DNA of 64,000 nucleotides from Proteus terrae (GTDB lineage: Bacteria > Pseudomonadota > Gammaproteobacteria > Enterobacterales > Enterobacteriaceae), in contig NZ_PENS01000001.1 of assembly GCF_003144325.1 (NCBI RefSeq), forward strand, positions 1 through 64,000. The letters run 5' to 3'. The position numbers and the translations under genes were made by a program. Below, one piece after another: positions 1 to 64,000 of the stretch (its first letter is position 1; each line of letters starts with the position of its first letter). The notes below the pieces were generated by a model that saw only the letters and a program-made list of their open reading frames with translations, was not told the origin of the DNA and searched no databases.

Positions 1-46
1 CTATATCGTAACGGAAAGGTGTTTTTCTTGGTATAACCCTTGAACG

Positions 47-69
47 CCACCTGCAAAGCAGGTGGTTTT
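47..69 (+). terminator. Probable terminator of an upstream gene
   Basis: A perfect 8-bp stem (CCACCTGC / GCAGGTGG) with a 3-base loop is followed by TTTT. It probably ends a transcript entering from the left edge. The first 36 bases are open in frame 1 and end in TAA, but too little is present to name a gene. Confidence 0.55.
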
Positions 70-118
70 ATGTTTAAGACGCTAGCGCGACTTAAACTGG
101 CTAAAGCCATAATAAAAA

Positions 119-147
119 AAAACCAGAATGAACTAATTCTGGTTTTT
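119..147 (-). terminator. Terminator after the AhpD-like gene
   Basis: A perfect 9-bp stem (AACCAGAAT / ATTCTGGTT) with a 6-base loop is flanked by T runs on both strands. On the minus strand the run is longer than eight T. It lies 35 bp after the stop of the AhpD-like gene and could act in both directions. Confidence 0.8.
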
Positions 148-181
148 GATTACGTTGTTTAATTATATGATGATAAAAATC

Positions 182-520
182 TTATTTACTAAACTCTTTA
201 AAAGCGCCCATGGTGTTGGATGCATACATAACTGAAGGGCCACCGCCCATATAAATAGCAACACCTAATGCTTCAGCAAGTTCTTGTTCTGTTGTGCCAA
301 GCTCTACAAGTGTTTTTGTATGAAATCCAATACAACCATCACAACGATTCGCAACAGCAATTGCAATGGCGATCAATTCTTTTGTTTTTGCATCTAAAGC
401 GCCTTCTTTACCACCCGCTTTTGTCGTACTCATAAACGCTTTCATCACTTCTGGAATATTTTGAGACAATACCCCCATGTTACCTGCAATGTCTGTTACT
501 ATTTCTTTGTACTTGCTCAT
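182..520 (-). CDS. AhpD-like carboxymuconolactone decarboxylase family protein
   Basis: A 112-residue cytosolic protein with the AhpD/CMD signature CDGCIGFHTKTL at about residues 60-71. This is a CxxC pair followed by a histidine, the redox centre of AhpD-like alkylhydroperoxidases. The length fits single-domain family members. It stands alone, ends at its own hairpin terminator and is preceded by a very AT-rich promoter region. Family membership is clear from the motif. The substrate is unknown; a peroxidase or disulfide-relay role is inference. Confidence 0.8.
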   Translation of the reverse strand: MSKYKEIVTDIAGNMGVLSQNIPEVMKAFMSTTKAGGKEGALDAKTKELIAIAIAVANRCDGCIGFHTKTLVELGTTEQELAEALGVAIYMGGGPSVMYASNTMGAFKEFSK

Positions 521-650
521 TTTTGATCCCCTATCAATATATTTATATATATAATATAAAAATATAATATCAAATTATATAATCTAAGCAAGTCAATTTA
601 ATTTGTGGTGATCTTTTCTATTGCGATAGTTACTAAAAAAGAGGTTTAAA

Positions 651-1040
651 GTGTCTATTTTAGATGAGTGGGCTGAACGCCATATCGAAAAAGCGTTACA
701 AAAAGGGGAACTTTCATCACTAAAAGGTGAAGGAAAACCACTGATCCTTGATGATAATAGCCATGTTCCTGAGTCACTCAGAGCAAGCTATCACTTATTA
801 AAGAATGCTGGTTTTTTACCACCTGAAATGCAAGATAGAAAAGAAGCCTTATCTCTAGCGGAAATCCTAAGTACGTTAAATGAAACGGGAATAGAAGATG
901 AAACACTGCAAAAGCGTTTGGCATTACTTGAGCTAAAATTGCAACAAGCAGGTTTAGATACCCAATTTTTACATGCAGACTATGCCACACAATTAACAAA
1001 AAAATTGGTAAATCATAAAAAAGAAACCGAACAAAAATAA
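651..1040 (+). CDS. YhdN-like protein (DUF1992 / DnaJ-C28 conserved domain)
   Basis: 129 residues, close in length to E. coli YhdN. The N-terminal half has the family pattern: LDEWAERHIEKA, then GKPLILDD, HVPESLRASYHLLKNAGFLP and REAL. The chosen start is GTG with GAGG eight bases upstream; no upstream ATG fits as well. The C-terminal half is helical and charged with no recognised motif. The biochemical role of the family is not established. It is a single gene facing the abgT-type gene. Confidence 0.8.
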   Translation: MSILDEWAERHIEKALQKGELSSLKGEGKPLILDDNSHVPESLRASYHLLKNAGFLPPEMQDRKEALSLAEILSTLNETGIEDETLQKRLALLELKLQQAGLDTQFLHADYATQLTKKLVNHKKETEQK

Positions 1041-1055
1041 TGAAATATCAAAATA

Positions 1056-1085
1056 GAAAAAGCCTATACATCCCTGTATAAGCTT
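1056..1085 (-). terminator. Terminator of the AbgT-family gene
   Basis: A hairpin with arms TATACA / TGTATA and a TCCC loop, extended by GC pairs, has a T-rich tract on the minus strand directly after the stem. It lies just past the stop codon at 1102. The loop and inner stem resemble the hairpin between mrpA and mrpB. Confidence 0.7.
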
Positions 1086-1101
1086 CAATCATTGCAGAGA
1101 A

Positions 1102-2679
1102 TTAACCTGCTGTTGGAGAGTAGTATGTTGGTGAGCCAGGCCCTACTGGTAAATTGAATACAAACACCCATAAATAGAACAATAATGACCAACCAATTAA
1201 GAAAATCACGGAATATGGCAACATCATAGAGATCATGGTACCAATGCCTGTATCTTTCTTATATTTTGTTGCGACTGCTAATATCAAACCAAAATAACTC
1301 ATCATAGGTGTAATGATATTAGTGACAGAATCGCCTATTCGATATGCCGCTTGGATTGTCTCTGGCGCATAACCTGCAAGCATTAACATTGGTACAAAGA
1401 TAGGTGCTGTCACAGCCCATTGTGCCGATGCCGAACCAATCATTAAGTTAATAAAAGCACAGATTAAAATAAAGCCTAAGAACAGCAATCCACTTGGCAT
1501 ATCAATACTATTAAGTAGCGCAGCCCCTTTAACAGCAATAACCTGACCGATGTTTGTCCAACCAAAGAACGCAACAAACTGAGCCGCAAAGAAAATAATC
1601 ACTAAATAAAGGCCAAGCGTACTCATCGAATTCGCCATAGCATCAACGATGTCTTTATCTGTACGCATTGTCTTAGCAATCCATCCGTAGACAATACCTG
1701 GTATTGCAAAGAATAAGAAAATAAAGACAACAATAGATTTTAAGAAAGGAGAATTACCAATTAGCCCTGTTTCTTGATTTCTCAATATGCCATTTTCAGG
1801 AACAACCGTTAGCGCCAAAATCACGGCCATCACAATAAATGTCCCTGTTGAAGCCCATAGTGCTTTCTTTTCTAGTGGCGTAACTTCAGCAGCATTCCTT
1901 AAATCATTTTCTTCATCATCAAGTTCGTTACCGTTATAAGGCCCTAGTTGAGGCTCAACGATTTTTTCTGTAATGAAGTAACCTAAGAAAGTAATAAGGA
2001 ATGTACTGATAAACATAAAGTACCAGTTTGCTTCAGCACCAACGATATAGGTTGGATCTATAATACGCGCAGCTTGCTGTGTAATACCCGATAATAACGG
2101 ATCTATCGTTCCTAAGAGTAGGTTAGCGGAATAACCGCCTGAAACCCCTGCAAACGCAGCTGCTAAACCAGCAAGAGGATGCCGCCCTAACGAATGGAAG
2201 ATAATCGCTGATAACGGTATCAGTACCACATAACCTAATTCAGCTGCAGTATTAGACATAATACCAGCAAAGACAATTGCCAATGTGGTCATTTTACGCG
2301 GTGCTTTCATGACCACTAAACGCATCACCGCAGATAATAAACCTGCTCGTTCAGCAATACCAACACCTAATAACGCCACCAGCACCGTACCTAAAGGTGC
2401 AAATCCAGTAAAGTTTGTAACGACATTTGCCAATATACGACGAATACCATCCGCATCTAACAAACTAATAATATGGATATAGCCATCTTCTGCGCGTCCT
2501 TTGGCGCCTTCTGGTCGGGGATCTTGTACCGTAACACCGAAGTATTCACCAACCGCCGAAGAGACAAGTAAAATAGCAATTAAAATAATAAATAAAATAA
2601 CGGGATGGGGTAGCGCATTTCCTAGCCATTCCACTGTGCGTAGAAAGCGACTGCCTCCCTGTTTTTTTGTTTGCATCAT
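1102..2679 (-). CDS. abgT: AbgT-family transporter (p-aminobenzoyl-glutamate type)
   Basis: A 525-residue polytopic inner-membrane protein, slightly longer than E. coli AbgT (508). It begins with a cytosolic KKQGGSRFLRTVEWLGNALPHP segment typical of the family, then many hydrophobic helices with internal GIAERAGL (about residue 107) and GDSVTNIITPM (about residue 450) motifs. The start has AAGGAT shortly upstream of tandem ATG codons. E. coli AbgT imports p-aminobenzoyl-glutamate, and other family members export sulfonamides. No abgAB hydrolase genes lie nearby, so the substrate is uncertain. Confidence 0.85.
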   Translation of the reverse strand: MMQTKKQGGSRFLRTVEWLGNALPHPVILFIILIAILLVSSAVGEYFGVTVQDPRPEGAKGRAEDGYIHIISLLDADGIRRILANVVTNFTGFAPLGTVLVALLGVGIAERAGLLSAVMRLVVMKAPRKMTTLAIVFAGIMSNTAAELGYVVLIPLSAIIFHSLGRHPLAGLAAAFAGVSGGYSANLLLGTIDPLLSGITQQAARIIDPTYIVGAEANWYFMFISTFLITFLGYFITEKIVEPQLGPYNGNELDDEENDLRNAAEVTPLEKKALWASTGTFIVMAVILALTVVPENGILRNQETGLIGNSPFLKSIVVFIFLFFAIPGIVYGWIAKTMRTDKDIVDAMANSMSTLGLYLVIIFFAAQFVAFFGWTNIGQVIAVKGAALLNSIDMPSGLLFLGFILICAFINLMIGSASAQWAVTAPIFVPMLMLAGYAPETIQAAYRIGDSVTNIITPMMSYFGLILAVATKYKKDTGIGTMISMMLPYSVIFLIGWSLLFYLWVFVFNLPVGPGSPTYYSPTAG

Positions 2680-3227
2680 TTATCCTTTTTATAAAAAAAC
2701 AGAAAATGCACAGTACACAACCCTTTTTATTATGACTATCTGTTAATCCTATTTATAAATGCCTTATTTAAGATAATAATCAGGATAAAATTGTTAAATA
2801 AAATATTTTTAACCTTAATAAACAATTAGTTAAAAATTAATCATACAATTACAAACAACTTACATTAAAATTAATTTATAATATCTAAAATTAAAAAATG
2901 TGCATAAGATAACATTTTTTAACATTATCTTGATTATTTATTAACCTTTTCTGATTAAAAATGCCATTAATTAATAGTCAGAAACGATTAAACACTCAGA
3001 TAAACCTGATAGTAACGGTTGTAATTACTATAAAAGGGAAAACAATGACGAATAAATGGTCAGGATAGGTTAAAACTTTAGATTATTTGTAACATAAACA
3101 ACTAATTTTACAGTAGATATTGAACGTTCGACTATACGTAGAATGAAGAGTTGATGATCTGAGGAAAGAAAAAGAAATATTACAAAAAAAATCTTTAAGA
3201 GGACAATATCATTGATATTTTGAAGAT
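2680..3227. other. AT-rich gene-free stretch
   Basis: About 550 bp between the start of abgT and the end of the mrp operon. It must hold the abgT promoter. I see no convincing gene; the best small frame, at about 3045, encodes seven codons. No strong repeats. Confidence 0.6.
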
Positions 3228-3256
3228 AAAAAGGGCAATAATAAATTGCCCTTTTT
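3228..3256 (-). terminator. Terminator at the end of the mrp operon
   Basis: A perfect 12-bp stem (AAAAAGGGCAAT / ATTGCCCTTTTT) with a 5-base loop lies 32 bp after the mrpJ stop. T runs on both strands suggest it may be bidirectional. Confidence 0.85.
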
Positions 3257-3287
3257 ATTTATCAATTAATGAGAAAATATTTACTGA

Positions 3288-3605
3288 TTAGAAGATAACA
3301 TCTGGCGTAGTTTCTGCTATAAAATATATGCACTTACTTGCACGTCTATCTTCAATTTCTTCTTCAACGTGAAAGCAATCTTCAAAAAACCAGTGAATGG
3401 GGGTTTTTAAATAGACCGCCAATGTCACAAGGTAACTCAAGTCTATTTTATTTAACCCGCGTTCATAACGTGAGAACTGTTGTTGGCTAATTCCCAATTT
3501 ATCAGCAATGTGGCCGCCAGTATAACCAAGCTCTTTACGTTTTCTCTGTATTCTTTTTCCAACTAGCTCATTCACATTGATGTCTATAAGATCATAATCC
3601 ATCAT
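3288..3605 (-). CDS. mrpJ: MrpJ-type fimbrial operon transcription regulator
   Basis: 105 residues with an HTH_3/XRE helix-turn-helix at about residues 18-70 (RKELGYTGGHIADKLGISQQ, then FSRYERG). In P. mirabilis MrpJ, encoded last in the mrp operon, represses flagellar genes and so trades motility for adherence. Position as last gene, length and HTH pattern all fit. The gene follows the second mrpH copy by 22 bp and ends at a strong terminator. Because the operon's 3' end looks hybrid, this MrpJ may come from a second mrp-type operon. Confidence 0.9.
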   Translation of the reverse strand: MMDYDLIDINVNELVGKRIQRKRKELGYTGGHIADKLGISQQQFSRYERGLNKIDLSYLVTLAVYLKTPIHWFFEDCFHVEEEIEDRRASKCIYFIAETTPDVIF

Positions 3606-3627
3606 GCTTTAACCTATTCTCTCTCTA

Positions 3628-4494
3628 TTATGGCAATGTTAAAATAAGTGCACCAGAACCAGAGAAGAATCCAGCCTCGACACGGCCATTAGTGTGCAAT
3701 ACAGAACTGACTGCTACTGATGTTGCTCTACCTTTGGGAACAAAAATAATTGCGCCGTCTTCCCCGGGATATTCGCCCCCATTAAGGGATCCTAAATATA
3801 AGTTTGCATATAAACTATTATCTGGGCGTAAAGAAATGCGATCACTCGCCATACCCGTTGCAATGACTTTTACTGTCATATCTTTATTACAGGTAACATG
3901 GATCGTTTGTGAACGACGGGCGTTCTCGATTTCATTCTCATTAATTTGACCATAATCCAAATCCACGGAACCATTGATAATTTGGCAAGCACCTACAGGT
4001 GGAGGGGCAATACCACATGATGATCCCGGTAATAAACGCCCATCATCAGCAATCCCTCCTGAACTTTCTTGATAGAACAAGCCCACACATTCTTGAAGAG
4101 TATCAAGAGGAACACCTCTATGCTTCGCAACACTCGGGCCATAAGGTAATGGTAATCTCCCACTATTGAGAACTGCAATGCGCAGTTCTTCCATGGTTCT
4201 ATATTTTTCAGCATCTCTAAGAATAACTTTTGTTCTTGAACCACCGGAACCATCAGCTTGGTGTCTGTGATTTATAGTAATATAGCATTTTTTCCATCCA
4301 TAGCATGGATTTAATGCACCAGGAGGTTCAGGGTCCCAGCGTTGAATAATAAAGGTATAGTTAGCACCATCATTCTTATGCCCTACTGGTTTTGATTCCG
4401 TAATATAAGAAAAAATTGCTGCCATTGATGATGTTGAAAATAACATCATCACACTAAATATAAATAATGCTGATAATCGTTTTGGGGTAAACAT
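3628..4494 (-). CDS. mrpH: MrpH-type two-domain tip adhesin, second copy
   Basis: 288 residues: a signal peptide (about 1-25, ending SSMA-A), an N-terminal receptor domain, then the CGIAPPPVGAC linker and a C-terminal pilin domain ending in the alternating hydrophobic strand GSGALILTLP expected for chaperone binding. Histidines 76, 78 (NHRH) and 125 (KHRG) match the three that bind zinc in P. mirabilis MrpH. GAGG precedes the ATG. It is roughly 60% identical by eye to the upstream copy, so the duplication is not recent. As the copy with an intact C-terminus, it is probably the functional tip adhesin. Confidence 0.85.
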   Translation of the reverse strand: MFTPKRLSALFIFSVMMLFSTSSMAAIFSYITESKPVGHKNDGANYTFIIQRWDPEPPGALNPCYGWKKCYITINHRHQADGSGGSRTKVILRDAEKYRTMEELRIAVLNSGRLPLPYGPSVAKHRGVPLDTLQECVGLFYQESSGGIADDGRLLPGSSCGIAPPPVGACQIINGSVDLDYGQINENEIENARRSQTIHVTCNKDMTVKVIATGMASDRISLRPDNSLYANLYLGSLNGGEYPGEDGAIIFVPKGRATSVAVSSVLHTNGRVEAGFFSGSGALILTLP

Positions 4495-4514
4495 ATTAAC
4501 CTCAATCGTAAAGA

Positions 4515-4937
4515 TTAATCATAATTCAGATGGAATGTGGCTATTGCACTAAAACGACCTCGTTTTATTGATTCATTTGCAATAGCATTCGGCTCTGCTT
4601 GTATAAATGCACGGAACCTTAAAATCGAATCCCCTGAATTTAAGGCGATATTGCTGGTTTCCTGATTAATCCGTAGTGGAGTACCATCAGAATTTTCTAA
4701 GCCAATAGCAATACCTTCAGCTTGACTTCCTGCACTTAATGCAAGAAAACCTCGCCCTATCATTGCCTGATTTTCAGTACCACTAAATGTCACTCTTACT
4801 TTCTTATTAAGAGAAAGATCACATTCTGATAGATGAATTTGAAATGCTTGGCTATTTGTTCTTCCAGAACCAATATAAAATGTTTTGTCAGGAACATTAC
4901 CAAATTCCAGAGAAATATCCTGGAGCAACGCGACCAT
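4515..4937 (-). pseudogene. 5'-truncated second mrpG (minor pilin) fragment
   Basis: Up to 140 codons. From about position 4905 the translation (LEFGNVPDK to IATFHLNYD) aligns with the C-terminal two thirds of MrpG upstream, ending in the same residues. The first dozen codons come from out-of-frame mrpH sequence. The signal peptide and first strand with its cysteine are missing, so it should not be exported or folded as a pilin. It overlaps the truncated mrpH by 41 bp. I read it as the remnant left by a deletion that fused two mrp-type gene sets. An assembly error is less likely, because both sides have diverged. Confidence 0.8.
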
Positions 4938-5703
4938 TGGTATGTAAAACTGATTTAACCTCTACAGGTATGGTTCCATTTGCAGGAACATCAATTACAG
5001 TACCTTTTTCACCAGGATAATTATCAAGAAACAAATCGGCATAAAGACTATTATCAGGTCGCAGTGGTACTCGGCCACTGTCTGAGCCTGATGCGATAAC
5101 TAGAACTTTCATTGCCAAGTTACAAGTGACATTAATATTTTGAGCACGTGTTGCATTTTCTAAACTCACTTCATCAATATCGCCATAATTTAGGTTTACA
5201 GCGCCTTCTGTTATTTTGCAGGCACCTACTGGTGGTGGCGCAATACCACATAGTGATCCTGGTAATAAACGCCCATTTGGAGACCAACCTCCTTCCTTAG
5301 ATTCATAAAATAACCCGACACATTCTTGGTTTGAGGTAAGTGGATCACCAACATGTCGAGCAGTGCCTTGTATTGGAAAACTTTCCATTCGCATTACCGC
5401 ATCACGAACGCCAGCTAAATAACGCTCTTTTTCAACACGGACAATACTTCTTACCGCAGATCCTGGAGAACCATTAGCATCATGTTTATGGTTAATGGTT
5501 ATCCAGCATTTACTCCAACCATAACAAGGATTTGGGGTGTAAGGATCTTCAGGATCCCAGCGTTGAATAACATAGGTATAGGTTGCATTTGCTGGTGTTC
5601 CAGTTGATTCGGTTATATAAGAAAAGATGGATGCCATCGCAGGTGCCGAAAACAGCAAACCGATTGCAATACATAAAGCCGGAAATCGCTTTAATATGGA
5701 CAT
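4897..5703 (-). CDS. MrpH-type tip adhesin, first copy, C-terminally truncated
   Basis: 268 residues from the ATG at 5703, which has GAGG upstream; an in-frame TTG twelve bases earlier is less likely. It has a signal peptide (1-24), a receptor domain and a pilin domain after CGIAPPPVGAC. His72, His74 and His117 are at the exact positions of the zinc ligands of P. mirabilis MrpH. The protein runs normally to HTNGRVAPGYFSG and then ends in Ile-Trp-stop because the gene joins mrpG sequence. The final strand, about 8-10 residues that pair with the chaperone and the next subunit, is lost. It is probably not assembled, though the adhesin domain is intact. Confidence 0.8.
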   Translation of the reverse strand: MSILKRFPALCIAIGLLFSAPAMASIFSYITESTGTPANATYTYVIQRWDPEDPYTPNPCYGWSKCWITINHKHDANGSPGSAVRSIVRVEKERYLAGVRDAVMRMESFPIQGTARHVGDPLTSNQECVGLFYESKEGGWSPNGRLLPGSLCGIAPPPVGACKITEGAVNLNYGDIDEVSLENATRAQNINVTCNLAMKVLVIASGSDSGRVPLRPDNSLYADLFLDNYPGEKGTVIDVPANGTIPVEVKSVLHTNGRVAPGYFSGIW

Positions 5704-5724
5704 AAAAAACCTCAACCCTAATAA

Positions 5725-6273
5725 TTAGTCATAATTCAAATGAAATGTGGCTATTGCACTAAATGGGCCGCGTTTAATGGACTGGTTAGCAATCGCATCC
5801 GGCTCCCCTTGAATAAAGGCATAAAAATTTAAAATTGTGTCATCCGCACTTAATGACATTTTGTCTGTTTCTTTATTAACAGGTAGCGCATTTCCATTTT
5901 CGGATTCCAGTCCAACAGCAATACCCGCAGCTTGACTGCTTGGGCTGATCGCTAAAAAACCTTGTCCTGCCATGGCTTGATTTTCATCGCCTTTAAAGGT
6001 GATTTTGACGCTTTTACCAATCGTTAAGTCACATTCAGACAAGCGTATTTGAAACAACTTGCTTGGTGTTCTTTGATACGCATAAAGGTTTTTGTCTGGA
6101 ATATTGCCAAAATCTAACTCAACGGTTTCGTCTCCGGGCTTTATAGTGCAAGGCTCATCGACCAATATGCCGTGAAAGCGCATATTGTCTGGTGCAGAGA
6201 AAGCGTTTGATGTTAATCCCATAAATGTGGCCAGACTCAATACGAACGGGATCGATAATCTTGTTATATTCAT
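5725..6273 (-). CDS. mrpG: MrpG minor fimbrial subunit
   Basis: 182 residues from the ATG at 6273, chosen because AGGAG lies 7-8 bases upstream and a signal peptide follows directly (about 1-26, ending NAFSA). The longer frame overlaps mrpF. The mature part has the pilin cysteine pair and ends in the penultimate aromatic pattern FHLNYD typical of chaperone-usher subunits. It starts 10 bp after the mrpF stop. MrpG is a minor subunit near the tip of MR/P fimbriae in P. mirabilis. Confidence 0.85.
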   Translation of the reverse strand: MNITRLSIPFVLSLATFMGLTSNAFSAPDNMRFHGILVDEPCTIKPGDETVELDFGNIPDKNLYAYQRTPSKLFQIRLSECDLTIGKSVKITFKGDENQAMAGQGFLAISPSSQAAGIAVGLESENGNALPVNKETDKMSLSADDTILNFYAFIQGEPDAIANQSIKRGPFSAIATFHLNYD

Positions 6274-6283
6274 CAATACGCTC

Positions 6284-6769
6284 CTATTGGTATTCAGCAA
6301 GCAGTGTTGCTGAAACTTCAAATGCACCTTCAGGCAAAGTGCTACCCGGTCTTTTAACTGGTACGGCTTGGATCACAGGTGGATTATCGGGTGATATCGC
6401 AATACGCTCGTTTAATTTAAAAGGCTTACCATCTTGTGTGAGATGAATACCTAAATCAGGAATATTGGTTTGTAGCGCAGCTTCATCAAACTGTGTTTTA
6501 GGACCAATAATAGAAAGCCCTAAATCCCAACCTTTTAAATTTGGATCACAGACCAATCGATAATTCACTGATTCGGTATAGTTAATGCCATCTACTTTAT
6601 GAATACCTACGTTGTGCCCAAAATAGACATCAATCAGTTCGTTGTTACTGATGACACAAGGTGGCGGCACTAATAAAGTGCCAAACAATTTCATATTAGG
6701 TGCGTCTGCGCTCATGACAGAATAAGAATTCAGTAATGCAATCAGACACATGTACTTTAATTTATTCAT
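6284..6769 (-). CDS. mrpF: MrpF minor fimbrial subunit
   Basis: 161 residues: a signal peptide (about 1-20), then a small pilin with two cysteines (CVISN and LVCDP) and a C-terminal LLAEYQ strand. The ATG has AGGT upstream and follows the mrpE stop by 11 bp. It resembles MrpE in plan (PPPC.I, YTESVNY, LQTNI.GLG), so the two are paralogous minor subunits. Export to the periplasm and assembly by MrpD/MrpC follow from the operon. Confidence 0.87.
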   Translation of the reverse strand: MNKLKYMCLIALLNSYSVMSADAPNMKLFGTLLVPPPCVISNNELIDVYFGHNVGIHKVDGINYTESVNYRLVCDPNLKGWDLGLSIIGPKTQFDEAALQTNIPDLGIHLTQDGKPFKLNERIAISPDNPPVIQAVPVKRPGSTLPEGAFEVSATLLAEYQ

Positions 6770-6780
6770 CTTCTGACCTC

Positions 6781-7326
6781 TTACTGATAATCCACATGCA
6801 GTGTGCCACTTGCGACAAAATCACCACCCACTAAGGCTTCATTCTGATCACGAACAGGAATAGCTTCTAATTCAGGTAAGTTGGGATAGGTAAAATTCAC
6901 CGCTTTGCCTAAATCTAATAAGTTTCCTTGATATAGAATACGTACCCCCAATCCTGTAATATTTGTTTGTAGCGCATTTGAATCGAAGCCAGTAGCACTA
7001 CCCGTGACATAAACTTTCATCGCATTGGTTGGCATTTTTTGGCAAGTCGCAGTGTAGTGGATAGGCTCTTTATAGCGAACACCATCAATACGTGTACTCA
7101 TCACCTCACCAAAATTAACTTCGATCATTTTGCCGTCATTAATTAAGCAAGGTGGTGGCGCAATGACATTCCCTGAAATATTGATATAAACAATGCCCGG
7201 AATAATATCTTTCACCGATCTCGCGGGTAAATTCGCAACAGCAGTAAAACTTAGGCCTCCAGTAAACGTTGCCAAAATAAGAATCAACACTGCTTTGCTT
7301 GGGCTAAACCGCTGTTCCATTTTCAT
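6781..7326 (-). CDS. mrpE: MrpE minor fimbrial subunit
   Basis: 181 residues with an N-terminal signal segment (about residues 10-32), the PPPCLIND motif, a second cysteine (ATCQK), LQTNITGLGVRIL and a terminal LHVDYQ strand. Closely spaced with mrpD (13 bp) and mrpF (11 bp). In P. mirabilis MR/P fimbriae MrpE is a minor subunit of the adaptor type. Two start codons (MKM) are possible and differ by two residues. Confidence 0.87.
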   Translation of the reverse strand: MKMEQRFSPSKAVLILILATFTGGLSFTAVANLPARSVKDIIPGIVYINISGNVIAPPPCLINDGKMIEVNFGEVMSTRIDGVRYKEPIHYTATCQKMPTNAMKVYVTGSATGFDSNALQTNITGLGVRILYQGNLLDLGKAVNFTYPNLPELEAIPVRDQNEALVGGDFVASGTLHVDYQ

Positions 7327-7339
7327 AAAATAGGCCTAT

Positions 7340-8098
7340 TTAGTTTCCTGCTGATGTTTCTGTGACTTTGCATTCATTGCCATTACAGGTGAATTTCATC
7401 TGTGGGCGTCCACCGTAATCATTGATGTAACTGAGTACAGGTGATGAGCCAAACGCAGAAATAGGTAGATTTATCGTTCCTGTGCTTTTAGGGGCAATCA
7501 TGATCGGTTCAAAACCATCTAGACTTTTTCCTTGTAATCCTGTCAACCCATCCACTAATGTCACGTAATAAGGTGTTGGGTTATTCACTTCATAACGATC
7601 ACCTTTCTTTATTAAGGTGATTTTTTCCTGCCAAGGATGAGTGAGATCCGTTTGTGTGGCGTAAATTGATGCTGGGCGATAAAACAGTTTAATTCGTGTT
7701 TGTAATGCAATTTGCAACACGTTAGGTTTATCACTACGAGGTGGAATTTCACGCAAGTTAAAATAGAAAACACTTTCTCTATCTTGTGGTAACTTGGCAA
7801 TATCTGGTAATGACTGTACTTTTACTTGGCTTTTATCACCCGGCTCAATACGCTGAATTGGAGGTAAAACTAATAATGGGCTGTCAATACGTTCTCCATT
7901 TTCATTTTCCATCCAGCCCTGAGCCAAGTAAGGGAGCTCTTTGTTTTGATTGCTGACATTTAAGCTAATAGATTTATCTGCACCATTAAAAATGACACGC
8001 GTCCTATCTAAAGCAATCGCAGCAAGGGCTTGACTAGTAAAGACCATTCCAGTCAATAAAGTGGTTGTTACAATGAATAAGCGCTTTGATAAAATCAT
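7340..8098 (-). CDS. mrpD: MrpD periplasmic fimbrial chaperone
   Basis: 252 residues with a cleavable signal peptide (about 1-27) and a PapD-like two-domain immunoglobulin fold. Typical elements are IALDRTRVIFNG at the mature N-terminus, the subunit-binding strand region LPPIQRIEPGDKSQVKV, and FYFNLREIPP at about residues 117-126. It delivers pilins to the usher by donor-strand complementation. It lies 55 bp downstream of mrpC and leads directly into mrpE. Confidence 0.92.
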   Translation of the reverse strand: MILSKRLFIVTTTLLTGMVFTSQALAAIALDRTRVIFNGADKSISLNVSNQNKELPYLAQGWMENENGERIDSPLLVLPPIQRIEPGDKSQVKVQSLPDIAKLPQDRESVFYFNLREIPPRSDKPNVLQIALQTRIKLFYRPASIYATQTDLTHPWQEKITLIKKGDRYEVNNPTPYYVTLVDGLTGLQGKSLDGFEPIMIAPKSTGTINLPISAFGSSPVLSYINDYGGRPQMKFTCNGNECKVTETSAGN

Positions 8099-8153
8099 TT
8101 TGAATTACTCTTTTTGTCTGAAATTATTTTTATCTTTCCCTTCTTTCCTAACC

Positions 8154-10769
8154 TTATTGTGTAATCAGTTGAGGTTTAGGTAAGGGCTCAGTTCTTTGAT
8201 TGATTGTCGAAGGTGTTGCGTCTCCATCACTACAAGTCAGTAATAAAGAAGACATAAATAATCCTTCAACTAATGTTGGAATACGGACTTTGCACTGCTC
8301 TTGACCATTCCAACGCACACTCAATACATCATCACTATTAATCCCCGTCAGATAGACATTTCCACCATCATTGACAATACCGAGCTCACGCCCTTTCTCA
8401 GTTGTGACACTGGCACCAAATGGTGGATAAGTTCCGTCTTGTAAGCGAATGACAGCCATGGCTTTTTGCCCCGATACCACATCAAAGTGGCGGTAGCCTA
8501 TTGCACCTTCTGTTAGGGTTAATTGTTGAATTGAACGTAATGCTTCAGCATTATCTGGCATCTGATCAAGGTCGATGCTGGCACTACTGCGGTAATAATC
8601 ATTGATATCAGGCAGTACCGCTTTACCAAAAGCATTGGTACGAGTAATCGCGCCGATACTTTTCACTGGTACATCAGAAATACCATCTGTATCAATAAGT
8701 AAACGAGTACTACCAATACGACTTGTGCGGTGTAATGCACCACCTTTTGGTGTTAGTGTTGCCCCACCTTGTAGTGATAATGTGGCTGATGTGTACTCGC
8801 CATTAATATGGCTCGCACTGGCGGTCACTAAGGCGGTATCAGCATAATGCATGAGATAGGCATCTGCGGATGGTTTACCGTTACTACTTAAACCAGCACC
8901 AACACGATAACTACTATTGTCATCAATACGATCGTAATAACTGACATTATGTGAATTACCGTGTTTATTAATCACAGTGTTGTAGCTAATGGTCGCGCGA
9001 TCGCTCCAAGGCATACTGACATTCATATAAACACCATTATCATTGGTGCCATTAAATTTATTGCGAAACGCCGACAGACTGAGATTGATATTTTTGAAGC
9101 TACCAATATCCATCGTTTTGGCTAATGACAAGTTATAATTATCATTATTAGGCTTATTCCAATAAGTCTGATGACTATAGTTTAAGTAAGCACTCAACCC
9201 CCATTCAGGGAACTGCTTACTAAACATAATGGTATAAAGCTCTTTATTGTTATCTTCTTCACCACCACGATAACGACGATCTAAATATTGATTCATACTC
9301 ATAAAGTCACGTTCGGAGAATCGATAGCCGGCGAATGTCACTTGGCTATTTATTTGTTCGAAACGTTTTGAGTAACTTAAACGATAAGAGCCACCGTGAT
9401 AACGCTTATTATCACTTGGAATTTTGGCCCAAGAATGTGTCGCATCAAAAGAGATTGCACCCAGCGCCATTAGGTCACGACCAATACCGGCAGAAACCGA
9501 GTTATAATCTCCCGATACTAATGAACCACCATAAAGTGACCAACCGTTACTGATCCCCCATGAGAATTCACCCATACCAAAAATAGGGCCTTCCGTATTA
9601 CGGTTCATATCTGACGGTTTACCCGCAGATAATTTATATTGGACTCGACCCGGACGTGTTAAATAAGGAATACTTGCAGTATCCATTTGGAATTCTTGAA
9701 CAGATCCATCTTGCTCTTCAACACGCACGTCTAATTTGCCACTCACTGCATCATTGATGTCTTGAATACGAAACGGCCCGGGAGCAACCTGAGTTTCATA
9801 GATCACACGACCTTGCTGGCTAATCGTTACTTTCGCATTCGTTTTTGCTACTCCCGTTACTTCAGGGGCATATCCTCTTAAGTTAGGTGGCAGCATATTG
9901 TCATCCGTAGACAAATTAACCCCGGTAAAACGGAAGTTATCGAAAATGTCAGAGCGTGAGTAAGTCTCCCCCATTACAAAGCGAGCCCCTAATTGCGTGA
10001 TCGCTCTATAAAGATAAAGCTGGTTCCATTTCCAACTATTTTCAGTGCTATCAGGAAGACCCGTTGTATGCTGATAACTTGCTTGCCAATCGGCACGAAA
10101 ACGCCAAACACCAAGGTTTGCTCCCACGGTTCCTAAGCCTGTAACTTGTTGGCGCTGTTTCCCTTTAGCGGGATCTGTTACGTTAGCATTGACGTTATAA
10201 TCGAAAAGTACTCCTGAGATACCGTGATCCCAACGAGAAGGTGGATCCCAATTTGGCGCTGAATATTCAAGATACGCTTGAGGAATAGTAAGAATAAGAT
10301 TGCCATTTCCCAGACTTGCATTTACCGTCATTCCGGGAATGGAAGAAATATCAAGACAACTTCCATTATCTTGATATTTCACTTTTTCAGCCCATTCAGG
10401 TTTGAGCCCTATTTGGTGGATCAATTCAGGCGGTAAGCAAGCCTCACTACCTTTAGGATCATTGGCAGGCACTACATAACTAATATTATAAAGTTCAGGG
10501 AGTTCATTATTATTCACACGAATAACAAACTCATATCGGCCGGGCATAATATAGCCAGCGCGAGAGAAATCTGATAAGTCGATATTTTGCTTATCTTTTA
10601 GATCCAAAATATCAGCATTAAATTCAATATTACTATTTGCTAAAGCTGAACTTGAAATACTGGAGGCGCCAGTAAGAATTAAATAGATCAGTACAGCAAC
10701 AGGCCGAATAGTATGTTGTTTTTTCTTTTTTTCCGTCCCTAAACCAACGGTTTTGAATGTTCTAACCAT
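8154..10769 (-). CDS. mrpC: MrpC outer-membrane fimbrial usher
   Basis: 871 residues, full length for the FimD/PapC usher family. Order: a signal region with a hydrophobic segment at about 25-45; an N-terminal subunit-binding domain (IEFNADILDL, then LPELYNISYV); a beta-barrel with the usher signature GETYSRSDIFDNFRFTGVNL; a plug with RGYAPEVTGVAKTNA; the barrel's second half; and C-terminal domains with cysteines near residue 810 and 845. It forms the secretion pore for the MR/P pilus. It starts 21 bp after mrpB. Confidence 0.93.
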   Translation of the reverse strand: MVRTFKTVGLGTEKKKKQHTIRPVAVLIYLILTGASSISSSALANSNIEFNADILDLKDKQNIDLSDFSRAGYIMPGRYEFVIRVNNNELPELYNISYVVPANDPKGSEACLPPELIHQIGLKPEWAEKVKYQDNGSCLDISSIPGMTVNASLGNGNLILTIPQAYLEYSAPNWDPPSRWDHGISGVLFDYNVNANVTDPAKGKQRQQVTGLGTVGANLGVWRFRADWQASYQHTTGLPDSTENSWKWNQLYLYRAITQLGARFVMGETYSRSDIFDNFRFTGVNLSTDDNMLPPNLRGYAPEVTGVAKTNAKVTISQQGRVIYETQVAPGPFRIQDINDAVSGKLDVRVEEQDGSVQEFQMDTASIPYLTRPGRVQYKLSAGKPSDMNRNTEGPIFGMGEFSWGISNGWSLYGGSLVSGDYNSVSAGIGRDLMALGAISFDATHSWAKIPSDNKRYHGGSYRLSYSKRFEQINSQVTFAGYRFSERDFMSMNQYLDRRYRGGEEDNNKELYTIMFSKQFPEWGLSAYLNYSHQTYWNKPNNDNYNLSLAKTMDIGSFKNINLSLSAFRNKFNGTNDNGVYMNVSMPWSDRATISYNTVINKHGNSHNVSYYDRIDDNSSYRVGAGLSSNGKPSADAYLMHYADTALVTASASHINGEYTSATLSLQGGATLTPKGGALHRTSRIGSTRLLIDTDGISDVPVKSIGAITRTNAFGKAVLPDINDYYRSSASIDLDQMPDNAEALRSIQQLTLTEGAIGYRHFDVVSGQKAMAVIRLQDGTYPPFGASVTTEKGRELGIVNDGGNVYLTGINSDDVLSVRWNGQEQCKVRIPTLVEGLFMSSLLLTCSDGDATPSTINQRTEPLPKPQLITQ

Positions 10770-10790
10770 AAGTTATCCAACCCGATCCAT

Positions 10791-11351
10791 TTAATAGTAT
10801 TCCAGCTTAAATCGCAGCGTTGTTCGGTAATTTCCAGCTTTTGGTATTTCGTTATTTTTGACTATTCGCGCTTGGTAAAGTAATGCCATTGATTTAGAGT
10901 CAATGCCAACAGGGGGTAATGGCTTACCCGGAATTGCTCGCCTGCCATAACGATCAGCTATAGCTAATGACGCACCTCTCGCTTCACCAGTGAGTGCAAA
11001 ATTACCATTCTCGTTAGAGGGACCTTCAAACGTTGCAATAAAACGAGGGTTGTCCGCTTCCTGACCTTTTTGTTCAATTAGCGTACACTCCGTTAATCTG
11101 ATAGAAAAATACTCGATAGGTCCTTGCCCTTCAGTCACCAGCATCGGAATAGAAACCATTGTCAGTGGAATAACTTGTTCACCACTTCCCGCAGCAATCG
11201 TACAAGATGGTTCTAAGATCGAGCCTGAAAGATTAAGTACCCCAAATCGCTGATGCATGTTTTTATCTTGTTTTACATCACTTGCTACTGCTGTTGTTGT
11301 CAGTAAGCTGGCAATAAGGCATAGCCATAGTGGTGTCATCTTGCGATTCAT
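10791..11351 (-). CDS. mrpB: MrpB minor fimbrial subunit (putative pilus terminator)
   Basis: 186 residues from the ATG at 11351, preceded by GGAG at ideal spacing. The longer frame starting at 11411 would run into the hairpin after mrpA and is rejected. Signal peptide at about 1-23 (ending AVAS), pilin cysteines in EPSCTIA and TECTLIE, and a terminal FKLEYY strand. In P. mirabilis MrpB is proposed to end or anchor the pilus. It lies downstream of a terminator-like hairpin, which should keep its expression below that of mrpA. Confidence 0.88.
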   Translation of the reverse strand: MNRKMTPLWLCLIASLLTTTAVASDVKQDKNMHQRFGVLNLSGSILEPSCTIAAGSGEQVIPLTMVSIPMLVTEGQGPIEYFSIRLTECTLIEQKGQEADNPRFIATFEGPSNENGNFALTGEARGASLAIADRYGRRAIPGKPLPPVGIDSKSMALLYQARIVKNNEIPKAGNYRTTLRFKLEYY

Positions 11352-11392
11352 ATTTTTCTCCGTAAGAAAAAAATCGTTAAAAATAGACACAG

Positions 11393-11421
11393 GAAAAAAA
11401 GCCCTGTACATCCCTGTACAG
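11393..11421 (-). terminator. Attenuator-like terminator between mrpA and mrpB
   Basis: A 7-bp perfect stem (CTGTACA / TGTACAG) with a 4-base loop is followed, on the minus strand, by GGC and seven T. It lies 13 bp past the mrpA stop and inside the operon. Partial termination would raise mrpA message over the downstream genes, as expected for a major pilin. Confidence 0.75.
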
Positions 11422-11434
11422 AACTTATTTTTTC

Positions 11435-11974
11435 TTACTGATAAGTCAGTGCGAAAGTTGCGATTGCAGTGAAGTCACCAGGAACAGCAGCTTCTGCAGA
11501 AGAACCTTGTAAGTAAGCAGCAAAGTTCAGATCGTTATTACCATCACGTAAGTTTTGAGCTGCACTTGGTGTACCTAATTTGATTTGTTTACCACCCGCA
11601 TCGGTGATAACAACAGCAGCATTTTTAGCGATACCTTCAATACCTAAAGAACCAGCTAAAATGTCTGCATCTTCTGAACCAGTGAAGGTTGTTTGAACTG
11701 TTTTATAAGTTTCAGTTGTGCAATTTTCTAAAGAAATTTTAAAGTCACGAGAATTACTACGACCACCATCTTTTAATGCAGCAGTAGAAATTTGACCTAA
11801 TGGAACAGTTTGATTTTCTGTATCTGGAGTAATTGAGCAAGGAGCATCAATAATTGAACCAACAAATTTAACTGTACCGTGACCTTGATCTTTTACTGGA
11901 TCAGCAGCAAATGTAGAACCCGCAGCAACAGATAAACCTAAGCCAAGAACTAACGCTAATTTATTTAATTTCAT
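11435..11974 (-). CDS. mrpA: MrpA major fimbrial subunit
   Basis: 179 residues: signal peptide (about 1-23, ending TFAA), mature pilin with FVGSIIDAPCSITPD, a second cysteine in LENCTTET, and the terminal strand FTAIATFALTYQ. It closely resembles the P. mirabilis MR/P major pilin. AGGA lies upstream of the ATG. It is the first gene of the operon; its promoter lies in the invertible element about 150-400 bp upstream and must face it for expression. A hairpin follows the gene. Confidence 0.95.
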   Translation of the reverse strand: MKLNKLALVLGLGLSVAAGSTFAADPVKDQGHGTVKFVGSIIDAPCSITPDTENQTVPLGQISTAALKDGGRSNSRDFKISLENCTTETYKTVQTTFTGSEDADILAGSLGIEGIAKNAAVVITDAGGKQIKLGTPSAAQNLRDGNNDLNFAAYLQGSSAEAAVPGDFTAIATFALTYQ

Positions 11975-12122
11975 CTTTTTGTTTCCTAAAATATAAAGGA
12001 CGAAGACATTAAAAATAATAAATTCATTAGGATTGAATTATTCCTAATTGAATGACTCATTTATTGAGTTTTTGAATTTTGGTATACTTATGTCCGTCCA
12101 AAACGAAATTAAATATCGTTAG

Positions 12123-12145
12123 AAACAAAATACACCAAATTGTTT
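12123..12145 (+). repeat. Left inverted repeat of the mrp phase switch
   Basis: Twenty-three bases (AAACAAAATACACC followed by AAATTGTTT) that match the reverse complement of 12398-12420 with one mismatch. This is the mrpA-proximal recombination site for MrpI. Confidence 0.92.
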
Positions 12146-12397
12146 TGTTAAAAATTTTCATCTCGAAATCGAATGTATTTAGATAATCAATCTTTAAATG
12201 CCAGAAAAAGAGTTTATAATTCTAAGTGCAAATACTATAATTTGTGAAAAAAGTAAAAAAATTTATTTCTGGATTTTAAACAAAGTAACCAATCATGTTT
12301 GCTTTTTAAAATAATGATAAATATCAATATGTTAATTAATATTAGATCTGTGGTTAACATTAAATTTGACTTAAGTGAGAAGCCAGAGAATAATAGT
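12146..12397. promoter_or_regulatory. Invertible element (phase switch) of the mrp operon
   Basis: Exactly 252 bp between the inverted repeats, the same length reported for the P. mirabilis mrp element. Inversion by MrpI turns the fimbrial promoter toward or away from mrpA. The best sigma70-like promoter I find (12366-12394) reads toward mrpI, so the sequenced molecule appears to be in the OFF orientation. The orientation call rests on one promoter match and is less certain than the element itself. Confidence 0.9.
12366..12394 (+). promoter_or_regulatory. Putative mrp fimbrial promoter, facing away from mrpA
   Basis: TTGACT at 12366-12371, a 17-bp spacer and AATAAT at 12389-12394, next to the right inverted repeat. 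After inversion it would point at mrpA. I found no comparably good promoter on the other strand of the element. Confidence 0.55.
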
Positions 12398-12420
12398 AAA
12401 CAATTTGGTGTATTCTGTTT
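12398..12420 (+). repeat. Right inverted repeat of the mrp phase switch
   Basis: AAACAATTTGGTGTATT followed by CTGTTT, matching the reverse complement of 12123-12145 at 22 of 23 positions. It is the mrpI-proximal recombination site. Confidence 0.92.
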
Positions 12421-12647
12421 ATTTCTCTAAAGATGCCTGAATTCCTATCTCTGTTCGTTTTTCACTTTTCCAATCAATAACTTTCATTTTCCCAAAATAA
12501 ATAAACTTTCAATAAACTTGTTTAAAATTAACAAGTAAAAGTGAAAGCATAAAAAAAACACAACTCTTTATTGATGCATATTACTTGTTATAGTGATGCA
12601 ACAATTGACTTTTGTTCCTTGTTATCTCATTGAAAAGGTTATAAAAA

Positions 12648-13208
12648 ATGAAGCAACGTAAGTTTCTTACACGTTTTGAGATCAATTCTATTTTGAAACA
12701 AGCAAAGGAAGGACGGTATCCAGAAAGAGATTACTGTATGTTTTTAATGTGTTTTTTACATGGGTTTCGCGTTAGTGAACTATGCAGATTAACCCTCAGT
12801 GATATTGATTTGGAAAGTCGGATACTCTATGTCAGGCGTTTGAAGGGGGGGTTATCTACAACGCAACCAATTATTGAAGAGGAGTACGAAGCGTTAGTTA
12901 ACTGGTTGAAAAAACGGGAAACATGGCGAGAATCTGATTCAGAATGGGTCTTTTTATCCCAAAAAACAGGACCTATTTCACGTCAGCAGGTGTATGGATT
13001 ACTACGTCGTTTAGGTAAAGATGCTAATGTATCCGTTTCTCCTCATCCCCATATGCTACGCCATGCATGTGGCTATGCACTAGCAGATTTAGGTAGAGAT
13101 ACCCGTTTAATTCAGGATTACTTGGGACACCGTAATATTTCACATACTGTTATCTATACCGCAAGTAATTCAAAACGATTTGTTCACATTTGGGATATAA
13201 GAAATTAA
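12648..13208 (+). CDS. mrpI: MrpI tyrosine recombinase (fimbrial phase switch)
   Basis: 186 residues, the short FimB/FimE type of tyrosine recombinase. The catalytic set is visible: Arg in HGFRVSEL (about residue 42), Lys in RRLKGG (about 66), HPHMLRH (about 136-142), GHRN (about 165) and the tyrosine nucleophile in HTVIYT (about 174). It is divergent from mrpA with the invertible element between them, as in P. mirabilis, where MrpI alone inverts the switch in both directions. Start is ATG after AAAGGTTATAAAA. Confidence 0.95.
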   Translation: MKQRKFLTRFEINSILKQAKEGRYPERDYCMFLMCFLHGFRVSELCRLTLSDIDLESRILYVRRLKGGLSTTQPIIEEEYEALVNWLKKRETWRESDSEWVFLSQKTGPISRQQVYGLLRRLGKDANVSVSPHPHMLRHACGYALADLGRDTRLIQDYLGHRNISHTVIYTASNSKRFVHIWDIRN

Positions 13209-13252
13209 CAATTATTATTTTATTAATACGCTCTATGAAGATTAATACACTA

Positions 13253-13274
13253 AATATAGCAGGCTATATTTTTT
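13253..13274 (+). terminator. Probable terminator of mrpI
   Basis: Arms AATATAGC / GCTATATT are followed by a T tract, 44 bp past the mrpI stop. The loop is tight, so the outermost pairs matter most. Confidence 0.5.
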
Positions 13275-13645
13275 CAATAAGAATAAAGTTAATTTTTAAT
13301 ATAATTAAGAAATTTAGGATTTGTTTTAGACTAAATACATAATTACGATTACTGGTATTAATAATTTATTAATAATCATTTTCTAATTAAAGAATAATTC
13401 AATACTAGCACTCTCTTTTTGATTATCTTTATTGGAGGGAGATAATTTTAATATCAATCTTTATTTATTAATAATACTAAACATTTTTTGTTTAATTTTT
13501 AACCGAGGAAATAAGGGTTTTATTTAAAGAAAATTTCCATTTTTAAAACTTTTTATTCATTTGCATTCCATGCACACGCTGTCATATCTCACTATCCCCT
13601 ACGTTACTGTTAGGGGATAGTTATGAATTACCGTAAAAAGCACGA
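13275..13645. other. AT-rich spacer with one strong inverted repeat
   Basis: About 370 bp between mrpI and rtcB with no credible gene. It contains a perfect 10-bp inverted repeat (CTATCCCCTA at 13592-13601, TAGGGGATAG at 13611-13620), 25 bp past the rtcB stop. There is no T tract on either strand, so it is a stem-loop of uncertain role, perhaps protecting the rtcB 3' end. Confidence 0.6.
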
Positions 13646-14869
13646 TTAACCTTTTACACAAACAACCTGTCGTAGTGTATGAACAACCTCAACAAGCGAT
13701 AACTGAGCCTTCATTACAGCATCAATATCCTTATAAGCCATTGGAATTTCATCAATCACATCTTCATCTTTTCGACATTCCACATGCGCTGTAGCTCGAA
13801 TTTGGTCTTCAATACTAAAGGCTTTTTTCGCTGCTGTTCGGCTCATTACGCGTCCTGCGCCATGGCTACATGAACAGAAACTTTCGGCATTTCCCTTACC
13901 TCTAACAATAAAGCTCTTCGCTCCCATTGAACCCGGAATGATCCCCATTTCACCTTTTTGAGCAGAAACAGCCCCTTTTCTAGTCACCAGTACCTCTTCA
14001 CCAAAGTGCATTTCTTTTTGCACATAGTTATGGTGGCAGTTCACTGCCTGTTGTTGAGTTGTAAAAGGTTTAGTTATTTCTGTTGATAATGCCGCCAACA
14101 CGCGTTCCATCATAATTTCACGATTATGTCGGGCAAAATCCTGTGCCCATTCTACGGCTTCTATATAGTCATCATAGAAAAGCGTTCCTTCTTTTAAGTA
14201 CGCTAAATTTTTATCTGGCAAGTTAGCGATATGTTCTCTCATGTCTTCTTGTGCCATTTGTATAAATAAAGTACCAATAGCATTACCCACACCACGAGAT
14301 CCACTATGTAGCATTACCCAAACATTATCTGCTTCATCAAGGCACAACTCGATAAAGTGGTTTCCTGTTCCTAATGTACCTAGGTGACGATAGTTATTTG
14401 TATTTCGTAAACGTGGATACTTATCAGTTAAAACCTTAAAACGCCCTTCAAGTTGTTGCCAATGTTGATCAACAAGTTTAGGTGGGTTCTTCCATGAACC
14501 ACGATCGTTCCCTGACTGATAACTTGTTCGTCCATGAGGTACTGCTCTTTCTATTGCCGTTCTTATGGCAAATAAATTATCTGGCAAATCATTTGCGTGT
14601 AACGATGTTTTTACCGCAATCATTCCACATCCAATATCTACACCAACAGCAGCCGGAATAATCGCACCTTTTGTTGGGATAACACTTCCTATTGTTGAAC
14701 CTTTCCCTAAGTGAACATCGGGCATTACTGCCATATGTTTAAAAATAAAAGGCATCTTTGCAGTATTGATAAGTTGCTTTAGAGCATCTGCTTCAACAGG
14801 TACACCATTTGTCCACATTTTGATTTCAGCAGTCCCTGCTTCTTTTACTATTTGATGATCCAATATCAT
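13646..14869 (-). CDS. rtcB: RtcB RNA ligase
   Basis: 407 residues, nearly identical in length to E. coli RtcB (408) and very similar throughout. It joins RNA 2',3'-cyclic phosphate or 3'-phosphate ends to 5'-OH ends using GTP and Mn2+. Visible motifs: VGVDIGCG (metal-binding Cys at about 79), TGNHFIEL, LHSGSRGVG, GSMGAKSF and SCSHGAGR, which holds the guanylylated histidine. It overlaps the slipin gene by 4 bp, so the two are translationally coupled. RtcA, the cyclase often encoded next to RtcB, is absent here. Confidence 0.97.
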   Translation of the reverse strand: MILDHQIVKEAGTAEIKMWTNGVPVEADALKQLINTAKMPFIFKHMAVMPDVHLGKGSTIGSVIPTKGAIIPAAVGVDIGCGMIAVKTSLHANDLPDNLFAIRTAIERAVPHGRTSYQSGNDRGSWKNPPKLVDQHWQQLEGRFKVLTDKYPRLRNTNNYRHLGTLGTGNHFIELCLDEADNVWVMLHSGSRGVGNAIGTLFIQMAQEDMREHIANLPDKNLAYLKEGTLFYDDYIEAVEWAQDFARHNREIMMERVLAALSTEITKPFTTQQQAVNCHHNYVQKEMHFGEEVLVTRKGAVSAQKGEMGIIPGSMGAKSFIVRGKGNAESFCSCSHGAGRVMSRTAAKKAFSIEDQIRATAHVECRKDEDVIDEIPMAYKDIDAVMKAQLSLVEVVHTLRQVVCVKG

Positions 14870-16011
14870 TCTTGTGCTCCTTTAATTTGTACTAGCCCGT
14901 TTAATACTTGGTCTAAACCACCATAAACGGAAATCTTATCAATACGTTCTGCAATACGTTCTACGGTTTCTAGCTCTTTTAATCGTAGAGCTACTGGATT
15001 GTTTTCCATCACTTTTGCCGTATTTAATAAAGAACGTGTTGCGGATGTTTCTTCTCTTCGACGTATAACATTAGCCTGAGCTGATTTTTCAGCCTCAACC
15101 ACCTGCGCTAAAATCGTTTTCATTTCACCCGGTAAAACAATGTCTTTTACCCCTAATGAAGCTACTTCAATGCCATATCCTTTAGTCACTTCCCTGATTT
15201 TTTCACTTACTAAACTGTCAATCAGTGTTTTATTTTCTAATAATTCATCCAATGTTCTTGTTCCTACGGCTTCACGTAACGCAAACTGCAACTCTTTGTA
15301 TAAGAACTCAAGAGGTGAACTCAGTAGTTGGTACGCTGAAAGCACGTCGCGATAACGCCAACTCGCTGACAGATTAATGCGTAAGGTCACTTTATCTTTC
15401 GTTAAAATCTCTTGACCACTTATATCGAGTGTTTGTAAGCGCATATCAACGACTTCAACATCAATTTTGTGCTGATAACGCCAATAGCCTTTTAATCCTG
15501 GTGGTAATAGTGATTGAGTTTCACCATTAACACGGATAATGCCGGCATGCCATGTCGGAATATCCACACTTAATACACCTTCACTGCCTTTTATCGTCTG
15601 GTTACGTAATTTTGGATGCTGCAATTTTTTAACCAAAGCTGGTGAAACTTCCAATTCATTTGCTGACAATACTTCCATTGAGCGCTGTGCATAATTCCAA
15701 TAGAGACGGCGAGTGCTCGGCGCTAAGATCTCTTTGAGTGAACCATTTTCATAGAGTAAGCCAATCTCTTCATCAGATAGCACAATATCAAAACAATATT
15801 CACTCACCCATTCTGGATGATATTGACGTAAAAATTCGGCTTTCTCTCTTTCAATTGCAGGGCCGTTTAATTCCACCAGCTCAACACTTAATTGGCGGCG
15901 AAGATCGAAAAATTTATGTTCACCCACAGCAAGGACATCAATATATTCATCGTCCTTCTTTAATAAACCCAGTTGTCCCTGTTTCACTTTTATTGTTGTT
16001 CTTATCATCAT
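14866..16011 (-). CDS. Slipin / SPFH-band 7 family protein of the rtc operon
   Basis: 381 residues. The N-terminal ~110 residues are specific to this protein. Residues ~160-330 form an SPFH/band 7 domain (VDVEVVDMRLQTLDISGQEILTKDKVTLRI, ASWRYRDV, FALREAVGTRTLDELLENK, YGIEVASLGVKDIVLPGEM). A coiled helical segment follows (VVEAEKSAQANVIRRREET). Stomatin-like proteins scaffold membranes, but no strong transmembrane helix is visible here. It overlaps rtcB by 4 bp and sits behind the RtcR/sigma54 promoter, so it probably works with RtcB. Its role in RNA repair is not known to me. Confidence 0.85.
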   Translation of the reverse strand: MMIRTTIKVKQGQLGLLKKDDEYIDVLAVGEHKFFDLRRQLSVELVELNGPAIEREKAEFLRQYHPEWVSEYCFDIVLSDEEIGLLYENGSLKEILAPSTRRLYWNYAQRSMEVLSANELEVSPALVKKLQHPKLRNQTIKGSEGVLSVDIPTWHAGIIRVNGETQSLLPPGLKGYWRYQHKIDVEVVDMRLQTLDISGQEILTKDKVTLRINLSASWRYRDVLSAYQLLSSPLEFLYKELQFALREAVGTRTLDELLENKTLIDSLVSEKIREVTKGYGIEVASLGVKDIVLPGEMKTILAQVVEAEKSAQANVIRRREETSATRSLLNTAKVMENNPVALRLKELETVERIAERIDKISVYGGLDQVLNGLVQIKGAQE

Positions 16012-16246
16012 TGTTTCCCTTTTCTCTTCTTTATTATTGGCTTTCTTTTATTACCATTTTTATCGTGACTTGCTCTCCACGAACAAACTTGGCGAAATCG
16101 AAGGGAAAACAAGAGAGGAACGATACTCTGTTTGTCTCTTATTCTGCCTTCAATCCAGCGTAGTTGCTGGTGGATAAGCAAGGTGACGATACTGCTGTCA
16201 CAACGATTTTTTATATTTAATTTTACATTTGGATTTGTAATGGTTT

Positions 16247-16372
16247 TGGTGTCAGGAATCGAACCTGAAAATAACCCTCTTCACCTACAGAGTCTCGATG
16301 TGGAGGAACACATTTTGATAACACCACAGAGTGTTCTTTATGTGCCTACCAGATTTAAAATCTGCTCAAGAC
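16247..16372 (-). ncRNA. tRNA-like (Y-RNA-like) small RNA leading the slipin-rtcB operon
   Basis: A 79-base core (16325 down to 16247) reads like a distorted tRNA. Acceptor-like GGTGTTA can pair with TGACACC. A D-arm-like hairpin has arms ATGTG / CACAT (16298-16313). An anticodon-arm-like hairpin pairs CTCT with AGAG. The T-arm, TCAGG-TTCGATT-CCTGA, is canonical, and ACCA ends the core. The acceptor plus T stem is about three pairs too short for a true tRNA. Salmonella rtc operons carry tRNA-mimicking Y RNAs (YrlA) at this place; no rsr (Ro60) gene is seen here. Upstream bases to the predicted start at about 16372 add another hairpin (CAGATT / AATCTG). The tRNA-like fold is seen; the Y-RNA link is inference. 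Confidence 0.6.
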
Positions 16373-16383
16373 ATTAATAATAT

Positions 16384-16399
16384 TGCGAGTATCGTGCCA
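16384..16399 (-). promoter_or_regulatory. sigma54 (-24/-12) promoter of the tRNA-like RNA-slipin-rtcB unit
   Basis: On the minus strand: TGGCAC, five bases, then TCGCA. This matches the RpoN consensus TGGCAC-N5-TTGCA with one change in the -12 box. Transcription would start near 16372, just before the tRNA-like RNA. RtcR, encoded divergently, is a sigma54 activator. Confidence 0.85.
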
Positions 16400-16505
16400 A
16401 GTTTTTAAATATCACCAAAATCATTTTTAACCATATGTTTTAATTAATAAAAATATTTTCAATGTAATTTTTAAATATTTAGCCATTGAATTAAAATCGA
16501 TAAAA

Positions 16506-16553
16506 ACTTATCTTTTTATCTAAAGATTTATAAATATAGATAAAAAGATAAGT
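16506..16553. promoter_or_regulatory. Perfect inverted repeat, probable RtcR activator site
   Basis: Arms of 16 bp (ACTTATCTTTTTATCT at 16506-16521 and its exact complement at 16538-16553) are separated by 16 bp. The repeat lies about 110-155 bp upstream of the sigma54 promoter, a usual distance for an enhancer-binding protein site. It ends 12 bp before the rtcR start, so it may also give autoregulation. No T tract follows, which speaks against a terminator. Confidence 0.7.
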
Positions 16554-16565
16554 AGAGATAACTTA

Positions 16566-18158
16566 ATGAAACGCAAAGTGGTGATTGGTGTTTTAGGCAC
16601 AACATTAGATAAACGGGGAAAAAGCCATAAAAGATGGAACTCATGGCGTCCAACAATTTCTATTTGCCATCAAAAAGATTTCCCCGTTAGTCGATTGGTC
16701 ATGATCCATCAACCCAATGATTCAATATTAGCGTCAAAAATCATTGAAGATATCCATACTGTCTCCCCAGATACAGAAGTATTACCTTACGAAATTGATA
16801 TTTGTGATCCTTGGGATCTAGAAGAGGTTTACAGCCACTTTCTTGATTTTGCAGTGAGCTATCCATTTGATACTGAAAATGAAGAATATTATGTCCATAT
16901 CACAACGGGTACGCACATCTCTCAGATTTGCTGGTTTTTACTGACTGAAGCCCACTACTTACCTGCAAAACTATTACAAACTTCCCCCTCTTCTAAAATC
17001 GAAAATGAAGATGGTATCAAAACAGTACAATCAGCCACGGGGAGTTATTCTGTTATTGATCTCGATTTAAGCCGTTATACAAAACTAACAAGCCGATTCG
17101 AGCACTACCATAATGAATCACTCTCTTTCTTAAAATCAGGGATAGCCACACGCAACGAACGTTTTAATGCTTTAATTGCTCAGATTGAGCGAGTGGCATT
17201 ACGCTCTGTTGCACCCATTTTATTAACAGGTCCCACAGGAGCCGGGAAATCATTCCTTGCTCAGCGTATTTATGAATTACGGCAGTCTCGCCATTTTGTA
17301 AAAGGTCGTTTTATTGCTGTTAACTGCGCCACTTTGCGCGGTGATAACGCCATGTCTACTTTATTTGGCCACGTAAAAGGGGCATTTACAGGTGCATTAC
17401 AAGCTAGGCAAGGCTTATTAAGGGAGGCCGATAAAGGAATTTTATTTCTTGATGAAATTGCGGAATTAGGACTTGATGAACAAGCAATGTTACTGAAAGC
17501 AATAGAAGAAAAATCTTTTTATCCTTATGGTTCCGATACTGAAGTTCAAAGCGATTTTCAGCTAATTGCGGGAACGCATCGGGATATGGACAAACAAATT
17601 GCGAAAGGGCTTTTTCGTGAAGATCTCTATGCAAGGATCAACTTATGGTCTTTTTCTCTGCCGGGTTTAGCCGATCGCAAAGAGGATATTGAGCCTAACA
17701 TCGATTATGAATTACATCACTTTGCAAAGCTTTATCAAAAGGCAATTCGCTTTAATTCTGATGCGAAATCACACTATATTCGATTTGCAACATCTGAACA
17801 GGCATTATGGCGTGGTAACTTCCGTGAACTTAGTGCTAGTATAACGCGAATGGCAACACTTGCCGAAAATGGTCGTATTACCCTTCCTCTTGTTGATGAA
17901 GAAATTAATCGTTTAAAACAAAATTGGGGTGTTACTTCCTCTTCTTTATTTAATAGTTCTGATATTGATCTTTTCGATCTTAGCCAACTCAATACAGTTA
18001 TCAAAACATGTCAGCAATCATCAACGCTCTCAGAAGCTGGTAGAAAACTTTTCGCAGTATCAAGACAAAATAAAAAACAACCCAACGATGCCGATCGTCT
18101 ACGTAAGTATCTTGCGAAATTCGATTTAAGTTGGGAACAAATTCGACACGGAGAATAA
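16566..18158 (+). CDS. rtcR: RtcR sigma54-dependent activator of the RNA-repair operon
   Basis: 530 residues in three parts: an N-terminal CARF-like Rossmann domain (about 1-185), an AAA+ domain with Walker A GPTGAGKS (about 219-226), the sigma54-contact motif GAFTGA (about 272) and Walker B ILFLDEIAE (about 292), then a C-terminal DNA-binding region. In E. coli the CARF domain holds RtcR inactive until an RNA-derived ligand is sensed. It is divergent from slipin-rtcB and lies next to the inverted repeat likely to be its site. rbn follows 9 bp after its stop. Confidence 0.95.
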   Translation: MKRKVVIGVLGTTLDKRGKSHKRWNSWRPTISICHQKDFPVSRLVMIHQPNDSILASKIIEDIHTVSPDTEVLPYEIDICDPWDLEEVYSHFLDFAVSYPFDTENEEYYVHITTGTHISQICWFLLTEAHYLPAKLLQTSPSSKIENEDGIKTVQSATGSYSVIDLDLSRYTKLTSRFEHYHNESLSFLKSGIATRNERFNALIAQIERVALRSVAPILLTGPTGAGKSFLAQRIYELRQSRHFVKGRFIAVNCATLRGDNAMSTLFGHVKGAFTGALQARQGLLREADKGILFLDEIAELGLDEQAMLLKAIEEKSFYPYGSDTEVQSDFQLIAGTHRDMDKQIAKGLFREDLYARINLWSFSLPGLADRKEDIEPNIDYELHHFAKLYQKAIRFNSDAKSHYIRFATSEQALWRGNFRELSASITRMATLAENGRITLPLVDEEINRLKQNWGVTSSSLFNSSDIDLFDLSQLNTVIKTCQQSSTLSEAGRKLFAVSRQNKKQPNDADRLRKYLAKFDLSWEQIRHGE

Positions 18159-18167
18159 TATTTCATT

Positions 18168-19085
18168 ATGGAGCTCACTTTTTTAGGCACTAACGCAGGC
18201 GTCCCTTCTAAAGATCGCAATGTCACCAGTATGGTGCTTGATTTACAAAATAAACAAAAAAGTATGTGGATGTTTGATTGTGGTGAAGCGACACAACATC
18301 AAATATTGCATACCCGCGTAAAATTACCGCGTTTAAATAAAATTTTTATTACCCACTTACATGGCGATCATATTTTTGGTTTACCAGGATTACTTTGTAG
18401 TCGCTCAATGGGAGGAACCGAAACACTTTTAACAGTGTATGGCCCTACGGGTATCAAAGCCTTTATAGAAACGGCGTTGACATTAAGCCAATCCTATTTA
18501 ACTTACCCTATTAATATTGTTGAAATTGACAAAGCGGGCTTTCTGTTTGAAGAGGAAGGTATGAAAGTGAGTTGTGAAGCACTTTCTCATCCTGTACCTT
18601 GTTTTGGTTATCGCTTAGAAGAAGAAAACAGCCCGGGTAAATTAAATGCAGAAAAACTGAAGGTTGACAATATTCCTGCGGGCGCTTGGTTACAAGAATT
18701 AAAACAAGGTAAAACCATTACCTTGCCAGATGGAAGAGTTATTGACGGCAAAGAGTATATTGGCCCTGAAATAAAAGGACGCTGTATTGCTATTTTTGGT
18801 GATACACAACCCACGCCGGATGCATTAAAACTGGCTAATAATGCAGATATTATTGTTCATGAAGCGACGTTTAAACATGAAATGGCAGAGCAAGCAAATA
18901 GCCGTGGACACTCAACAACGGTACAAGCAGCACAGTTAGCCAAAGACGCTAATGCCAAAAAGCTGATTATCACACATATTAGTAGTCGCTATTCCCCCGA
19001 AGACTGTGTTGGATTACTCAATGAAAGCCAACAGATCTTTAGCCATACTGAAATGGCTTCTGATTTTGAGGTATTTAAGTTGTAA
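18168..19085 (+). CDS. rbn: Ribonuclease BN / RNase Z
   Basis: 305 residues, standard length for bacterial RNase Z/BN (ElaC). It is a metallo-beta-lactamase-fold nuclease acting on tRNA 3' ends. The zinc motif THLHGDHIFGLPG is at about residues 61-73, with downstream ligands in LSHPVPCFGYR, IFGDTQ, HEATF and the C-terminal ITHISSRY. It starts 9 bp after the rtcR stop, so it is probably cotranscribed with rtcR. That links a tRNA 3'-processing enzyme to an RNA-repair regulator. In E. coli rbn (elaC) is not next to rtc. Confidence 0.93.
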   Translation: MELTFLGTNAGVPSKDRNVTSMVLDLQNKQKSMWMFDCGEATQHQILHTRVKLPRLNKIFITHLHGDHIFGLPGLLCSRSMGGTETLLTVYGPTGIKAFIETALTLSQSYLTYPINIVEIDKAGFLFEEEGMKVSCEALSHPVPCFGYRLEEENSPGKLNAEKLKVDNIPAGAWLQELKQGKTITLPDGRVIDGKEYIGPEIKGRCIAIFGDTQPTPDALKLANNADIIVHEATFKHEMAEQANSRGHSTTVQAAQLAKDANAKKLIITHISSRYSPEDCVGLLNESQQIFSHTEMASDFEVFKL

Positions 19086-19174
19086 TTACACTTTCACTAA
19101 ATAACAGTGGCGATATTATGTCGCCACTGTTATGGCTCATACTTCACTCATCGACATATATTTTAGTTAGTTAT

Positions 19175-19849
19175 CTATAATTTTGTGCGTTTTATCTTCC
19201 CATCTTGCAAAATAAAATTAACTTTTCCATCCCAGAATTCAGCTAAGAAAATATCTTCTGGTTTCTCAATATGCTGATTTTTCATCTCATCTTGAAGCCA
19301 TATTTCATCTTTTTCTATTTGCTCTAATTCTGATGTTCGAATAACACCATCTTTCATAACAATAATCGAAGGCATTTTTGCACCGTCACATACCACAGTG
19401 ATTTGTCCATCAGGTTCAATTTGTGCGTAATTGACCTCTTGAAATGAGTGAATGCCTTGAGCATGAAGACGAGACGTTATGTTTAAAATATCTATTTTGT
19501 TCTTTTTCTCCATGATGTTTTCCATTATAAATTCGCCCTTCTTTATAATGGGAATAGGATTACCAATAGTTACTGCACGGAAAAAATTGAATCGCTTACT
19601 GATATAATTAAGCAAAGATATAAAACAGACACCAATTAAGAAGACGATAATATATTGATAAAGAGGGATCGCATCAGTGTAAATCACTCCCCCCATAATG
19701 CCACCGAGTACAAAATTACCAATAAAATCAATAGGTGTTAATTGAGAGAGTTGTGTTTTACCCGATAAATTCATATGGACTAATATGATAGTAAAACCAA
19801 TAATAAATTTGATAATAACCAGAAAGTAATATTCCATTTGCCGTCTCAT
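19175..19849 (-). CDS. YetF/YcaP-like DUF421 membrane protein
   Basis: 224 residues: three hydrophobic helices (about 5-25, 36-58, 62-82), a short link, then a soluble domain with ISKRFNFFRAVTIGNPIPIIKKG, where the helices meet the YetF-like domain, and VNYAQIEPDGQITVV. This is the plan of the DUF421/YetF family. The function of the family is not well established. It stands alone and converges with rbn. An in-frame ATG four codons later is a possible alternative start. Confidence 0.8.
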   Translation of the reverse strand: MRRQMEYYFLVIIKFIIGFTIILVHMNLSGKTQLSQLTPIDFIGNFVLGGIMGGVIYTDAIPLYQYIIVFLIGVCFISLLNYISKRFNFFRAVTIGNPIPIIKKGEFIMENIMEKKNKIDILNITSRLHAQGIHSFQEVNYAQIEPDGQITVVCDGAKMPSIIVMKDGVIRTSELEQIEKDEIWLQDEMKNQHIEKPEDIFLAEFWDGKVNFILQDGKIKRTKL

Positions 19850-20102
19850 ATTTCCAATAATTTCTATACTTATTATAAAGCAGAAAATCTCTCCCAGATA
19901 AAAATCTAAATTATTTTTAATGATATTTGACTAAGAAAAAACACTTAATATACTTAGGTTTGTTGATTTTAAGACTCATACTATACTTATTATGATGATT
20001 TATTCGTAATCTCTTACTACCAACTCAATAACTTCTCGCTTTTTCTAGTTCTTACGCGGGATATCACTGAATTGTTTTTGAACACACATTTTGGAGAAAA
20101 AA

Positions 20103-20738
20103 ATGAATAAAAAACTACTTACTTCATTGGTTCTAGCGGGTCTTGTTACTATTACAGCAGGTTGTGATGATTCATCTAAAAAAGTTGATGAAAGTATTGA
20201 TAAGGCAAAAGAAACAGCAACTCAAGTAACTGAAACAGCACAAGATAAAGCCAATGAGTTGACAGAACAAGCCAAAGATAAAGCAGCTGACTTGAAAGAA
20301 GATGCATCCGCAAAAGCAGATGAATTAACACAACAAGCTCAAGAGCTAAAAGATAAAGCTGAACAAAAAGCGGCTGAGCTAAAAGCGCAAGCTGATGAAA
20401 AAACAGATACTCTAAAAGAGAGTGTTTCACAAAAAACCGATGAGCTAAAAGATGCGAGTGCTGCAAAAGCAGAAGAAATTAAACAAAGCCTAGAAGCTGA
20501 AAGCAATAAACTCTCTGAAAAAGCGGCAGAATTAAAACAAGATGCCAGTAAAACAGCAGATAACCTGATGCAAGAAGCTGACACAAAAGTTGATCAGCTA
20601 AAAGGTGATGCTTCAAAAACAAGTGGTGATATAAAACAACAAGCTCAAGAGACTGAAAATAAAGCACTTGATAAAGCAGATCAATTAACCGATCAGGCAA
20701 AACAAAAAATTGATGATTTAAAAGCTGAGAACAAATAA
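20103..20738 (+). CDS. Repetitive coiled-coil lipoprotein
   Basis: 211 residues from the ATG at 20103, which has GGAG seven bases upstream; an in-frame TTG at 20091 is part of the ribosome site. Signal peptide with lipobox TITAGC and Cys at about 21, so a likely lipoprotein. The following Asp-Asp may favour inner-membrane retention. The remaining ~185 residues are helical with irregular 11-residue repeats rich in Lys, Ala, Glu, Asp and Gln (AKADELTQQAQ, EKAAELKQDAS), like LEA or apolipoprotein helices. It contains a single cysteine and no tryptophan. Function is unknown; an envelope-stress or spacer role is a guess. It ends at a clear terminator. Confidence 0.8.
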   Translation: MNKKLLTSLVLAGLVTITAGCDDSSKKVDESIDKAKETATQVTETAQDKANELTEQAKDKAADLKEDASAKADELTQQAQELKDKAEQKAAELKAQADEKTDTLKESVSQKTDELKDASAAKAEEIKQSLEAESNKLSEKAAELKQDASKTADNLMQEADTKVDQLKGDASKTSGDIKQQAQETENKALDKADQLTDQAKQKIDDLKAENK

Positions 20739-20764
20739 TTTGATTTCAGAATTTTTGATGAATC

Positions 20765-20796
20765 AAAAGCCAGTGGATTTTCGCTGGCTTTTTTTT
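20765..20796 (+). terminator. Terminator of the coiled-coil lipoprotein gene
   Basis: Stem AAAAGCCAG / CTGGCTTTT with a 10-base loop and a run of T, 27 bp after the stop codon. Confidence 0.9.
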
Positions 20797-21104
20797 GTGC
20801 AAAAAAAAGACAAGGGTTGATCGATTAAGCAAAAAATGTAACCATGTTCTCCTTTTTTTAACAGGAGAAACCTATTAAAGAGTGAATGCCTATACTATAA
20901 ACAAATGGTAAAAAATTGATTTAATTGTAGTTTTCTTCATATTACGGAAAAAGTAATTTATTTCCGTTCTTTTATAAAACATCACATTGGTTTGATGATT
21001 TATTCAAATTTTCTTATGAACTTTTCTTTTCTGGTAATGAAGAATATCAGATAGTGAATAGCGAAAAGTCTCTTTCTAGGAAAATAACAAAAAATAGGTT
21101 AACT

Positions 21105-23108
21105 ATGAGTCAACAAAACGATATAACCCCTCAAAAAGTTAGGATGAAAATTAATCCTCCCGTTTTTTATACATCAGCGTTGTTAATTTTATTGGTCGTT
21201 GGCTTCTCTGCATTATTTCCAGAGCTGGCTAATGATAAATTAGGTCATCTTCAGGAAAACCTCTTCACAAATGCGAGTTGGTTCTACATTCTAGCCGTAG
21301 CATTGGTTTTGCTGAGTGTGACTTATTTAGGTCTTTCCCGTTTTGGTCAAATAAAACTGGGACCCGACCATGCACGCCCACATTTTAGCTATTTTGCCTG
21401 GTTTGCCATGCTCTTTTCTGCGGGAATGGGAATTGGGTTAATGTTCTTTGGCGTTGCTGAACCTGTCATGCATTATTTAATGCCCCCGACCGGTGATGCT
21501 CAAACCATAGAAGCAGCCAAAGAAGCTATGCGATTAACTTTTTTCCACTGGGGATTACATGCGTGGGCTATTTATGCCATTGTCGCTTTAATCTTGGCTT
21601 TTTTCTCTTATCGCCATGGTTTGCCATTAACATTGCGTTCTGCACTTTATCCTATTATTGGTGATCGCATACATGGACCTATTGGTCATGCCGTCGATAT
21701 TTTTGCTGTTATGGGAACAGTTTTTGGTGTTGCAACTTCTCTAGGATTTGGTGTTCTGCAAGTTAATGCAGGTTTAAACCATCTTTTTAATGTACCCATT
21801 AATCCAACCGTGCAAGTTATATTGATTGTTGTGATAACAGGACTTGCAACTATTTCAGTTGTTTCTGGATTAGAAAAAGGGATCCGCTTTTTATCTGAAC
21901 TTAACTTAGGATTAGCGGTAATTCTTCTTTTATTAGTCATTATTCTCGGCCCAACCGTATTGATATTAAAATCATTTGTTGAGAATACCGGGGGATATCT
22001 ATCCGAAATTGTGAGTAAAACCTTTAATCTTTACGCATACGAACCAAAATCGAGTGACTGGTTAGGGGGATGGACTCTGCTTTATTGGGGCTGGTGGCTT
22101 TCATGGTCTCCATTTGTAGGGATGTTTATTGCCCGCATTTCTCGTGGTCGTACTATCCGCGAATTTGTTGTCGGTGTTCTGTTTGTTCCTGCTGGCTTTA
22201 CTTTACTTTGGATGACAGTGTTTGGTAACACAGCAATCCATTTAATCAAAGATAAAGGTGCCGAGGCACTCGCCAATATTGTGCAACAAGATGTTTCCTT
22301 GGCTTTATTTGAGTTCTTAAACTATTTTCCATTCTCAACCGTATTATCCTTTGTTGCGATGCTGATGGTCATTGTGTTTTTTGTCACATCTGCGGACTCT
22401 GGAGCTATGGTAGTGGACACCTTAGCATCAGGGGGAGATAGTGAAACACCTGTATGGCAACGTATTTTCTGGGCTGCCTTAATGGGTGTTTCTGCCATCA
22501 CTTTATTATTAGCGGGTGGATTAACGGCACTTCAAACTGTTACGATTGCAAGTGCATTACCTTTCTCTATTGTATTACTCGCTTCTATTTATGGACTGAT
22601 AAAAGCATTGCGAGTGGATGTATATAAACGTGACAGCCAACAGTTAACTACGATTGCACCACCAGCAAGCCGTAATCCAATTCCTTGGCAACGTCGTTTA
22701 AGAAATATTGCTTATTTTCCAAAACGTTCCCATGTAAAACGTTTTATGGATGAAGTTATTCAACCTTCAATGGAAATGGTCTCTGCTGAATTAAGCAAAC
22801 AAGCAACTCAATGCTATATCCATAATGAAGAAGATGATCGCATTGGCTTCGAAGTCGATTTAGGCGATGACATGAATTTCTTCTATGAAGTTCGTCTGCG
22901 TTTTTATACTCAACCCGCTTTTGCTTTAGCTGGATTAAGTGATGAAGAAAGAGACGAAGAACATAAATATTATCGTGCTGAAATTCATTTAAAAGAAGGT
23001 GGGCAAGACTATGATGTAATGGGTTGGACGAAAGAACAAATCATTCACGATATTCTTGATCAGTATGAAAAACACATCCACTTCTTACATGTATTGGGTA
23101 AACAGTAA
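21105..23108 (+). CDS. betT: BetT-type BCCT family choline/betaine transporter
   Basis: 667 residues from the ATG at 21105; an in-frame GTG at 21054 would add 17 residues. It has twelve or so membrane helices with the BCCT signatures MGIGLMFFGVAEP (about 110-122) and the Trp-rich helix LYWGWWLSWSPFVGMFIARISRGRTIREF region (about 330). A soluble C-terminal domain of ~145 residues is typical of the proton-coupled choline transporter BetT (E. coli, 677 residues). No betIBA genes are adjacent, so choline uptake is likely but betaine synthesis would be encoded elsewhere. Confidence 0.87.
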   Translation: MSQQNDITPQKVRMKINPPVFYTSALLILLVVGFSALFPELANDKLGHLQENLFTNASWFYILAVALVLLSVTYLGLSRFGQIKLGPDHARPHFSYFAWFAMLFSAGMGIGLMFFGVAEPVMHYLMPPTGDAQTIEAAKEAMRLTFFHWGLHAWAIYAIVALILAFFSYRHGLPLTLRSALYPIIGDRIHGPIGHAVDIFAVMGTVFGVATSLGFGVLQVNAGLNHLFNVPINPTVQVILIVVITGLATISVVSGLEKGIRFLSELNLGLAVILLLLVIILGPTVLILKSFVENTGGYLSEIVSKTFNLYAYEPKSSDWLGGWTLLYWGWWLSWSPFVGMFIARISRGRTIREFVVGVLFVPAGFTLLWMTVFGNTAIHLIKDKGAEALANIVQQDVSLALFEFLNYFPFSTVLSFVAMLMVIVFFVTSADSGAMVVDTLASGGDSETPVWQRIFWAALMGVSAITLLLAGGLTALQTVTIASALPFSIVLLASIYGLIKALRVDVYKRDSQQLTTIAPPASRNPIPWQRRLRNIAYFPKRSHVKRFMDEVIQPSMEMVSAELSKQATQCYIHNEEDDRIGFEVDLGDDMNFFYEVRLRFYTQPAFALAGLSDEERDEEHKYYRAEIHLKEGGQDYDVMGWTKEQIIHDILDQYEKHIHFLHVLGKQ

Positions 23109-23130
23109 TATTATCTAAGTCATAACAAAC

Positions 23131-23162
23131 AAAAAGGAGATGCCCTTGCATCTCCTTTTTTA
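23131..23162. terminator. Bidirectional terminator between betT and hpaR
   Basis: A perfect 13-bp stem (AAAAAGGAGATGC / GCATCTCCTTTTT) with a 4-base loop lies between convergent genes, with T runs on both strands. Confidence 0.93.
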
Positions 23163-23175
23163 TTATCAAAATAAA

Positions 23176-23613
23176 TTATTTCTCTGATTGTTCTATATCA
23201 TCTGGATTTAATGCAATCAGCTCTTTTAATAACCCAGATAGGCGTTGTAACTTCTCAGTCGAAAATTTTTGCTCAAGTAATTGATAGCCTTCTTCAATTT
23301 TAGGCTGAATTTTATCGTATAAACTTTGCCCATTGGCAGACAGTGAAACGAAAAGTTTACGTTGGTCACTCACAGGTTTTAAACGACAAATTAGCTCGTC
23401 TCTTTCCATTCTAATAAGAATACCCGTTAGACTTGGTCGGAGAATGCACGATTTTTGTGCTAATTCGTGGAAATCAATAGAGCGTTTATCCGCAAGTACG
23501 CGAATGATCCGCCACTGCTGTTCTGTCAGATTATGCTCTTTGAGAACAGGTCGAAAAAAACCCATCGCAGATTCCCGTGCTTGTAATAGCGCGATAGTTA
23601 ATGATTCATGCAT
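23176..23613 (-). CDS. hpaR: HpaR, MarR-family regulator of homoprotocatechuate degradation
   Basis: 145 residues from the ATG at 23613; a TTG two codons earlier opens the frame. It is a winged-helix MarR protein: HESLTIALLQARESAMGFFRP, NLTEQQWRIIRVL, CILRPSLTGILIRMERDELI (recognition helix) and SDQRKLFVSL (wing). It closely matches E. coli HpaR from memory, a repressor of the hpa meta-cleavage operon relieved by 4-hydroxyphenylacetate-type acids. The rest of that operon is not in this window, so its targets here are unclear. hpaC, divergent about 590 bp away, is a candidate. Confidence 0.85.
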   Translation of the reverse strand: MHESLTIALLQARESAMGFFRPVLKEHNLTEQQWRIIRVLADKRSIDFHELAQKSCILRPSLTGILIRMERDELICRLKPVSDQRKLFVSLSANGQSLYDKIQPKIEEGYQLLEQKFSTEKLQRLSGLLKELIALNPDDIEQSEK

Positions 23614-23619
23614 AATCAA

Positions 23620-24204
23620 GAAGCTCTTTATATGGTGTTATAGGTGAAATGACAAAATATCACTCAATATAGACAGTGAAAAAGTACCGCTGCTTACGGT
23701 TTATAAAATGACTATATTCTAAGAATAGACTAATTGTTACAATTATTCATATTAACAAATAAATAAAGTTGACTCAATTTTTGCAATTTTATTCCCTTTG
23801 TGCAATTTATCACCCATGCTTCTTTTTAGTGTTTATTTCATATTCTGCAACATCTTGACCTATACACAATTTTCATCAATTGGCAATTTGTGTTATCCCT
23901 CAGCCAACCCCAAAAAGTAGCCTGATTTGCCTATTATCCTACCTCTAAATTAGGAATAATGACGCTTAGCGATAAGGTTGTCTCACAGTTTTTTGAGATA
24001 AAGTTAACAGGTTGTAACAAAGAAAGATTGCTATCTTTGTTTATGCGCGGTAGCGTTACGGCTTTAAAACAACGCAACAAAGAAACCGGCAATACCATTA
24101 CAACTTTGTTAGCGGAGTAGTTAGGTGATTTTTTAGTTATCTGACTAATAATTATTTTAAGTGAAGACGCCCACAGACGAGAAGTCTGGCAGTAGGAGTA
24201 AATA
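23620..24204. other. hpaR-hpaC divergent intergenic region
   Basis: About 585 bp that must contain promoters for hpaR and hpaC. AT-rich, apart from a more gene-like stretch at 23926-24120 listed separately. An AGGAG ribosome site precedes hpaC. Confidence 0.5.
23959..24120 (+). CDS. Small open frame upstream of hpaC, hypothetical or remnant
   Basis: 53 codons from an ATG with AGGA four bases upstream (MTLSDKVVSQFF at the start, TTLLAE at the end). The frame is open back to 23926. It is basic in the middle, has no signal peptide and no recognised motif. Base composition is less AT-rich than the flanks, which hints at coding or former coding sequence. It may be a real small gene, a decayed hpa gene, or chance. 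Confidence 0.25.
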   Translation: MTLSDKVVSQFFEIKLTGCNKERLLSLFMRGSVTALKQRNKETGNTITTLLAE

Positions 24205-24723
24205 ATGTCTGAGGAAAAACAGGCTAACCCACTTTTTCGGGATGCAATGGCAAACTTAGGCGCTGCGGTCAATATCGTGGCAACAAATGGCGATGCGGGA
24301 TGTTGTGGCTTAACAGCAACAGCAGTATGTTCCGTTACTGATAATCCACCTACCGTGATGGTTTGCATCAACAGTAAAAGTCAGATGAACTCTATTTTTC
24401 AAGAGAATGGAAAATTGAGTATCAATATATTGAATCATGAGCAAGAAGAAATGGCATGTCATTTCGCCGGAATGACAGGGCTCGCGATGGCAGATCGCTT
24501 TACCCAACCAGGATGGCAAAACGGACAATTACAACAACCCGTATTAACTAATGCGCTTGCCTGCCTTGAAGGTGATATTTATGATGTGCGCCAAGTCGGC
24601 ACACATTTTGTTTATATGACCGAAATTAAGAATATTTCAGTACGTGAAGATGGTGATGGACTTATTTATTTCAAACGTCGTTTCCATTCTGTTAAAAATG
24701 AACAAGTACCAATCTCTGTTTAA
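24205..24723 (+). CDS. hpaC: HpaC, flavin reductase of 4-hydroxyphenylacetate 3-monooxygenase
   Basis: 172 residues, like E. coli HpaC (170), with the shared stretches LFRDAMANLGAAVNIV, GLTATAVCSVTD, MVCINSKSQMN, LSINILNHEQEEMA, HFAGMTG and GLIYFKRRFH. This short-chain NADH:flavin reductase supplies reduced FAD to the oxygenase HpaB. hpaB is not in this window, so HpaC must serve a partner encoded elsewhere or another flavin-dependent oxygenase. ATG after AGGAG. It ends at a hairpin terminator at 24748-24776. Confidence 0.88.
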   Translation: MSEEKQANPLFRDAMANLGAAVNIVATNGDAGCCGLTATAVCSVTDNPPTVMVCINSKSQMNSIFQENGKLSINILNHEQEEMACHFAGMTGLAMADRFTQPGWQNGQLQQPVLTNALACLEGDIYDVRQVGTHFVYMTEIKNISVREDGDGLIYFKRRFHSVKNEQVPISV

Positions 24724-24747
24724 CTTTCGCTTATTTTGTCTCAAGAT

Positions 24748-24776
24748 AAAAACGCACTTTTAATAAGGGCGTTTTT
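24748..24776 (+). terminator. Terminator of hpaC
   Basis: AAAACGC pairs with GCGTTTT around an AT-rich loop, followed by six T, about 25 bp after the hpaC stop. Confidence 0.75.
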
Positions 24777-24779
24777 TAT

Positions 24780-25320
24780 TGATTATAATCACAATATAAA
24801 ATTAAATATTTATTTATATTAAGTGAATACTTATTTAATTAAATGATATTAGCTGACTTTTAGATGTTTATTAAAAATTTATTAACATCTGTTTGTTATA
24901 AAAGAATATTTTTTAATTATAGTGAAAAAATTCTTTCTAGAATCAATCAGTCACATAATCAAGAATATTTCCCCTCCACTTTTTCCCTTTATCTTTATTT
25001 AATTTACTCAGATTAAAATATAAACAAATAATAATCTTACTGGTTATATTTCATACCAAACATCAATTAAATGACTTTATTTGAAAATAAACTAATGAAT
25101 ATTTTTTTCAATCTGGTATTAATCTTACCTACAGTGTGATCAACCTTTGAGAAGTCATTCTATCAATATATTAGTCTACTCGACTTGCTGATTACCTTCT
25201 TAAATTTGCAAACATCACTCTAAATGCGATAGATAATGTTACCGTTGTGTAACATTCCTCGTGAATGTGAGTAAATAACATCGTTGTTGAAAATAAATAA
25301 TAATTAGGGGCATTACAGAT
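24780..25320. other. Long AT-rich leader before the peptide transporter gene
   Basis: About 540 bp with no gene I can support. It should hold the promoter and a long 5' leader of the POT transporter gene. AGGGGC lies about 10 bp before the start codon. Confidence 0.55.
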
Positions 25321-26808
25321 ATGGATAAACCCGCTCAAGTCGGTTTATTACAACAGCCTAAACCATTCTTTATGATTTTCTTTGTAGAATTATGGGAACG
25401 TTTTGGTTACTACGGCGTACAAGGTATTCTTGCCGTTTATTTTGTTAGTAAACTCGGTTTCTCTCAAGAACAGGCTTTCATTACTTTTGGTGCATTCTCC
25501 GCACTGGTTTATGGGCTTATTTCTATTGGTGGTTATGTTGGTGACCACTTATTAGGAACAAAACGAACAATTGTTTTAGGTGCTATTGTCTTGGCTATCG
25601 GTTATTTCATGACTGGTATGTCAATTATGTATCCTAATTTAATTTTCTATGCATTAGGAACTATCGCAGTAGGTAATGGTTTATTTAAAGCCAACCCTGC
25701 CAGCCTATTAGCAAAATGTTATCCACCTAAAGATCCACGCCTTGATGGTGCATTTACGCTATTTTATATGTCGATTAATATCGGCTCATTAATCTCTTTA
25801 TCTATCGCCCCTGTACTTGCAGAACGTTACGGATATGCACTAACTTATAATATCTGTGGTGTTGGCTTGATCATGGCGTTATTAGTTTATTTCTTCTGTC
25901 GTAAAATGGTTGCTAATATTGGTTCTGAACCAGACCATTTACCAATGAGCTTTAGCAAACTGTTATTAGTTATTGCTGGCTCAATTGCGATGGTATTTGC
26001 TTGTGCATGGTTACTGCACAACGTGATGATTGCGAATATCGTTTTAGTCAGTCTGTCTGTTATTGTTGTCTTCATTTATTTCCGTGAAGCTTTTAAGCAA
26101 AAAGACAGAGTTGCTCGTAATAAAATGTATGTTGCATTTGTTCTGATGTTAGAAGCTGTTGTTTTCTACATTCTGTATGCACAGATGCCAACTTCACTGA
26201 ACTTCTTTGCTATTCATAACGTTCATCACACACTTTTAGGCTTTGATATTAACCCTGTAAGTTTCCAAGCACTAAATCCATTCTGGATCATTGTTGCTAG
26301 CCCAATCCTTGCTATCGCATACAGCCATTTTGGCGCAAAAGGCAAAGACTTATCAATGCCAGCGAAGTTTACTGCGGGTATGCTTCTGTGCTCGTTAGGA
26401 TTCCTTACAGCGGCTGCATCAGGCATGTGGTTTGCCGATGCTCAAGGCTTAACTTCACCTTGGTTTATCGTTTTGGTTTATTTATTCCAGAGCTTAGGTG
26501 AACTGATGATCAGTGCGTTAGGTTTAGCAATGGTTGCAGCGTTCGTACCGCAATACATGATGGGTTTTATTTTAGGTATGTGGTTCTTAACACAAGCAAC
26601 GGCTTACCTGTTAGGCGGTTATGTAGCAACCTTCACCGCAGCACCAGAAGGAATTACTGATCCACTACAGACATTACCTATTTACACTGATGTGTTTGGT
26701 AAAATCGGTATTGTGACCTTAATTGTAGGTATCGTTATGTGGGCAACCGTACCTTTATTAAATCGTATGATGAAAGAAGAAAGCAAAGGCGCTAAAGTCA
26801 CTGGCTGA
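25321..26808 (+). CDS. POT-family proton-dependent di/tripeptide permease (DtpA/DtpB type)
   Basis: 495 residues with about 12-14 hydrophobic helices. The POT signature [10 protein letters not shown] (ExxER) is at about residues 23-32. [19 protein letters not shown] (about 72-90) follows and a second PTR2 signature lies near [18 protein letters not shown] (about 143-160). It imports di- and tripeptides with protons. Length and N-terminus fit the E. coli DtpA/DtpB group, but I cannot choose between them. Single gene with its own terminator. Confidence 0.9.
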
Positions 26809-26835
26809 TCTTCCAAATAATATATTGCTCGATTT

Positions 26836-26866
26836 AAGCGTCTATTTATGAATAGGCGCTTTTTTA
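26836..26866 (+). terminator. Terminator of the peptide transporter gene
   Basis: An 11-bp stem with one G-T pair (AAGCGTCTATT / AATAGGCGCTT), a 4-base loop and a T run, 27 bp after the stop. Confidence 0.88.
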
Positions 26867-27007
26867 TATCTGCTTTATCTCAACGTTAGATTTCATTTCG
26901 TATTGGCTAGATATCCCTAATAGAGACTAACCTACATCCCCCTCACACCCAACTTTAATAATAAATATCATCATAACCAAACTACCTAATCACTTTTTAT
27001 CAGGCAT

Positions 27008-27034
27008 AAAAAAACCCGCTAAATAAGCGGGTTT
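27008..27034 (-). terminator. Terminator after fbaA
   Basis: A 9-bp stem (AAACCCGCT / AGCGGGTTT) with a run of T on the minus strand, 26 bp past the fbaA stop. It ends the epd-pgk-fbaA unit. Confidence 0.9.
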
Positions 27035-27059
27035 AGTTTAATCATTAAGAATGACTCAA

Positions 27060-28139
27060 TTACAGAACGTCAACTGAATTCAGTTCTTTAAATGCTTGTT
27101 CTAAACGAACAACCATTGATGCTTGTGCTTGACGTAACCAATTACGTGGATCGTAGTATTTTTTGTTAGGTTTATCAGCACCTTCTGGGTTACCTAATTG
27201 GCCTTGCAGGTAGCCTTCGTTCTTTTTGTAGAACTGTAAGATACCATCCCAAGTTGCCCACTGAGTATCGGTATCGATATTCATTTTGATAACGCCATAA
27301 TCAACTGCTTCTTTGATTTCTTCAGCAGAAGAACCAGAACCACCGTGGAAAACGAAATCTAAGCTATTGTGTGGCAGATTGAATTTCTGTGACACGTAGT
27401 CTTGTGAGTTACGTAGAATTTTTGGCGTTAACTGAACGTTACCTGGTTTATAAACACCATGAACGTTACCGAAAGATGCTGCGATAGTGAAACGAGGGCT
27501 TACCGCACTCAGTTTTTCGTATGCGTAGGCAACATCTTCTGGTTGAGTATAAAGCGCAGAGCTATCCATACCAGTGTTATCAACACCGTCTTCTTCACCA
27601 CCAGTACAGCCTAATTCGATTTCTAAAGTCATATCGATTTTAGCCATACGCGCTAAATATTTAGCACAGATTTCGATATTTTCTTCTAATGACTCTTCAG
27701 ATAAGTCAATCATGTGAGAAGAGAACAGTGGTTTACCTGTTTTAGCGTAGTGTTTTTCACCTGCATCTAACAGACCATCAATCCATGGTAATAATTTTTT
27801 CGCACAGTGGTCAGTATGCAGAATAACAGGAACACCGTAGTATTCAGCCATTTGATGCACATGATGAGCACCAGAAATTGCGCCTAAAATAGCAGCTTGC
27901 TGTGGTACATCAGATTTAAGACCTTTACCTGCGATAAATGCAGCGCCACCGTTAGAGAACTGTACAATCACAGGAGAACGAACTTTCGCAGCAGCTTCTA
28001 ACACAGCATTGATTGAGTCAGTACCTACACAGTTAACCGCAGGCAGAGCAAATTTATTTTCTTTTGCTACTGCAAATACTTTTTGTACATCATCACCAGT
28101 GATGACACCCGGTTTCACGAAATCAAAAACTTTAGACAT
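27060..28139 (-). CDS. fbaA: Class II fructose-bisphosphate aldolase
   Basis: 359 residues, the length of E. coli FbaA. This zinc-dependent enzyme interconverts fructose 1,6-bisphosphate with glyceraldehyde 3-phosphate and dihydroxyacetone phosphate. Metal and catalytic motifs are present: VILHTDHCAKK (about 106-116), LEIELGCTGGEEDGV (about 172-186), NVHGVYKPGNV (about 224) and VFHGGSGSS (about 263). It follows pgk in the same direction, the usual gapA/epd-pgk-fbaA order. Confidence 0.97.
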   Translation of the reverse strand: MSKVFDFVKPGVITGDDVQKVFAVAKENKFALPAVNCVGTDSINAVLEAAAKVRSPVIVQFSNGGAAFIAGKGLKSDVPQQAAILGAISGAHHVHQMAEYYGVPVILHTDHCAKKLLPWIDGLLDAGEKHYAKTGKPLFSSHMIDLSEESLEENIEICAKYLARMAKIDMTLEIELGCTGGEEDGVDNTGMDSSALYTQPEDVAYAYEKLSAVSPRFTIAASFGNVHGVYKPGNVQLTPKILRNSQDYVSQKFNLPHNSLDFVFHGGSGSSAEEIKEAVDYGVIKMNIDTDTQWATWDGILQFYKKNEGYLQGQLGNPEGADKPNKKYYDPRNWLRQAQASMVVRLEQAFKELNSVDVL

Positions 28140-28161
28140 GTAATAAGATCCTATATTTGGA

Positions 28162-28188
28162 ACAGGTAGAAAATAACTTTCTACCTGT
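28162..28188 (-). other. Intercistronic stem-loop between pgk and fbaA
   Basis: A perfect 11-bp stem (ACAGGTAGAAA / TTTCTACCTGT) with a 5-base loop and no T tract. It is more likely an mRNA processing or stability element than a terminator. Confidence 0.6.
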
Positions 28189-28202
28189 ATGAGCTGACTT
28201 AA

Positions 28203-29366
28203 TTACTGTTTAGCGCGTTCTTCTAACATTGCAACAGCAGGAAGTTTTTTGCCTTCAACGAATTCTAAGAAAGCACCACCACCGGTTGAAATGTAAGAGA
28301 TTTTGTCTGCGATATCAAATAAATCAATAGCAGCCAGCGTATCACCACCACCTGCGATAGAGAATGCCTCGCTATCTGCGATTGCATTAGCGATGATTTC
28401 TGTACCTTTACGGAAGTTAGGGAATTCAAACACGCCTACAGGGCCATTCCACAGGATAGTTTTCGCATTTTTCAGGATTTCTGCTAAACGCTCCGCAGTC
28501 ACATCACCGATATCCAGTACTTGTTCATCATCTTTGATGTCGTTTGCTGATTTTAAAACAGCTTCTGCTGTTTCAGAGAATTCAGTCGCAACGCGAACAT
28601 CACTTGGTACTGGAATATCACATTTTTCCATCAGCTTTTTAGCATCATCAACAAGGTCTGCTTCATATAAAGAACGACCTACTGGATGACCTTCTGCTGC
28701 GATAAAGGTATTTGCAATACCACCACCAACGATTAATTGATCAGCAATTTTTGATAAAGAATCTAATACAGTCAGTTTAGTTGAAACTTTAGAACCACCA
28801 ACAATCGCAACCATTGGGCGAGCTGGTTTATCTAATGCTTTACCTAATGCTTCAAGTTCTGCTGATAACAGTGGACCCGCACAAGCAACTTGTGCAAATT
28901 TAGCAACGCCATGAGTTGACGCTTGAGCACGGTGAGCAGTACCAAATGCATCCATTACGAATACATCACATAATGCAGCGTATTGTTTAGACAGAGTTTC
29001 GTCGTCTTTCTTTTCGCCTTTGTTAAAACGAACGTTTTCAAGAACAACTAATTCGCCTGCATTGACTTCAACACCATTTAAATAGTCTTTAGCAAGACTA
29101 ACTGGTGCAGTTAATTTGTCTTTCAGATAGTCAACAACTGGTTTTAAAGAGAACTCTTCGTTGTACTCACCTTCGGTAGGACGACCTAAGTGAGAAGTTA
29201 CCATCACTTTAGCGCCTTGTTTTAACGCGGCTTCAATTGTTGGTAAAGAAGCACGGATACGCGCATCTGAAGTCACTTTACCATCTTTAACTGGAACGTT
29301 CAGGTCAGCACGGATAAGAACTCGTTTACCCGCTAGGTCTAAATCGGTCATCTTAATTACAGACAT
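28203..29366 (-). CDS. pgk: Phosphoglycerate kinase
   Basis: 387 residues from the ATG at 29366 (GAGG upstream); a frame-opening ATG five codons earlier is less likely. Motifs of the family: [13 protein letters not shown] (about 14-26), [18 protein letters not shown]-type segment ([15 protein letters not shown]), [14 protein letters not shown] and the C-terminal GGGDTLAAI and [10 protein letters not shown]. It transfers phosphate from 1,3-bisphosphoglycerate to ADP in glycolysis. Lies between epd and fbaA, cotranscribed. Confidence 0.97.
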
Positions 29367-29453
29367 GATGAATCCTCTCATTGATTCTCTAAAATTTAGT
29401 AATCTTCTGTTCAGTGCGTCGTATTATTACGCGACACCATCATTAAAACATGA

Positions 29454-30473
29454 TTATTTAAAACCAGTTGCAGCCATTGCTAACGTTGTATCAAGCATTC
29501 TGTTAGCAAAGCCCCATTCATTATCACACCAGACTAAAGTCTTGATCAGGTGTTGCCCACTGACTCTTGTTTGTGTGCCATCAACGATTGCACTATGAGG
29601 GTCGTGGTTAAAATCAGTTGAGACTAATGGCAATTCTGTGTAATCCACTATACCACGAAATGCGCCAGTTGCTGATTTTTGAATTAACCGATTGACATCT
29701 AACACATTTACAGCAGTTTTTACAGTGACACTTAAATCAATTGCCGTCACATTAATTGTAGGAACTCGTACAGAAATTGCCTCAAAATGATCCTTAAATT
29801 TCGGGAAAATTCGAGTAATTCCTGCTGCCAACTTCGTATCAACTGGAATAATAGATTGTCCTGCTGCACGAGTACGGCGTAAATCCTTATGGTATGCATC
29901 AATCACGGGTTGATCGTTCATGGCTGCATGGATTGTTGTTACTGTTCCTGATTCTATATTAAACGCGTCATCCATCATTTTTATAATGGGAATAATGCAA
30001 TTCGTTGTACAAGATGCATTTGAAACAATTCGGTGCTCTTTTTTTAGTTCGTGTTGATTGACACCAAAAACGACTGTTGCATCTAAATCGGTTGTACCAG
30101 GATGAGAAAAAAGCACTTTCTTTGCGCCTTGTGCAATATGCGCTTCACCATCAGCACGGGAGCCATAAGCACCACTACAATCAAGTACAACATCGATACC
30201 AAGTTCACCCCAAGGTAAATCAGTAATATCAGCGTGGTGAAAAAGTCGAATAGTATCATCACCCACTTGCAATAAATCGTTATTAATTCGTACATCCCAA
30301 GCAAAACGTCCGTGACTGGAGTCATACTTGAGAAGATGCCCAATACCTTGCGCATCAGCCAATTCATTTATTGCAACAACCGTTATTTCAGCTCGTTTAC
30401 CTGATTCATAAAGCGCTCTTAACACATTACGCCCTATACGGCCAAAACCGTTAATAGCGACTCTGATTGTCAT
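29454..30473 (-). CDS. epd: D-erythrose-4-phosphate dehydrogenase
   Basis: 339 residues from the ATG at 30473, preceded by GGGAG; the frame extends 36 codons upstream without a good start. Same length as E. coli Epd. GAPDH-like, with a Rossmann NAD site ([14 protein letters not shown]) and catalytic [10 protein letters not shown] with Cys at about 155. It oxidises erythrose 4-phosphate toward pyridoxal phosphate synthesis. The epd-pgk-fbaA order after tktA matches enterobacteria and supports Epd over GapA. Confidence 0.93.
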
Positions 30474-30670
30474 GTGACTCCCTTGATAACTTGTGATTTG
30501 CAACCGCTTAGAATAATAGAGCAAGATACTAATCAACAACGATAAATCAAGTAAATCTAGAAATTGTGCAGTCACCGACACTTTAGGATTAACTGAAACG
30601 GTTCAGCTTACTAATAATCAGATTACGAGAAATGAGAGAAAATCGCAATAGTAAACAAAGATGGAAGGAT

Positions 30671-30715
30671 AAAAAAAGAGCACATCTGAGAAATTCTTCC
30701 CAAAAATGTGCTCTT
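30671..30715 (-). terminator. Terminator after tktA
   Basis: A 10-bp stem (AAGAGCACAT / ATGTGCTCTT) with a 20-base loop and seven T on the minus strand, just past the tktA stop. It separates tktA from epd. Confidence 0.85.
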
Positions 30716-30730
30716 GTTAACACTTATTGA

Positions 30731-32725
30731 TTATTTAAGTAAAGATTTTGCCTGTGTAACTACATTTTCAACAGTAAAACCAAACTCTTCAAACAGTTCG
30801 TTTGCAGGTGCAGATTCACCGAAGCTATGCATACCTACAATCGCACCATCTAAACCAACATACTTGAACCAGTAGTCAGCAATACCTGCTTCGATAGCAA
30901 CACGAGCTTTCACTGATGCTGGTAATACTGCTTCACGGTAATCTGCATCTTGTTTATCAAATGCATCTGTTGCTGGCATAGAAACAACACGTACTTTACG
31001 GCCTTCCGCTGTCAGTTGTTCATAAGCGCTAACCGCTAATTCAACTTCAGAGCCTGTTGCGATAAAGATTAATTCTGGAGTACCGGCGCAATCTTTCAGG
31101 ATGTAACCACCCTTCTCGATATTTGCCAGTTGCTCTGGAGTACGTGGTTGTTGTGCAAGATTTTGACGAGAGAAGATCAGAGCTGTTGGGCCATCTTTAC
31201 GATCAATTGCATATTTCCATGCAACAGCTGATTCAACTTGGTCACATGGACGCCATGTGCTCACGTTTGGAGTTACACGTAAGCTTGCCATTTGCTCAAC
31301 AGGTTGGTGAGTTGGGCCATCTTCACCCAGACCGATAGAGTCATGAGTATAAACAAAGATACTGCGGATCTTCATCAGTGCAGCCATACGTACAGCATTA
31401 CGTGCATATTCCATAAACATCAGGAAGGTAGCGCCGTAAGGAACAAAACCGCCGTGTAATGCAATACCGTTCATGATTGCAGACATACCGAATTCACGTA
31501 CACCGTAATGGATGTAGTTACCCGCTTTGTCTTCATTCAGCGCTTTAGAACCAGACCACATAGTTAGGTTACTTGGTGCTAAGTCCGCAGAACCACCCAT
31601 GAATTCTGGTAATACTTTACCGAATGCTTCTAATGCATTTTGAGATGCTTTACGGCTTGCAATGCTTGAAGGGTTTTGTTGCAGATTTTCAATAAATGCT
31701 TTGGAATCTTTTTCCCAGTTTGCTGGTAATTCACCAGAAATACGACGTTTAAATTCAGCCGCTAATTCAGGGAACTGTGCTGCGTATGCAGCAAATTTAG
31801 CATCCCATGCAGCTTCTTTTGCTTTACCCGCTTCTTTTGCATCCCACTCTTTATAGATTTCTTGTGGAATTTCAAATGCGCCGTATTCCCAACCTAACGC
31901 TTTACGTGTTTCAGCGATTTCTGCATCACCTAATGGAGAGCCGTGGGAATCAGCAGTACCTGCTTTATGAGGAGAACCAAAACCGATAGTAGTTTTACAA
32001 ATCAACAGTGAAGGTTTGTCTGTGATTTGTTTTGCTTCTTCAACAGCTGCTTTAATGCTTGCTGCATCGTGACCATCAATGCCACTAATTACATGCCAGC
32101 CATAAGCGTCGAAACGTTCTGCTGTGTTATCAGTAAACCAACCATGCACTTGACCATCAATAGAGATGCCATTGTCATCATAAAATGCAATCAGTTTACC
32201 TAACTGTAATGTTCCCGCTAAAGAACACACTTCATGAGAGATACCTTCCATCATACAACCATCACCCATAAAGGCGTAGGTGTAGTGGTCAACGATATCA
32301 TGACCAGGACGGTTAAATTGAGCCGCTAATGTACGTTCTGCAATTGCAAAACCCACTGCGTTTGCAATACCTTGACCTAAAGGACCTGTTGTTGTTTCAA
32401 CACCAGCGGTGTAACCATATTCTGGGTGACCAGGTGTTTTAGAATGCAATTGACGGAAGTTTTTCAGATCATCTAAAGAAAGATCATAACCAGACAGGTG
32501 CAGTAAGCTGTAAATCAGCATTGAAGCATGACCATTAGATAAAACGAAACGGTCACGATCAGCCCAGTTAGGGTTAGTTGGGTTATGATTTAAAAAATCA
32601 CGCCATAATACTTCTGCAATATCAGCCATACCCATAGGGGCGCCAGGGTGTCCTGATTTAGCTTTTTGCACAGCATCCATACTTAAAAAACGGATCGCAT
32701 TAGCAAGGGTTTTACGAGTGGTCAT
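30731..32725 (-). CDS. tktA: Transketolase
   Basis: 664 residues, full length. Thiamine-diphosphate site [13 protein letters not shown] (about 154-166), [11 protein letters not shown] near the N-terminus and the central pyrimidine-domain motif [17 protein letters not shown]. It moves two-carbon units between sugar phosphates in the pentose phosphate pathway. The link with epd fits: both act on erythrose 4-phosphate. E. coli tktA also lies near epd-pgk-fbaA, so the tktA symbol is preferred. Confidence 0.95.
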
Positions 32726-33281
32726 TTTCTACTCCAAGTCGGATAAAAAGCATCTAGATAGCTGATTCTCTCAATGCGGGCAAAAAACCGCAATATAAAA
32801 AATCCACAAAGGTGGATATCGTAATTAGCATAAAGCAATAATTCTTTGATTTGCACGGCATTTTTTACGATCAAAGCGGAAAATAACATTACACCACTGC
32901 ATTGTTGCGCAACAAAAAGCAAAAAAGACAACAATTTGCGCAATTGAGAAGCGTGCTATTAAACCTTAGCTTGATATGACTAATCAAGATAAAATTTCAT
33001 TGCTGAATTATCCATCAAATCAAATAAATACCGTGTTTGTTTTAATTATAACCTAATAACTGACTAAACTTGTTACAAGGACGTAGAATTATAAGAGCTT
33101 AAAAAAGATAAAAAGCAGATAATCCACTGATTCAGTAATAAAAATTTTATTTACATCATATATAACTAAAAGGGAAAATCAGCGTAACGTAAATGTTACT
33201 TTTAATATTAATAAAAAAGGATAAAACAAATTTAATTCTAGTTGTCACTCTAACTGAAAACTCTTTTTAAATAGCTAGCAG
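32726..33281. other. tktA upstream region
   Basis: About 555 bp with no gene I can support. It includes the tktA promoter region and leader on the right of the gene, then AT-rich DNA up to the end of the small-gene cluster. A minus-strand open frame at 32722-32943 has no recognisable product and is not called. Confidence 0.5.
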
Positions 33282-33740
33282 TTAAATCACCACTAATTTC
33301 TTTTTATAAAAACCTATCGGAAAATGACCTTGGTAGTAAATCTGAATGATCCTTTCCCAGTTGTCACCATAATTGAAATATTTTTCAGTAAGATACTGCC
33401 TAAATGCGTAACATATCGCATTTCTTGCTGCAATTTTAAAGTTATGTGCATCGTATTGAAATTGACTATCTGGTACAGGAAACGCTTCTAGACTCTCTAT
33501 CACGGCTTTACTGACGACTAATCGCATCTCGACCAAATCTTTGGGGTATTCTTGTTTTATATAGAAAGGATCATCTTGTGTGGGAGAAGTTGGCAACCAT
33601 TCGACATTTAAAGGCGATTCAAAACAAGCTTGGATACTTTGAAAATAGATAATTTTATTATCATCAACGCTCATCTTCCCCATATTAGAAAAAAAAGATG
33701 TAATGCTGACTTTTTGTTGGATTTCGTTAAAAAAGCTCAT
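33282..33740 (-). CDS. Hypothetical protein of the tRNA-Asp islet (gene 5)
   Basis: 152 residues from the ATG at 33740; a TTG opens the frame five codons earlier. No strong ribosome site is visible. Soluble, mixed charge, rich in Phe and Tyr (FRQYLTEKYFNYGDNWERI, HFPIGFYKK), with no signal peptide and no membrane helix. I do not recognise the family. It is the last of five same-strand genes and is set off by a 156-bp gap, so it may be transcribed separately. An immunity-type role is suggested only by its neighbours. Confidence 0.6.
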   Translation of the reverse strand: MSFFNEIQQKVSITSFFSNMGKMSVDDNKIIYFQSIQACFESPLNVEWLPTSPTQDDPFYIKQEYPKDLVEMRLVVSKAVIESLEAFPVPDSQFQYDAHNFKIAARNAICYAFRQYLTEKYFNYGDNWERIIQIYYQGHFPIGFYKKKLVVI

Positions 33741-33896
33741 GGCTAATAGGCTCAATTATTTTTACGTTAACTCTGTCTGATTTCAACAAACTTTATATTA
33801 CCCAAAGTAAGGATAACCTCTTCTTCTATATAATAGTTAAAGGCTGTAACGCTGGAAAAATACCTTATTTATTATTCAGGTCCATTCCATTTTAGT

Positions 33897-34247
33897 TTAA
33901 CTATTATTATCTTCCACTAACGCTAAAAAATGATCTTGAAGATCGCCTTGAATTTCTTCATTGTCATAAATAAGCTGAAAATCTTCATCGATATTATTAA
34001 CGAAATGAGTACCGTCTAGTGTTCCGAATATTGTTGATGCTGTATCTGTCATCACAATTTTCATCATATCAATCACTGATTGCTTTTCTTTTTCTGATAA
34101 ATTAACAAAAATCTTATTCACTTGAGAGAAAGCACCTTCATGGTAACTTTCTGGATCTTGTCTATTTAATCTTTCACTATATTGCTTAAGATTATCTCCA
34201 AATAACTCTTTGTATATTTCATTAATAACAAGTTTATCTTTTTCCAT
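33897..34247 (-). CDS. Hypothetical small acidic protein (gene 4), possible immunity protein
   Basis: 116 residues from the ATG at 34247, chosen for AAGGA seven bases upstream; the frame extends eight codons further. Acidic, with IFGTLDGTHF and a C-terminal IQGDLQDHFLALVEDN, no signal peptide, no membrane helix. The start lies 14 bp after the stop of the preceding gene. Family not identified. Small size, acidity and operon setting resemble cytosolic immunity proteins, which is inference. Confidence 0.6.
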   Translation of the reverse strand: MEKDKLVINEIYKELFGDNLKQYSERLNRQDPESYHEGAFSQVNKIFVNLSEKEKQSVIDMMKIVMTDTASTIFGTLDGTHFVNNIDEDFQLIYDNEEIQGDLQDHFLALVEDNNS

Positions 34248-34261
34248 TATTTTCCTTTGTA

Positions 34262-34591
34262 TTAAAACCAACGCCCCATAGGTGAATTTTCTCTCAGATT
34301 TTTATCAATCAATTCTAGCGTAATGATATTTTGCTCAATAACAGGAGGCATGATTTCATCTAGAATTTCACAATCAATATGACAACCAGTATTATGAAAT
34401 ATAAGGTTTAAAGCCTCATCAATTAATGTGTATTCACCATGTTCCTTCATTTCAAGAATAAATTGAACAATGGCTTGTTTTATCTCTTTATTTTTATTGT
34501 ATTCGGCTTGTTCAGTTTCAAATTCTTGATAATAAAAATGGTCGAGCATTTTAGATAGCATACTTAAACGTAAATAAAATTCCGTATTCAT
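34262..34591 (-). CDS. Hypothetical protein (gene 3)
   Basis: 109 residues, predicted helical and acidic (YYQEFETEQAEYNKNKEIKQAIV), with two cysteines in GCHIDCEI. The ATG overlaps the stop of the preceding gene by 4 bp (ATGA), with AGGA upstream, so it is translationally coupled. No signal peptide. I do not recognise the family. Confidence 0.6.
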   Translation of the reverse strand: MNTEFYLRLSMLSKMLDHFYYQEFETEQAEYNKNKEIKQAIVQFILEMKEHGEYTLIDEALNLIFHNTGCHIDCEILDEIMPPVIEQNIITLELIDKNLRENSPMGRWF

Positions 34592-34941
34592 AAATTAATC
34601 CTAAATATCCCTAACACTATGATTTGATAGCGTGCAGGTTGTCTTTCACCTATAGCAAATAAACCAAGCAACTGCATATTTTCTTTTTTTGATCCTTGGA
34701 TATCATACATTACTGATAAACCATCATAGGTATAGCTCGTTCCTAAATTTAAGGTGAGTCCTTTAATCTTATTTATTACCTGCTGTTTTACCTCTTCATC
34801 TAAGCTGTTTAAGTCTCTTAATTGCTTTACGCTAACTAACATATTTTCATCGTAATAAGGGCATTGAATAAGATGATTTAGCTGATAAAAATTATCTTCA
34901 AAACCATCATAAACTAGCTCTTTTTTCTTTATATTTTTCAT
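34588..34941 (-). CDS. Hypothetical protein (gene 2)
   Basis: 117 residues with a lysine-rich start (MKNIKKKELVYDGF), an aromatic-rich first half (NFYQLNHLIQCPYYDE) and a hydrophobic end (YQIIVLGIFRINL). No signal peptide. The ATG lies one base after the TAA of the SUKH-like gene, so the two are coupled. Family not recognised. Coupling to a SUKH protein suggests it belongs to the same functional set. Confidence 0.6.
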   Translation of the reverse strand: MKNIKKKELVYDGFEDNFYQLNHLIQCPYYDENMLVSVKQLRDLNSLDEEVKQQVINKIKGLTLNLGTSYTYDGLSVMYDIQGSKKENMQLLGLFAIGERQPARYQIIVLGIFRINL

Positions 34942-34942
34942 C

Positions 34943-35488
34943 TTATTCAGGTTTTAATTGATGCCAAAATGAAGTTGTTTGAGATGATGTTAATTTAATA
35001 ATTCTATCTGGCGAAATATCCGTTAAAAACAGTGTGGCAACTGCACTAAAAAAAACAAAAAAATTCGCTGCAATATGTTCAAAACTATCCATAGATGACT
35101 CACTCGTCATTGCAAAAACATTCCCTGTTTGAGTATTTAATAAAATGGTATAAGGATCTGACAATGCAATAACAATGATGTTTTCAGGTCGTTTATCACC
35201 AATCCACCATTGAGTAAACTCATTGGGGCTATTTAGCATGAAAAGTCTTTCAAGATAATCTTCACCGCAACCAAAACTAATATTAAATAATGAGAAATTA
35301 TCTAAATTATAGAGAGAAATAAAAGAAGTAAAATCATCAGGAAGGGAGAGTGTTAGCGTCTGTTCTAGCAAACCTAAACCAGTAAGAGGTGTTGCTCTTT
35401 TAAAAAGAATTAAATCATTAAAATCCTCACCTAAAGGAGAAAATTTATCTTCTAGCTCTTTTGTGATTTGGTCGAGAGTTAATAACAT
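34943..35488 (-). CDS. SMI1/KNR4 (SUKH)-like protein, possible immunity protein (gene 1)
   Basis: 181 residues. The SUKH pattern is visible: a helix with LTLSLPDDFTSFISLYN (about 45-61), then WWIGDKRPENIIVIAL, DPYTILLNTQTGNVFAM and a late FEHIAANFFVFFSAVA helix. SUKH proteins are common immunity proteins for contact-dependent and type VI toxins. First gene of a five-gene cluster; GAGG lies eight bases before the ATG. No toxin gene is present in the cluster. Family call is by pattern only. Confidence 0.65.
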   Translation of the reverse strand: MLLTLDQITKELEDKFSPLGEDFNDLILFKRATPLTGLGLLEQTLTLSLPDDFTSFISLYNLDNFSLFNISFGCGEDYLERLFMLNSPNEFTQWWIGDKRPENIIVIALSDPYTILLNTQTGNVFAMTSESSMDSFEHIAANFFVFFSAVATLFLTDISPDRIIKLTSSQTTSFWHQLKPE

Positions 35489-35584
35489 AAGAACTGCCTC
35501 AAGAATAGTGTTAACTATTAAGATAAGATAACGTATTAACTGGGGATTGGAATAATTAAGATTTAAAGTTTTTTAGGCTAATAA

Positions 35585-35615
35585 AGCAAAAACCCCAGCA
35601 TAAATGCTGGGGTTT
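35585..35615 (-). terminator. Terminator of tRNA-Asp
   Basis: A 12-bp stem (AAACCCCAGCAT / ATGCTGGGGTTT) with a 2-base loop, and T on the minus strand. It directly follows the tRNA gene. Confidence 0.9.
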
Positions 35616-35622
35616 AGAATGT

Positions 35623-35699
35623 TGGCGGAACGGACGGGACTCGAACCCGCGACCCCCTGCGTGACAGGCAGGTATTCTAACCAACTGAACTACCGCTCC
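35623..35699 (-). tRNA. tRNA-Asp (GTC)
   Basis: 77 bases reading GGAGCGG at the 5' end and CCGTTCCGCCA at the 3' end, with encoded CCA. The anticodon stem-loop CCTGCCTGTCACGCAGG gives anticodon GTC. It is almost identical to E. coli tRNA-Asp from memory. It lies next to dnaQ, as aspV does in E. coli, a locus where islands often insert. Confidence 0.97.
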
Positions 35700-35822
35700 G
35701 CGTATCCTTTCGGACGAGGTAAATATTACGAATCTCTTGCCTTGTCGTCAACTGTTTTTCTAACAAAAAGATGCATTTGGATAGTTTTTAATCTCAACTA
35801 AACAATTCTGCTTTTTTTATAT

Positions 35823-36575
35823 TCAAACCGCCTCATCATTTGATGCAGGACGCCATAAACAATGCCCACCTTTCTTCTCAACTAAGTCTAATCGAGACTC
35901 ATGCTCAGCAAGTTCTTCTGCGGTAGCTCTTATTACTCTTAATCCTGAAACTGGGCGCTCGATACGCTGAATATCATTTTGCTCTTGTTCGTTACTTGAT
36001 TCGCCATCCATTGAAAATGCTAGTGCTGTTTGTCCACCGGTCATCGCCAAGTAAACATCAGAAAGTATTTCAGCATCCAATAACGCGCCGTGAAGAGTAC
36101 GTTTAGAATTATCTATAAAGTATCTATCACATAAGGCATCAAGATTATTTCGTTTGCCAGGGAATAATGCCCTTGCCATTGCAAGGCTATCAGTAATTTG
36201 GCAGAACGTTTCAGTAGGCGGAATATCGCGATTAAGCTTTCTAAACTCATAGTCCATAAAGCCGATATCGAACGATGCGTTATGAATGATCAGCTCTGCG
36301 CCACGAATATATTCTAAAAACTCGTCGGCAATATCGGCAAAAGAAGGACAATCCTCTAAAAACTCATCACTAATACCGTGAACTTCAAATGCTTCAGGAT
36401 CAACTAATCTTTCAGGCTTAATATAAACATGGAAATTTCGCCCTGTTAATCGACGATTGATAACCTCTACGGCACCAATTTCAATGATATTATGACCTTC
36501 ATAATGAACGCCCAGCTTATTCATACCGGTGGTTTCGGTATCAAGTACAATTTGTCGTGTGATTGGAGTGCTCAT
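35823..36575 (-). CDS. dnaQ: DNA polymerase III epsilon subunit, proofreading exonuclease
   Basis: 250 residues with the DEDDh exonuclease motifs: Exo I VLDTETTGMN (about 10-19), Exo II HNASFDIGFMD (about 98-108) and Exo III HGALLDAEI (about 161-169). The last ~60 residues bind the polymerase alpha subunit. It removes mismatched 3' ends during replication. Divergent from rnhA with a 65-bp gap, the conserved enterobacterial pair. Confidence 0.96.
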   Translation of the reverse strand: MSTPITRQIVLDTETTGMNKLGVHYEGHNIIEIGAVEVINRRLTGRNFHVYIKPERLVDPEAFEVHGISDEFLEDCPSFADIADEFLEYIRGAELIIHNASFDIGFMDYEFRKLNRDIPPTETFCQITDSLAMARALFPGKRNNLDALCDRYFIDNSKRTLHGALLDAEILSDVYLAMTGGQTALAFSMDGESSNEQEQNDIQRIERPVSGLRVIRATAEELAEHESRLDLVEKKGGHCLWRPASNDEAV

Positions 36576-36640
36576 AATCCGTTTTTATGTCAGACTTAGG
36601 GTTAGTTTTTCGTATTAATCAAAAAGGATAAGTCGCCTTT

Positions 36641-37129
36641 ATGCACAAGCAGGTAGAAATATTCACCGATGGTTCATGCTTAGGCAACCCAGGCCCCGGC
36701 GGTTATGGCGCTATTTTACGCTATCAACAACATGAAAAAACCCTAAGTGAAGGTTTTTTTATGACCACCAATAACCGAATGGAACTTCTTGCCGCTATCG
36801 TAGCATTAGAAACATTAAAATTCCCTTGTAAAATTACACTGACAACAGATAGCCAATATGTCAGACAGGGTATCACACAGTGGATCCATAGCTGGAAAAA
36901 GCGCCAGTGGCGTAAAGCAGACAAAAGCCCAGTGCTTAATGTCGATTTATGGAAACGCTTAGATAGTGCTATTACTCGTCATGAAATCGAATGGCATTGG
37001 GTAAAAGGCCATGCAGGTCATGATGAAAATGAACGTTGTGATGAATTAGCAAAAACGGCGGCTCAATCACCTACACAAGAAGACACTGGCTATATTGAAA
37101 GCCAGAAAGATAAGACAGCCAACGAGTAA
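36641..37129 (+). CDS. rnhA: Ribonuclease HI
   Basis: 162 residues. Active-site acids are visible: Asp in [18 protein letters not shown] (about 10), Glu in NRMELLAAI (about 48), Asp in TTDSQYV (about 70), and a C-terminal His and Asp in [19 protein letters not shown]. It cleaves the RNA strand of RNA-DNA hybrids. Divergent from dnaQ; the stop is 4 bp from the end of the converging yafS-type gene. Confidence 0.97.
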
Positions 37130-37133
37130 TATT

Positions 37134-37850
37134 TTATGGCTCTGAATGATTGCGTGTAGCCCCTAAAACTCGACCTTTTACACTCATACGAGGCAATGCA
37201 AATTTCAACGCGGTGGGTGTTAAAGGAAGCGTTCTTTTACGAGCAATAATTAAATTTAAACATCCTCCGGTGTGATAGCGGCTACCATCACGTTTTATTG
37301 GTCTTGAAAATGGCATAATCTGAAAATTCTGTTGTGTCATCACTTCGTAATTTAGCACACTAAGCCAATCAATTTGGCGTCGAAGTGAAAACATACGACT
37401 TGAATAAGGCTGTTTTTGTCGCAAAAGAGGCGTGCATTTACCCAGTCCTAATAAACTAATAGGGTTGAAGCTCGTTAATACTATCCAGCCATCATCAATT
37501 AGAACACGATCAGCTTCTCTTAATAGCCAATGGGGATCTGCACTATAATCAAGCACATGAGCCATAAGGCAAACATCAACCGATTTATTTTCAAAGGGTA
37601 GATAATCCAAAGACGCCATAACATTCGCATTTATTGCATTCGATGTCACATTGACTTGATGTGAAACGATACTTAATTTGGTATCCAGTTCGGCACTGAG
37701 TTGACCGAGTTTCAGCAAATGAAAGCCATACATTTTCGGCCACCAGTTTTGTAAACGCAATTCAATCGCCATGCGATAATATTCTCCCCAAGGAATATCA
37801 CGCCAAGAATCCGGCATTGTAATTGGTTTTACTGAACGCGCTGCTTTCAT
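37134..37850 (-). CDS. yafS: YafS-like class I SAM-dependent methyltransferase
   Basis: 238 residues. A methyltransferase fold is recognisable from LPFENKSVDVCLMAHVLDYSADPHWLLREADRVLIDDGWIV-type segments (about 85-130); the glycine-rich SAM loop upstream is weak. The C-terminal third is basic (PFSRPIKRDGSRYHTGG). It lies between rnhA and gloB as in E. coli, which supports the YafS name. Its start overlaps the leader of the divergent gloB. Substrate not known to me. Confidence 0.8.
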   Translation of the reverse strand: MKAARSVKPITMPDSWRDIPWGEYYRMAIELRLQNWWPKMYGFHLLKLGQLSAELDTKLSIVSHQVNVTSNAINANVMASLDYLPFENKSVDVCLMAHVLDYSADPHWLLREADRVLIDDGWIVLTSFNPISLLGLGKCTPLLRQKQPYSSRMFSLRRQIDWLSVLNYEVMTQQNFQIMPFSRPIKRDGSRYHTGGCLNLIIARKRTLPLTPTALKFALPRMSVKGRVLGATRNHSEP

Positions 37851-37888
37851 CGTTTAACCCTTTATATTTTATAAGTAAGGTAACTTAT

Positions 37889-38644
37889 ATGGAGCTTATC
37901 AGAATTCCTGCTTTATCCGATAACTACATTTGGCTATTAAGTAATGAAAATAGTGAATGTGTGATTGTGGACCCGTCACAGGCCAAACCTGTTATTGAAA
38001 TACTCTCACAACGCTCACTAACACCTATCGCGATTTTATTAACCCATCATCATGATGATCATGTTGGTGGTGTTGCTGAACTTGTAAAAAAATATCCTAA
38101 CATCGACATTTTTGGCCCACAAGAAACACAAAGTAAAGGGGCTGAAAATATTATTCATAATCAAGAGCGCATTATTGTTGGCTCTTTTACTTTTAATGTG
38201 ATTGGCACGCCGGGCCATACATTGGGTCATGTTGCTTATTATTGCGAGCCCTATCTATTTTGTGGCGATACACTTTTTTCTGGTGGTTGTGGCCGTTTAT
38301 TCGAAGGCACCGCACAACAAATGTTCAGTTCATTACAAAGATTAAGTGCTTTACCTGATAACACATTAATTTGTTGTGCTCATGAATACACCCTATCAAA
38401 TATGACCTTTGCACATCATATCATGCCAGAAAATGCACTTATTACCGATTATTTAGCCCAAGTTAGTGAAATGCGTAAAAATTTGCAACCTACTGTGCCA
38501 ATAACACTGAAAAACGAAAAGAATATTAATCTTTTTTTGAAATCTGACGATATTGATTTGCAAAGGATTTTAGGTATAACCACTAATACTTATGCTCCAA
38601 TTAAGACATTTACAAAATTAAGAGAATTAAAAGACAACTTTTAA
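37889..38644 (+). CDS. gloB: Hydroxyacylglutathione hydrolase (glyoxalase II)
   Basis: 251 residues from the ATG at 37889 (AAGG upstream), the E. coli GloB length; the frame runs 22 codons further upstream into the divergent gene. Metallo-beta-lactamase motif THHHDDHVGG (about 53-62), later metal ligands in GTPGHTLGH, CGDTLFSGGCGRLFEG and CCAHEYT. It hydrolyses S-lactoylglutathione to lactate and glutathione in methylglyoxal detoxification. Confidence 0.95.
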   Translation: MELIRIPALSDNYIWLLSNENSECVIVDPSQAKPVIEILSQRSLTPIAILLTHHHDDHVGGVAELVKKYPNIDIFGPQETQSKGAENIIHNQERIIVGSFTFNVIGTPGHTLGHVAYYCEPYLFCGDTLFSGGCGRLFEGTAQQMFSSLQRLSALPDNTLICCAHEYTLSNMTFAHHIMPENALITDYLAQVSEMRKNLQPTVPITLKNEKNINLFLKSDDIDLQRILGITTNTYAPIKTFTKLRELKDNF

Positions 38645-38719
38645 TTCCTATTGGTTGTTTTATTTTGGCACACTAAGTATCATTTGGTTCAAAAAACACA
38701 CAGGATGAATTTTTCTATT

Positions 38720-40054
38720 ATGAAGACAAAAGCGATTTTGTTCTCCATATTGCTACTGGCGGGCTGCCAGCAATCTGAGAACATTAAACCTAATTTGTCT
38801 GCGAACGCACCAATATCAACGAAAGGGACTTCAACTTCTCACCAACCTCAATATGATGTAAAAACCAATTTATGGGGTTATGTGGTAAGTGAATTGAAAA
38901 TGGATCTCCCTGAAAATGAAAGGATCTCGCAGCAAGAATTATATTTTTTAAATAATCCCAAACATATACAGAGCGTTGCTGCTCGTGCTGAGCCTTATAT
39001 GTATTCGATTATTGATGAAATTGAAAAACGTGAATTACCGATGGAACTTGCACTTGTTCCTGTCGTTGAAAGTGCGTTTAATCCTCATGTTACCTCTTCA
39101 GCAAATGCAGCGGGTTTATGGCAATTTGTACCAATAACTGGTAATTACTATGGTTTGACACAAAATCAATGGTATGACGGTCGTCGTGATGTTATGGCAT
39201 CAACTAAAGCGGCTCTTGATTTACTAGAGCGTTTATATGTGATGTTTGATAGTGATTGGGCACTTGCCCTTGCTGCTTATAACGCTGGTGAAGGCCGTGT
39301 TATGCAAGCAATAAAGGCAAATGAAAGTCAAAACTTACCAACAGACTATTGGTCGCTTTCTTTACCTAAAGAAACGATGAATTACGTGCCGAAAATCCTC
39401 GCTTTAAGTAAGGTTATTCGTGAAAACGAACAAGATATTACTTTTCCAAAAAGTAACTATCGCGATAAAGCATTAGCCTCATTTGATGTCGGTGAGCAAA
39501 TCACGTTAAATAAAGTCGCTGAATTAAGTCAGTTACCTATTAATACCGTGAAAGACTATAACCCCGGCTATAAACGTGGAATAACTGCACCGAATGGCCC
39601 TCATGTCATTATGTTGCCTCGCAATAAGCTTGACCAATTCCGTAACGCTTTTGAAGATGAAGCTGTATTAGAAACTATTCGCTTGGCTGTCGCCAAAACG
39701 AATCAATCTATTAAGCAAGAAGGCGTTTATAAGGTTCGTTCAGGAGATTCGTTTTACGCTATTGCTCGTCGCTATAATATGAGTATCAAAGATTTACAGC
39801 GTATTAATGGGTTAAATGCAAAGAGCACATTACTGGTTGGTCAGACATTAAAAATTCATAATGCGGGTAGTGTCAGTAGCACCACAACAACGAAACCAAC
39901 AAAACCTTCACCAAGCTACTATAAAGTACGCCAAGGTGATTCTTATTACAGTATTGCCCGTCGTCACGGCATTAACCTAAAACAGTTAATGGGCTGGAAC
40001 GCTGACATTAAAATGTTAAAACCGGGTACTCAATTAACACTGTATATAAAATAG
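38720..40054 (+). CDS. mltD: Membrane-bound lytic murein transglycosylase D
   Basis: 444 residues from the ATG at 38720, which starts a lipoprotein signal (MKTKAILFSILLLAGC). An upstream ATG at 38705 is possible. SLT domain with catalytic Glu in PVVESAFNPHVTSSANAAGLWQF-type segment (about 102-124) and ALAAYNAGEG. Two C-terminal LysM domains (YKVRSGDSFYAIARR and YKVRQGDSYYSIARR) bind peptidoglycan. It cleaves murein to anhydro-products at the outer membrane. It follows gloB as in E. coli. Confidence 0.94.
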   Translation: MKTKAILFSILLLAGCQQSENIKPNLSANAPISTKGTSTSHQPQYDVKTNLWGYVVSELKMDLPENERISQQELYFLNNPKHIQSVAARAEPYMYSIIDEIEKRELPMELALVPVVESAFNPHVTSSANAAGLWQFVPITGNYYGLTQNQWYDGRRDVMASTKAALDLLERLYVMFDSDWALALAAYNAGEGRVMQAIKANESQNLPTDYWSLSLPKETMNYVPKILALSKVIRENEQDITFPKSNYRDKALASFDVGEQITLNKVAELSQLPINTVKDYNPGYKRGITAPNGPHVIMLPRNKLDQFRNAFEDEAVLETIRLAVAKTNQSIKQEGVYKVRSGDSFYAIARRYNMSIKDLQRINGLNAKSTLLVGQTLKIHNAGSVSSTTTTKPTKPSPSYYKVRQGDSYYSIARRHGINLKQLMGWNADIKMLKPGTQLTLYIK

Positions 40055-40240
40055 TTTTCTGCACTTTAGTTTCTTCAAAGCCATCAATATATTTAATGCC
40101 TTAGAGGTGATAAATAGAGATGGCTTTTTTCTTTCTTCTCAATGAGTAATCCCTTTCAAGAAAATCGCATCTTTTATTCTTCCTTTTTTCTATTTAATTT
40201 CGTTTGAATCCCCCCCTTTATTATTCAACATAATAGGCAA

Positions 40241-40277
40241 TAAAAAAGCGCCTGATATTTAATTATCAAGCGCTTCA
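40241..40277 (-). terminator. Terminator of the DASS transporter gene
   Basis: A 12-bp stem with one mismatch (AAGCGCCTGATA / TATCAAGCGCTT), a 6-base loop and a T run on the minus strand, 35 bp past the stop. It may also end mltD from the other side. Confidence 0.82.
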
Positions 40278-40312
40278 TTTTTATCTCTATTTGATTAATT
40301 TAGCGTTCTAAC

Positions 40313-41695
40313 TTATAGCCAGAAGAACCAAGCAAACAGAGAGATAACTAAGATACACACTAAGTTCAGTACACCACCAACACGTACCATCTCTGTCTGT
40401 TTGATGTAACCAGAACCAAAGACAATCGCATTTGGTGGGGTTGCAACAGGTAGCATGAACGCACAAGATGCACCGATACCGATAATCATAGTTAACGCCA
40501 TTACTGGCATACCTAATGCTTGTGCAACAGTTGCAAAGATTGGTACTAATAACGCCGCACTCGCTGTATTACTGGTAAATTCAGTTAATACGATGATGAA
40601 GGTTGTTACTGCAAGGATAATCACGAACCAATGGCTATTACCAAAGGTATCTTTCATAAAGTCAGCCATAACCAAACTTGCACCAGATGATTGTAAAATT
40701 GCGCTTAGTGTTAAACCACCACCAAACAGCATTAATACTCCCCACTCTGTGTTCTCTTGGATTTGGCTCCAACTGGCTACGCCTGTAACACCGATAACAA
40801 TTGCAGCACTGACCGCAATAACGGTATCCAAATCTTTTACACCACCAAAAGCACTGCTGATAAAAGAGCTGAAGATCCAGCATACGACAGTAATTAAGAA
40901 GATGATCATGGTAATAACACGTTTGTTATTCCACTCTAATACTTCTAATTTCAGATCAAACTTATGTTTTAAGTTAGGACGTAGCATCAGATACATCACG
41001 ATAAACATGATAGGTAATAATACCAGCATGATTGGGACACCGTACTTCATCCACGTAATGAAATCTAAGTTTAATTGAGCTGCTGCAATCGCATTTGGCG
41101 GGCTTCCCACTAGCGTACCTAAGCCACCAATGCTCGCACTGTAAGCAACACCTAATAATACGAATACGAAAGTATTACGCTCTGAACGAATATCTAAGTT
41201 AGATAAGATACCTAACACTAAAGGTAACATCATTGCTGCTGTTGCAGTGTTACTGATCCACATTGACAATAATGCAGTGACACCAAATAACAACAATACC
41301 GCAATTGAGAGTTTACCTTTTGCAATCATCAGCAAGCGATTAGCAATTAAGCGGTCTAACCCTTGAATATGAAGCGCTGTCGCTAACGCAAAGCCACCGA
41401 AGAATAAGAAAATGATGGGATTCGCAAATGATTTTAATGACTCATTGGTATTCATTAGCCCAAGTACGACGGCTAAAATAGGTATAAATAATGCTGTGAT
41501 CGTAACGTGAATAGCTTCCGTTAGCCATAACACTCCCACAAACACCATTAATGCTAAACCTGCATTGGCCTTTGGATCATAAGGTAAAAATTCAAGCAAA
41601 AGTAATAATAAAACGACATCGATTGCCAGAATAATTAACCCTCGTTTGTTTATCGGGCTTGATTTCGCCGATGGGGCTAAATTGGACGCGTCCAT
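40313..41695 (-). CDS. SLC13/DASS family anion (dicarboxylate) symporter
   Basis: 460 residues, polytopic. The two inverted SNT motifs of the DASS family are present: SNTATAAM (about residue 147) and SNTASAAL (about 370), each followed by a proline-containing turn (VGSPPNAIAAA and VATPPNAIVFG). These form sodium and carboxylate sites in family members such as VcINDY. The likely substrates are dicarboxylates (succinate, malate, tartrate); exact specificity cannot be read. It stands alone. Confidence 0.9.
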   Translation of the reverse strand: MDASNLAPSAKSSPINKRGLIILAIDVVLLLLLLEFLPYDPKANAGLALMVFVGVLWLTEAIHVTITALFIPILAVVLGLMNTNESLKSFANPIIFLFFGGFALATALHIQGLDRLIANRLLMIAKGKLSIAVLLLFGVTALLSMWISNTATAAMMLPLVLGILSNLDIRSERNTFVFVLLGVAYSASIGGLGTLVGSPPNAIAAAQLNLDFITWMKYGVPIMLVLLPIMFIVMYLMLRPNLKHKFDLKLEVLEWNNKRVITMIIFLITVVCWIFSSFISSAFGGVKDLDTVIAVSAAIVIGVTGVASWSQIQENTEWGVLMLFGGGLTLSAILQSSGASLVMADFMKDTFGNSHWFVIILAVTTFIIVLTEFTSNTASAALLVPIFATVAQALGMPVMALTMIIGIGASCAFMLPVATPPNAIVFGSGYIKQTEMVRVGGVLNLVCILVISLFAWFFWL

Positions 41696-41950
41696 TGATA
41701 ATACTCCACATTAGCTGATATGAACATTAGGTTCACTAAGCCATAATTGTTAACGAAATAGGTTATATGTGAAATATAAAAACATTTCGCACCATTGAAA
41801 ATGTGCAAAACGTATAATTGGGATCTCATCCACGAGAATTAACCAATTTATTAATAAAAGAGTAATAATTGAACACTATTTCCTCTTACACATCACACTT
41901 TTTCAAAGATGTTAAGAATAAATATTCTTTTTTTTCTGAAAAAAAATCAA

Positions 41951-41982
41951 AAAAAAGGGGAGAACTTAAGGTTCTCCCCTTT
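41951..41982 (-). terminator. Terminator after eno
   Basis: A 12-bp stem (AAAGGGGAGAAC / GTTCTCCCCTTT) with a 5-base loop and a T tract on the minus strand, about 35 bp past the eno stop. Confidence 0.93.
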
Positions 41983-42017
41983 CAGATTAATAAGATTTTT
42001 TAATCAAATAAGCAAGA

Positions 42018-45530
<3,513 letters not shown>

Positions 45531-46331
45531 TCACTCAATCTGTTGTTTCTTTGCTTTCTGCCAACAGATCTCCATCTCTTCCAATGAAGCATTTTCTATG
45601 CCTATGCCATCTTCCGAGAGCGTTTTTTCAACAAAGCGAAAGCGTTGTTCAAATTTACGGCATGCTCGATTTAATGCTTGTTCTGGTTTTTGTTTTAAAT
45701 GCCGAGATAAATTTACAACTGAAAATAATAAATCACCCAATTCATCTTCAATTTTAGACGCATCTTGAGGTGTTTTTTTCACTTCAGCCATCACTTCATC
45801 AATTTCCTCAAACACTTTACCTAAAACAGGTTCAAGTTCATTCCAATCAAATCCAACAGAAGCACATCGTTTCTGAATTTTTTCTGCTTTCATCAAAGCG
45901 GGTAATGTGGCGGGAATATCATCTAATAATGAAAATTGTGCTTTTGCCTCACGCTCTTGCGCTTTAAGTTTTTCCCAGCGATGTTTTTCTGTTGATAAAT
46001 TGTTTTCGCTTTCAGAGGCAAAAATATGAGGATGACGACGTTCTAGCTTATTACTAATGGCGTCACAAACATCATTAAAATCAAATAACTTTTGCTCTTG
46101 CGCCATGCGTGAATAAAAAACAACTTGATAAAGTAAGTCGCCTAACTCTTCTTTTAAATCTGTAAAATCTTTACGAGTAATAGCATCTAACACCTCATAC
46201 GTTTCTTCTAATGTATAAGGTGCAATAGTGTCAAAAGTCTGCACTTTATCCCATTCGCATCCAGTATTAGGATCACGTAGCTGCGCCATAATTTCTAATA
46301 AACGAAAAATTTCACGATTTTCTGACATCAT
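45531..46331 (-). CDS. mazG: Nucleoside triphosphate pyrophosphohydrolase MazG
   Basis: 266 residues, two tandem MazG domains. The N-terminal one has CEWDKVQTFDTIAPYTLEETYEVLDA and the metal motif DLKEELGDLLYQV; the C-terminal one has DASKIEDELGDLLFSVVNLSR. It hydrolyses NTPs to NMP and pyrophosphate and in E. coli lowers ppGpp. In enterobacteria it normally follows relA directly. Here a 1.9-kb islet separates them, so mazG has probably lost cotranscription with relA. Confidence 0.95.
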   Translation of the reverse strand: MMSENREIFRLLEIMAQLRDPNTGCEWDKVQTFDTIAPYTLEETYEVLDAITRKDFTDLKEELGDLLYQVVFYSRMAQEQKLFDFNDVCDAISNKLERRHPHIFASESENNLSTEKHRWEKLKAQEREAKAQFSLLDDIPATLPALMKAEKIQKRCASVGFDWNELEPVLGKVFEEIDEVMAEVKKTPQDASKIEDELGDLLFSVVNLSRHLKQKPEQALNRACRKFEQRFRFVEKTLSEDGIGIENASLEEMEICWQKAKKQQIE

Positions 46332-46372
46332 ATTGCCTTTTAAATAAGAGTGAGCTTTATCCTGTTTAACAC

Positions 46373-46423
46373 ATTTTTAGATAAAAAAATGCCGAGAACA
46401 GTTGTCTCGGCATCTTATCATTT
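46373..46423. repeat. 51-bp direct repeat, left copy, flanking the colicin islet
   Basis: Fifty-one bases identical to 48301-48351. It contains the hairpin ATGCCGAGA / TCTCGGCAT (46389-46413) with a T tract on the minus strand. It lies 41 bp upstream of mazG. It looks like a duplication of the terminator that follows relA, created when the islet was inserted. Confidence 0.95.
46383..46413 (-). terminator. Hairpin terminator, left copy
   Basis: Stem ATGCCGAGA / TCTCGGCAT with a 7-base loop and seven T (six beyond the stem) on the minus strand. It lies between the islet and mazG. Confidence 0.8.
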
Positions 46424-46572
46424 CAAGCTCAAGATCTTAAAAATAACTTTTTTGAAAGAATAATGACATTTTAAATTGAACTATGAATTTGTTATTTACA
46501 AATATACTCCTCGCTATAAATCCACTTTTCAACATCATATAAATACGTCATTTTTATCAAAGGATTAATAAA

Positions 46573-47847
46573 ATGAGTGAAAATGTAATTCAATTTAGTT
46601 CATTAACTGTAACGCCACATAGTGCTTATATTCCAGAGTATGCTTTTAATAATAATTTTTCATTTAATCAAGCTACAAATATTATTTGCAATGCTTTTAT
46701 GCAGAATAAAAACCAAGAATGCCCAGTTTGTGGAAAGAAAAATTGCCCAGCATTTAAAAATGAATGTAAATCTTACTTAAAACAAAAAACCGAATTAGCA
46801 TTAAAAAAAGCATTAAGAATGCGACCTTATGGCCGTGCTTTAATGCACAGATCAAACGAGTTTAATGAAAGCTCTCCATTACTATTATTGAATATGAAAG
46901 AAAACAATATTCCATTAAATAATGAAAATATAAGTCATATATTCGAAGCAGATCTGAATCTAAGTAGAATGTTTTACCAAAAAATGAACTATATAAATGG
47001 TTTTCTCTTTGATATTCATTTTAGTCCTCATCCAGACCCTATGTTACAAAATATAGGTGAAAAATTTGGGGAATATTCCCGCTGGCTACCCTCAGTACGA
47101 TTAGCCTTACATGCCTTATATGCAGATAAAGGCGCAGACAATATAAATAATTTTTCTGAGATGCAAAAATATATTAGAGAACAAGATTTTAAATCCGCAT
47201 GCCAAGATTTCCATAATAATATGACGTTTACACATCGCAATTTCCAAATTGCTGATATTCTAGCTCAACAAGCAAATAAAAAAGAACAAACAAACGATGA
47301 ATTTAAGCTGTTGCATGATTCAATAAAGTTTACGGCTGATTTTTATAAAGAAGTGTTTAATGCTTATGGTGATAAAGCAAAGAAATTAGCGGAATCTTTA
47401 GCACAACAAACCAGAGGAAAAACCATCCGTAACGTTGATGATGCGCTAAAAGCTTACGAAAAATACAAAGCGGATATCAATAGAAAAATTAATGCCAAAG
47501 ATCGTAAAGCTATTGCAACCGCATTGGAATCGATCAAACTCGATGATATAACTCAAAAATTAAAAAAATTTAGTAAAGGTATGGCCTACACGAGTTACGC
47601 TATTAACTTTGCAGATTGGGCTACTGAATTACATAAAGCAATACAGACCGATAATTGGCGTCCTTTTTTTGTCAAAACAGAAACGATTATCGTAGGAATG
47701 GCGGGTACAGCAATTACTGGGTTTACATTTAGTGTACTCCTAGGAGGGCCTATAGGCATATTAGGCTATGGATTAATCATGGCTGGTGTTGGTGCATTAA
47801 TAAATGATGATTTAGTTGAAAAAGCCAACCAATTTTTAGGAATTTAA
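46573..47847 (+). CDS. Pore-forming colicin-like bacteriocin
   Basis: 424 residues. Residues ~240-424 match the pore-forming domain of E1/Ia-type colicins: GDKAKKLAESLAQQTRGKTIRNVDDALKA-like start, EKYKADINRKINAKDRKAI, then a hydrophobic helical hairpin (about 372-412, IIVGMAG to GVGALI) and the ending ANQFLGI. It should form voltage-gated pores in the inner membrane. The N-terminal ~235 residues match no colicin domain I know. They carry CPVCGKKNCPAFKNEC (Cys 50, 53, 58, 65), perhaps a metal site, and SLTVTP near the start, which could be a TonB box. No signal peptide. No LexA box or lysis gene is seen. The immunity gene lies convergent downstream. Confidence 0.85.
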   Translation: MSENVIQFSSLTVTPHSAYIPEYAFNNNFSFNQATNIICNAFMQNKNQECPVCGKKNCPAFKNECKSYLKQKTELALKKALRMRPYGRALMHRSNEFNESSPLLLLNMKENNIPLNNENISHIFEADLNLSRMFYQKMNYINGFLFDIHFSPHPDPMLQNIGEKFGEYSRWLPSVRLALHALYADKGADNINNFSEMQKYIREQDFKSACQDFHNNMTFTHRNFQIADILAQQANKKEQTNDEFKLLHDSIKFTADFYKEVFNAYGDKAKKLAESLAQQTRGKTIRNVDDALKAYEKYKADINRKINAKDRKAIATALESIKLDDITQKLKKFSKGMAYTSYAINFADWATELHKAIQTDNWRPFFVKTETIIVGMAGTAITGFTFSVLLGGPIGILGYGLIMAGVGALINDDLVEKANQFLGI

Positions 47848-47864
47848 TTCTATTAAATAAGTGG

Positions 47865-48209
47865 TTACTTATTTAATAAGTGGCCTCTTATCAATACAAC
47901 TATAATATGAATAATTGTAATTGGGATCGTCAATAAAAAAATGACGCCATGATATATCGCTAACCCTCCCATTTTCCCTGGTGTATCCATAAACAATCCC
48001 TTATTCCAAAACTCTCTTGTAGTGAATCTTAGAAAGAAAATCTCAATTATCCATTTAGATACAGGGAAGAATATAGTTCCATAAATATTAATAATTAAAT
48101 AAATAGTTTTATATCTAAATTCATCATTCCAAGAAAGATATAAAAAACAAAAACCAATAAACCACCCCCAACACATATTTTTAATATAATATTGTTTAGT
48201 TATCTTCAT
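47865..48209 (-). CDS. Colicin E1-type immunity protein
   Basis: 114 residues with three to four hydrophobic segments (about 12-25, 34-50, 52-62, 82-108). It shares the N-terminal YYIKN and a central FPVSKWIIE segment with the colicin E1 immunity protein (113 residues). E1-type immunity proteins sit in the inner membrane and block the pore domain. Encoded on the strand opposite the toxin, tail to tail with 17 bp between the stops, the usual layout for pore-forming colicins. Confidence 0.8.
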   Translation of the reverse strand: MKITKQYYIKNMCWGWFIGFCFLYLSWNDEFRYKTIYLIINIYGTIFFPVSKWIIEIFFLRFTTREFWNKGLFMDTPGKMGGLAIYHGVIFLLTIPITIIHIIVVLIRGHLLNK

Positions 48210-48300
48210 ATTTATCTACTAGATCCCTTTTATTTAAAACCATATTTATTTTAAATAAACCATAACAATTTAATTACTAACTAAATATACAGTTTTTCTG

Positions 48301-48351
48301 ATTTTTAGATAAAAAAATGCCGAGAACAGTTGTCTCGGCATCTTATCATTT
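48301..48351. repeat. 51-bp direct repeat, right copy, flanking the colicin islet
   Basis: Identical to 46373-46423 over 51 bases. It begins 8 bp after the relA stop and contains the relA terminator hairpin. The identity stops sharply at both ends. Confidence 0.95.
48311..48341 (-). terminator. Terminator of relA, right copy
   Basis: Stem ATGCCGAGA / TCTCGGCAT, 7-base loop, seven T (six beyond the stem) on the minus strand, about 18 bp past the relA stop. Confidence 0.85.
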
Positions 48352-48358
48352 TAATGTT

Positions 48359-50596
48359 TTAGTGAGAAAAGCGTTTCGCCTCTATCACATCAGGCAACTG
48401 ATTAAGTTTTGCCAAAATACGACCTAATACTTGGAGATTATAAATCTCAATATTCATGTCAATTGTCGCAATTTGTTGCTTCACATCACTACGGCTACTG
48501 ACGCCTAGTACATTCACTTTTTCATTCGCTAAAATAGTGGTGATATCACGTAATAATCCACTACGATCATTGGCAACAACGCGAACAACTAATGAATAGC
48601 CACTAGAGTAATTCTCTCCCCATACCGCATCAACGATACGTTCTGGTGCATGAGAAAGCAGTTCAGCTAGTTGCTCACAGTCTGCACGGTGAATCGAAAT
48701 ACCACGACCTTTAGTGATAAAGCCGACGATATTGTCACCTGGAATAGGCTGGCAACAACGTGCAATATGATGCATTAAGTTACCTACGCCTTCGACAACA
48801 ATGCTTCCACCTGATCCTGTAGCTCTTGGTGCTGGCGTTTTGTTTTCTAGTGTCCGCAGAGCTTCTTTATCTTCATCTTCCGCAGTGGCTTTATTCAATC
48901 TACTTTGAATAAAATTCACCAACTGGTTGATTCGAATATCGCCAACACCAATACCTGCTAATACTTCATCAACACTATGCACGTTATAACGTGCAATCAG
49001 CAGTTTTTCTGCTTCTTTCATGTTGATATCCATATGCGCCAATTCGTTATCTAAAATCTGGCGCCCAGCAAGAATATTTTTATCGCGATCTTGCTTACGG
49101 AACCAGTTATGAATTTTCGCACGCCCACGACTTGTGGTGACATAACCTAAGTTAGGATTTAACCAATCACGACTTGGATTAGGATGTTTTTGCGTGATAA
49201 TTTCAATTTGGTCACCCATCTGTAATTGATAGCTAAACGGTACAATACGCCCGCCAATTTTCGCCCCAATACAGCGGTGTCCCACATCACTATGAATATG
49301 ATAAGCAAAATCAAGTGGTGTTGATCCCGCTGGTAAATCAACCACATCACCTTTTGGTGTAAAGACATAAACTCGATCATCAAAGACTTGGCTACGGACT
49401 TCATCCAGCATTTCGCCAGAATCCGCCATCTCTTCTTGCCATGCAATCAGTTTACGTAACCATGCAATGCGGTTTTCATAACTGCCTGTACCGCCTTTCG
49501 TTGCAGCTCCAGTTGCCCCTTCTTTATATTTCCAGTGCGCTGCCACACCCAATTCTGCATCTTCATGCATTTGGCGAGTACGAATTTGGATCTCAACCGT
49601 TTTGCCTTCGGGCCCTAATACAACTGTATGAATAGATTGATAGCCATTCGGTTTTGGATTTGCGACATAATCATCGAATTCATCAGGTAAATGACGGAAA
49701 TGAGTATGCACAATCCCTAATGCCGCATAGCAATCTTGAAGGCGTTCAACAACAATACGTACCGCTCTCACATCAAATAACTCATCGAATGCGAGATTTT
49801 TTTTCTTCATTTTGCGCCAAATACTATAGATGTGTTTGGGACGTCCATAGATATCTACATCGACATTTTCTTCTTTCATATAACCACGTACTGTACTGAC
49901 AAAATTATCAATGTACTGTTCGCGATCGATACGACGCTCATGAAGCAAACTTGCTATTTTTTTGTATTCATCAGGATGAAGATAGCGGAAACAAAAATCT
50001 TCTAATTCCCATTTTAATTGACCAATACCCAATCGGTTGGCTAATGGTGCATAAATATTAAAACACTCTTTAGCAGCCAGTACGCGCTCATCTTCTGTGG
50101 CATCTTTCACTTCACGTAAATGGGCAATACGTTCTGAAAGTTTAATGACCACACAACGGAAATCTTCCACCATAGATAACAGCATGCGGCGCACGTTATC
50201 TACCTGAACCGAACTTGTTTCATTAGTGTGTGTCGCTTTTAATTGGCGTATGGCATCCATTTCCATAACACCGCGCACTAAGCTCCAAATAGCATCACCA
50301 AAGTGTTCAGTAACAATTTCCTGATCAATAAGATTTTCTTCAGCAAGAGGGAAAAGAAGCGCTGCCCTCATGCTGTCTTTATCCATGCTTAGTGTCGAAA
50401 GAAGCTCAACCATTTCAACACCACGCCACAATAACAGTTCGGCATCTTCACGCCCTTGAACAGTACGATGGCAGTATTCCCAGGTTTGCATGATTTCACT
50501 ACCCGCATTGACATGGGTTAAGTTCAAGCTATTGACCCATTTATCAACAGCAAACTCTCCTGCAGGTGTTAAGTGAGCACTTCTTACTGCAACCAT
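48359..50596 (-). CDS. relA: GTP pyrophosphokinase RelA
   Basis: 745 residues, the E. coli RelA length. Order: an HD-type pseudo-hydrolase domain lacking the HD pair, a synthetase domain (YGRPKHIYSIWRKM at about 254, NPKPNGYQSIHT at about 312, EIQIRTRQMHEDAELGVAAHWKYKEG), a TGS domain (VFTPKGDVVDLPAGSTPLDFAYHIH), a zinc-finger/helical part with HIARCCQPIPGD and a C-terminal ACT domain. It makes (p)ppGpp on stalled ribosomes. It lies 71 bp after rlmD, as in E. coli. Confidence 0.97.
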   Translation of the reverse strand: MVAVRSAHLTPAGEFAVDKWVNSLNLTHVNAGSEIMQTWEYCHRTVQGREDAELLLWRGVEMVELLSTLSMDKDSMRAALLFPLAEENLIDQEIVTEHFGDAIWSLVRGVMEMDAIRQLKATHTNETSSVQVDNVRRMLLSMVEDFRCVVIKLSERIAHLREVKDATEDERVLAAKECFNIYAPLANRLGIGQLKWELEDFCFRYLHPDEYKKIASLLHERRIDREQYIDNFVSTVRGYMKEENVDVDIYGRPKHIYSIWRKMKKKNLAFDELFDVRAVRIVVERLQDCYAALGIVHTHFRHLPDEFDDYVANPKPNGYQSIHTVVLGPEGKTVEIQIRTRQMHEDAELGVAAHWKYKEGATGAATKGGTGSYENRIAWLRKLIAWQEEMADSGEMLDEVRSQVFDDRVYVFTPKGDVVDLPAGSTPLDFAYHIHSDVGHRCIGAKIGGRIVPFSYQLQMGDQIEIITQKHPNPSRDWLNPNLGYVTTSRGRAKIHNWFRKQDRDKNILAGRQILDNELAHMDINMKEAEKLLIARYNVHSVDEVLAGIGVGDIRINQLVNFIQSRLNKATAEDEDKEALRTLENKTPAPRATGSGGSIVVEGVGNLMHHIARCCQPIPGDNIVGFITKGRGISIHRADCEQLAELLSHAPERIVDAVWGENYSSGYSLVVRVVANDRSGLLRDITTILANEKVNVLGVSSRSDVKQQIATIDMNIEIYNLQVLGRILAKLNQLPDVIEAKRFSH

Positions 50597-50667
50597 ATTC
50601 TCTCCCTACACGGTATAAATCTTATTTGCGACTTATTTACTGGCTAACTGTTTATTTTCAAGTAAAT

Positions 50668-51993
50668 TTACTTTCGACTAAACAGTGCCATTGATTCCAG
50701 ATGACCCGTTTGTGGAAACATATCCAACATTTTTAAACCGGTTAACTGATATCCAGAATCTAATAATATCTTACTATCTCTGGCTAACGTGGTCGGATTA
50801 CAGGAGACATACACGATTTTTTCTGCGGATAACTTCACAATATGTGACATTACCTCCGAAGCGCCTGCTCTTGCGGGATCTAACAACACTTTATTAAATC
50901 CTTCTTTCGACCACGACATCGCAGAGAAATCAGCTGATAAATCTGCATGCCAAAAATGCGCATTACCCAGTTGGTTTAGTTCTGCATTCTTTTTCGCCAT
51001 TTCAACCAGCGCAGGTACACCTTCGATCCCCACCACTTCACTAACACGTTTTGCGATAGGTAAAGTAAAGTTTCCCATACCACAAAACAGATCTAACACG
51101 CGATCTTCTGGCGATAAATCAAGCCATTCAATAGCTTGAGCAACCATCTTAGGATTTATTTCATCGTTTACTTGAATAAAATCAGTAGGTGCAAAACGTA
51201 AATTTAGACCTTCTATTTGATAGAAGGGTTCCTTCTCAATTGAAGTTAATCGAGCTATCTCGCTATTATCACCTGCAAGATACATCGTAACTTGATGAGT
51301 TTGAGAGAAATCACGCAAACTCTGTTTATCACTCTCAGGTAATGGTGATAAATGACGTAAAATCACCAACGGCCCATTATCGGCGAGCACCATTTCAACA
51401 TGCCCTAAATCACGTACTGATGTTAATTGTTTAAGACATGCCCAAAGAGGAGACAATAAATCATTTAACTGTGGTTTTAATACTGGGCATTTTTTTATCA
51501 TGACCAAATCATTAGAGCGCTCTTGGCGAAATCCCATCACCAACCCTTTTTCAGGTTGATAACGCAATCCCAATCTTGCTCTACGACGATAACCATATTC
51601 AGCGCCGGCAATAACAGGTTCCGCTGAAATCACCACTCCCGTTTCACGTTTAATAAGATGTGATAACACACCCGCTTTTGTTGTACGTTGTAACGCAATC
51701 GGCACATGTTGCTGCTGACAACCACCACAACGCTCATAATATTCACAATGAGGCGTTATACGCTGCTCACTGGTAGTTAAACGTTTAATAACCTCGCCTT
51801 TAGCAAACTGGCGCTTTTCTTCTGTTAAACGAATACGAGCAGTTTCTTGTGGGAGTAATCCTTTTACAAAAATCGTTTTGCCCTCAGCATGAGCAATACC
51901 TTGACCATTTGCATCCAATGCACTGGCGGTCACTTCCAGAATTGTCGCCTGTTTTTTCACAGGACGTTTTTTAGGAGAATAAAACTGCACCAT
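50668..51993 (-). CDS. rlmD: 23S rRNA (uracil-1939-C5)-methyltransferase RlmD
   Basis: 441 residues. An N-terminal TRAM domain ([31 protein letters not shown]), iron-sulfur cysteines in [10 protein letters not shown] (about 83-92) plus a later Cys in KKCP, the SAM motif [14 protein letters not shown] (about 298) and the catalytic [13 protein letters not shown] (about 392). It methylates U1939 of 23S rRNA. Also called RumA; the rlmD-relA order is conserved. Confidence 0.95.
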
Positions 51994-52382
51994 AGTATTA
52001 AATTAAGTATCAATGACGGATTAACAGTGAAATGACATCGTTTTAGAATACGCTGTATGTTTTTCAGCGTTACATGAATGACTATGCATTTCAGAAGAAA
52101 ACATGGGAAGAGTATAACATCGAACAAGTTATTTACTTAACTGATATAAGCAATATTTTTGTTAAATTGAGAAAACTTTTAATGATAACAACCTAAGGCA
52201 CTCGCTTTATGAATTTTATATTGTTCTATAACTAACAAATATTATATATAACTTTTATATTGAATATATTTACAATTAATAACATCTATTTTCTGTTATT
52301 TTAATAAACATTTATTATCACTAAGAAAAGTCTAAAAATTATCACCAATCAATTAGATAGCATTTCTCTTAATGATTACAAA
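51994..52382. other. AT-rich spacer between rlmD and dgt
   Basis: About 390 bp without a gene. In E. coli barA starts near here; nothing resembling it is present. The left part holds the rlmD promoter. No repeats or strong hairpins noted. Confidence 0.5.
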
Positions 52383-53891
52383 TTAATCACAAACCATTAA
52401 TTTTCTATATTCTTCATAAGCATAATGATCAGTCATTCCACTGATATAATCTTGAATTAATCTGGTACGATAATAAAACTCTAAAATTTTTCCTCTTTCA
52501 GTATTTATATCATTTAGCTTTTCTAACATTTCGTTATAAGCCAGTTTATGTTTAACAGAAAGCTTATGATATAAACGCGTCTCAATTACATATTTAGGAT
52601 GTTCGTTATATTTATGCAATCTTAAAAAATCTTCAGTTGATAATAAAAGCAAGGGCTTATAGATATCCAGTAATCCACTGATCACGCGATATCCTTTCAT
52701 TTCAAGTTCTTCAACTTCAGGATGGCTAAACACCCATTTTTTAGCGACACTTTTTAATGTTGTTAATAAACGATGCTCAGCACTATTCCCCTCCAATAAG
52801 GCGTGATTAAAACTCCCTTCATAAACTTGGGGGAGATTTTTTATAAAACGGTACGCCGTATAAGGGACTAATTTTCCTGTAATATAAACTCGTAAATACA
52901 TAAAAAACTGATCTTGCATACTACGTTTGGCTTCATTTTGATCAACTTTTTTATAAGCCCGATTCACAGTAATATCGAATAAATCACCTTCGGTCACATC
53001 ACCATTTTCACGCCATGCATCTCGTAAAAGTTGAACAAGGCGGTTGATATCAAAAATCCCCTTTTCTACCGCATCATCTAAATCCGCAATGCAATACGAG
53101 ATATCGTCGGCAGCTTCCATAATATATGTGAGAGGAAAGCGACAAAATTCCCCCATATCTAATTTTTCTTGTACTTCTTTTACGAATGCTAATTCAGACC
53201 AGTAATACCCCGGTTTCTTCATTAAATAGCTATATTCTTTGGGGATTTCACCTTGCCAATAAGCAGGACGGGTATATTTTAATACACAGCCAATTTGAGC
53301 ATAGGTTAAATTCAATTTAAGAAGATGATGCGCCATTCGAATAGCTTGAGCATTGCCTTCAAATTGGCATAAATCTTGGCGTAAAGTTTGCCGCAATTCA
53401 TTTAATTGCACTTTAGCTGAATACTGCATAGGCATAAACGGGCAACTATCGAATTCGGCGGTCGCCTCTGGTGATAATACTTTTTGAAACCAATGCTTAA
53501 TCGCGGCCTCACCAAAATGACCAAAAGGTGGATTGCCAATATCGTGCATTAAACACGCCATCTCAATTAAACTTTCAAGACTATCGATGCGATCAATTAA
53601 GCCATAAGCTTCAAGCTTATTTTGTTTTTTTAATTCACCGATAATTTGTTTAGCGATATAACGACCAATTTGCTGAACTTCAAGAGAATGTGTAAGACGG
53701 CTACGTACTGCAGAATTTTGCTCTAAAGGAAAGACTTGTGTTTTTTGTTGTAAACGTCGAATGGCTGCTGAGTTAATAATACGGCCACGATCACTTTCAA
53801 ATTGACGAGACACCTGTATTTCATCGTTAATATCGATATCACTACTGTTATATTTGCGTTGATAATTTAACTTCAGCTTAAAATCGATCAT
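52383..53891 (-). CDS. dgt: Deoxyguanosinetriphosphate triphosphohydrolase
   Basis: 502 residues from the ATG at 53891, which has GAGG seven bases upstream; an ATG four codons earlier is possible. HD-domain motif [16 protein letters not shown] (about 113-128), [13 protein letters not shown] near residue 45, and DQFFMYLRV. It hydrolyses dGTP to deoxyguanosine and triphosphate. Similar over its length to E. coli Dgt (505). Divergent from mtnN, the usual enterobacterial pair. Confidence 0.95.
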
Positions 53892-54018
53892 TTCTGTCCT
53901 CATTCTGGTTTTGATGAAACGAATTCTCTATTCTTTGTGTTATATCGTGTTTTTCCGATAGATGTTAAACTCTATTTAAATTTCTATTTATTATTAACCT
54001 ACAAGTGAGTATGACACA

Positions 54019-54714
54019 ATGAGAGTTGGCGTAATAGGTGCAATGGAGCAAGAAATCACACTTCTGCGTGAGAAAATTGAAGATTGCCAAATCTTATCTC
54101 GTGGCGGTTGTGAAATCTATACAGGCACAATCAACGGTGTTGATGTTGCATTATTGAAATCAGGTATTGGTAAAGTTGCGGCTGCAATTGGCACAACCTT
54201 ATTGCTTGAGCATTTTCGCCCTGATGTTGTTATCAATACTGGTTCTGCGGGTGGCTTAGACTCAAGATTAAATGTCGGTGATATCGTTGTTTCAACAGAA
54301 GTTCGCTATCACGATGCAGATGTTACTGCGTTTGGTTATGAACCTGGTCAAATGGCACAATGCCCTCCTGCTTTTATTGCAGATCCTAAACTTGTTAGCA
54401 TCGCAGAAGAGTGTATTGAATCGCTAAAATTAAATGCTGTTCGTGGTTTAATTTGTAGCGGTGATGCCTTTATTAATGGTGCAGAGCCTTTAGCGCGCAT
54501 TCGTCGTACATTCCCAGATGTTGCTGCCGTAGAAATGGAATCCACCGCGATTGGTCATGTTTGCCATCAATTCAACACACCATTTGTTGTGGTTCGCGCT
54601 ATTTCTGATGTGGCTGATAAAGAATCGCATTTAAGCTTTGATGAATTTTTATCTGTAGCAGCAGAACAATCAAGTTTAATGGTGACAGCGATGTTGGATA
54701 AATTAAAAGACTAA
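54019..54714 (+). CDS. mtnN: 5'-methylthioadenosine/S-adenosylhomocysteine nucleosidase
   Basis: 231 residues, standard length. Glu in IGAMEQEI (about 12) is the catalytic base site, [11 protein letters not shown] (about 73) and [11 protein letters not shown] (about 172-182) line the active site, and the acid Asp is in [10 protein letters not shown] (about 197). It splits adenine from methylthioadenosine and S-adenosylhomocysteine, feeding salvage and the AI-2 route. It is followed by a terminator, then btuF. Confidence 0.96.
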
Positions 54715-54747
54715 TTAAGCCGAGATAATCCTAATATCGTTTTATCA

Positions 54748-54803
54748 ATACCCCACCTTTATTTCTTATTTATTCTAAGATAAAAAATAGGTGGGTATTT
54801 TTT
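54748..54803 (+). terminator. Terminator after mtnN
   Basis: ATACCCCACCT pairs with AGGTGGGTAT across a long AT loop and is followed by T. It ends just before the btuF start at 54819, so btuF may depend on read-through or its own promoter. Confidence 0.7.
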
Positions 54804-54818
54804 ATTATTGGAAAAGTA

Positions 54819-55646
54819 ATGCGTTTATTTATCAATTTGGGATTATTATTCTGTTCATTATTTTGGCTAAGCTTTGCCATTGCTATCACGCCTGCTGATC
54901 GTATTATTACGCTATCGCCATCAGCCACTGAAATGGCTTACGCCGCGGGTATGGGTGATAATATAGTAGGAGTTAGTGCTTACTCTGATTATCCAGCGGA
55001 AGCTAAAAGTATTGAACAAGTTGCCAATTGGCAGGGTATTAATATCGAACGCATTCTATTATTAAAACCTGATTTAGTGATTGCATGGCAAGGCGGTAAT
55101 CCACAACGTTCGTTAGATCAGTTAAAAGCTTTGAGTATTTCTATCATCTATTCTGATCCACAAAGTATTGAAGAAATCGCAGACGATCTCATTACTCTTT
55201 CCAATTATAGCCATCATCCTGATATTGCATTAAAAAATGCCCAACAATTACGCCAGCAATATCAAGCGTTGCAGCAGCAATACGCATCAACTATATCGAA
55301 TCACTCCAAGAAAAAAGTGTTTATTCAATTTGGGATGCAGCCGTTATTTACTACATCAAATAGCTCATTACAAAGCCATATTACTGAACTTTGTGGCGGT
55401 GAAAATATCTTCGCTAATAGCTCAGTGTCATGGCCTCAAGTAAGCCGTGAGCAAGTACTTACAAGGCAACCCGATTTAATTATATTCAGTGGTAAAGCAG
55501 ATCAAATACCTACAGTACAAGCATTTTGGCAACCTCAGCTTACTGTACCGGTTATTGCTATTGATGAAGATAGTTTTAGCCGACCTGCACCGCGTATTAT
55601 TAACGCAGCACAGCAAGTTTGTAAGGCAATAGCAACGAACCATTAG
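54819..55646 (+). CDS. btuF: Vitamin B12 periplasmic binding protein BtuF
   Basis: 275 residues: a signal peptide (about 1-22), then a class III binding-protein fold with [36 protein letters not shown], which matches BtuF. It delivers cobalamin to the BtuCD importer. The mtnN-btuF order is as in E. coli. An ERIC-like repeat follows the gene. Confidence 0.9.
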
Positions 55647-55732
55647 TAAAATAATCAGTTATTCAATAGCCATTAATACACAGCCTTTTAAACAACCAAA
55701 AATAACGAAGAGAAGAGTAACCGCAGACAAAA

Positions 55733-55850
55733 GTCGTGAGCGAGCAAGTAGTGCAACAAGGCAGAGATAGCACAGTAAGCGGAGCATACATTAGTATGTG
55801 AGCATTACGAGCGCAGCCCTAACGCCGTGGCACTACTGCACAGCCACGAC
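55733..55850. repeat. ERIC-like palindromic repeat element
   Basis: About 118 bp of imperfect inverted repeat: GTCGTG (55733-55738) pairs with CACGAC (55845-55850), AGTAGTGC (55747-55754) with GCACTACT (55830-55837), and the centre CATAC/GTATG (55785-55798) forms the tip. The centre and right arm (ATTAGTATGTGAGC, GAGCGCAGCC) resemble the core of enterobacterial ERIC sequences. It lies between btuF and erpA with no coding content, and its GC content is above its surroundings. Confidence 0.7.
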
Positions 55851-55862
55851 GCCAAAGAAGGA

Positions 55863-56207
55863 TCAAATACTAAAGGAGGAACCGCAACCACACGTGCTCT
55901 TAGCATTAGGATTCGTCACAATAAAACGCGACCCCTCCAATCCCTCGGTATAATCCACACAACCGCCCACTAAATACTGCAAGCTCATCGGATCAACCAC
56001 TAAGGCAACGCCTTGTTTTTCTATGGTCATATCACCTTCATTCATTGCATCATCAAAGGTAAAACCATACTGGAATCCGCTACAACCGCCACCCGTGATA
56101 TAAACACGTAAACGCAGATTTGGATTTTCTTCATCCGCAATCAAATCTTTTACTTTATTTGCAGCCGCGTCAGTAAATTGTAACGGCAGAGCCATATCAT
56201 CACTCAT
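55863..56207 (-). CDS. erpA: Iron-sulfur cluster insertion protein ErpA
   Basis: 114 residues, A-type carrier. The three cluster-binding cysteines are visible: [11 protein letters not shown] (Cys 42) and the C-terminal CGCGSSF (Cys 106, 108). It delivers Fe-S clusters, notably to isoprenoid-pathway enzymes. Length and sequence match E. coli ErpA. It is divergent from hemL, as in E. coli. Confidence 0.96.
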
Positions 56208-56482
56208 TGTTCACTCCAGACTGGGTATTCCAGCAAAAAAACAGCCAGCAAAAATTTAATATTCTTGCTGATATAATGTGATGATTATCTAATACCTGCT
56301 CATAACCTTCAAGTTTGTTGTGGACAAAATACACTTTTTGCTACCTATCACTTTTTACGATAAACCACATACCCACAATAACAGTGATAAATCAAAATGT
56401 TGTTGTCGTATATTTGGCTTCATCTGCATGGTGCTTTAGAATACGCCTTAATCTTACGCTCACCCATCATTAGGAGTCTGAC

Positions 56483-57769
56483 ATGAGCAAGTCTGAAACG
56501 CTTTATAATCTCGCACAACAAGTGATCCCCGGCGGTGTCAACTCACCTGTTAGAGCATTTAACGGTGTAGGTGGAACCCCTCTTTTTATTGAACGTGCTA
56601 ATGGTGCGTATATTTATGATGTTGATGGACGAGCTTACCTTGACTATGTCGGCTCATGGGGACCGATGGTTTTAGGTCACAACCACCCTTCCATTCGTCA
56701 TGCTGTTGCTGACGCTGTACAAAAAGGTCTAAGCTTTGGTGCACCAACAGCTGCTGAAGTTGAAATGGCAAATCTAGTCACTGAACTTGTACCTTCCATG
56801 GACATGGTTCGCATGGTGAACTCAGGGACAGAAGCGACAATGAGCGCTATTCGCCTTGCTCGAGGTTACACTGGTCGTGACAAAATCATTAAGTTTGAAG
56901 GTTGCTACCACGGTCATGCCGATTGCCTATTAGTAAAAGCGGGCTCTGGCGCATTAACTATGGGGCAGCCAAATTCACCGGGTGTACCGGCTGATTTTGT
57001 AAAACACACCTTAACCTGTACTTACAATGATTTGAATTCTGTACGCCAAGCATTTGAAAACTACCCTGAAGAAGTCGCTTGTATCATTGTTGAACCTGTC
57101 GCAGGCAATATGAACTGTGTACCACCAAAAGCAGACTTCTTACCGGGCTTGCGTGCATTATGTGATGAGTTTGGTGCATTGCTGATTATTGATGAAGTTA
57201 TGACCGGCTTTCGCGTGGCATTAGGTGGCGCACAAGCTTACTACGATGTTGATCCTGACTTAACATGCTTAGGTAAAATCATTGGTGGCGGTATGCCAGT
57301 GGGGGCATTTGGTGGACATATGGAAGTGATGTCTAAACTCGCACCAATTGGTCCTGTTTATCAAGCGGGTACTTTATCAGGCAACCCCATTGCAATGGCA
57401 GCAGGTCTCGCCTGTTTACACGAAGTATCACAACCGGGTGTTCATCAAACATTAAATGAACTAACAACAATGCTGGCTGATGGTTTACTTGAAAAAGCAC
57501 AACAAGCGGGTATTCCAATGGTTATCAACCATGTTGGCGGTATGTTTGGTCTATTCTTTACGGATGCAAAAGAAGTCACTTGCTACCAAGATGTGATGAA
57601 CTGCGATGTTGAACGCTTCAAACAGTTCTTCCATTTAATGCTAGAAAAACGCGTTTACCTTGCACCTTCTGCATTTGAAGCTGGCTTTATGTCTATCGCT
57701 CATACCAAAGAAGATATTCAACGCACTATTGATGCAGCGGAATATGCTTTTGCTCAGATGAAGGGCTAA
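56483..57769 (+). CDS. hemL: Glutamate-1-semialdehyde 2,1-aminomutase
   Basis: 428 residues. Class III aminotransferase fold: [16 protein letters not shown] (about 121), [11 protein letters not shown] (about 240) and the pyridoxal-phosphate lysine in [17 protein letters not shown] (about 263-279). It converts glutamate-1-semialdehyde to 5-aminolevulinate for haem. AGGAG upstream of the ATG. Terminator downstream shared with mrcB. Confidence 0.97.
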
Positions 57770-57810
57770 GATCCGATTAGTTTTTTGATAAAAATAAGAT
57801 ATAAATAAAC

Positions 57811-57840
57811 AAAAAACGGCACTTATGTGCCGTTTTTATT
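57811..57840. terminator. Bidirectional terminator between hemL and mrcB
   Basis: A perfect 11-bp stem (AAAAACGGCAC / GTGCCGTTTTT) with a 4-base loop between converging genes, with T runs on both strands. Confidence 0.93.
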
Positions 57841-57861
57841 TTAGCTAATCTACGTGATTAC

Positions 57862-60168
57862 CTACTCAGAAAATAGATCTTGTAACCATTTTGGTGCGCC
57901 ACTTTCATCAGTATCTTGCTGAATAGGTGTGCACAATCCATCTGGATTTGCTGTCCATACAGGTAGAGTACGAACACCTCCGCCATAACAAGCAAAGTTA
58001 CCTTGAGCATCGACAGACATTTCTGCGATATCTTCTGGTACTGGTGGATTTAATTTCAGCGGTGCTTGATTTTCTAAATAGTTGCGATATAGCAACAATG
58101 CCCCTGTTGAACCCGTTAAGTTCGTTGGACCATTATTATCGCGTCCCATCCATGAAACCGTCACTTCCTTGCCATCTATTCCCGCAAACCAACTATCACG
58201 AAGATCGTTAGTTGTACCAGTTTTACCCGCAAGGTTGTAATTGCCAAATTTTGGTTTTAATACGCGCCATGCTGTTCCCGAATTCACCACTTGTTGCATA
58301 CCAAATAGCGTCATATAAGCCGCTTGAGGTGAAACAGTCGTTTCAGCTTGAGGATAACTTTGGTAAAGCACTGTACCATCTTGGGCAATAACAGAACGCA
58401 ATGATGATAATTTTGCGCGATTGCCTAAACTACCAATTGTTTGGAAGGTTTGAGCCACTTCCATCGGTGTTAAGTTTAATGCACCTAATAACATCGCGGG
58501 CACTTTTTCCAGATTTTCCGCTGGTGCGCCTAAGTTAATCCATGTTTTGATCACTTGGTCTAATCCCACTTCTAAACCAAGATTTACTGTAGGTATGTTA
58601 CGTGATGTTGCTAACGCATCCACCAGCATTAATTTACCTTTATAACCACGATCGTAGTTACGAGGTTGCCAAGGTTTTCCCCCGGGAATAGGTACAGAAA
58701 TCGGTTCATCAGCAAGCCATGTATTTAAACGAAAACGATCAGGTTCACTTAATGCGGTTAAATAGGTCGCTGGTTTTGCTAAAGAGCCAATAGAGCGACG
58801 AGCCGATAATGCACGGTTAAAACCTGCATATTGTGGTTGAGATCCCCCCACTAAGGCTCTCACTTCACCACTTAAGCGATCCACAACAACCATCGCTCCT
58901 TCAAGATCGTCAATTTTACGAACTTTACGGATATCTGCGACCCCCACCTCAACCGCTTTTTCAGCCGCATCTTGTGAGACAGGATCTAATGTGGTGAAAA
59001 TTTTCGTACCCGATAAATCTTTAACTTTATCGCCCAAGGTTGTTTGTAACTCTTGACGAACCAGTTGCATAAACGCAGGTTGAGGCGTTAACGCTTCGCT
59101 ACGTGGCTTCACACCTAAAGGACGCGCACTAAGCACATTATAAAGCTCTTGGTCGATTATCTCTTGGGTTTGCAGTAGTTTTAATACTATATTACGACGT
59201 TCTAACGCCGCTTTAGGGTTACGCCAAGGATTATAAGCAGAGGCACCTTTAACCATACCCACTAAAAGCGCTTGCTGATCAAGGCTTAATTCATCAACAG
59301 GACGACCAAAGTAGTAAAGGCTAGCTAAAGGGAAGCCTCGAATTTGTTCATCGCCACTTTGCCCTAAAAAAACCTCATTAAGATACAACTCTAAAATGCG
59401 ATCTTTGCTATAACTCGCATCCATAATGATCGCCATATAGGCTTCATTAAGCTTTCTTTTTAATGTTCTTTCGTTAGTTAAAAACAGGTTTTTTACTAAC
59501 TGTTGCGTTAAGGTACTCCCGCCTTGAACTGCTTTGCCCGCAGTAAAATTCGCTAATACAGCACGACCAATAGAATAAAAGCTGATCCCGTCGTGTTCAT
59601 AGAAGCGTCGATCTTCTGTTGCAATTAATGTATCCACTAATAATTGTGGGAATTTATCTCTTGCTAAGAATAAGCGTTGTTCACCATTTGCAGATTGCAT
59701 CATGGTAATTAATTTAGGATCAAGACGGAAAAAACCAAACTGCCGCTGATTATCCATGTTAGTAATACTAACCAAGGAATTCTGCTCAAAGGCTAATTTA
59801 GCTAAAATTTGTTCTTCACGACCATCAGGAAAATCGAAAGGTCGGCGCAACATTTCAATCGTGTTGCCTCTTACCACAAATTCGCCAGGACGAGTGATTT
59901 TGTTAACATTGCGGTATTGCATCCCCTCAAGTAAGCTCACCATCTCTTTTTGGCTATAATTCATGCCCGGTTCTAAGTTAACGGTACGTCCGTAAACCGC
60001 GGCTGGTAATTCCCAAACATTGCCATCAAGACGCTCTTTAATTTGAGAATGTAAATAAACACCATAAATGCCCATTAAAACCGCAACCACAATGGCGATT
60101 TTGACAAATAACCAAAACCAAGAACGACCTCTTTTGGTTTGTTTCACTGGTCTTTTCTTTCTACTCAT
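57862..60168 (-). CDS. mrcB: Penicillin-binding protein 1B
   Basis: 768 residues: a basic cytosolic start (MSRKKRPVKQTKRGRS), one membrane helix (about 18-44), a UB2H-like region, a GT51 glycosyltransferase domain (TEDRRFYEHDGIS at about 191, GGSTLTQQLVKN at about 222), and a transpeptidase domain with SLAKP (serine nucleophile, about 469), SRNIP and KTGTT (about 655). It polymerises and cross-links peptidoglycan. It follows the hemL locus and precedes hrpB as in E. coli. Confidence 0.96.
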   Translation of the reverse strand: MSRKKRPVKQTKRGRSWFWLFVKIAIVVAVLMGIYGVYLHSQIKERLDGNVWELPAAVYGRTVNLEPGMNYSQKEMVSLLEGMQYRNVNKITRPGEFVVRGNTIEMLRRPFDFPDGREEQILAKLAFEQNSLVSITNMDNQRQFGFFRLDPKLITMMQSANGEQRLFLARDKFPQLLVDTLIATEDRRFYEHDGISFYSIGRAVLANFTAGKAVQGGSTLTQQLVKNLFLTNERTLKRKLNEAYMAIIMDASYSKDRILELYLNEVFLGQSGDEQIRGFPLASLYYFGRPVDELSLDQQALLVGMVKGASAYNPWRNPKAALERRNIVLKLLQTQEIIDQELYNVLSARPLGVKPRSEALTPQPAFMQLVRQELQTTLGDKVKDLSGTKIFTTLDPVSQDAAEKAVEVGVADIRKVRKIDDLEGAMVVVDRLSGEVRALVGGSQPQYAGFNRALSARRSIGSLAKPATYLTALSEPDRFRLNTWLADEPISVPIPGGKPWQPRNYDRGYKGKLMLVDALATSRNIPTVNLGLEVGLDQVIKTWINLGAPAENLEKVPAMLLGALNLTPMEVAQTFQTIGSLGNRAKLSSLRSVIAQDGTVLYQSYPQAETTVSPQAAYMTLFGMQQVVNSGTAWRVLKPKFGNYNLAGKTGTTNDLRDSWFAGIDGKEVTVSWMGRDNNGPTNLTGSTGALLLYRNYLENQAPLKLNPPVPEDIAEMSVDAQGNFACYGGGVRTLPVWTANPDGLCTPIQQDTDESGAPKWLQDLFSE

Positions 60169-60296
60169 GAACTGTATCTCTCATTAAAACCCCTTTATCA
60201 CGGGATAAAGAAGCCTAACATTGTCGCTATTTTTCTGTGTGATCCCACAAGAAAGCTCTCAAATACGAATAAAACTAGGGTAAAACTGATATTCAT

Positions 60297-62747
60297 TTAT
60301 TGGCTATATTTTTTTACTCGTCGTGTGGGTGCGGTATCTGCGGGTGAATCAGGCCATAAATGCTTGGGATAACGCCCTTTCATCTCTTTTTGCACCTCTT
60401 TATAACTTCCTGCCCAAAATGTCGCTAAATCTTGTGTTTTCTGAATAGGTCGATGAGCAGGTGATAATAATTCCATCACAACGGGTAATTGACCATTCGC
60501 TACAATAGGACTTTGCTGTTCGCCATAAACCTCTTGAATGCGGATCGCGATCACAGGAGGTAACTCCAAATCATAGTTGATAATCACTTTTGTGCCTGTT
60601 GGCGCCAAATAATGCGTCGGAAATAAGCTTTGAAGCAACTGATTTTCATGCCATGTTAATTGATTTTTAATAATCGTATTGATATCAATTTGTTGTAATG
60701 CCTTTAATGTCTGAACATCTCCCAGCTCAGGCAATAGCCATGTTTCTAACGTTTCAAGCAACATGGTTTCTTCTAAATCAGGTAATAAAACTTCTGGGCA
60801 CCATTTTTTCGCCAAAGAAAGGCGTATAAACAATTGTTGAGTCTCTTCACTAAGCGCGAGAGTATTTAAACCGTTATCTCTCAACCAATTCAATAATGCT
60901 TGTTGCATTTGCTGTTTATTGGGTTTGTCTAATTGGCGCTGGCTTAAGGTTAATCGCCCTAATTGGCGTTGTTGCCATGCAACCAACGTACCGCGTTTTT
61001 CATCCCATTCAACAGTTGTATTATTTTCAATAAGCTCTGGAAAAGTTGCTGATATTTCATCGATATCAATCGGTAGCGCTAATAAAATGCGGACATCAGC
61101 ATAATGCGCATTTTGTAGTAATAATGGTGCTAAGATCCACGCTGAATCACTTATTGAGTGCGAGTGCTCCATCATAGCACCTTGCCCATTTGCCAAGCGA
61201 AAACGACCTTGATTATCACGATTTTTAGCAATCCTATCAGGAAATCCAACCGCTAATAATAAACCTAACAATTCAGGACAAAACATCCCTTTCCGATGTT
61301 GAGAAAGCTGTTTTTCACGTCGTGTCCAGAAGGTGTTTTTTTGTTGAGCAATCCACTCTAAATTAATTTCTTGTCCTCGGGGTGGCTCTTCTAAGATTGC
61401 ACATAAGCGTGCTGCCGTCGCAAGATGATTGTCACTTTGCTCACTCGCATAATCTAAGATTGCTGCTAATCGAGGCTCTATGCCCCATCGAGCCATGCGT
61501 GAGCCTCGTGCGGTTAATCCACCTTGTTTATCTATTGCACCTAAACGATACAATAAATCTTTTGCGGAATGTAATGCTTGAGGTGTTGGCGTATCTAACC
61601 AATTCAACTGATTAATGTCACGACAGCCCCACTGCAAGACAGAAAGCCATAACGACGATAAGTCACTACTTAAAATTTCAGGTGTATGATGAGAAGCAAC
61701 ACGCTCTGCCTGTTCTTGGCTGATTAAATGCCAGCAAATACCCGCTTCAAGACGTCCTGCTCGCCCTGCTCTTTGGGTCTGTGATGATTGACTAATTCTT
61801 TGACGCAGTAAGCTAGTCACACCGCTTTTCAAATCAAATTGAGCGCGTTTTTCAATAGTGCTATCAAGAACCAAGCGAATACCTTCAATTGTCAGACTGG
61901 TTTCTGCAATATTGGTGGCAAGTACGACTTTTCGATAACCTTTTTTAGTTGGCTCAATCGCTTTTTGTTGGTCTGCTAATGAAAGCGCACCATAAAGTGG
62001 AAATAGCAAAATATTGCCATCCACTTTATCTTTTAGAATATCTACAACACGCACTATCTCTGCACTACCTGGCAAGAATATCAGCATAGAACCAGTTTCT
62101 TGTGCCAATAATCGCAACGCCATTGTGGCAATTTCTTGTTCAAAGGGTTGATGCGTATTGATAGGAGAATACACTCTTTCGACGGGGTAACTGCGCCCTT
62201 GTGCACTAATCATGGGAGCATCTGGTAATAGAGAGGTGAGTTTTTGATTATCTAAGGTTGCGGACATAATCAAAACACGTAAATCATCACGTAACCCCAT
62301 CTGCACATCAAGCAATAGAGCCAGTGCTAAATCTGCCTGTAAACTGCGTTCATGAAATTCATCTAAAATCACTAGGCTCACGCCTGTCAACTCTGGATCT
62401 TGCTGTAACATCCGGTTTAATACCCCTTCTGTTACCACTTCAAGCCGAGTTTGTGAGCTGACATTGCTTTCCGCCTTCATACGATAACCTACCGTATTTC
62501 CAACTTCTTCATTTAGCTGGCTGGCTAAGCGATAAGCAATGCTTTTAGCCGCTATTCGTCTTGGCTCTAATAAAATGATTTTGCCATCAAAGTAATTTTG
62601 TTCCAGCAAATAGAGAGGAAGCGCCGTGGATTTACCAGCACCAGTAGGTGCATGAAGCAAAACTTGTGGGGATTGTTTTAAGGCAGTAACAATTTTTTCT
62701 GTTACATCAAAGATTGGCAATAAATGCACACAGGCTCCATGGCTCAT
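60297..62747 (-). CDS. hrpB: ATP-dependent helicase HrpB
   Basis: 816 residues. DEAH-type helicase motifs: Walker A HAPTGAGKSTALPL (about 34-47), motif II LDEFHERSLQADLAL, motif III MSATLDN, motif VI QRAGRAGRLEAG, then the HrpB-specific C-terminal region (WAGSYKEVQKEMKGRYPKHLWPDSP-type end). Cellular role in bacteria is little known. Divergent from sfsA, upstream of mrcB. Confidence 0.94.
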   Translation of the reverse strand: MSHGACVHLLPIFDVTEKIVTALKQSPQVLLHAPTGAGKSTALPLYLLEQNYFDGKIILLEPRRIAAKSIAYRLASQLNEEVGNTVGYRMKAESNVSSQTRLEVVTEGVLNRMLQQDPELTGVSLVILDEFHERSLQADLALALLLDVQMGLRDDLRVLIMSATLDNQKLTSLLPDAPMISAQGRSYPVERVYSPINTHQPFEQEIATMALRLLAQETGSMLIFLPGSAEIVRVVDILKDKVDGNILLFPLYGALSLADQQKAIEPTKKGYRKVVLATNIAETSLTIEGIRLVLDSTIEKRAQFDLKSGVTSLLRQRISQSSQTQRAGRAGRLEAGICWHLISQEQAERVASHHTPEILSSDLSSLWLSVLQWGCRDINQLNWLDTPTPQALHSAKDLLYRLGAIDKQGGLTARGSRMARWGIEPRLAAILDYASEQSDNHLATAARLCAILEEPPRGQEINLEWIAQQKNTFWTRREKQLSQHRKGMFCPELLGLLLAVGFPDRIAKNRDNQGRFRLANGQGAMMEHSHSISDSAWILAPLLLQNAHYADVRILLALPIDIDEISATFPELIENNTTVEWDEKRGTLVAWQQRQLGRLTLSQRQLDKPNKQQMQQALLNWLRDNGLNTLALSEETQQLFIRLSLAKKWCPEVLLPDLEETMLLETLETWLLPELGDVQTLKALQQIDINTIIKNQLTWHENQLLQSLFPTHYLAPTGTKVIINYDLELPPVIAIRIQEVYGEQQSPIVANGQLPVVMELLSPAHRPIQKTQDLATFWAGSYKEVQKEMKGRYPKHLWPDSPADTAPTRRVKKYSQ

Positions 62748-62814
62748 TAACTTTCTTGGCTAGGCATTGTAGCATTAGCGCTTTATTAAAGGTCGTATTT
62801 TCATCGGAGTTGTC

Positions 62815-63525
62815 ATGAAATTTGAGCAACCACTAAAATCTGCCACTTTACTAAAACGATATAAACGTTTTTTAGCAGACGTTGTTACCCCTAATGGGGA
62901 AGAATTCACGCTCCATTGCGCCAACACCGGTGCAATGACGGGATGTGCAACCCCCGGTGATACCGTTTGGTACTCCACCTCTTCAAATGCAAAAAGAAAA
63001 TATCCGCATAGCTGGGAACTAACTCAAACTCAAACCGATGATTGGATTTGTGTAAATACCTTAAGAGCAAATGGAATTATTGCTGATGCTATTGAGGCGG
63101 GTAACATTCCAGAATTATCTGAGTATGACGAGATAAAACGAGAAGTGAAATACGGCAGTGAGAACAGCCGTATTGACATTTTACTTAAATCAAATCATAA
63201 AGTTGACTGTTATATTGAAGTGAAGTCAGTCACCTTGCTAGACAACAGTATGGGCTATTTCCCTGATGCAAAGACAGAACGTGGGCAGAAACATCTTCGA
63301 GAGTTGACGGCTATCGCAAAATTGGGCTTAAGGGCTGTCTTATTCTACGCAGTTCCCCATACTGGGATTACGGAAGTGACTGTTGCTAAAGAGATTGACC
63401 CTGCCTATGCTTCACTGCTAAAAGAAGCGAGTGATGCAGGGGTTGAAATCTTGTGTTATCGCATCAATATTAGTGAATACAATTTAACAATTGGACAGCA
63501 ATTACCTTTTATTTCAAATGGTTAA
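62815..63525 (+). CDS. sfsA: SfsA, sugar fermentation stimulation protein homologue
   Basis: 236 residues, typical length. Family motifs: [44 protein letters not shown] and [18 protein letters not shown]. The nuclease-like acids (Asp and Glu in SRIDILL and YIEVK) suggest DNA binding or cleavage, but the biochemical role is unsettled. It precedes dksA, as in enterobacteria. Confidence 0.94.
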
Positions 63526-63594
63526 TTGATTCTTATGGTGTTAGTTAAGCATTTTTTAACTAAAAAAGGACATTTACTTGCGTGCCTTCACACC

Positions 63595-63651
63595 ATGAGA
63601 AAACTTATTGAAGGAATAATTGCTATCCTCGCGGGCATCTGCTATTTATAG
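63595..63651 (+). CDS. Possible 18-residue leader peptide upstream of dksA
   Basis: A frame from ATG at 63595 to TAG at 63651 encodes MRKLIEGIIAILAGICYL, a short basic then hydrophobic peptide. The AAGGA at about 63566 is too distant for its start, but a 6-codon frame from TTG at 63578 ends in TGA overlapping this ATG, which could couple them. It lies in the dksA leader. It may be a regulatory peptide or chance. Confidence 0.3.
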   Translation: MRKLIEGIIAILAGICYL

Positions 63652-63721
63652 CGCCCTATTTTTTCCCCTTCCTATTTTGAAGGTGGGGATTATTCAGAAA
63701 TGCGTATGTAGGAGAAGCATT

Positions 63722-64000
63722 ATGCAAGAAGGGCAAAAGCGTAAAACATCGTCCATGAGCATTCTCGCTATTGCTGGCGTTGAGCCATATCAGGAAAAAG
63801 CGGGCGAAGAGTACATGAACGAAGCCCAATTAGCGCATTTTAAGCTAATACTTGAATCTTGGCGCAATCAGCTCAGGGATGAAGTCAACCGCACCGTTAC
63901 TCATATGCAAGATGAGGCGGCAAACTTCCCCGATCCCGTTGACCGTGCTGCACAAGAAGAAGAATTCAGTCTTGAGCTGCGTAACCGTGATCGTGAACGT
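63722..64000 (+). CDS. dksA: DksA RNA polymerase-binding factor, 5' part
   Basis: 93 codons, open at the right edge; full length should be about 151. The start MQEGQKRKTSSMSILAIAGV with AGGAG upstream, and the coiled-coil part with the tip acids in DPVDRAAQEEE (about 71-81), match E. coli DksA. The zinc-finger C-terminus lies beyond the window. It potentiates ppGpp at RNA polymerase, so it works with RelA encoded earlier in the window. Confidence 0.97.
   Translation, partial: MQEGQKRKTSSMSILAIAGVEPYQEKAGEEYMNEAQLAHFKLILESWRNQLRDEVNRTVTHMQDEAANFPDPVDRAAQEEEFSLELRNRDRER

What the first reader, a model, noticed from the sequence alone, without database searches (positions are those of the whole stretch)
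16247..16372. A tRNA-like RNA appears to lead the RtcR/sigma54-controlled slipin-rtcB operon
The leader between the sigma54 promoter and the slipin gene folds as a distorted cloverleaf with a canonical T-arm (TCAGG-TTCGATT-CCTGA), a D-like and an anticodon-like hairpin, and a GGTGTTA/TGACACC closing stem ending in ACCA. The stacked arm is about three pairs shorter than in true tRNA. Salmonella rtc operons contain tRNA-mimicking Y RNAs, but there they come with the Ro60 homologue Rsr; here the protein partner is a slipin. The RNA could be a Y-RNA-like effector, a substrate or decoy for RtcB, or a sensor ligand for the RtcR CARF domain.
Basis: partly seen in the sequence, partly recalled or inferred. 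Interest (0 to 1): 0.85.

Follow-up and report, generated by a model that had tools for sequence, protein, structure and literature searches.

The report
Partial tRNA mimic leading slipin operons
A conserved RNA that imitates part of a tRNA sits in front of the slipin gene of bacterial RNA-repair operons, in Proteus and in about three in ten complete E. coli genomes, and the annotations and papers I searched do not describe it.

Summary
It starts at the predicted sigma54 start site and forms a three-helix 5' domain, then a partial tRNA mimic: a short acceptor-like stem plus a canonical T-arm, with a short loop in place of the D and anticodon arms. ARAGORN and Rfam (YrlA included) do not recognise it, and the genome has no Ro60 homologue. 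The RNA follows slipin: of 392 family genomes, 39 have the RNA, 39 the slipin, 38 both, adjacent. It stays where the nucleotidyltransferase RlaP follows slipin instead of rtcB, and in a genome without RtcR. In mostly beta-proteobacterial loci a second, cloverleaf-like RNA follows, and several operons carry tRNA arrays. The locus lies in 1624 of 5426 complete E. coli genomes, including lab strain W. Best reading: a tRNA-mimicking noncoding RNA made with, and probably working with, slipin in repair of damaged tRNA. A cis-acting mRNA leader is the main rival. Function is untested.

The parts
16384..16400 (-). sigma54 (-24/-12) promoter-like element TTGGCACGATACTCGCA
   Evidence: pattern search, 1 match against 0.05 expected; a like element was found in 44 of 44 Enterobacterales loci with a wider pattern
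16237..16375 (-). conserved leader RNA, 5' domain plus acceptor/T-arm minihelix (model R1)
   Evidence: cmsearch 92.2 bits, E 1.8e-24 (the window, cut at 16367, is one of the 38 sequences in the model); covariation
16292..16372 (-). 5' domain: P1 GTCTTGA 16372-16366 with TCGAGAC 16298-16292, enclosing P2 16364-16350, P3 16346-16340 with 16313-16305 (two-base TT bulge) and P4 16334-16321
   Evidence: column counts on alignment A1, in which the window's own P1 5' strand was not included; energies on the window
16248..16285 (-). partial tRNA mimic: acceptor-like GGTG 16285-16282 with CACC 16251-16248, 13-nt loop, T-arm 16268-16252; followed by AAAACCA
   Evidence: GGTTCGA invariant in the 38 rows of A1
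16095..16170 (-). candidate second structured domain: hairpin CCAGC/GCTGG (16170-16155) and helix ATTGAAGG (16154-16147) with CCTTCGAT (16104-16097)
   Evidence: helix search without a shuffled control on related loci; the window pairing read by eye; alignments
14866..16011 (-). slipin family protein (SPFH/Band_7), 381 aa; three tandem five-strand beta units, the third opening the SPFH part, then a long helix
   Evidence: Pfam PF01145; AlphaFold2 models
13646..14869 (-). rtcB RNA ligase
   Evidence: Pfam PF01139, E 1.4e-130
16566..18158 (+). rtcR, sigma54-dependent activator, divergent
   Evidence: Pfam PF06956, E 4e-78, and PF00158
18168..19085 (+). tRNase Z-like gene beside rtcR (context)
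   Evidence: Pfam PF12706 and PF13691; a relative lies beside rtcR in 19 of 44 Enterobacterales loci

Best explanation
The leader encodes a dedicated noncoding RNA of the slipin RNA-repair operon. Transcription from the RtcR/sigma54 promoter begins at the first base of helix P1, which seals the 5' end. The acceptor/T-arm minihelix at its 3' side imitates the upper half of a tRNA and is probably cut by the tRNA-processing enzymes, leaving a stable RNA of about 130 nt with a tRNA-like 3' end. The RNA then works with the slipin, as Y RNA works with Ro60/Rsr in the Salmonella operon, to handle tRNAs broken by anticodon nucleases for ligation by RtcB or completion by RlaP. Shown here: the conserved structure, the linkage to slipin, persistence without a neighbouring rtcB and without RtcR, the partial tRNA mimicry. 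Inferred: the start site, processing, stability, slipin binding, the role in tRNA repair.
For: Covariation: 83.6% of cells paired against 40-52% when slid; 29 of 37 pairs changed on both sides; 0 of 500 shuffles as high on four of five measures. Alignment-free test of the acceptor-like stem: Enterobacterales mean score 10.14 against a highest of 8.99 in 300 partner swaps (a helix of 4 bp or more in 35 of 42 leaders); 21 mostly beta-proteobacterial loci 14.90 against 12.31 (21 of 21). P1 (GTC or ATC) begins exactly 12 nt after the -12 GC in 36 of 44 leaders. RNA in 39 and slipin in 39 of 392 genomes, 38 shared, 156-226 nt apart. RNA kept where slipin is followed by RlaP and in L123, whose genome shows no RtcR. 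In the 21 loci the acceptor-like stem is 6-7 bp in 16 and is followed directly by NCCA in 12. Loci without RtcR carry tRNA genes upstream (14 of 21) against none of 15 loci with RtcR. In Anabaena a tRNA array, rtcB and a slipin gene are derepressed together (PMC10272220, passages).
Against: No expression data. A leader directly 5' of one gene in every shared genome is also what a cis-acting element would give. Two of 44 Enterobacterales leaders (L074, L075) lack the T-arm motif but keep the 5' domain. Seven of 42 Enterobacterales minihelices have no acceptor stem of 4 bp or more, and the helices found in L060, L073, L083 and L086 lie at odd distances and may be chance. In Proteus the acceptor stem is only 4 bp and single-sequence folding gives it 0.066. 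One of the five covariation measures (further pair types) did not exceed its shuffles. No slipin or SPFH protein is known to me to bind RNA.
Confidence: 0.45

Rival explanations
1. Cis-acting mRNA leader: the structured 5' UTR controls slipin translation or mRNA stability, and the T-arm minihelix is a landing or cutting site for tRNA enzymes that lets tRNA-damage status set slipin output.
For: RNA lies directly upstream of slipin on the same strand in all 38 shared genomes, one match per genome; a candidate second domain reaches close to the ribosome-binding site.
Against: P1 starts at the predicted start site in 36 of 44 leaders, as expected for an RNA with a protected 5' end; by eye no sequestering of the ribosome-binding site (not tested by a calculation); related loci have NCCA ends (12 of 21) and a second tRNA-like RNA in tandem, which is more than an mRNA leader needs.
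Confidence: 0.33
2. Bait or decoy: the RNA competes with tRNAs for an anticodon nuclease or other tRNA-targeting attacker, or is itself an RtcB/RlaP substrate or a ligand that switches RtcR off or on.
For: tRNA mimicry; the second tRNA-like RNA has varied anticodon loops, and in 8 of 29 the arm is too short for a 7-nt loop on 5 bp; RtcR responds to damaged tRNAs in Salmonella (PMC7790460, title, start of abstract and passages).
Against: The Enterobacterales mimic has no anticodon arm to be cut; it persists without neighbouring rtcB (13 of 44 loci) and in L123, whose genome shows no RtcR; YrlA was not cut in Salmonella (PMC7790460, passage).
Confidence: 0.15
3. Relic of a tRNA gene captured in the leader.
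For: T-arm intact, other arms missing.
Against: Compensatory change throughout, including a 5' domain unlike tRNA, from Proteus to beta-proteobacteria; a relic would not keep pairing.
Confidence: 0.03
4. A divergent YrlA (bacterial Y RNA).
For: Same operon position next to RtcR-controlled repair genes; T-arm mimicry.
Against: No YrlA match to E 5 in 15500-17000 or to E 2 in eight of nine related loci; the one weak match (23.2 bits against a cut-off of 69) starts at the second T-arm of L089. Order of arms differs; no TROVE protein in the genome.
Confidence: 0.03

Closest known systems
YrlA / bacterial Y RNA (Rfam RF02553) of the Salmonella rsr-yrlBA-rtcBA operon
   Same: Noncoding tRNA mimic within an RtcR/sigma54-controlled RNA-repair operon (PMC7790460 and PMC8394870, passages read)
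   Different: YrlA's model runs T-arm first, then D-arm (alignment), and YrlA goes with Rsr; this RNA has a 5' three-helix domain, then an acceptor/T-arm minihelix, and goes with slipin; no Rfam match
tRNA-like domain of tmRNA
   Same: Acceptor plus T-arm mimicry
   Different: No tmRNA call by ARAGORN in the window; a tag-like reading frame was not looked for
Anabaena trn operon (L-array) and TrcR regulon
   Same: tRNA array, rtcB and a slipin gene derepressed together, an HNH gene next to the array (PMC10272220 and PMC9938897, passages read); locus L189 has six tRNAs, an HNH gene, slipin and an RtcB-like gene
   Different: Repressor TrcR instead of RtcR; gene numbers show separate places, not one operon; whether the Anabaena slipin has this leader was not tested
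RlaP (PF10127) RNA-repair nucleotidyltransferases
   Same: Takes the place of rtcB after slipin in the two loci scanned; predicted to restore lost nucleotides before ligation (PMC7824862, passages read)
   Different: That paper's text does not contain the word slipin
Major vault protein and vault RNA
   Same: Slipin model aligns to MVP chains over 429-490 alignment columns, gaps included (Foldseek E 1.2e-11 to 2.9e-9, TM 0.34-0.40); beta units, then SPFH-like domain, then a long helix
   Different: In the second look only 1 of 10 MVP rows reaches the N-terminal part; that part alone matches MVP only weakly (E 0.25; Z 3.9); cage formation and RNA content untested

Membership tests
YrlA (RF02553) | covariance-model match at the gathering score (69 bits) | tested here: not met
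   not listed for 15500-17000 up to E 5; in 9 related loci one match, 23.2 bits, on another part
YrlA (RF02553) | T-arm followed by D-arm (permuted order) | tested here: not met
   5' domain first, T-arm last in the conserved structure
YrlA (RF02553) | Rsr/Ro60 (TROVE) partner in the genome | tested here: not met
   0 matches in the window's genome; 1 of 14 control genomes, Deinobacterium, rings
YrlA (RF02553) | T-arm mimicry | tested here: met
   GGTTCGANTC in 42 of 44 Enterobacterales leaders
canonical tRNA | tRNA gene call in the leader | tested here: not met
   ARAGORN: only tRNA-Asp at 35623-35699 in the window; none in 43 Enterobacterales loci L044-L086
canonical tRNA | 7-bp acceptor, D arm, anticodon arm, T arm | tested here: not met
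   T arm met; acceptor-like stem 4 bp in Proteus, 4-7 bp where found in Enterobacterales; loop there 0-24 nt in place of D and anticodon arms
RtcR/sigma54 regulon | -24/-12 element upstream | tested here: met
RtcR/sigma54 regulon | RtcR binds and activates | not testable with these tools
   needs an experiment; rtcR is adjacent and divergent
SPFH/slipin proteins | Band_7 domain | tested here: met
   PF01145, 94.8 bits; stomatins are the best matches by sequence and structure
vault (MVP + vault RNA) | SPFH-like shoulder with long helix | tested here: met
   MVP Z 11.7, rmsd 3.6, 197 residues, model 146-346; stomatin and other SPFH proteins score higher
vault (MVP + vault RNA) | tandem MVP repeats before the shoulder | tested here: inconclusive
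   alignment to 6bp7 spans model 6-362 (257 residues, rmsd 8.9, Z 10.2), but the N-terminal part alone gives Z 3.9 and no Foldseek match at E <= 0.001
vault (MVP + vault RNA) | cage assembly containing the RNA | not testable with these tools
   needs microscopy and pull-down

The most novel reading that the evidence does not exclude
The RNA is the RNA subunit of a bacterial SPFH-cage ribonucleoprotein: slipin (tandem beta units, SPFH shoulder, cap helix, as in major vault protein) assembles into a ring or cage around this partial tRNA mimic and holds broken tRNAs for RtcB or RlaP, a soluble vault-like counterpart of the Ro60-Y RNA machine.
Probability: 0.12. Interest if true: 0.95.

Novelty: new variant of a known kind. 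Interest (0 to 1): 0.77.

Why it matters
The tRNA mimics of repair operons that I found in the papers seen are Y RNAs, which go with Ro60. Here is a second RNA, with no detectable relation to them, in the same kind of operon, tied to an SPFH protein of unknown role. Its locus is present in 1624 of 5426 complete E. coli genomes including the laboratory strain W, with no Rfam match in the W leader and no RNA annotated in the two E. coli records viewed. It gives a handle on two open questions: what slipins do in RNA repair, and why repair operons keep tRNA mimics. The tRNA arrays in related operons suggest one programme that both repairs and replaces tRNAs.

Tried and rejected
YrlA and tRNA models on the Enterobacterales RNA: no match. 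Nucleotide search of 149 family genomes with the Proteus leader: 23 with a match, all but the window's own of 19-43 bases; taken as chance, not examined. Model R1 below about 32 bits matches ordinary tRNA T-arms, so only stronger matches were counted; L089 (30.3 bits) is uncertain. R1 in 295 order genomes: 84 at E <= 0.001, of which 2 strong, the rest at about 31 bits or less. Plasmids with the Proteus leader: none; with the Kosakonia leader: one Citrobacter plasmid. Slipin in phages: none at E <= 1e-20. Slipin on plasmid records: 8, only the Citrobacter one viewed. Vault idea: N-terminal part alone gives no significant match, so it is kept only as the novel case. Second domain: 17 of 80 loci have 8 or more contiguous pairs, 38 of 80 had no candidate for the motif used, no shuffled control, so it is only a candidate. 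Anticodon loops of the second tRNA-like RNA: the script reports 11 of 29 not 7 nt long, but it prefers long stems, and three of these (L098, L114, L123) have the normal 17-nt arm; I count 8 of 29. In one search the script counted one locus with both RtcR and a tRNA (L118); that tRNA is the second tRNA-like RNA itself (2184-2258), so I treat it as none. YrlA model in 198 family genomes: 184 with some match at E <= 0.01, 6 over the cut-off; I take the weak ones to be ordinary tRNAs and did not check them one by one. Paper searches, ten in one open-access library, that listed no description of this RNA by title and abstract; passages of seven papers were read. Burroughs and Aravind 2016 and Chen et al. 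2014 were not held, so earlier mention there of slipin or of such an RNA is not excluded.

Full report
What is there. The window is from a Proteus: its slipin is 85-96% identical to those of Proteus records. On the minus strand a sigma54-like element (16384-16400) is followed by the leader, a slipin gene (Band_7) and rtcB; rtcR and a tRNase Z-like gene lie divergently. ARAGORN finds no tRNA there, and cmscan of 15500-17000 up to E 5 lists neither tRNA nor YrlA. Alone, the stretch folds no better than shuffles (z -0.58).

Comparison. One scan of genome contigs with the slipin protein kept the best 80 loci, 44 of them Enterobacterales (L044-L086 and L090). In 42 of these 44 the leader holds a T-arm motif (GGTTCGANTC), 123-169 nt after the start of a sigma54-like element; L074 and L075 lack the motif. 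I aligned the window and 37 of these leaders, leaving out seven (L046-L049, L074, L075, L090); the window row was cut at 16367 and so lacks its P1 5' strand. A hand-drawn structure was counted on it: 83.6% of cells paired, against 40.0-51.7% when the 3' partners are slid; 29 of 37 pairs have changes on both sides; 167 such cells against a shuffled mean of 52.9. Helices P2 and P3 are best (95.6% and 97.8%); P1's outer three pairs and P4 are poorer (65.7% and 65.8%), by eye partly from misalignment. 'Further pair types' did not exceed its shuffles (153 of 500 as high). The structure was drawn from these same sequences, which favours it over the slid versions.

The tRNA-like part. The acceptor-like stem plus T-arm pair in 83.3% of cells against at most 57.5% slid, though 13-20 of 38 rows have a gap in the acceptor-like stem. 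An alignment-free test agrees: the mean of the best helices between the two flanks of the T-arm exceeds all 300 partner swaps and all 300 shuffles, in 42 Enterobacterales leaders (7 without any helix of 4 bp or more: L054, L058, L063, L071, L072, L081, L090) and in 21 further loci, mostly beta-proteobacterial (none without). The loop between that stem and the T-arm is 0-24 nt in the first set and 13-28 nt in the second, too short for both a D and an anticodon arm. Energy models on Proteus alone do not settle the acceptor stem.

Start of the RNA. In 36 of 44 Enterobacterales leaders the first three bases of P1 (GTC 28, ATC 8) lie exactly 12 nt after the GC of the -12 element. By the usual sigma54 geometry (recalled) this is the start site, so P1 would seal the 5' end.

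Distribution. A covariance model R1 finds all 45 Enterobacterales leaders including the window at 55.8-136.4 bits (38 of them built the model), and L123 at 43.1, L100 36.6, L087 34.8, L105 33.0 and L089 30.3 among the other loci; the rest of L087-L123 score no higher than ordinary tRNAs do. In 392 family genomes 39 have R1 at E <= 1e-7 and 39 the slipin at E <= 1e-70; 38 are the same genomes, each with one RNA match 156-226 nt before the slipin match. The exceptions are G028 (49% complete, RNA only) and G588 (a 43% identical slipin, no RNA). In Escherichia coli the leader and the start of slipin match in 1624 of 5426 complete genomes, 1623 of them over at least 80% of the query; a longer query covering slipin and the next gene matches the same number. 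In the two records viewed (strain 165 and strain W) the locus lies between yjbD and lysC, with a nucleotidyltransferase and a zeta-toxin gene after slipin; neither record annotates the RNA, and R1 scores 92.6 and 88.3 bits there. Rfam at gathering thresholds finds only the lysine riboswitch in the W locus.

Who travels with it. In 13 of 44 Enterobacterales loci no rtcB follows slipin. Of these I looked at four (L054, L063, L081, L085): each has a gene of 261-266 aa there, and the two scanned are RlaP, PF10127. RtcR was missing at E <= 1e-60 from 12 of 16 genomes picked for a closer look, 9 of the 12 metagenome-assembled by their titles; L123, an isolate among the 12, keeps the RNA. L081 and the two E. 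coli records have no rtcR beside slipin. The constant partner is therefore slipin.

Beta-proteobacteria and gut symbionts. In 21 loci the first mimic has an acceptor-like stem of 4-8 bp (6 or 7 in 16), followed directly by NCCA in 12. A second tRNA-like RNA lies just before slipin in 29 parsed loci, including Gilliamella, which shows only this one: D and T arms look normal, but only 8 of 29 acceptors pair in all seven positions, and in 8 of 29 the anticodon arm is too short for a 7-nt loop on 5 bp. ARAGORN calls many of these tRNA, and Rfam four of four in the non-E. coli loci scanned, two of them without the acceptor ends. Of 36 loci (L087-L123 without L090), 15 have RtcR in the stretch and none of these a separate tRNA gene upstream, whereas 14 of 21 without RtcR do, 1-14 each; four of the seven misses hold less than 1.2 kb upstream. 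L192 holds 18 tRNA genes besides the tRNA-like pair, an RtcB and the slipin; L189 six tRNAs, an HNH gene and an RtcB-like gene around the slipin. In Anabaena a tRNA array, rtcB and a slipin gene are repressed by TrcR (PMC10272220, passages), with an HNH gene next to the array (PMC9938897, passage).

The slipin. The AlphaFold2 model (pLDDT 81.3, pTM 0.60; N-terminal 190 residues alone 90.6 and 0.81) shows three five-strand beta units, the SPFH core and a long helix. In L069, L094 and L086 the protein is 515-524 aa long and the N-terminal part is repeated. Stomatin is the best structural match; major vault protein chains also align, but the N-terminal part alone has no significant match.

Mechanism and weight. 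The structure, its place and its partner are shown. That it is cut free, is stable, binds slipin and serves tRNA repair is inferred from tRNA mimicry, from the RNA-repair genes around it and from the parallel with Rsr and YrlA (PMC7790460 and PMC8394870, passages). T-arm hairpins are substrates of TruB and TrmA, and acceptor/T-arm helices of RNase P (recalled), which makes processing plausible. A cis-acting leader explains the strict adjacency at least as well and is the main rival.

Noticed in passing
18168-19085 (+): A tRNase Z-like gene directly follows rtcR in the window, and a relative lies beside rtcR in 19 of 44 Enterobacterales loci: a tRNA 3'-processing enzyme next to an RNA-repair regulator.
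   Followed up: partly
L095, L096, L097, L099, L103, L106, L108, L111, L123 (upstream of slipin): Arrays of 4-14 tRNA genes upstream of slipin in loci without RtcR; L192 (around L108) holds 18 plus an extra RtcB.
   Followed up: partly
L069, L086, L094 (2989-4575): Slipin proteins with a repeated N-terminal part (515-524 aa instead of 381); L074, L083, L092, L101, L107, L109, L112 and L114 show the same pattern of overlapping matches.
   Followed up: partly
L195 6353-7279 (-), E. coli W: A zeta-toxin family gene sits beside the slipin-nucleotidyltransferase pair in E. coli W and strain 165.
   Followed up: no
L189 3441-4034 (-): HNH endonuclease gene between the tRNA array and slipin, recalling the HNH gene next to the Anabaena array.
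   Followed up: no
12648-13208 (+): Phage-integrase family protein of 186 aa (PF00589), the size of a fimbrial-type recombinase (recalled), close to rtcB.
   Followed up: no
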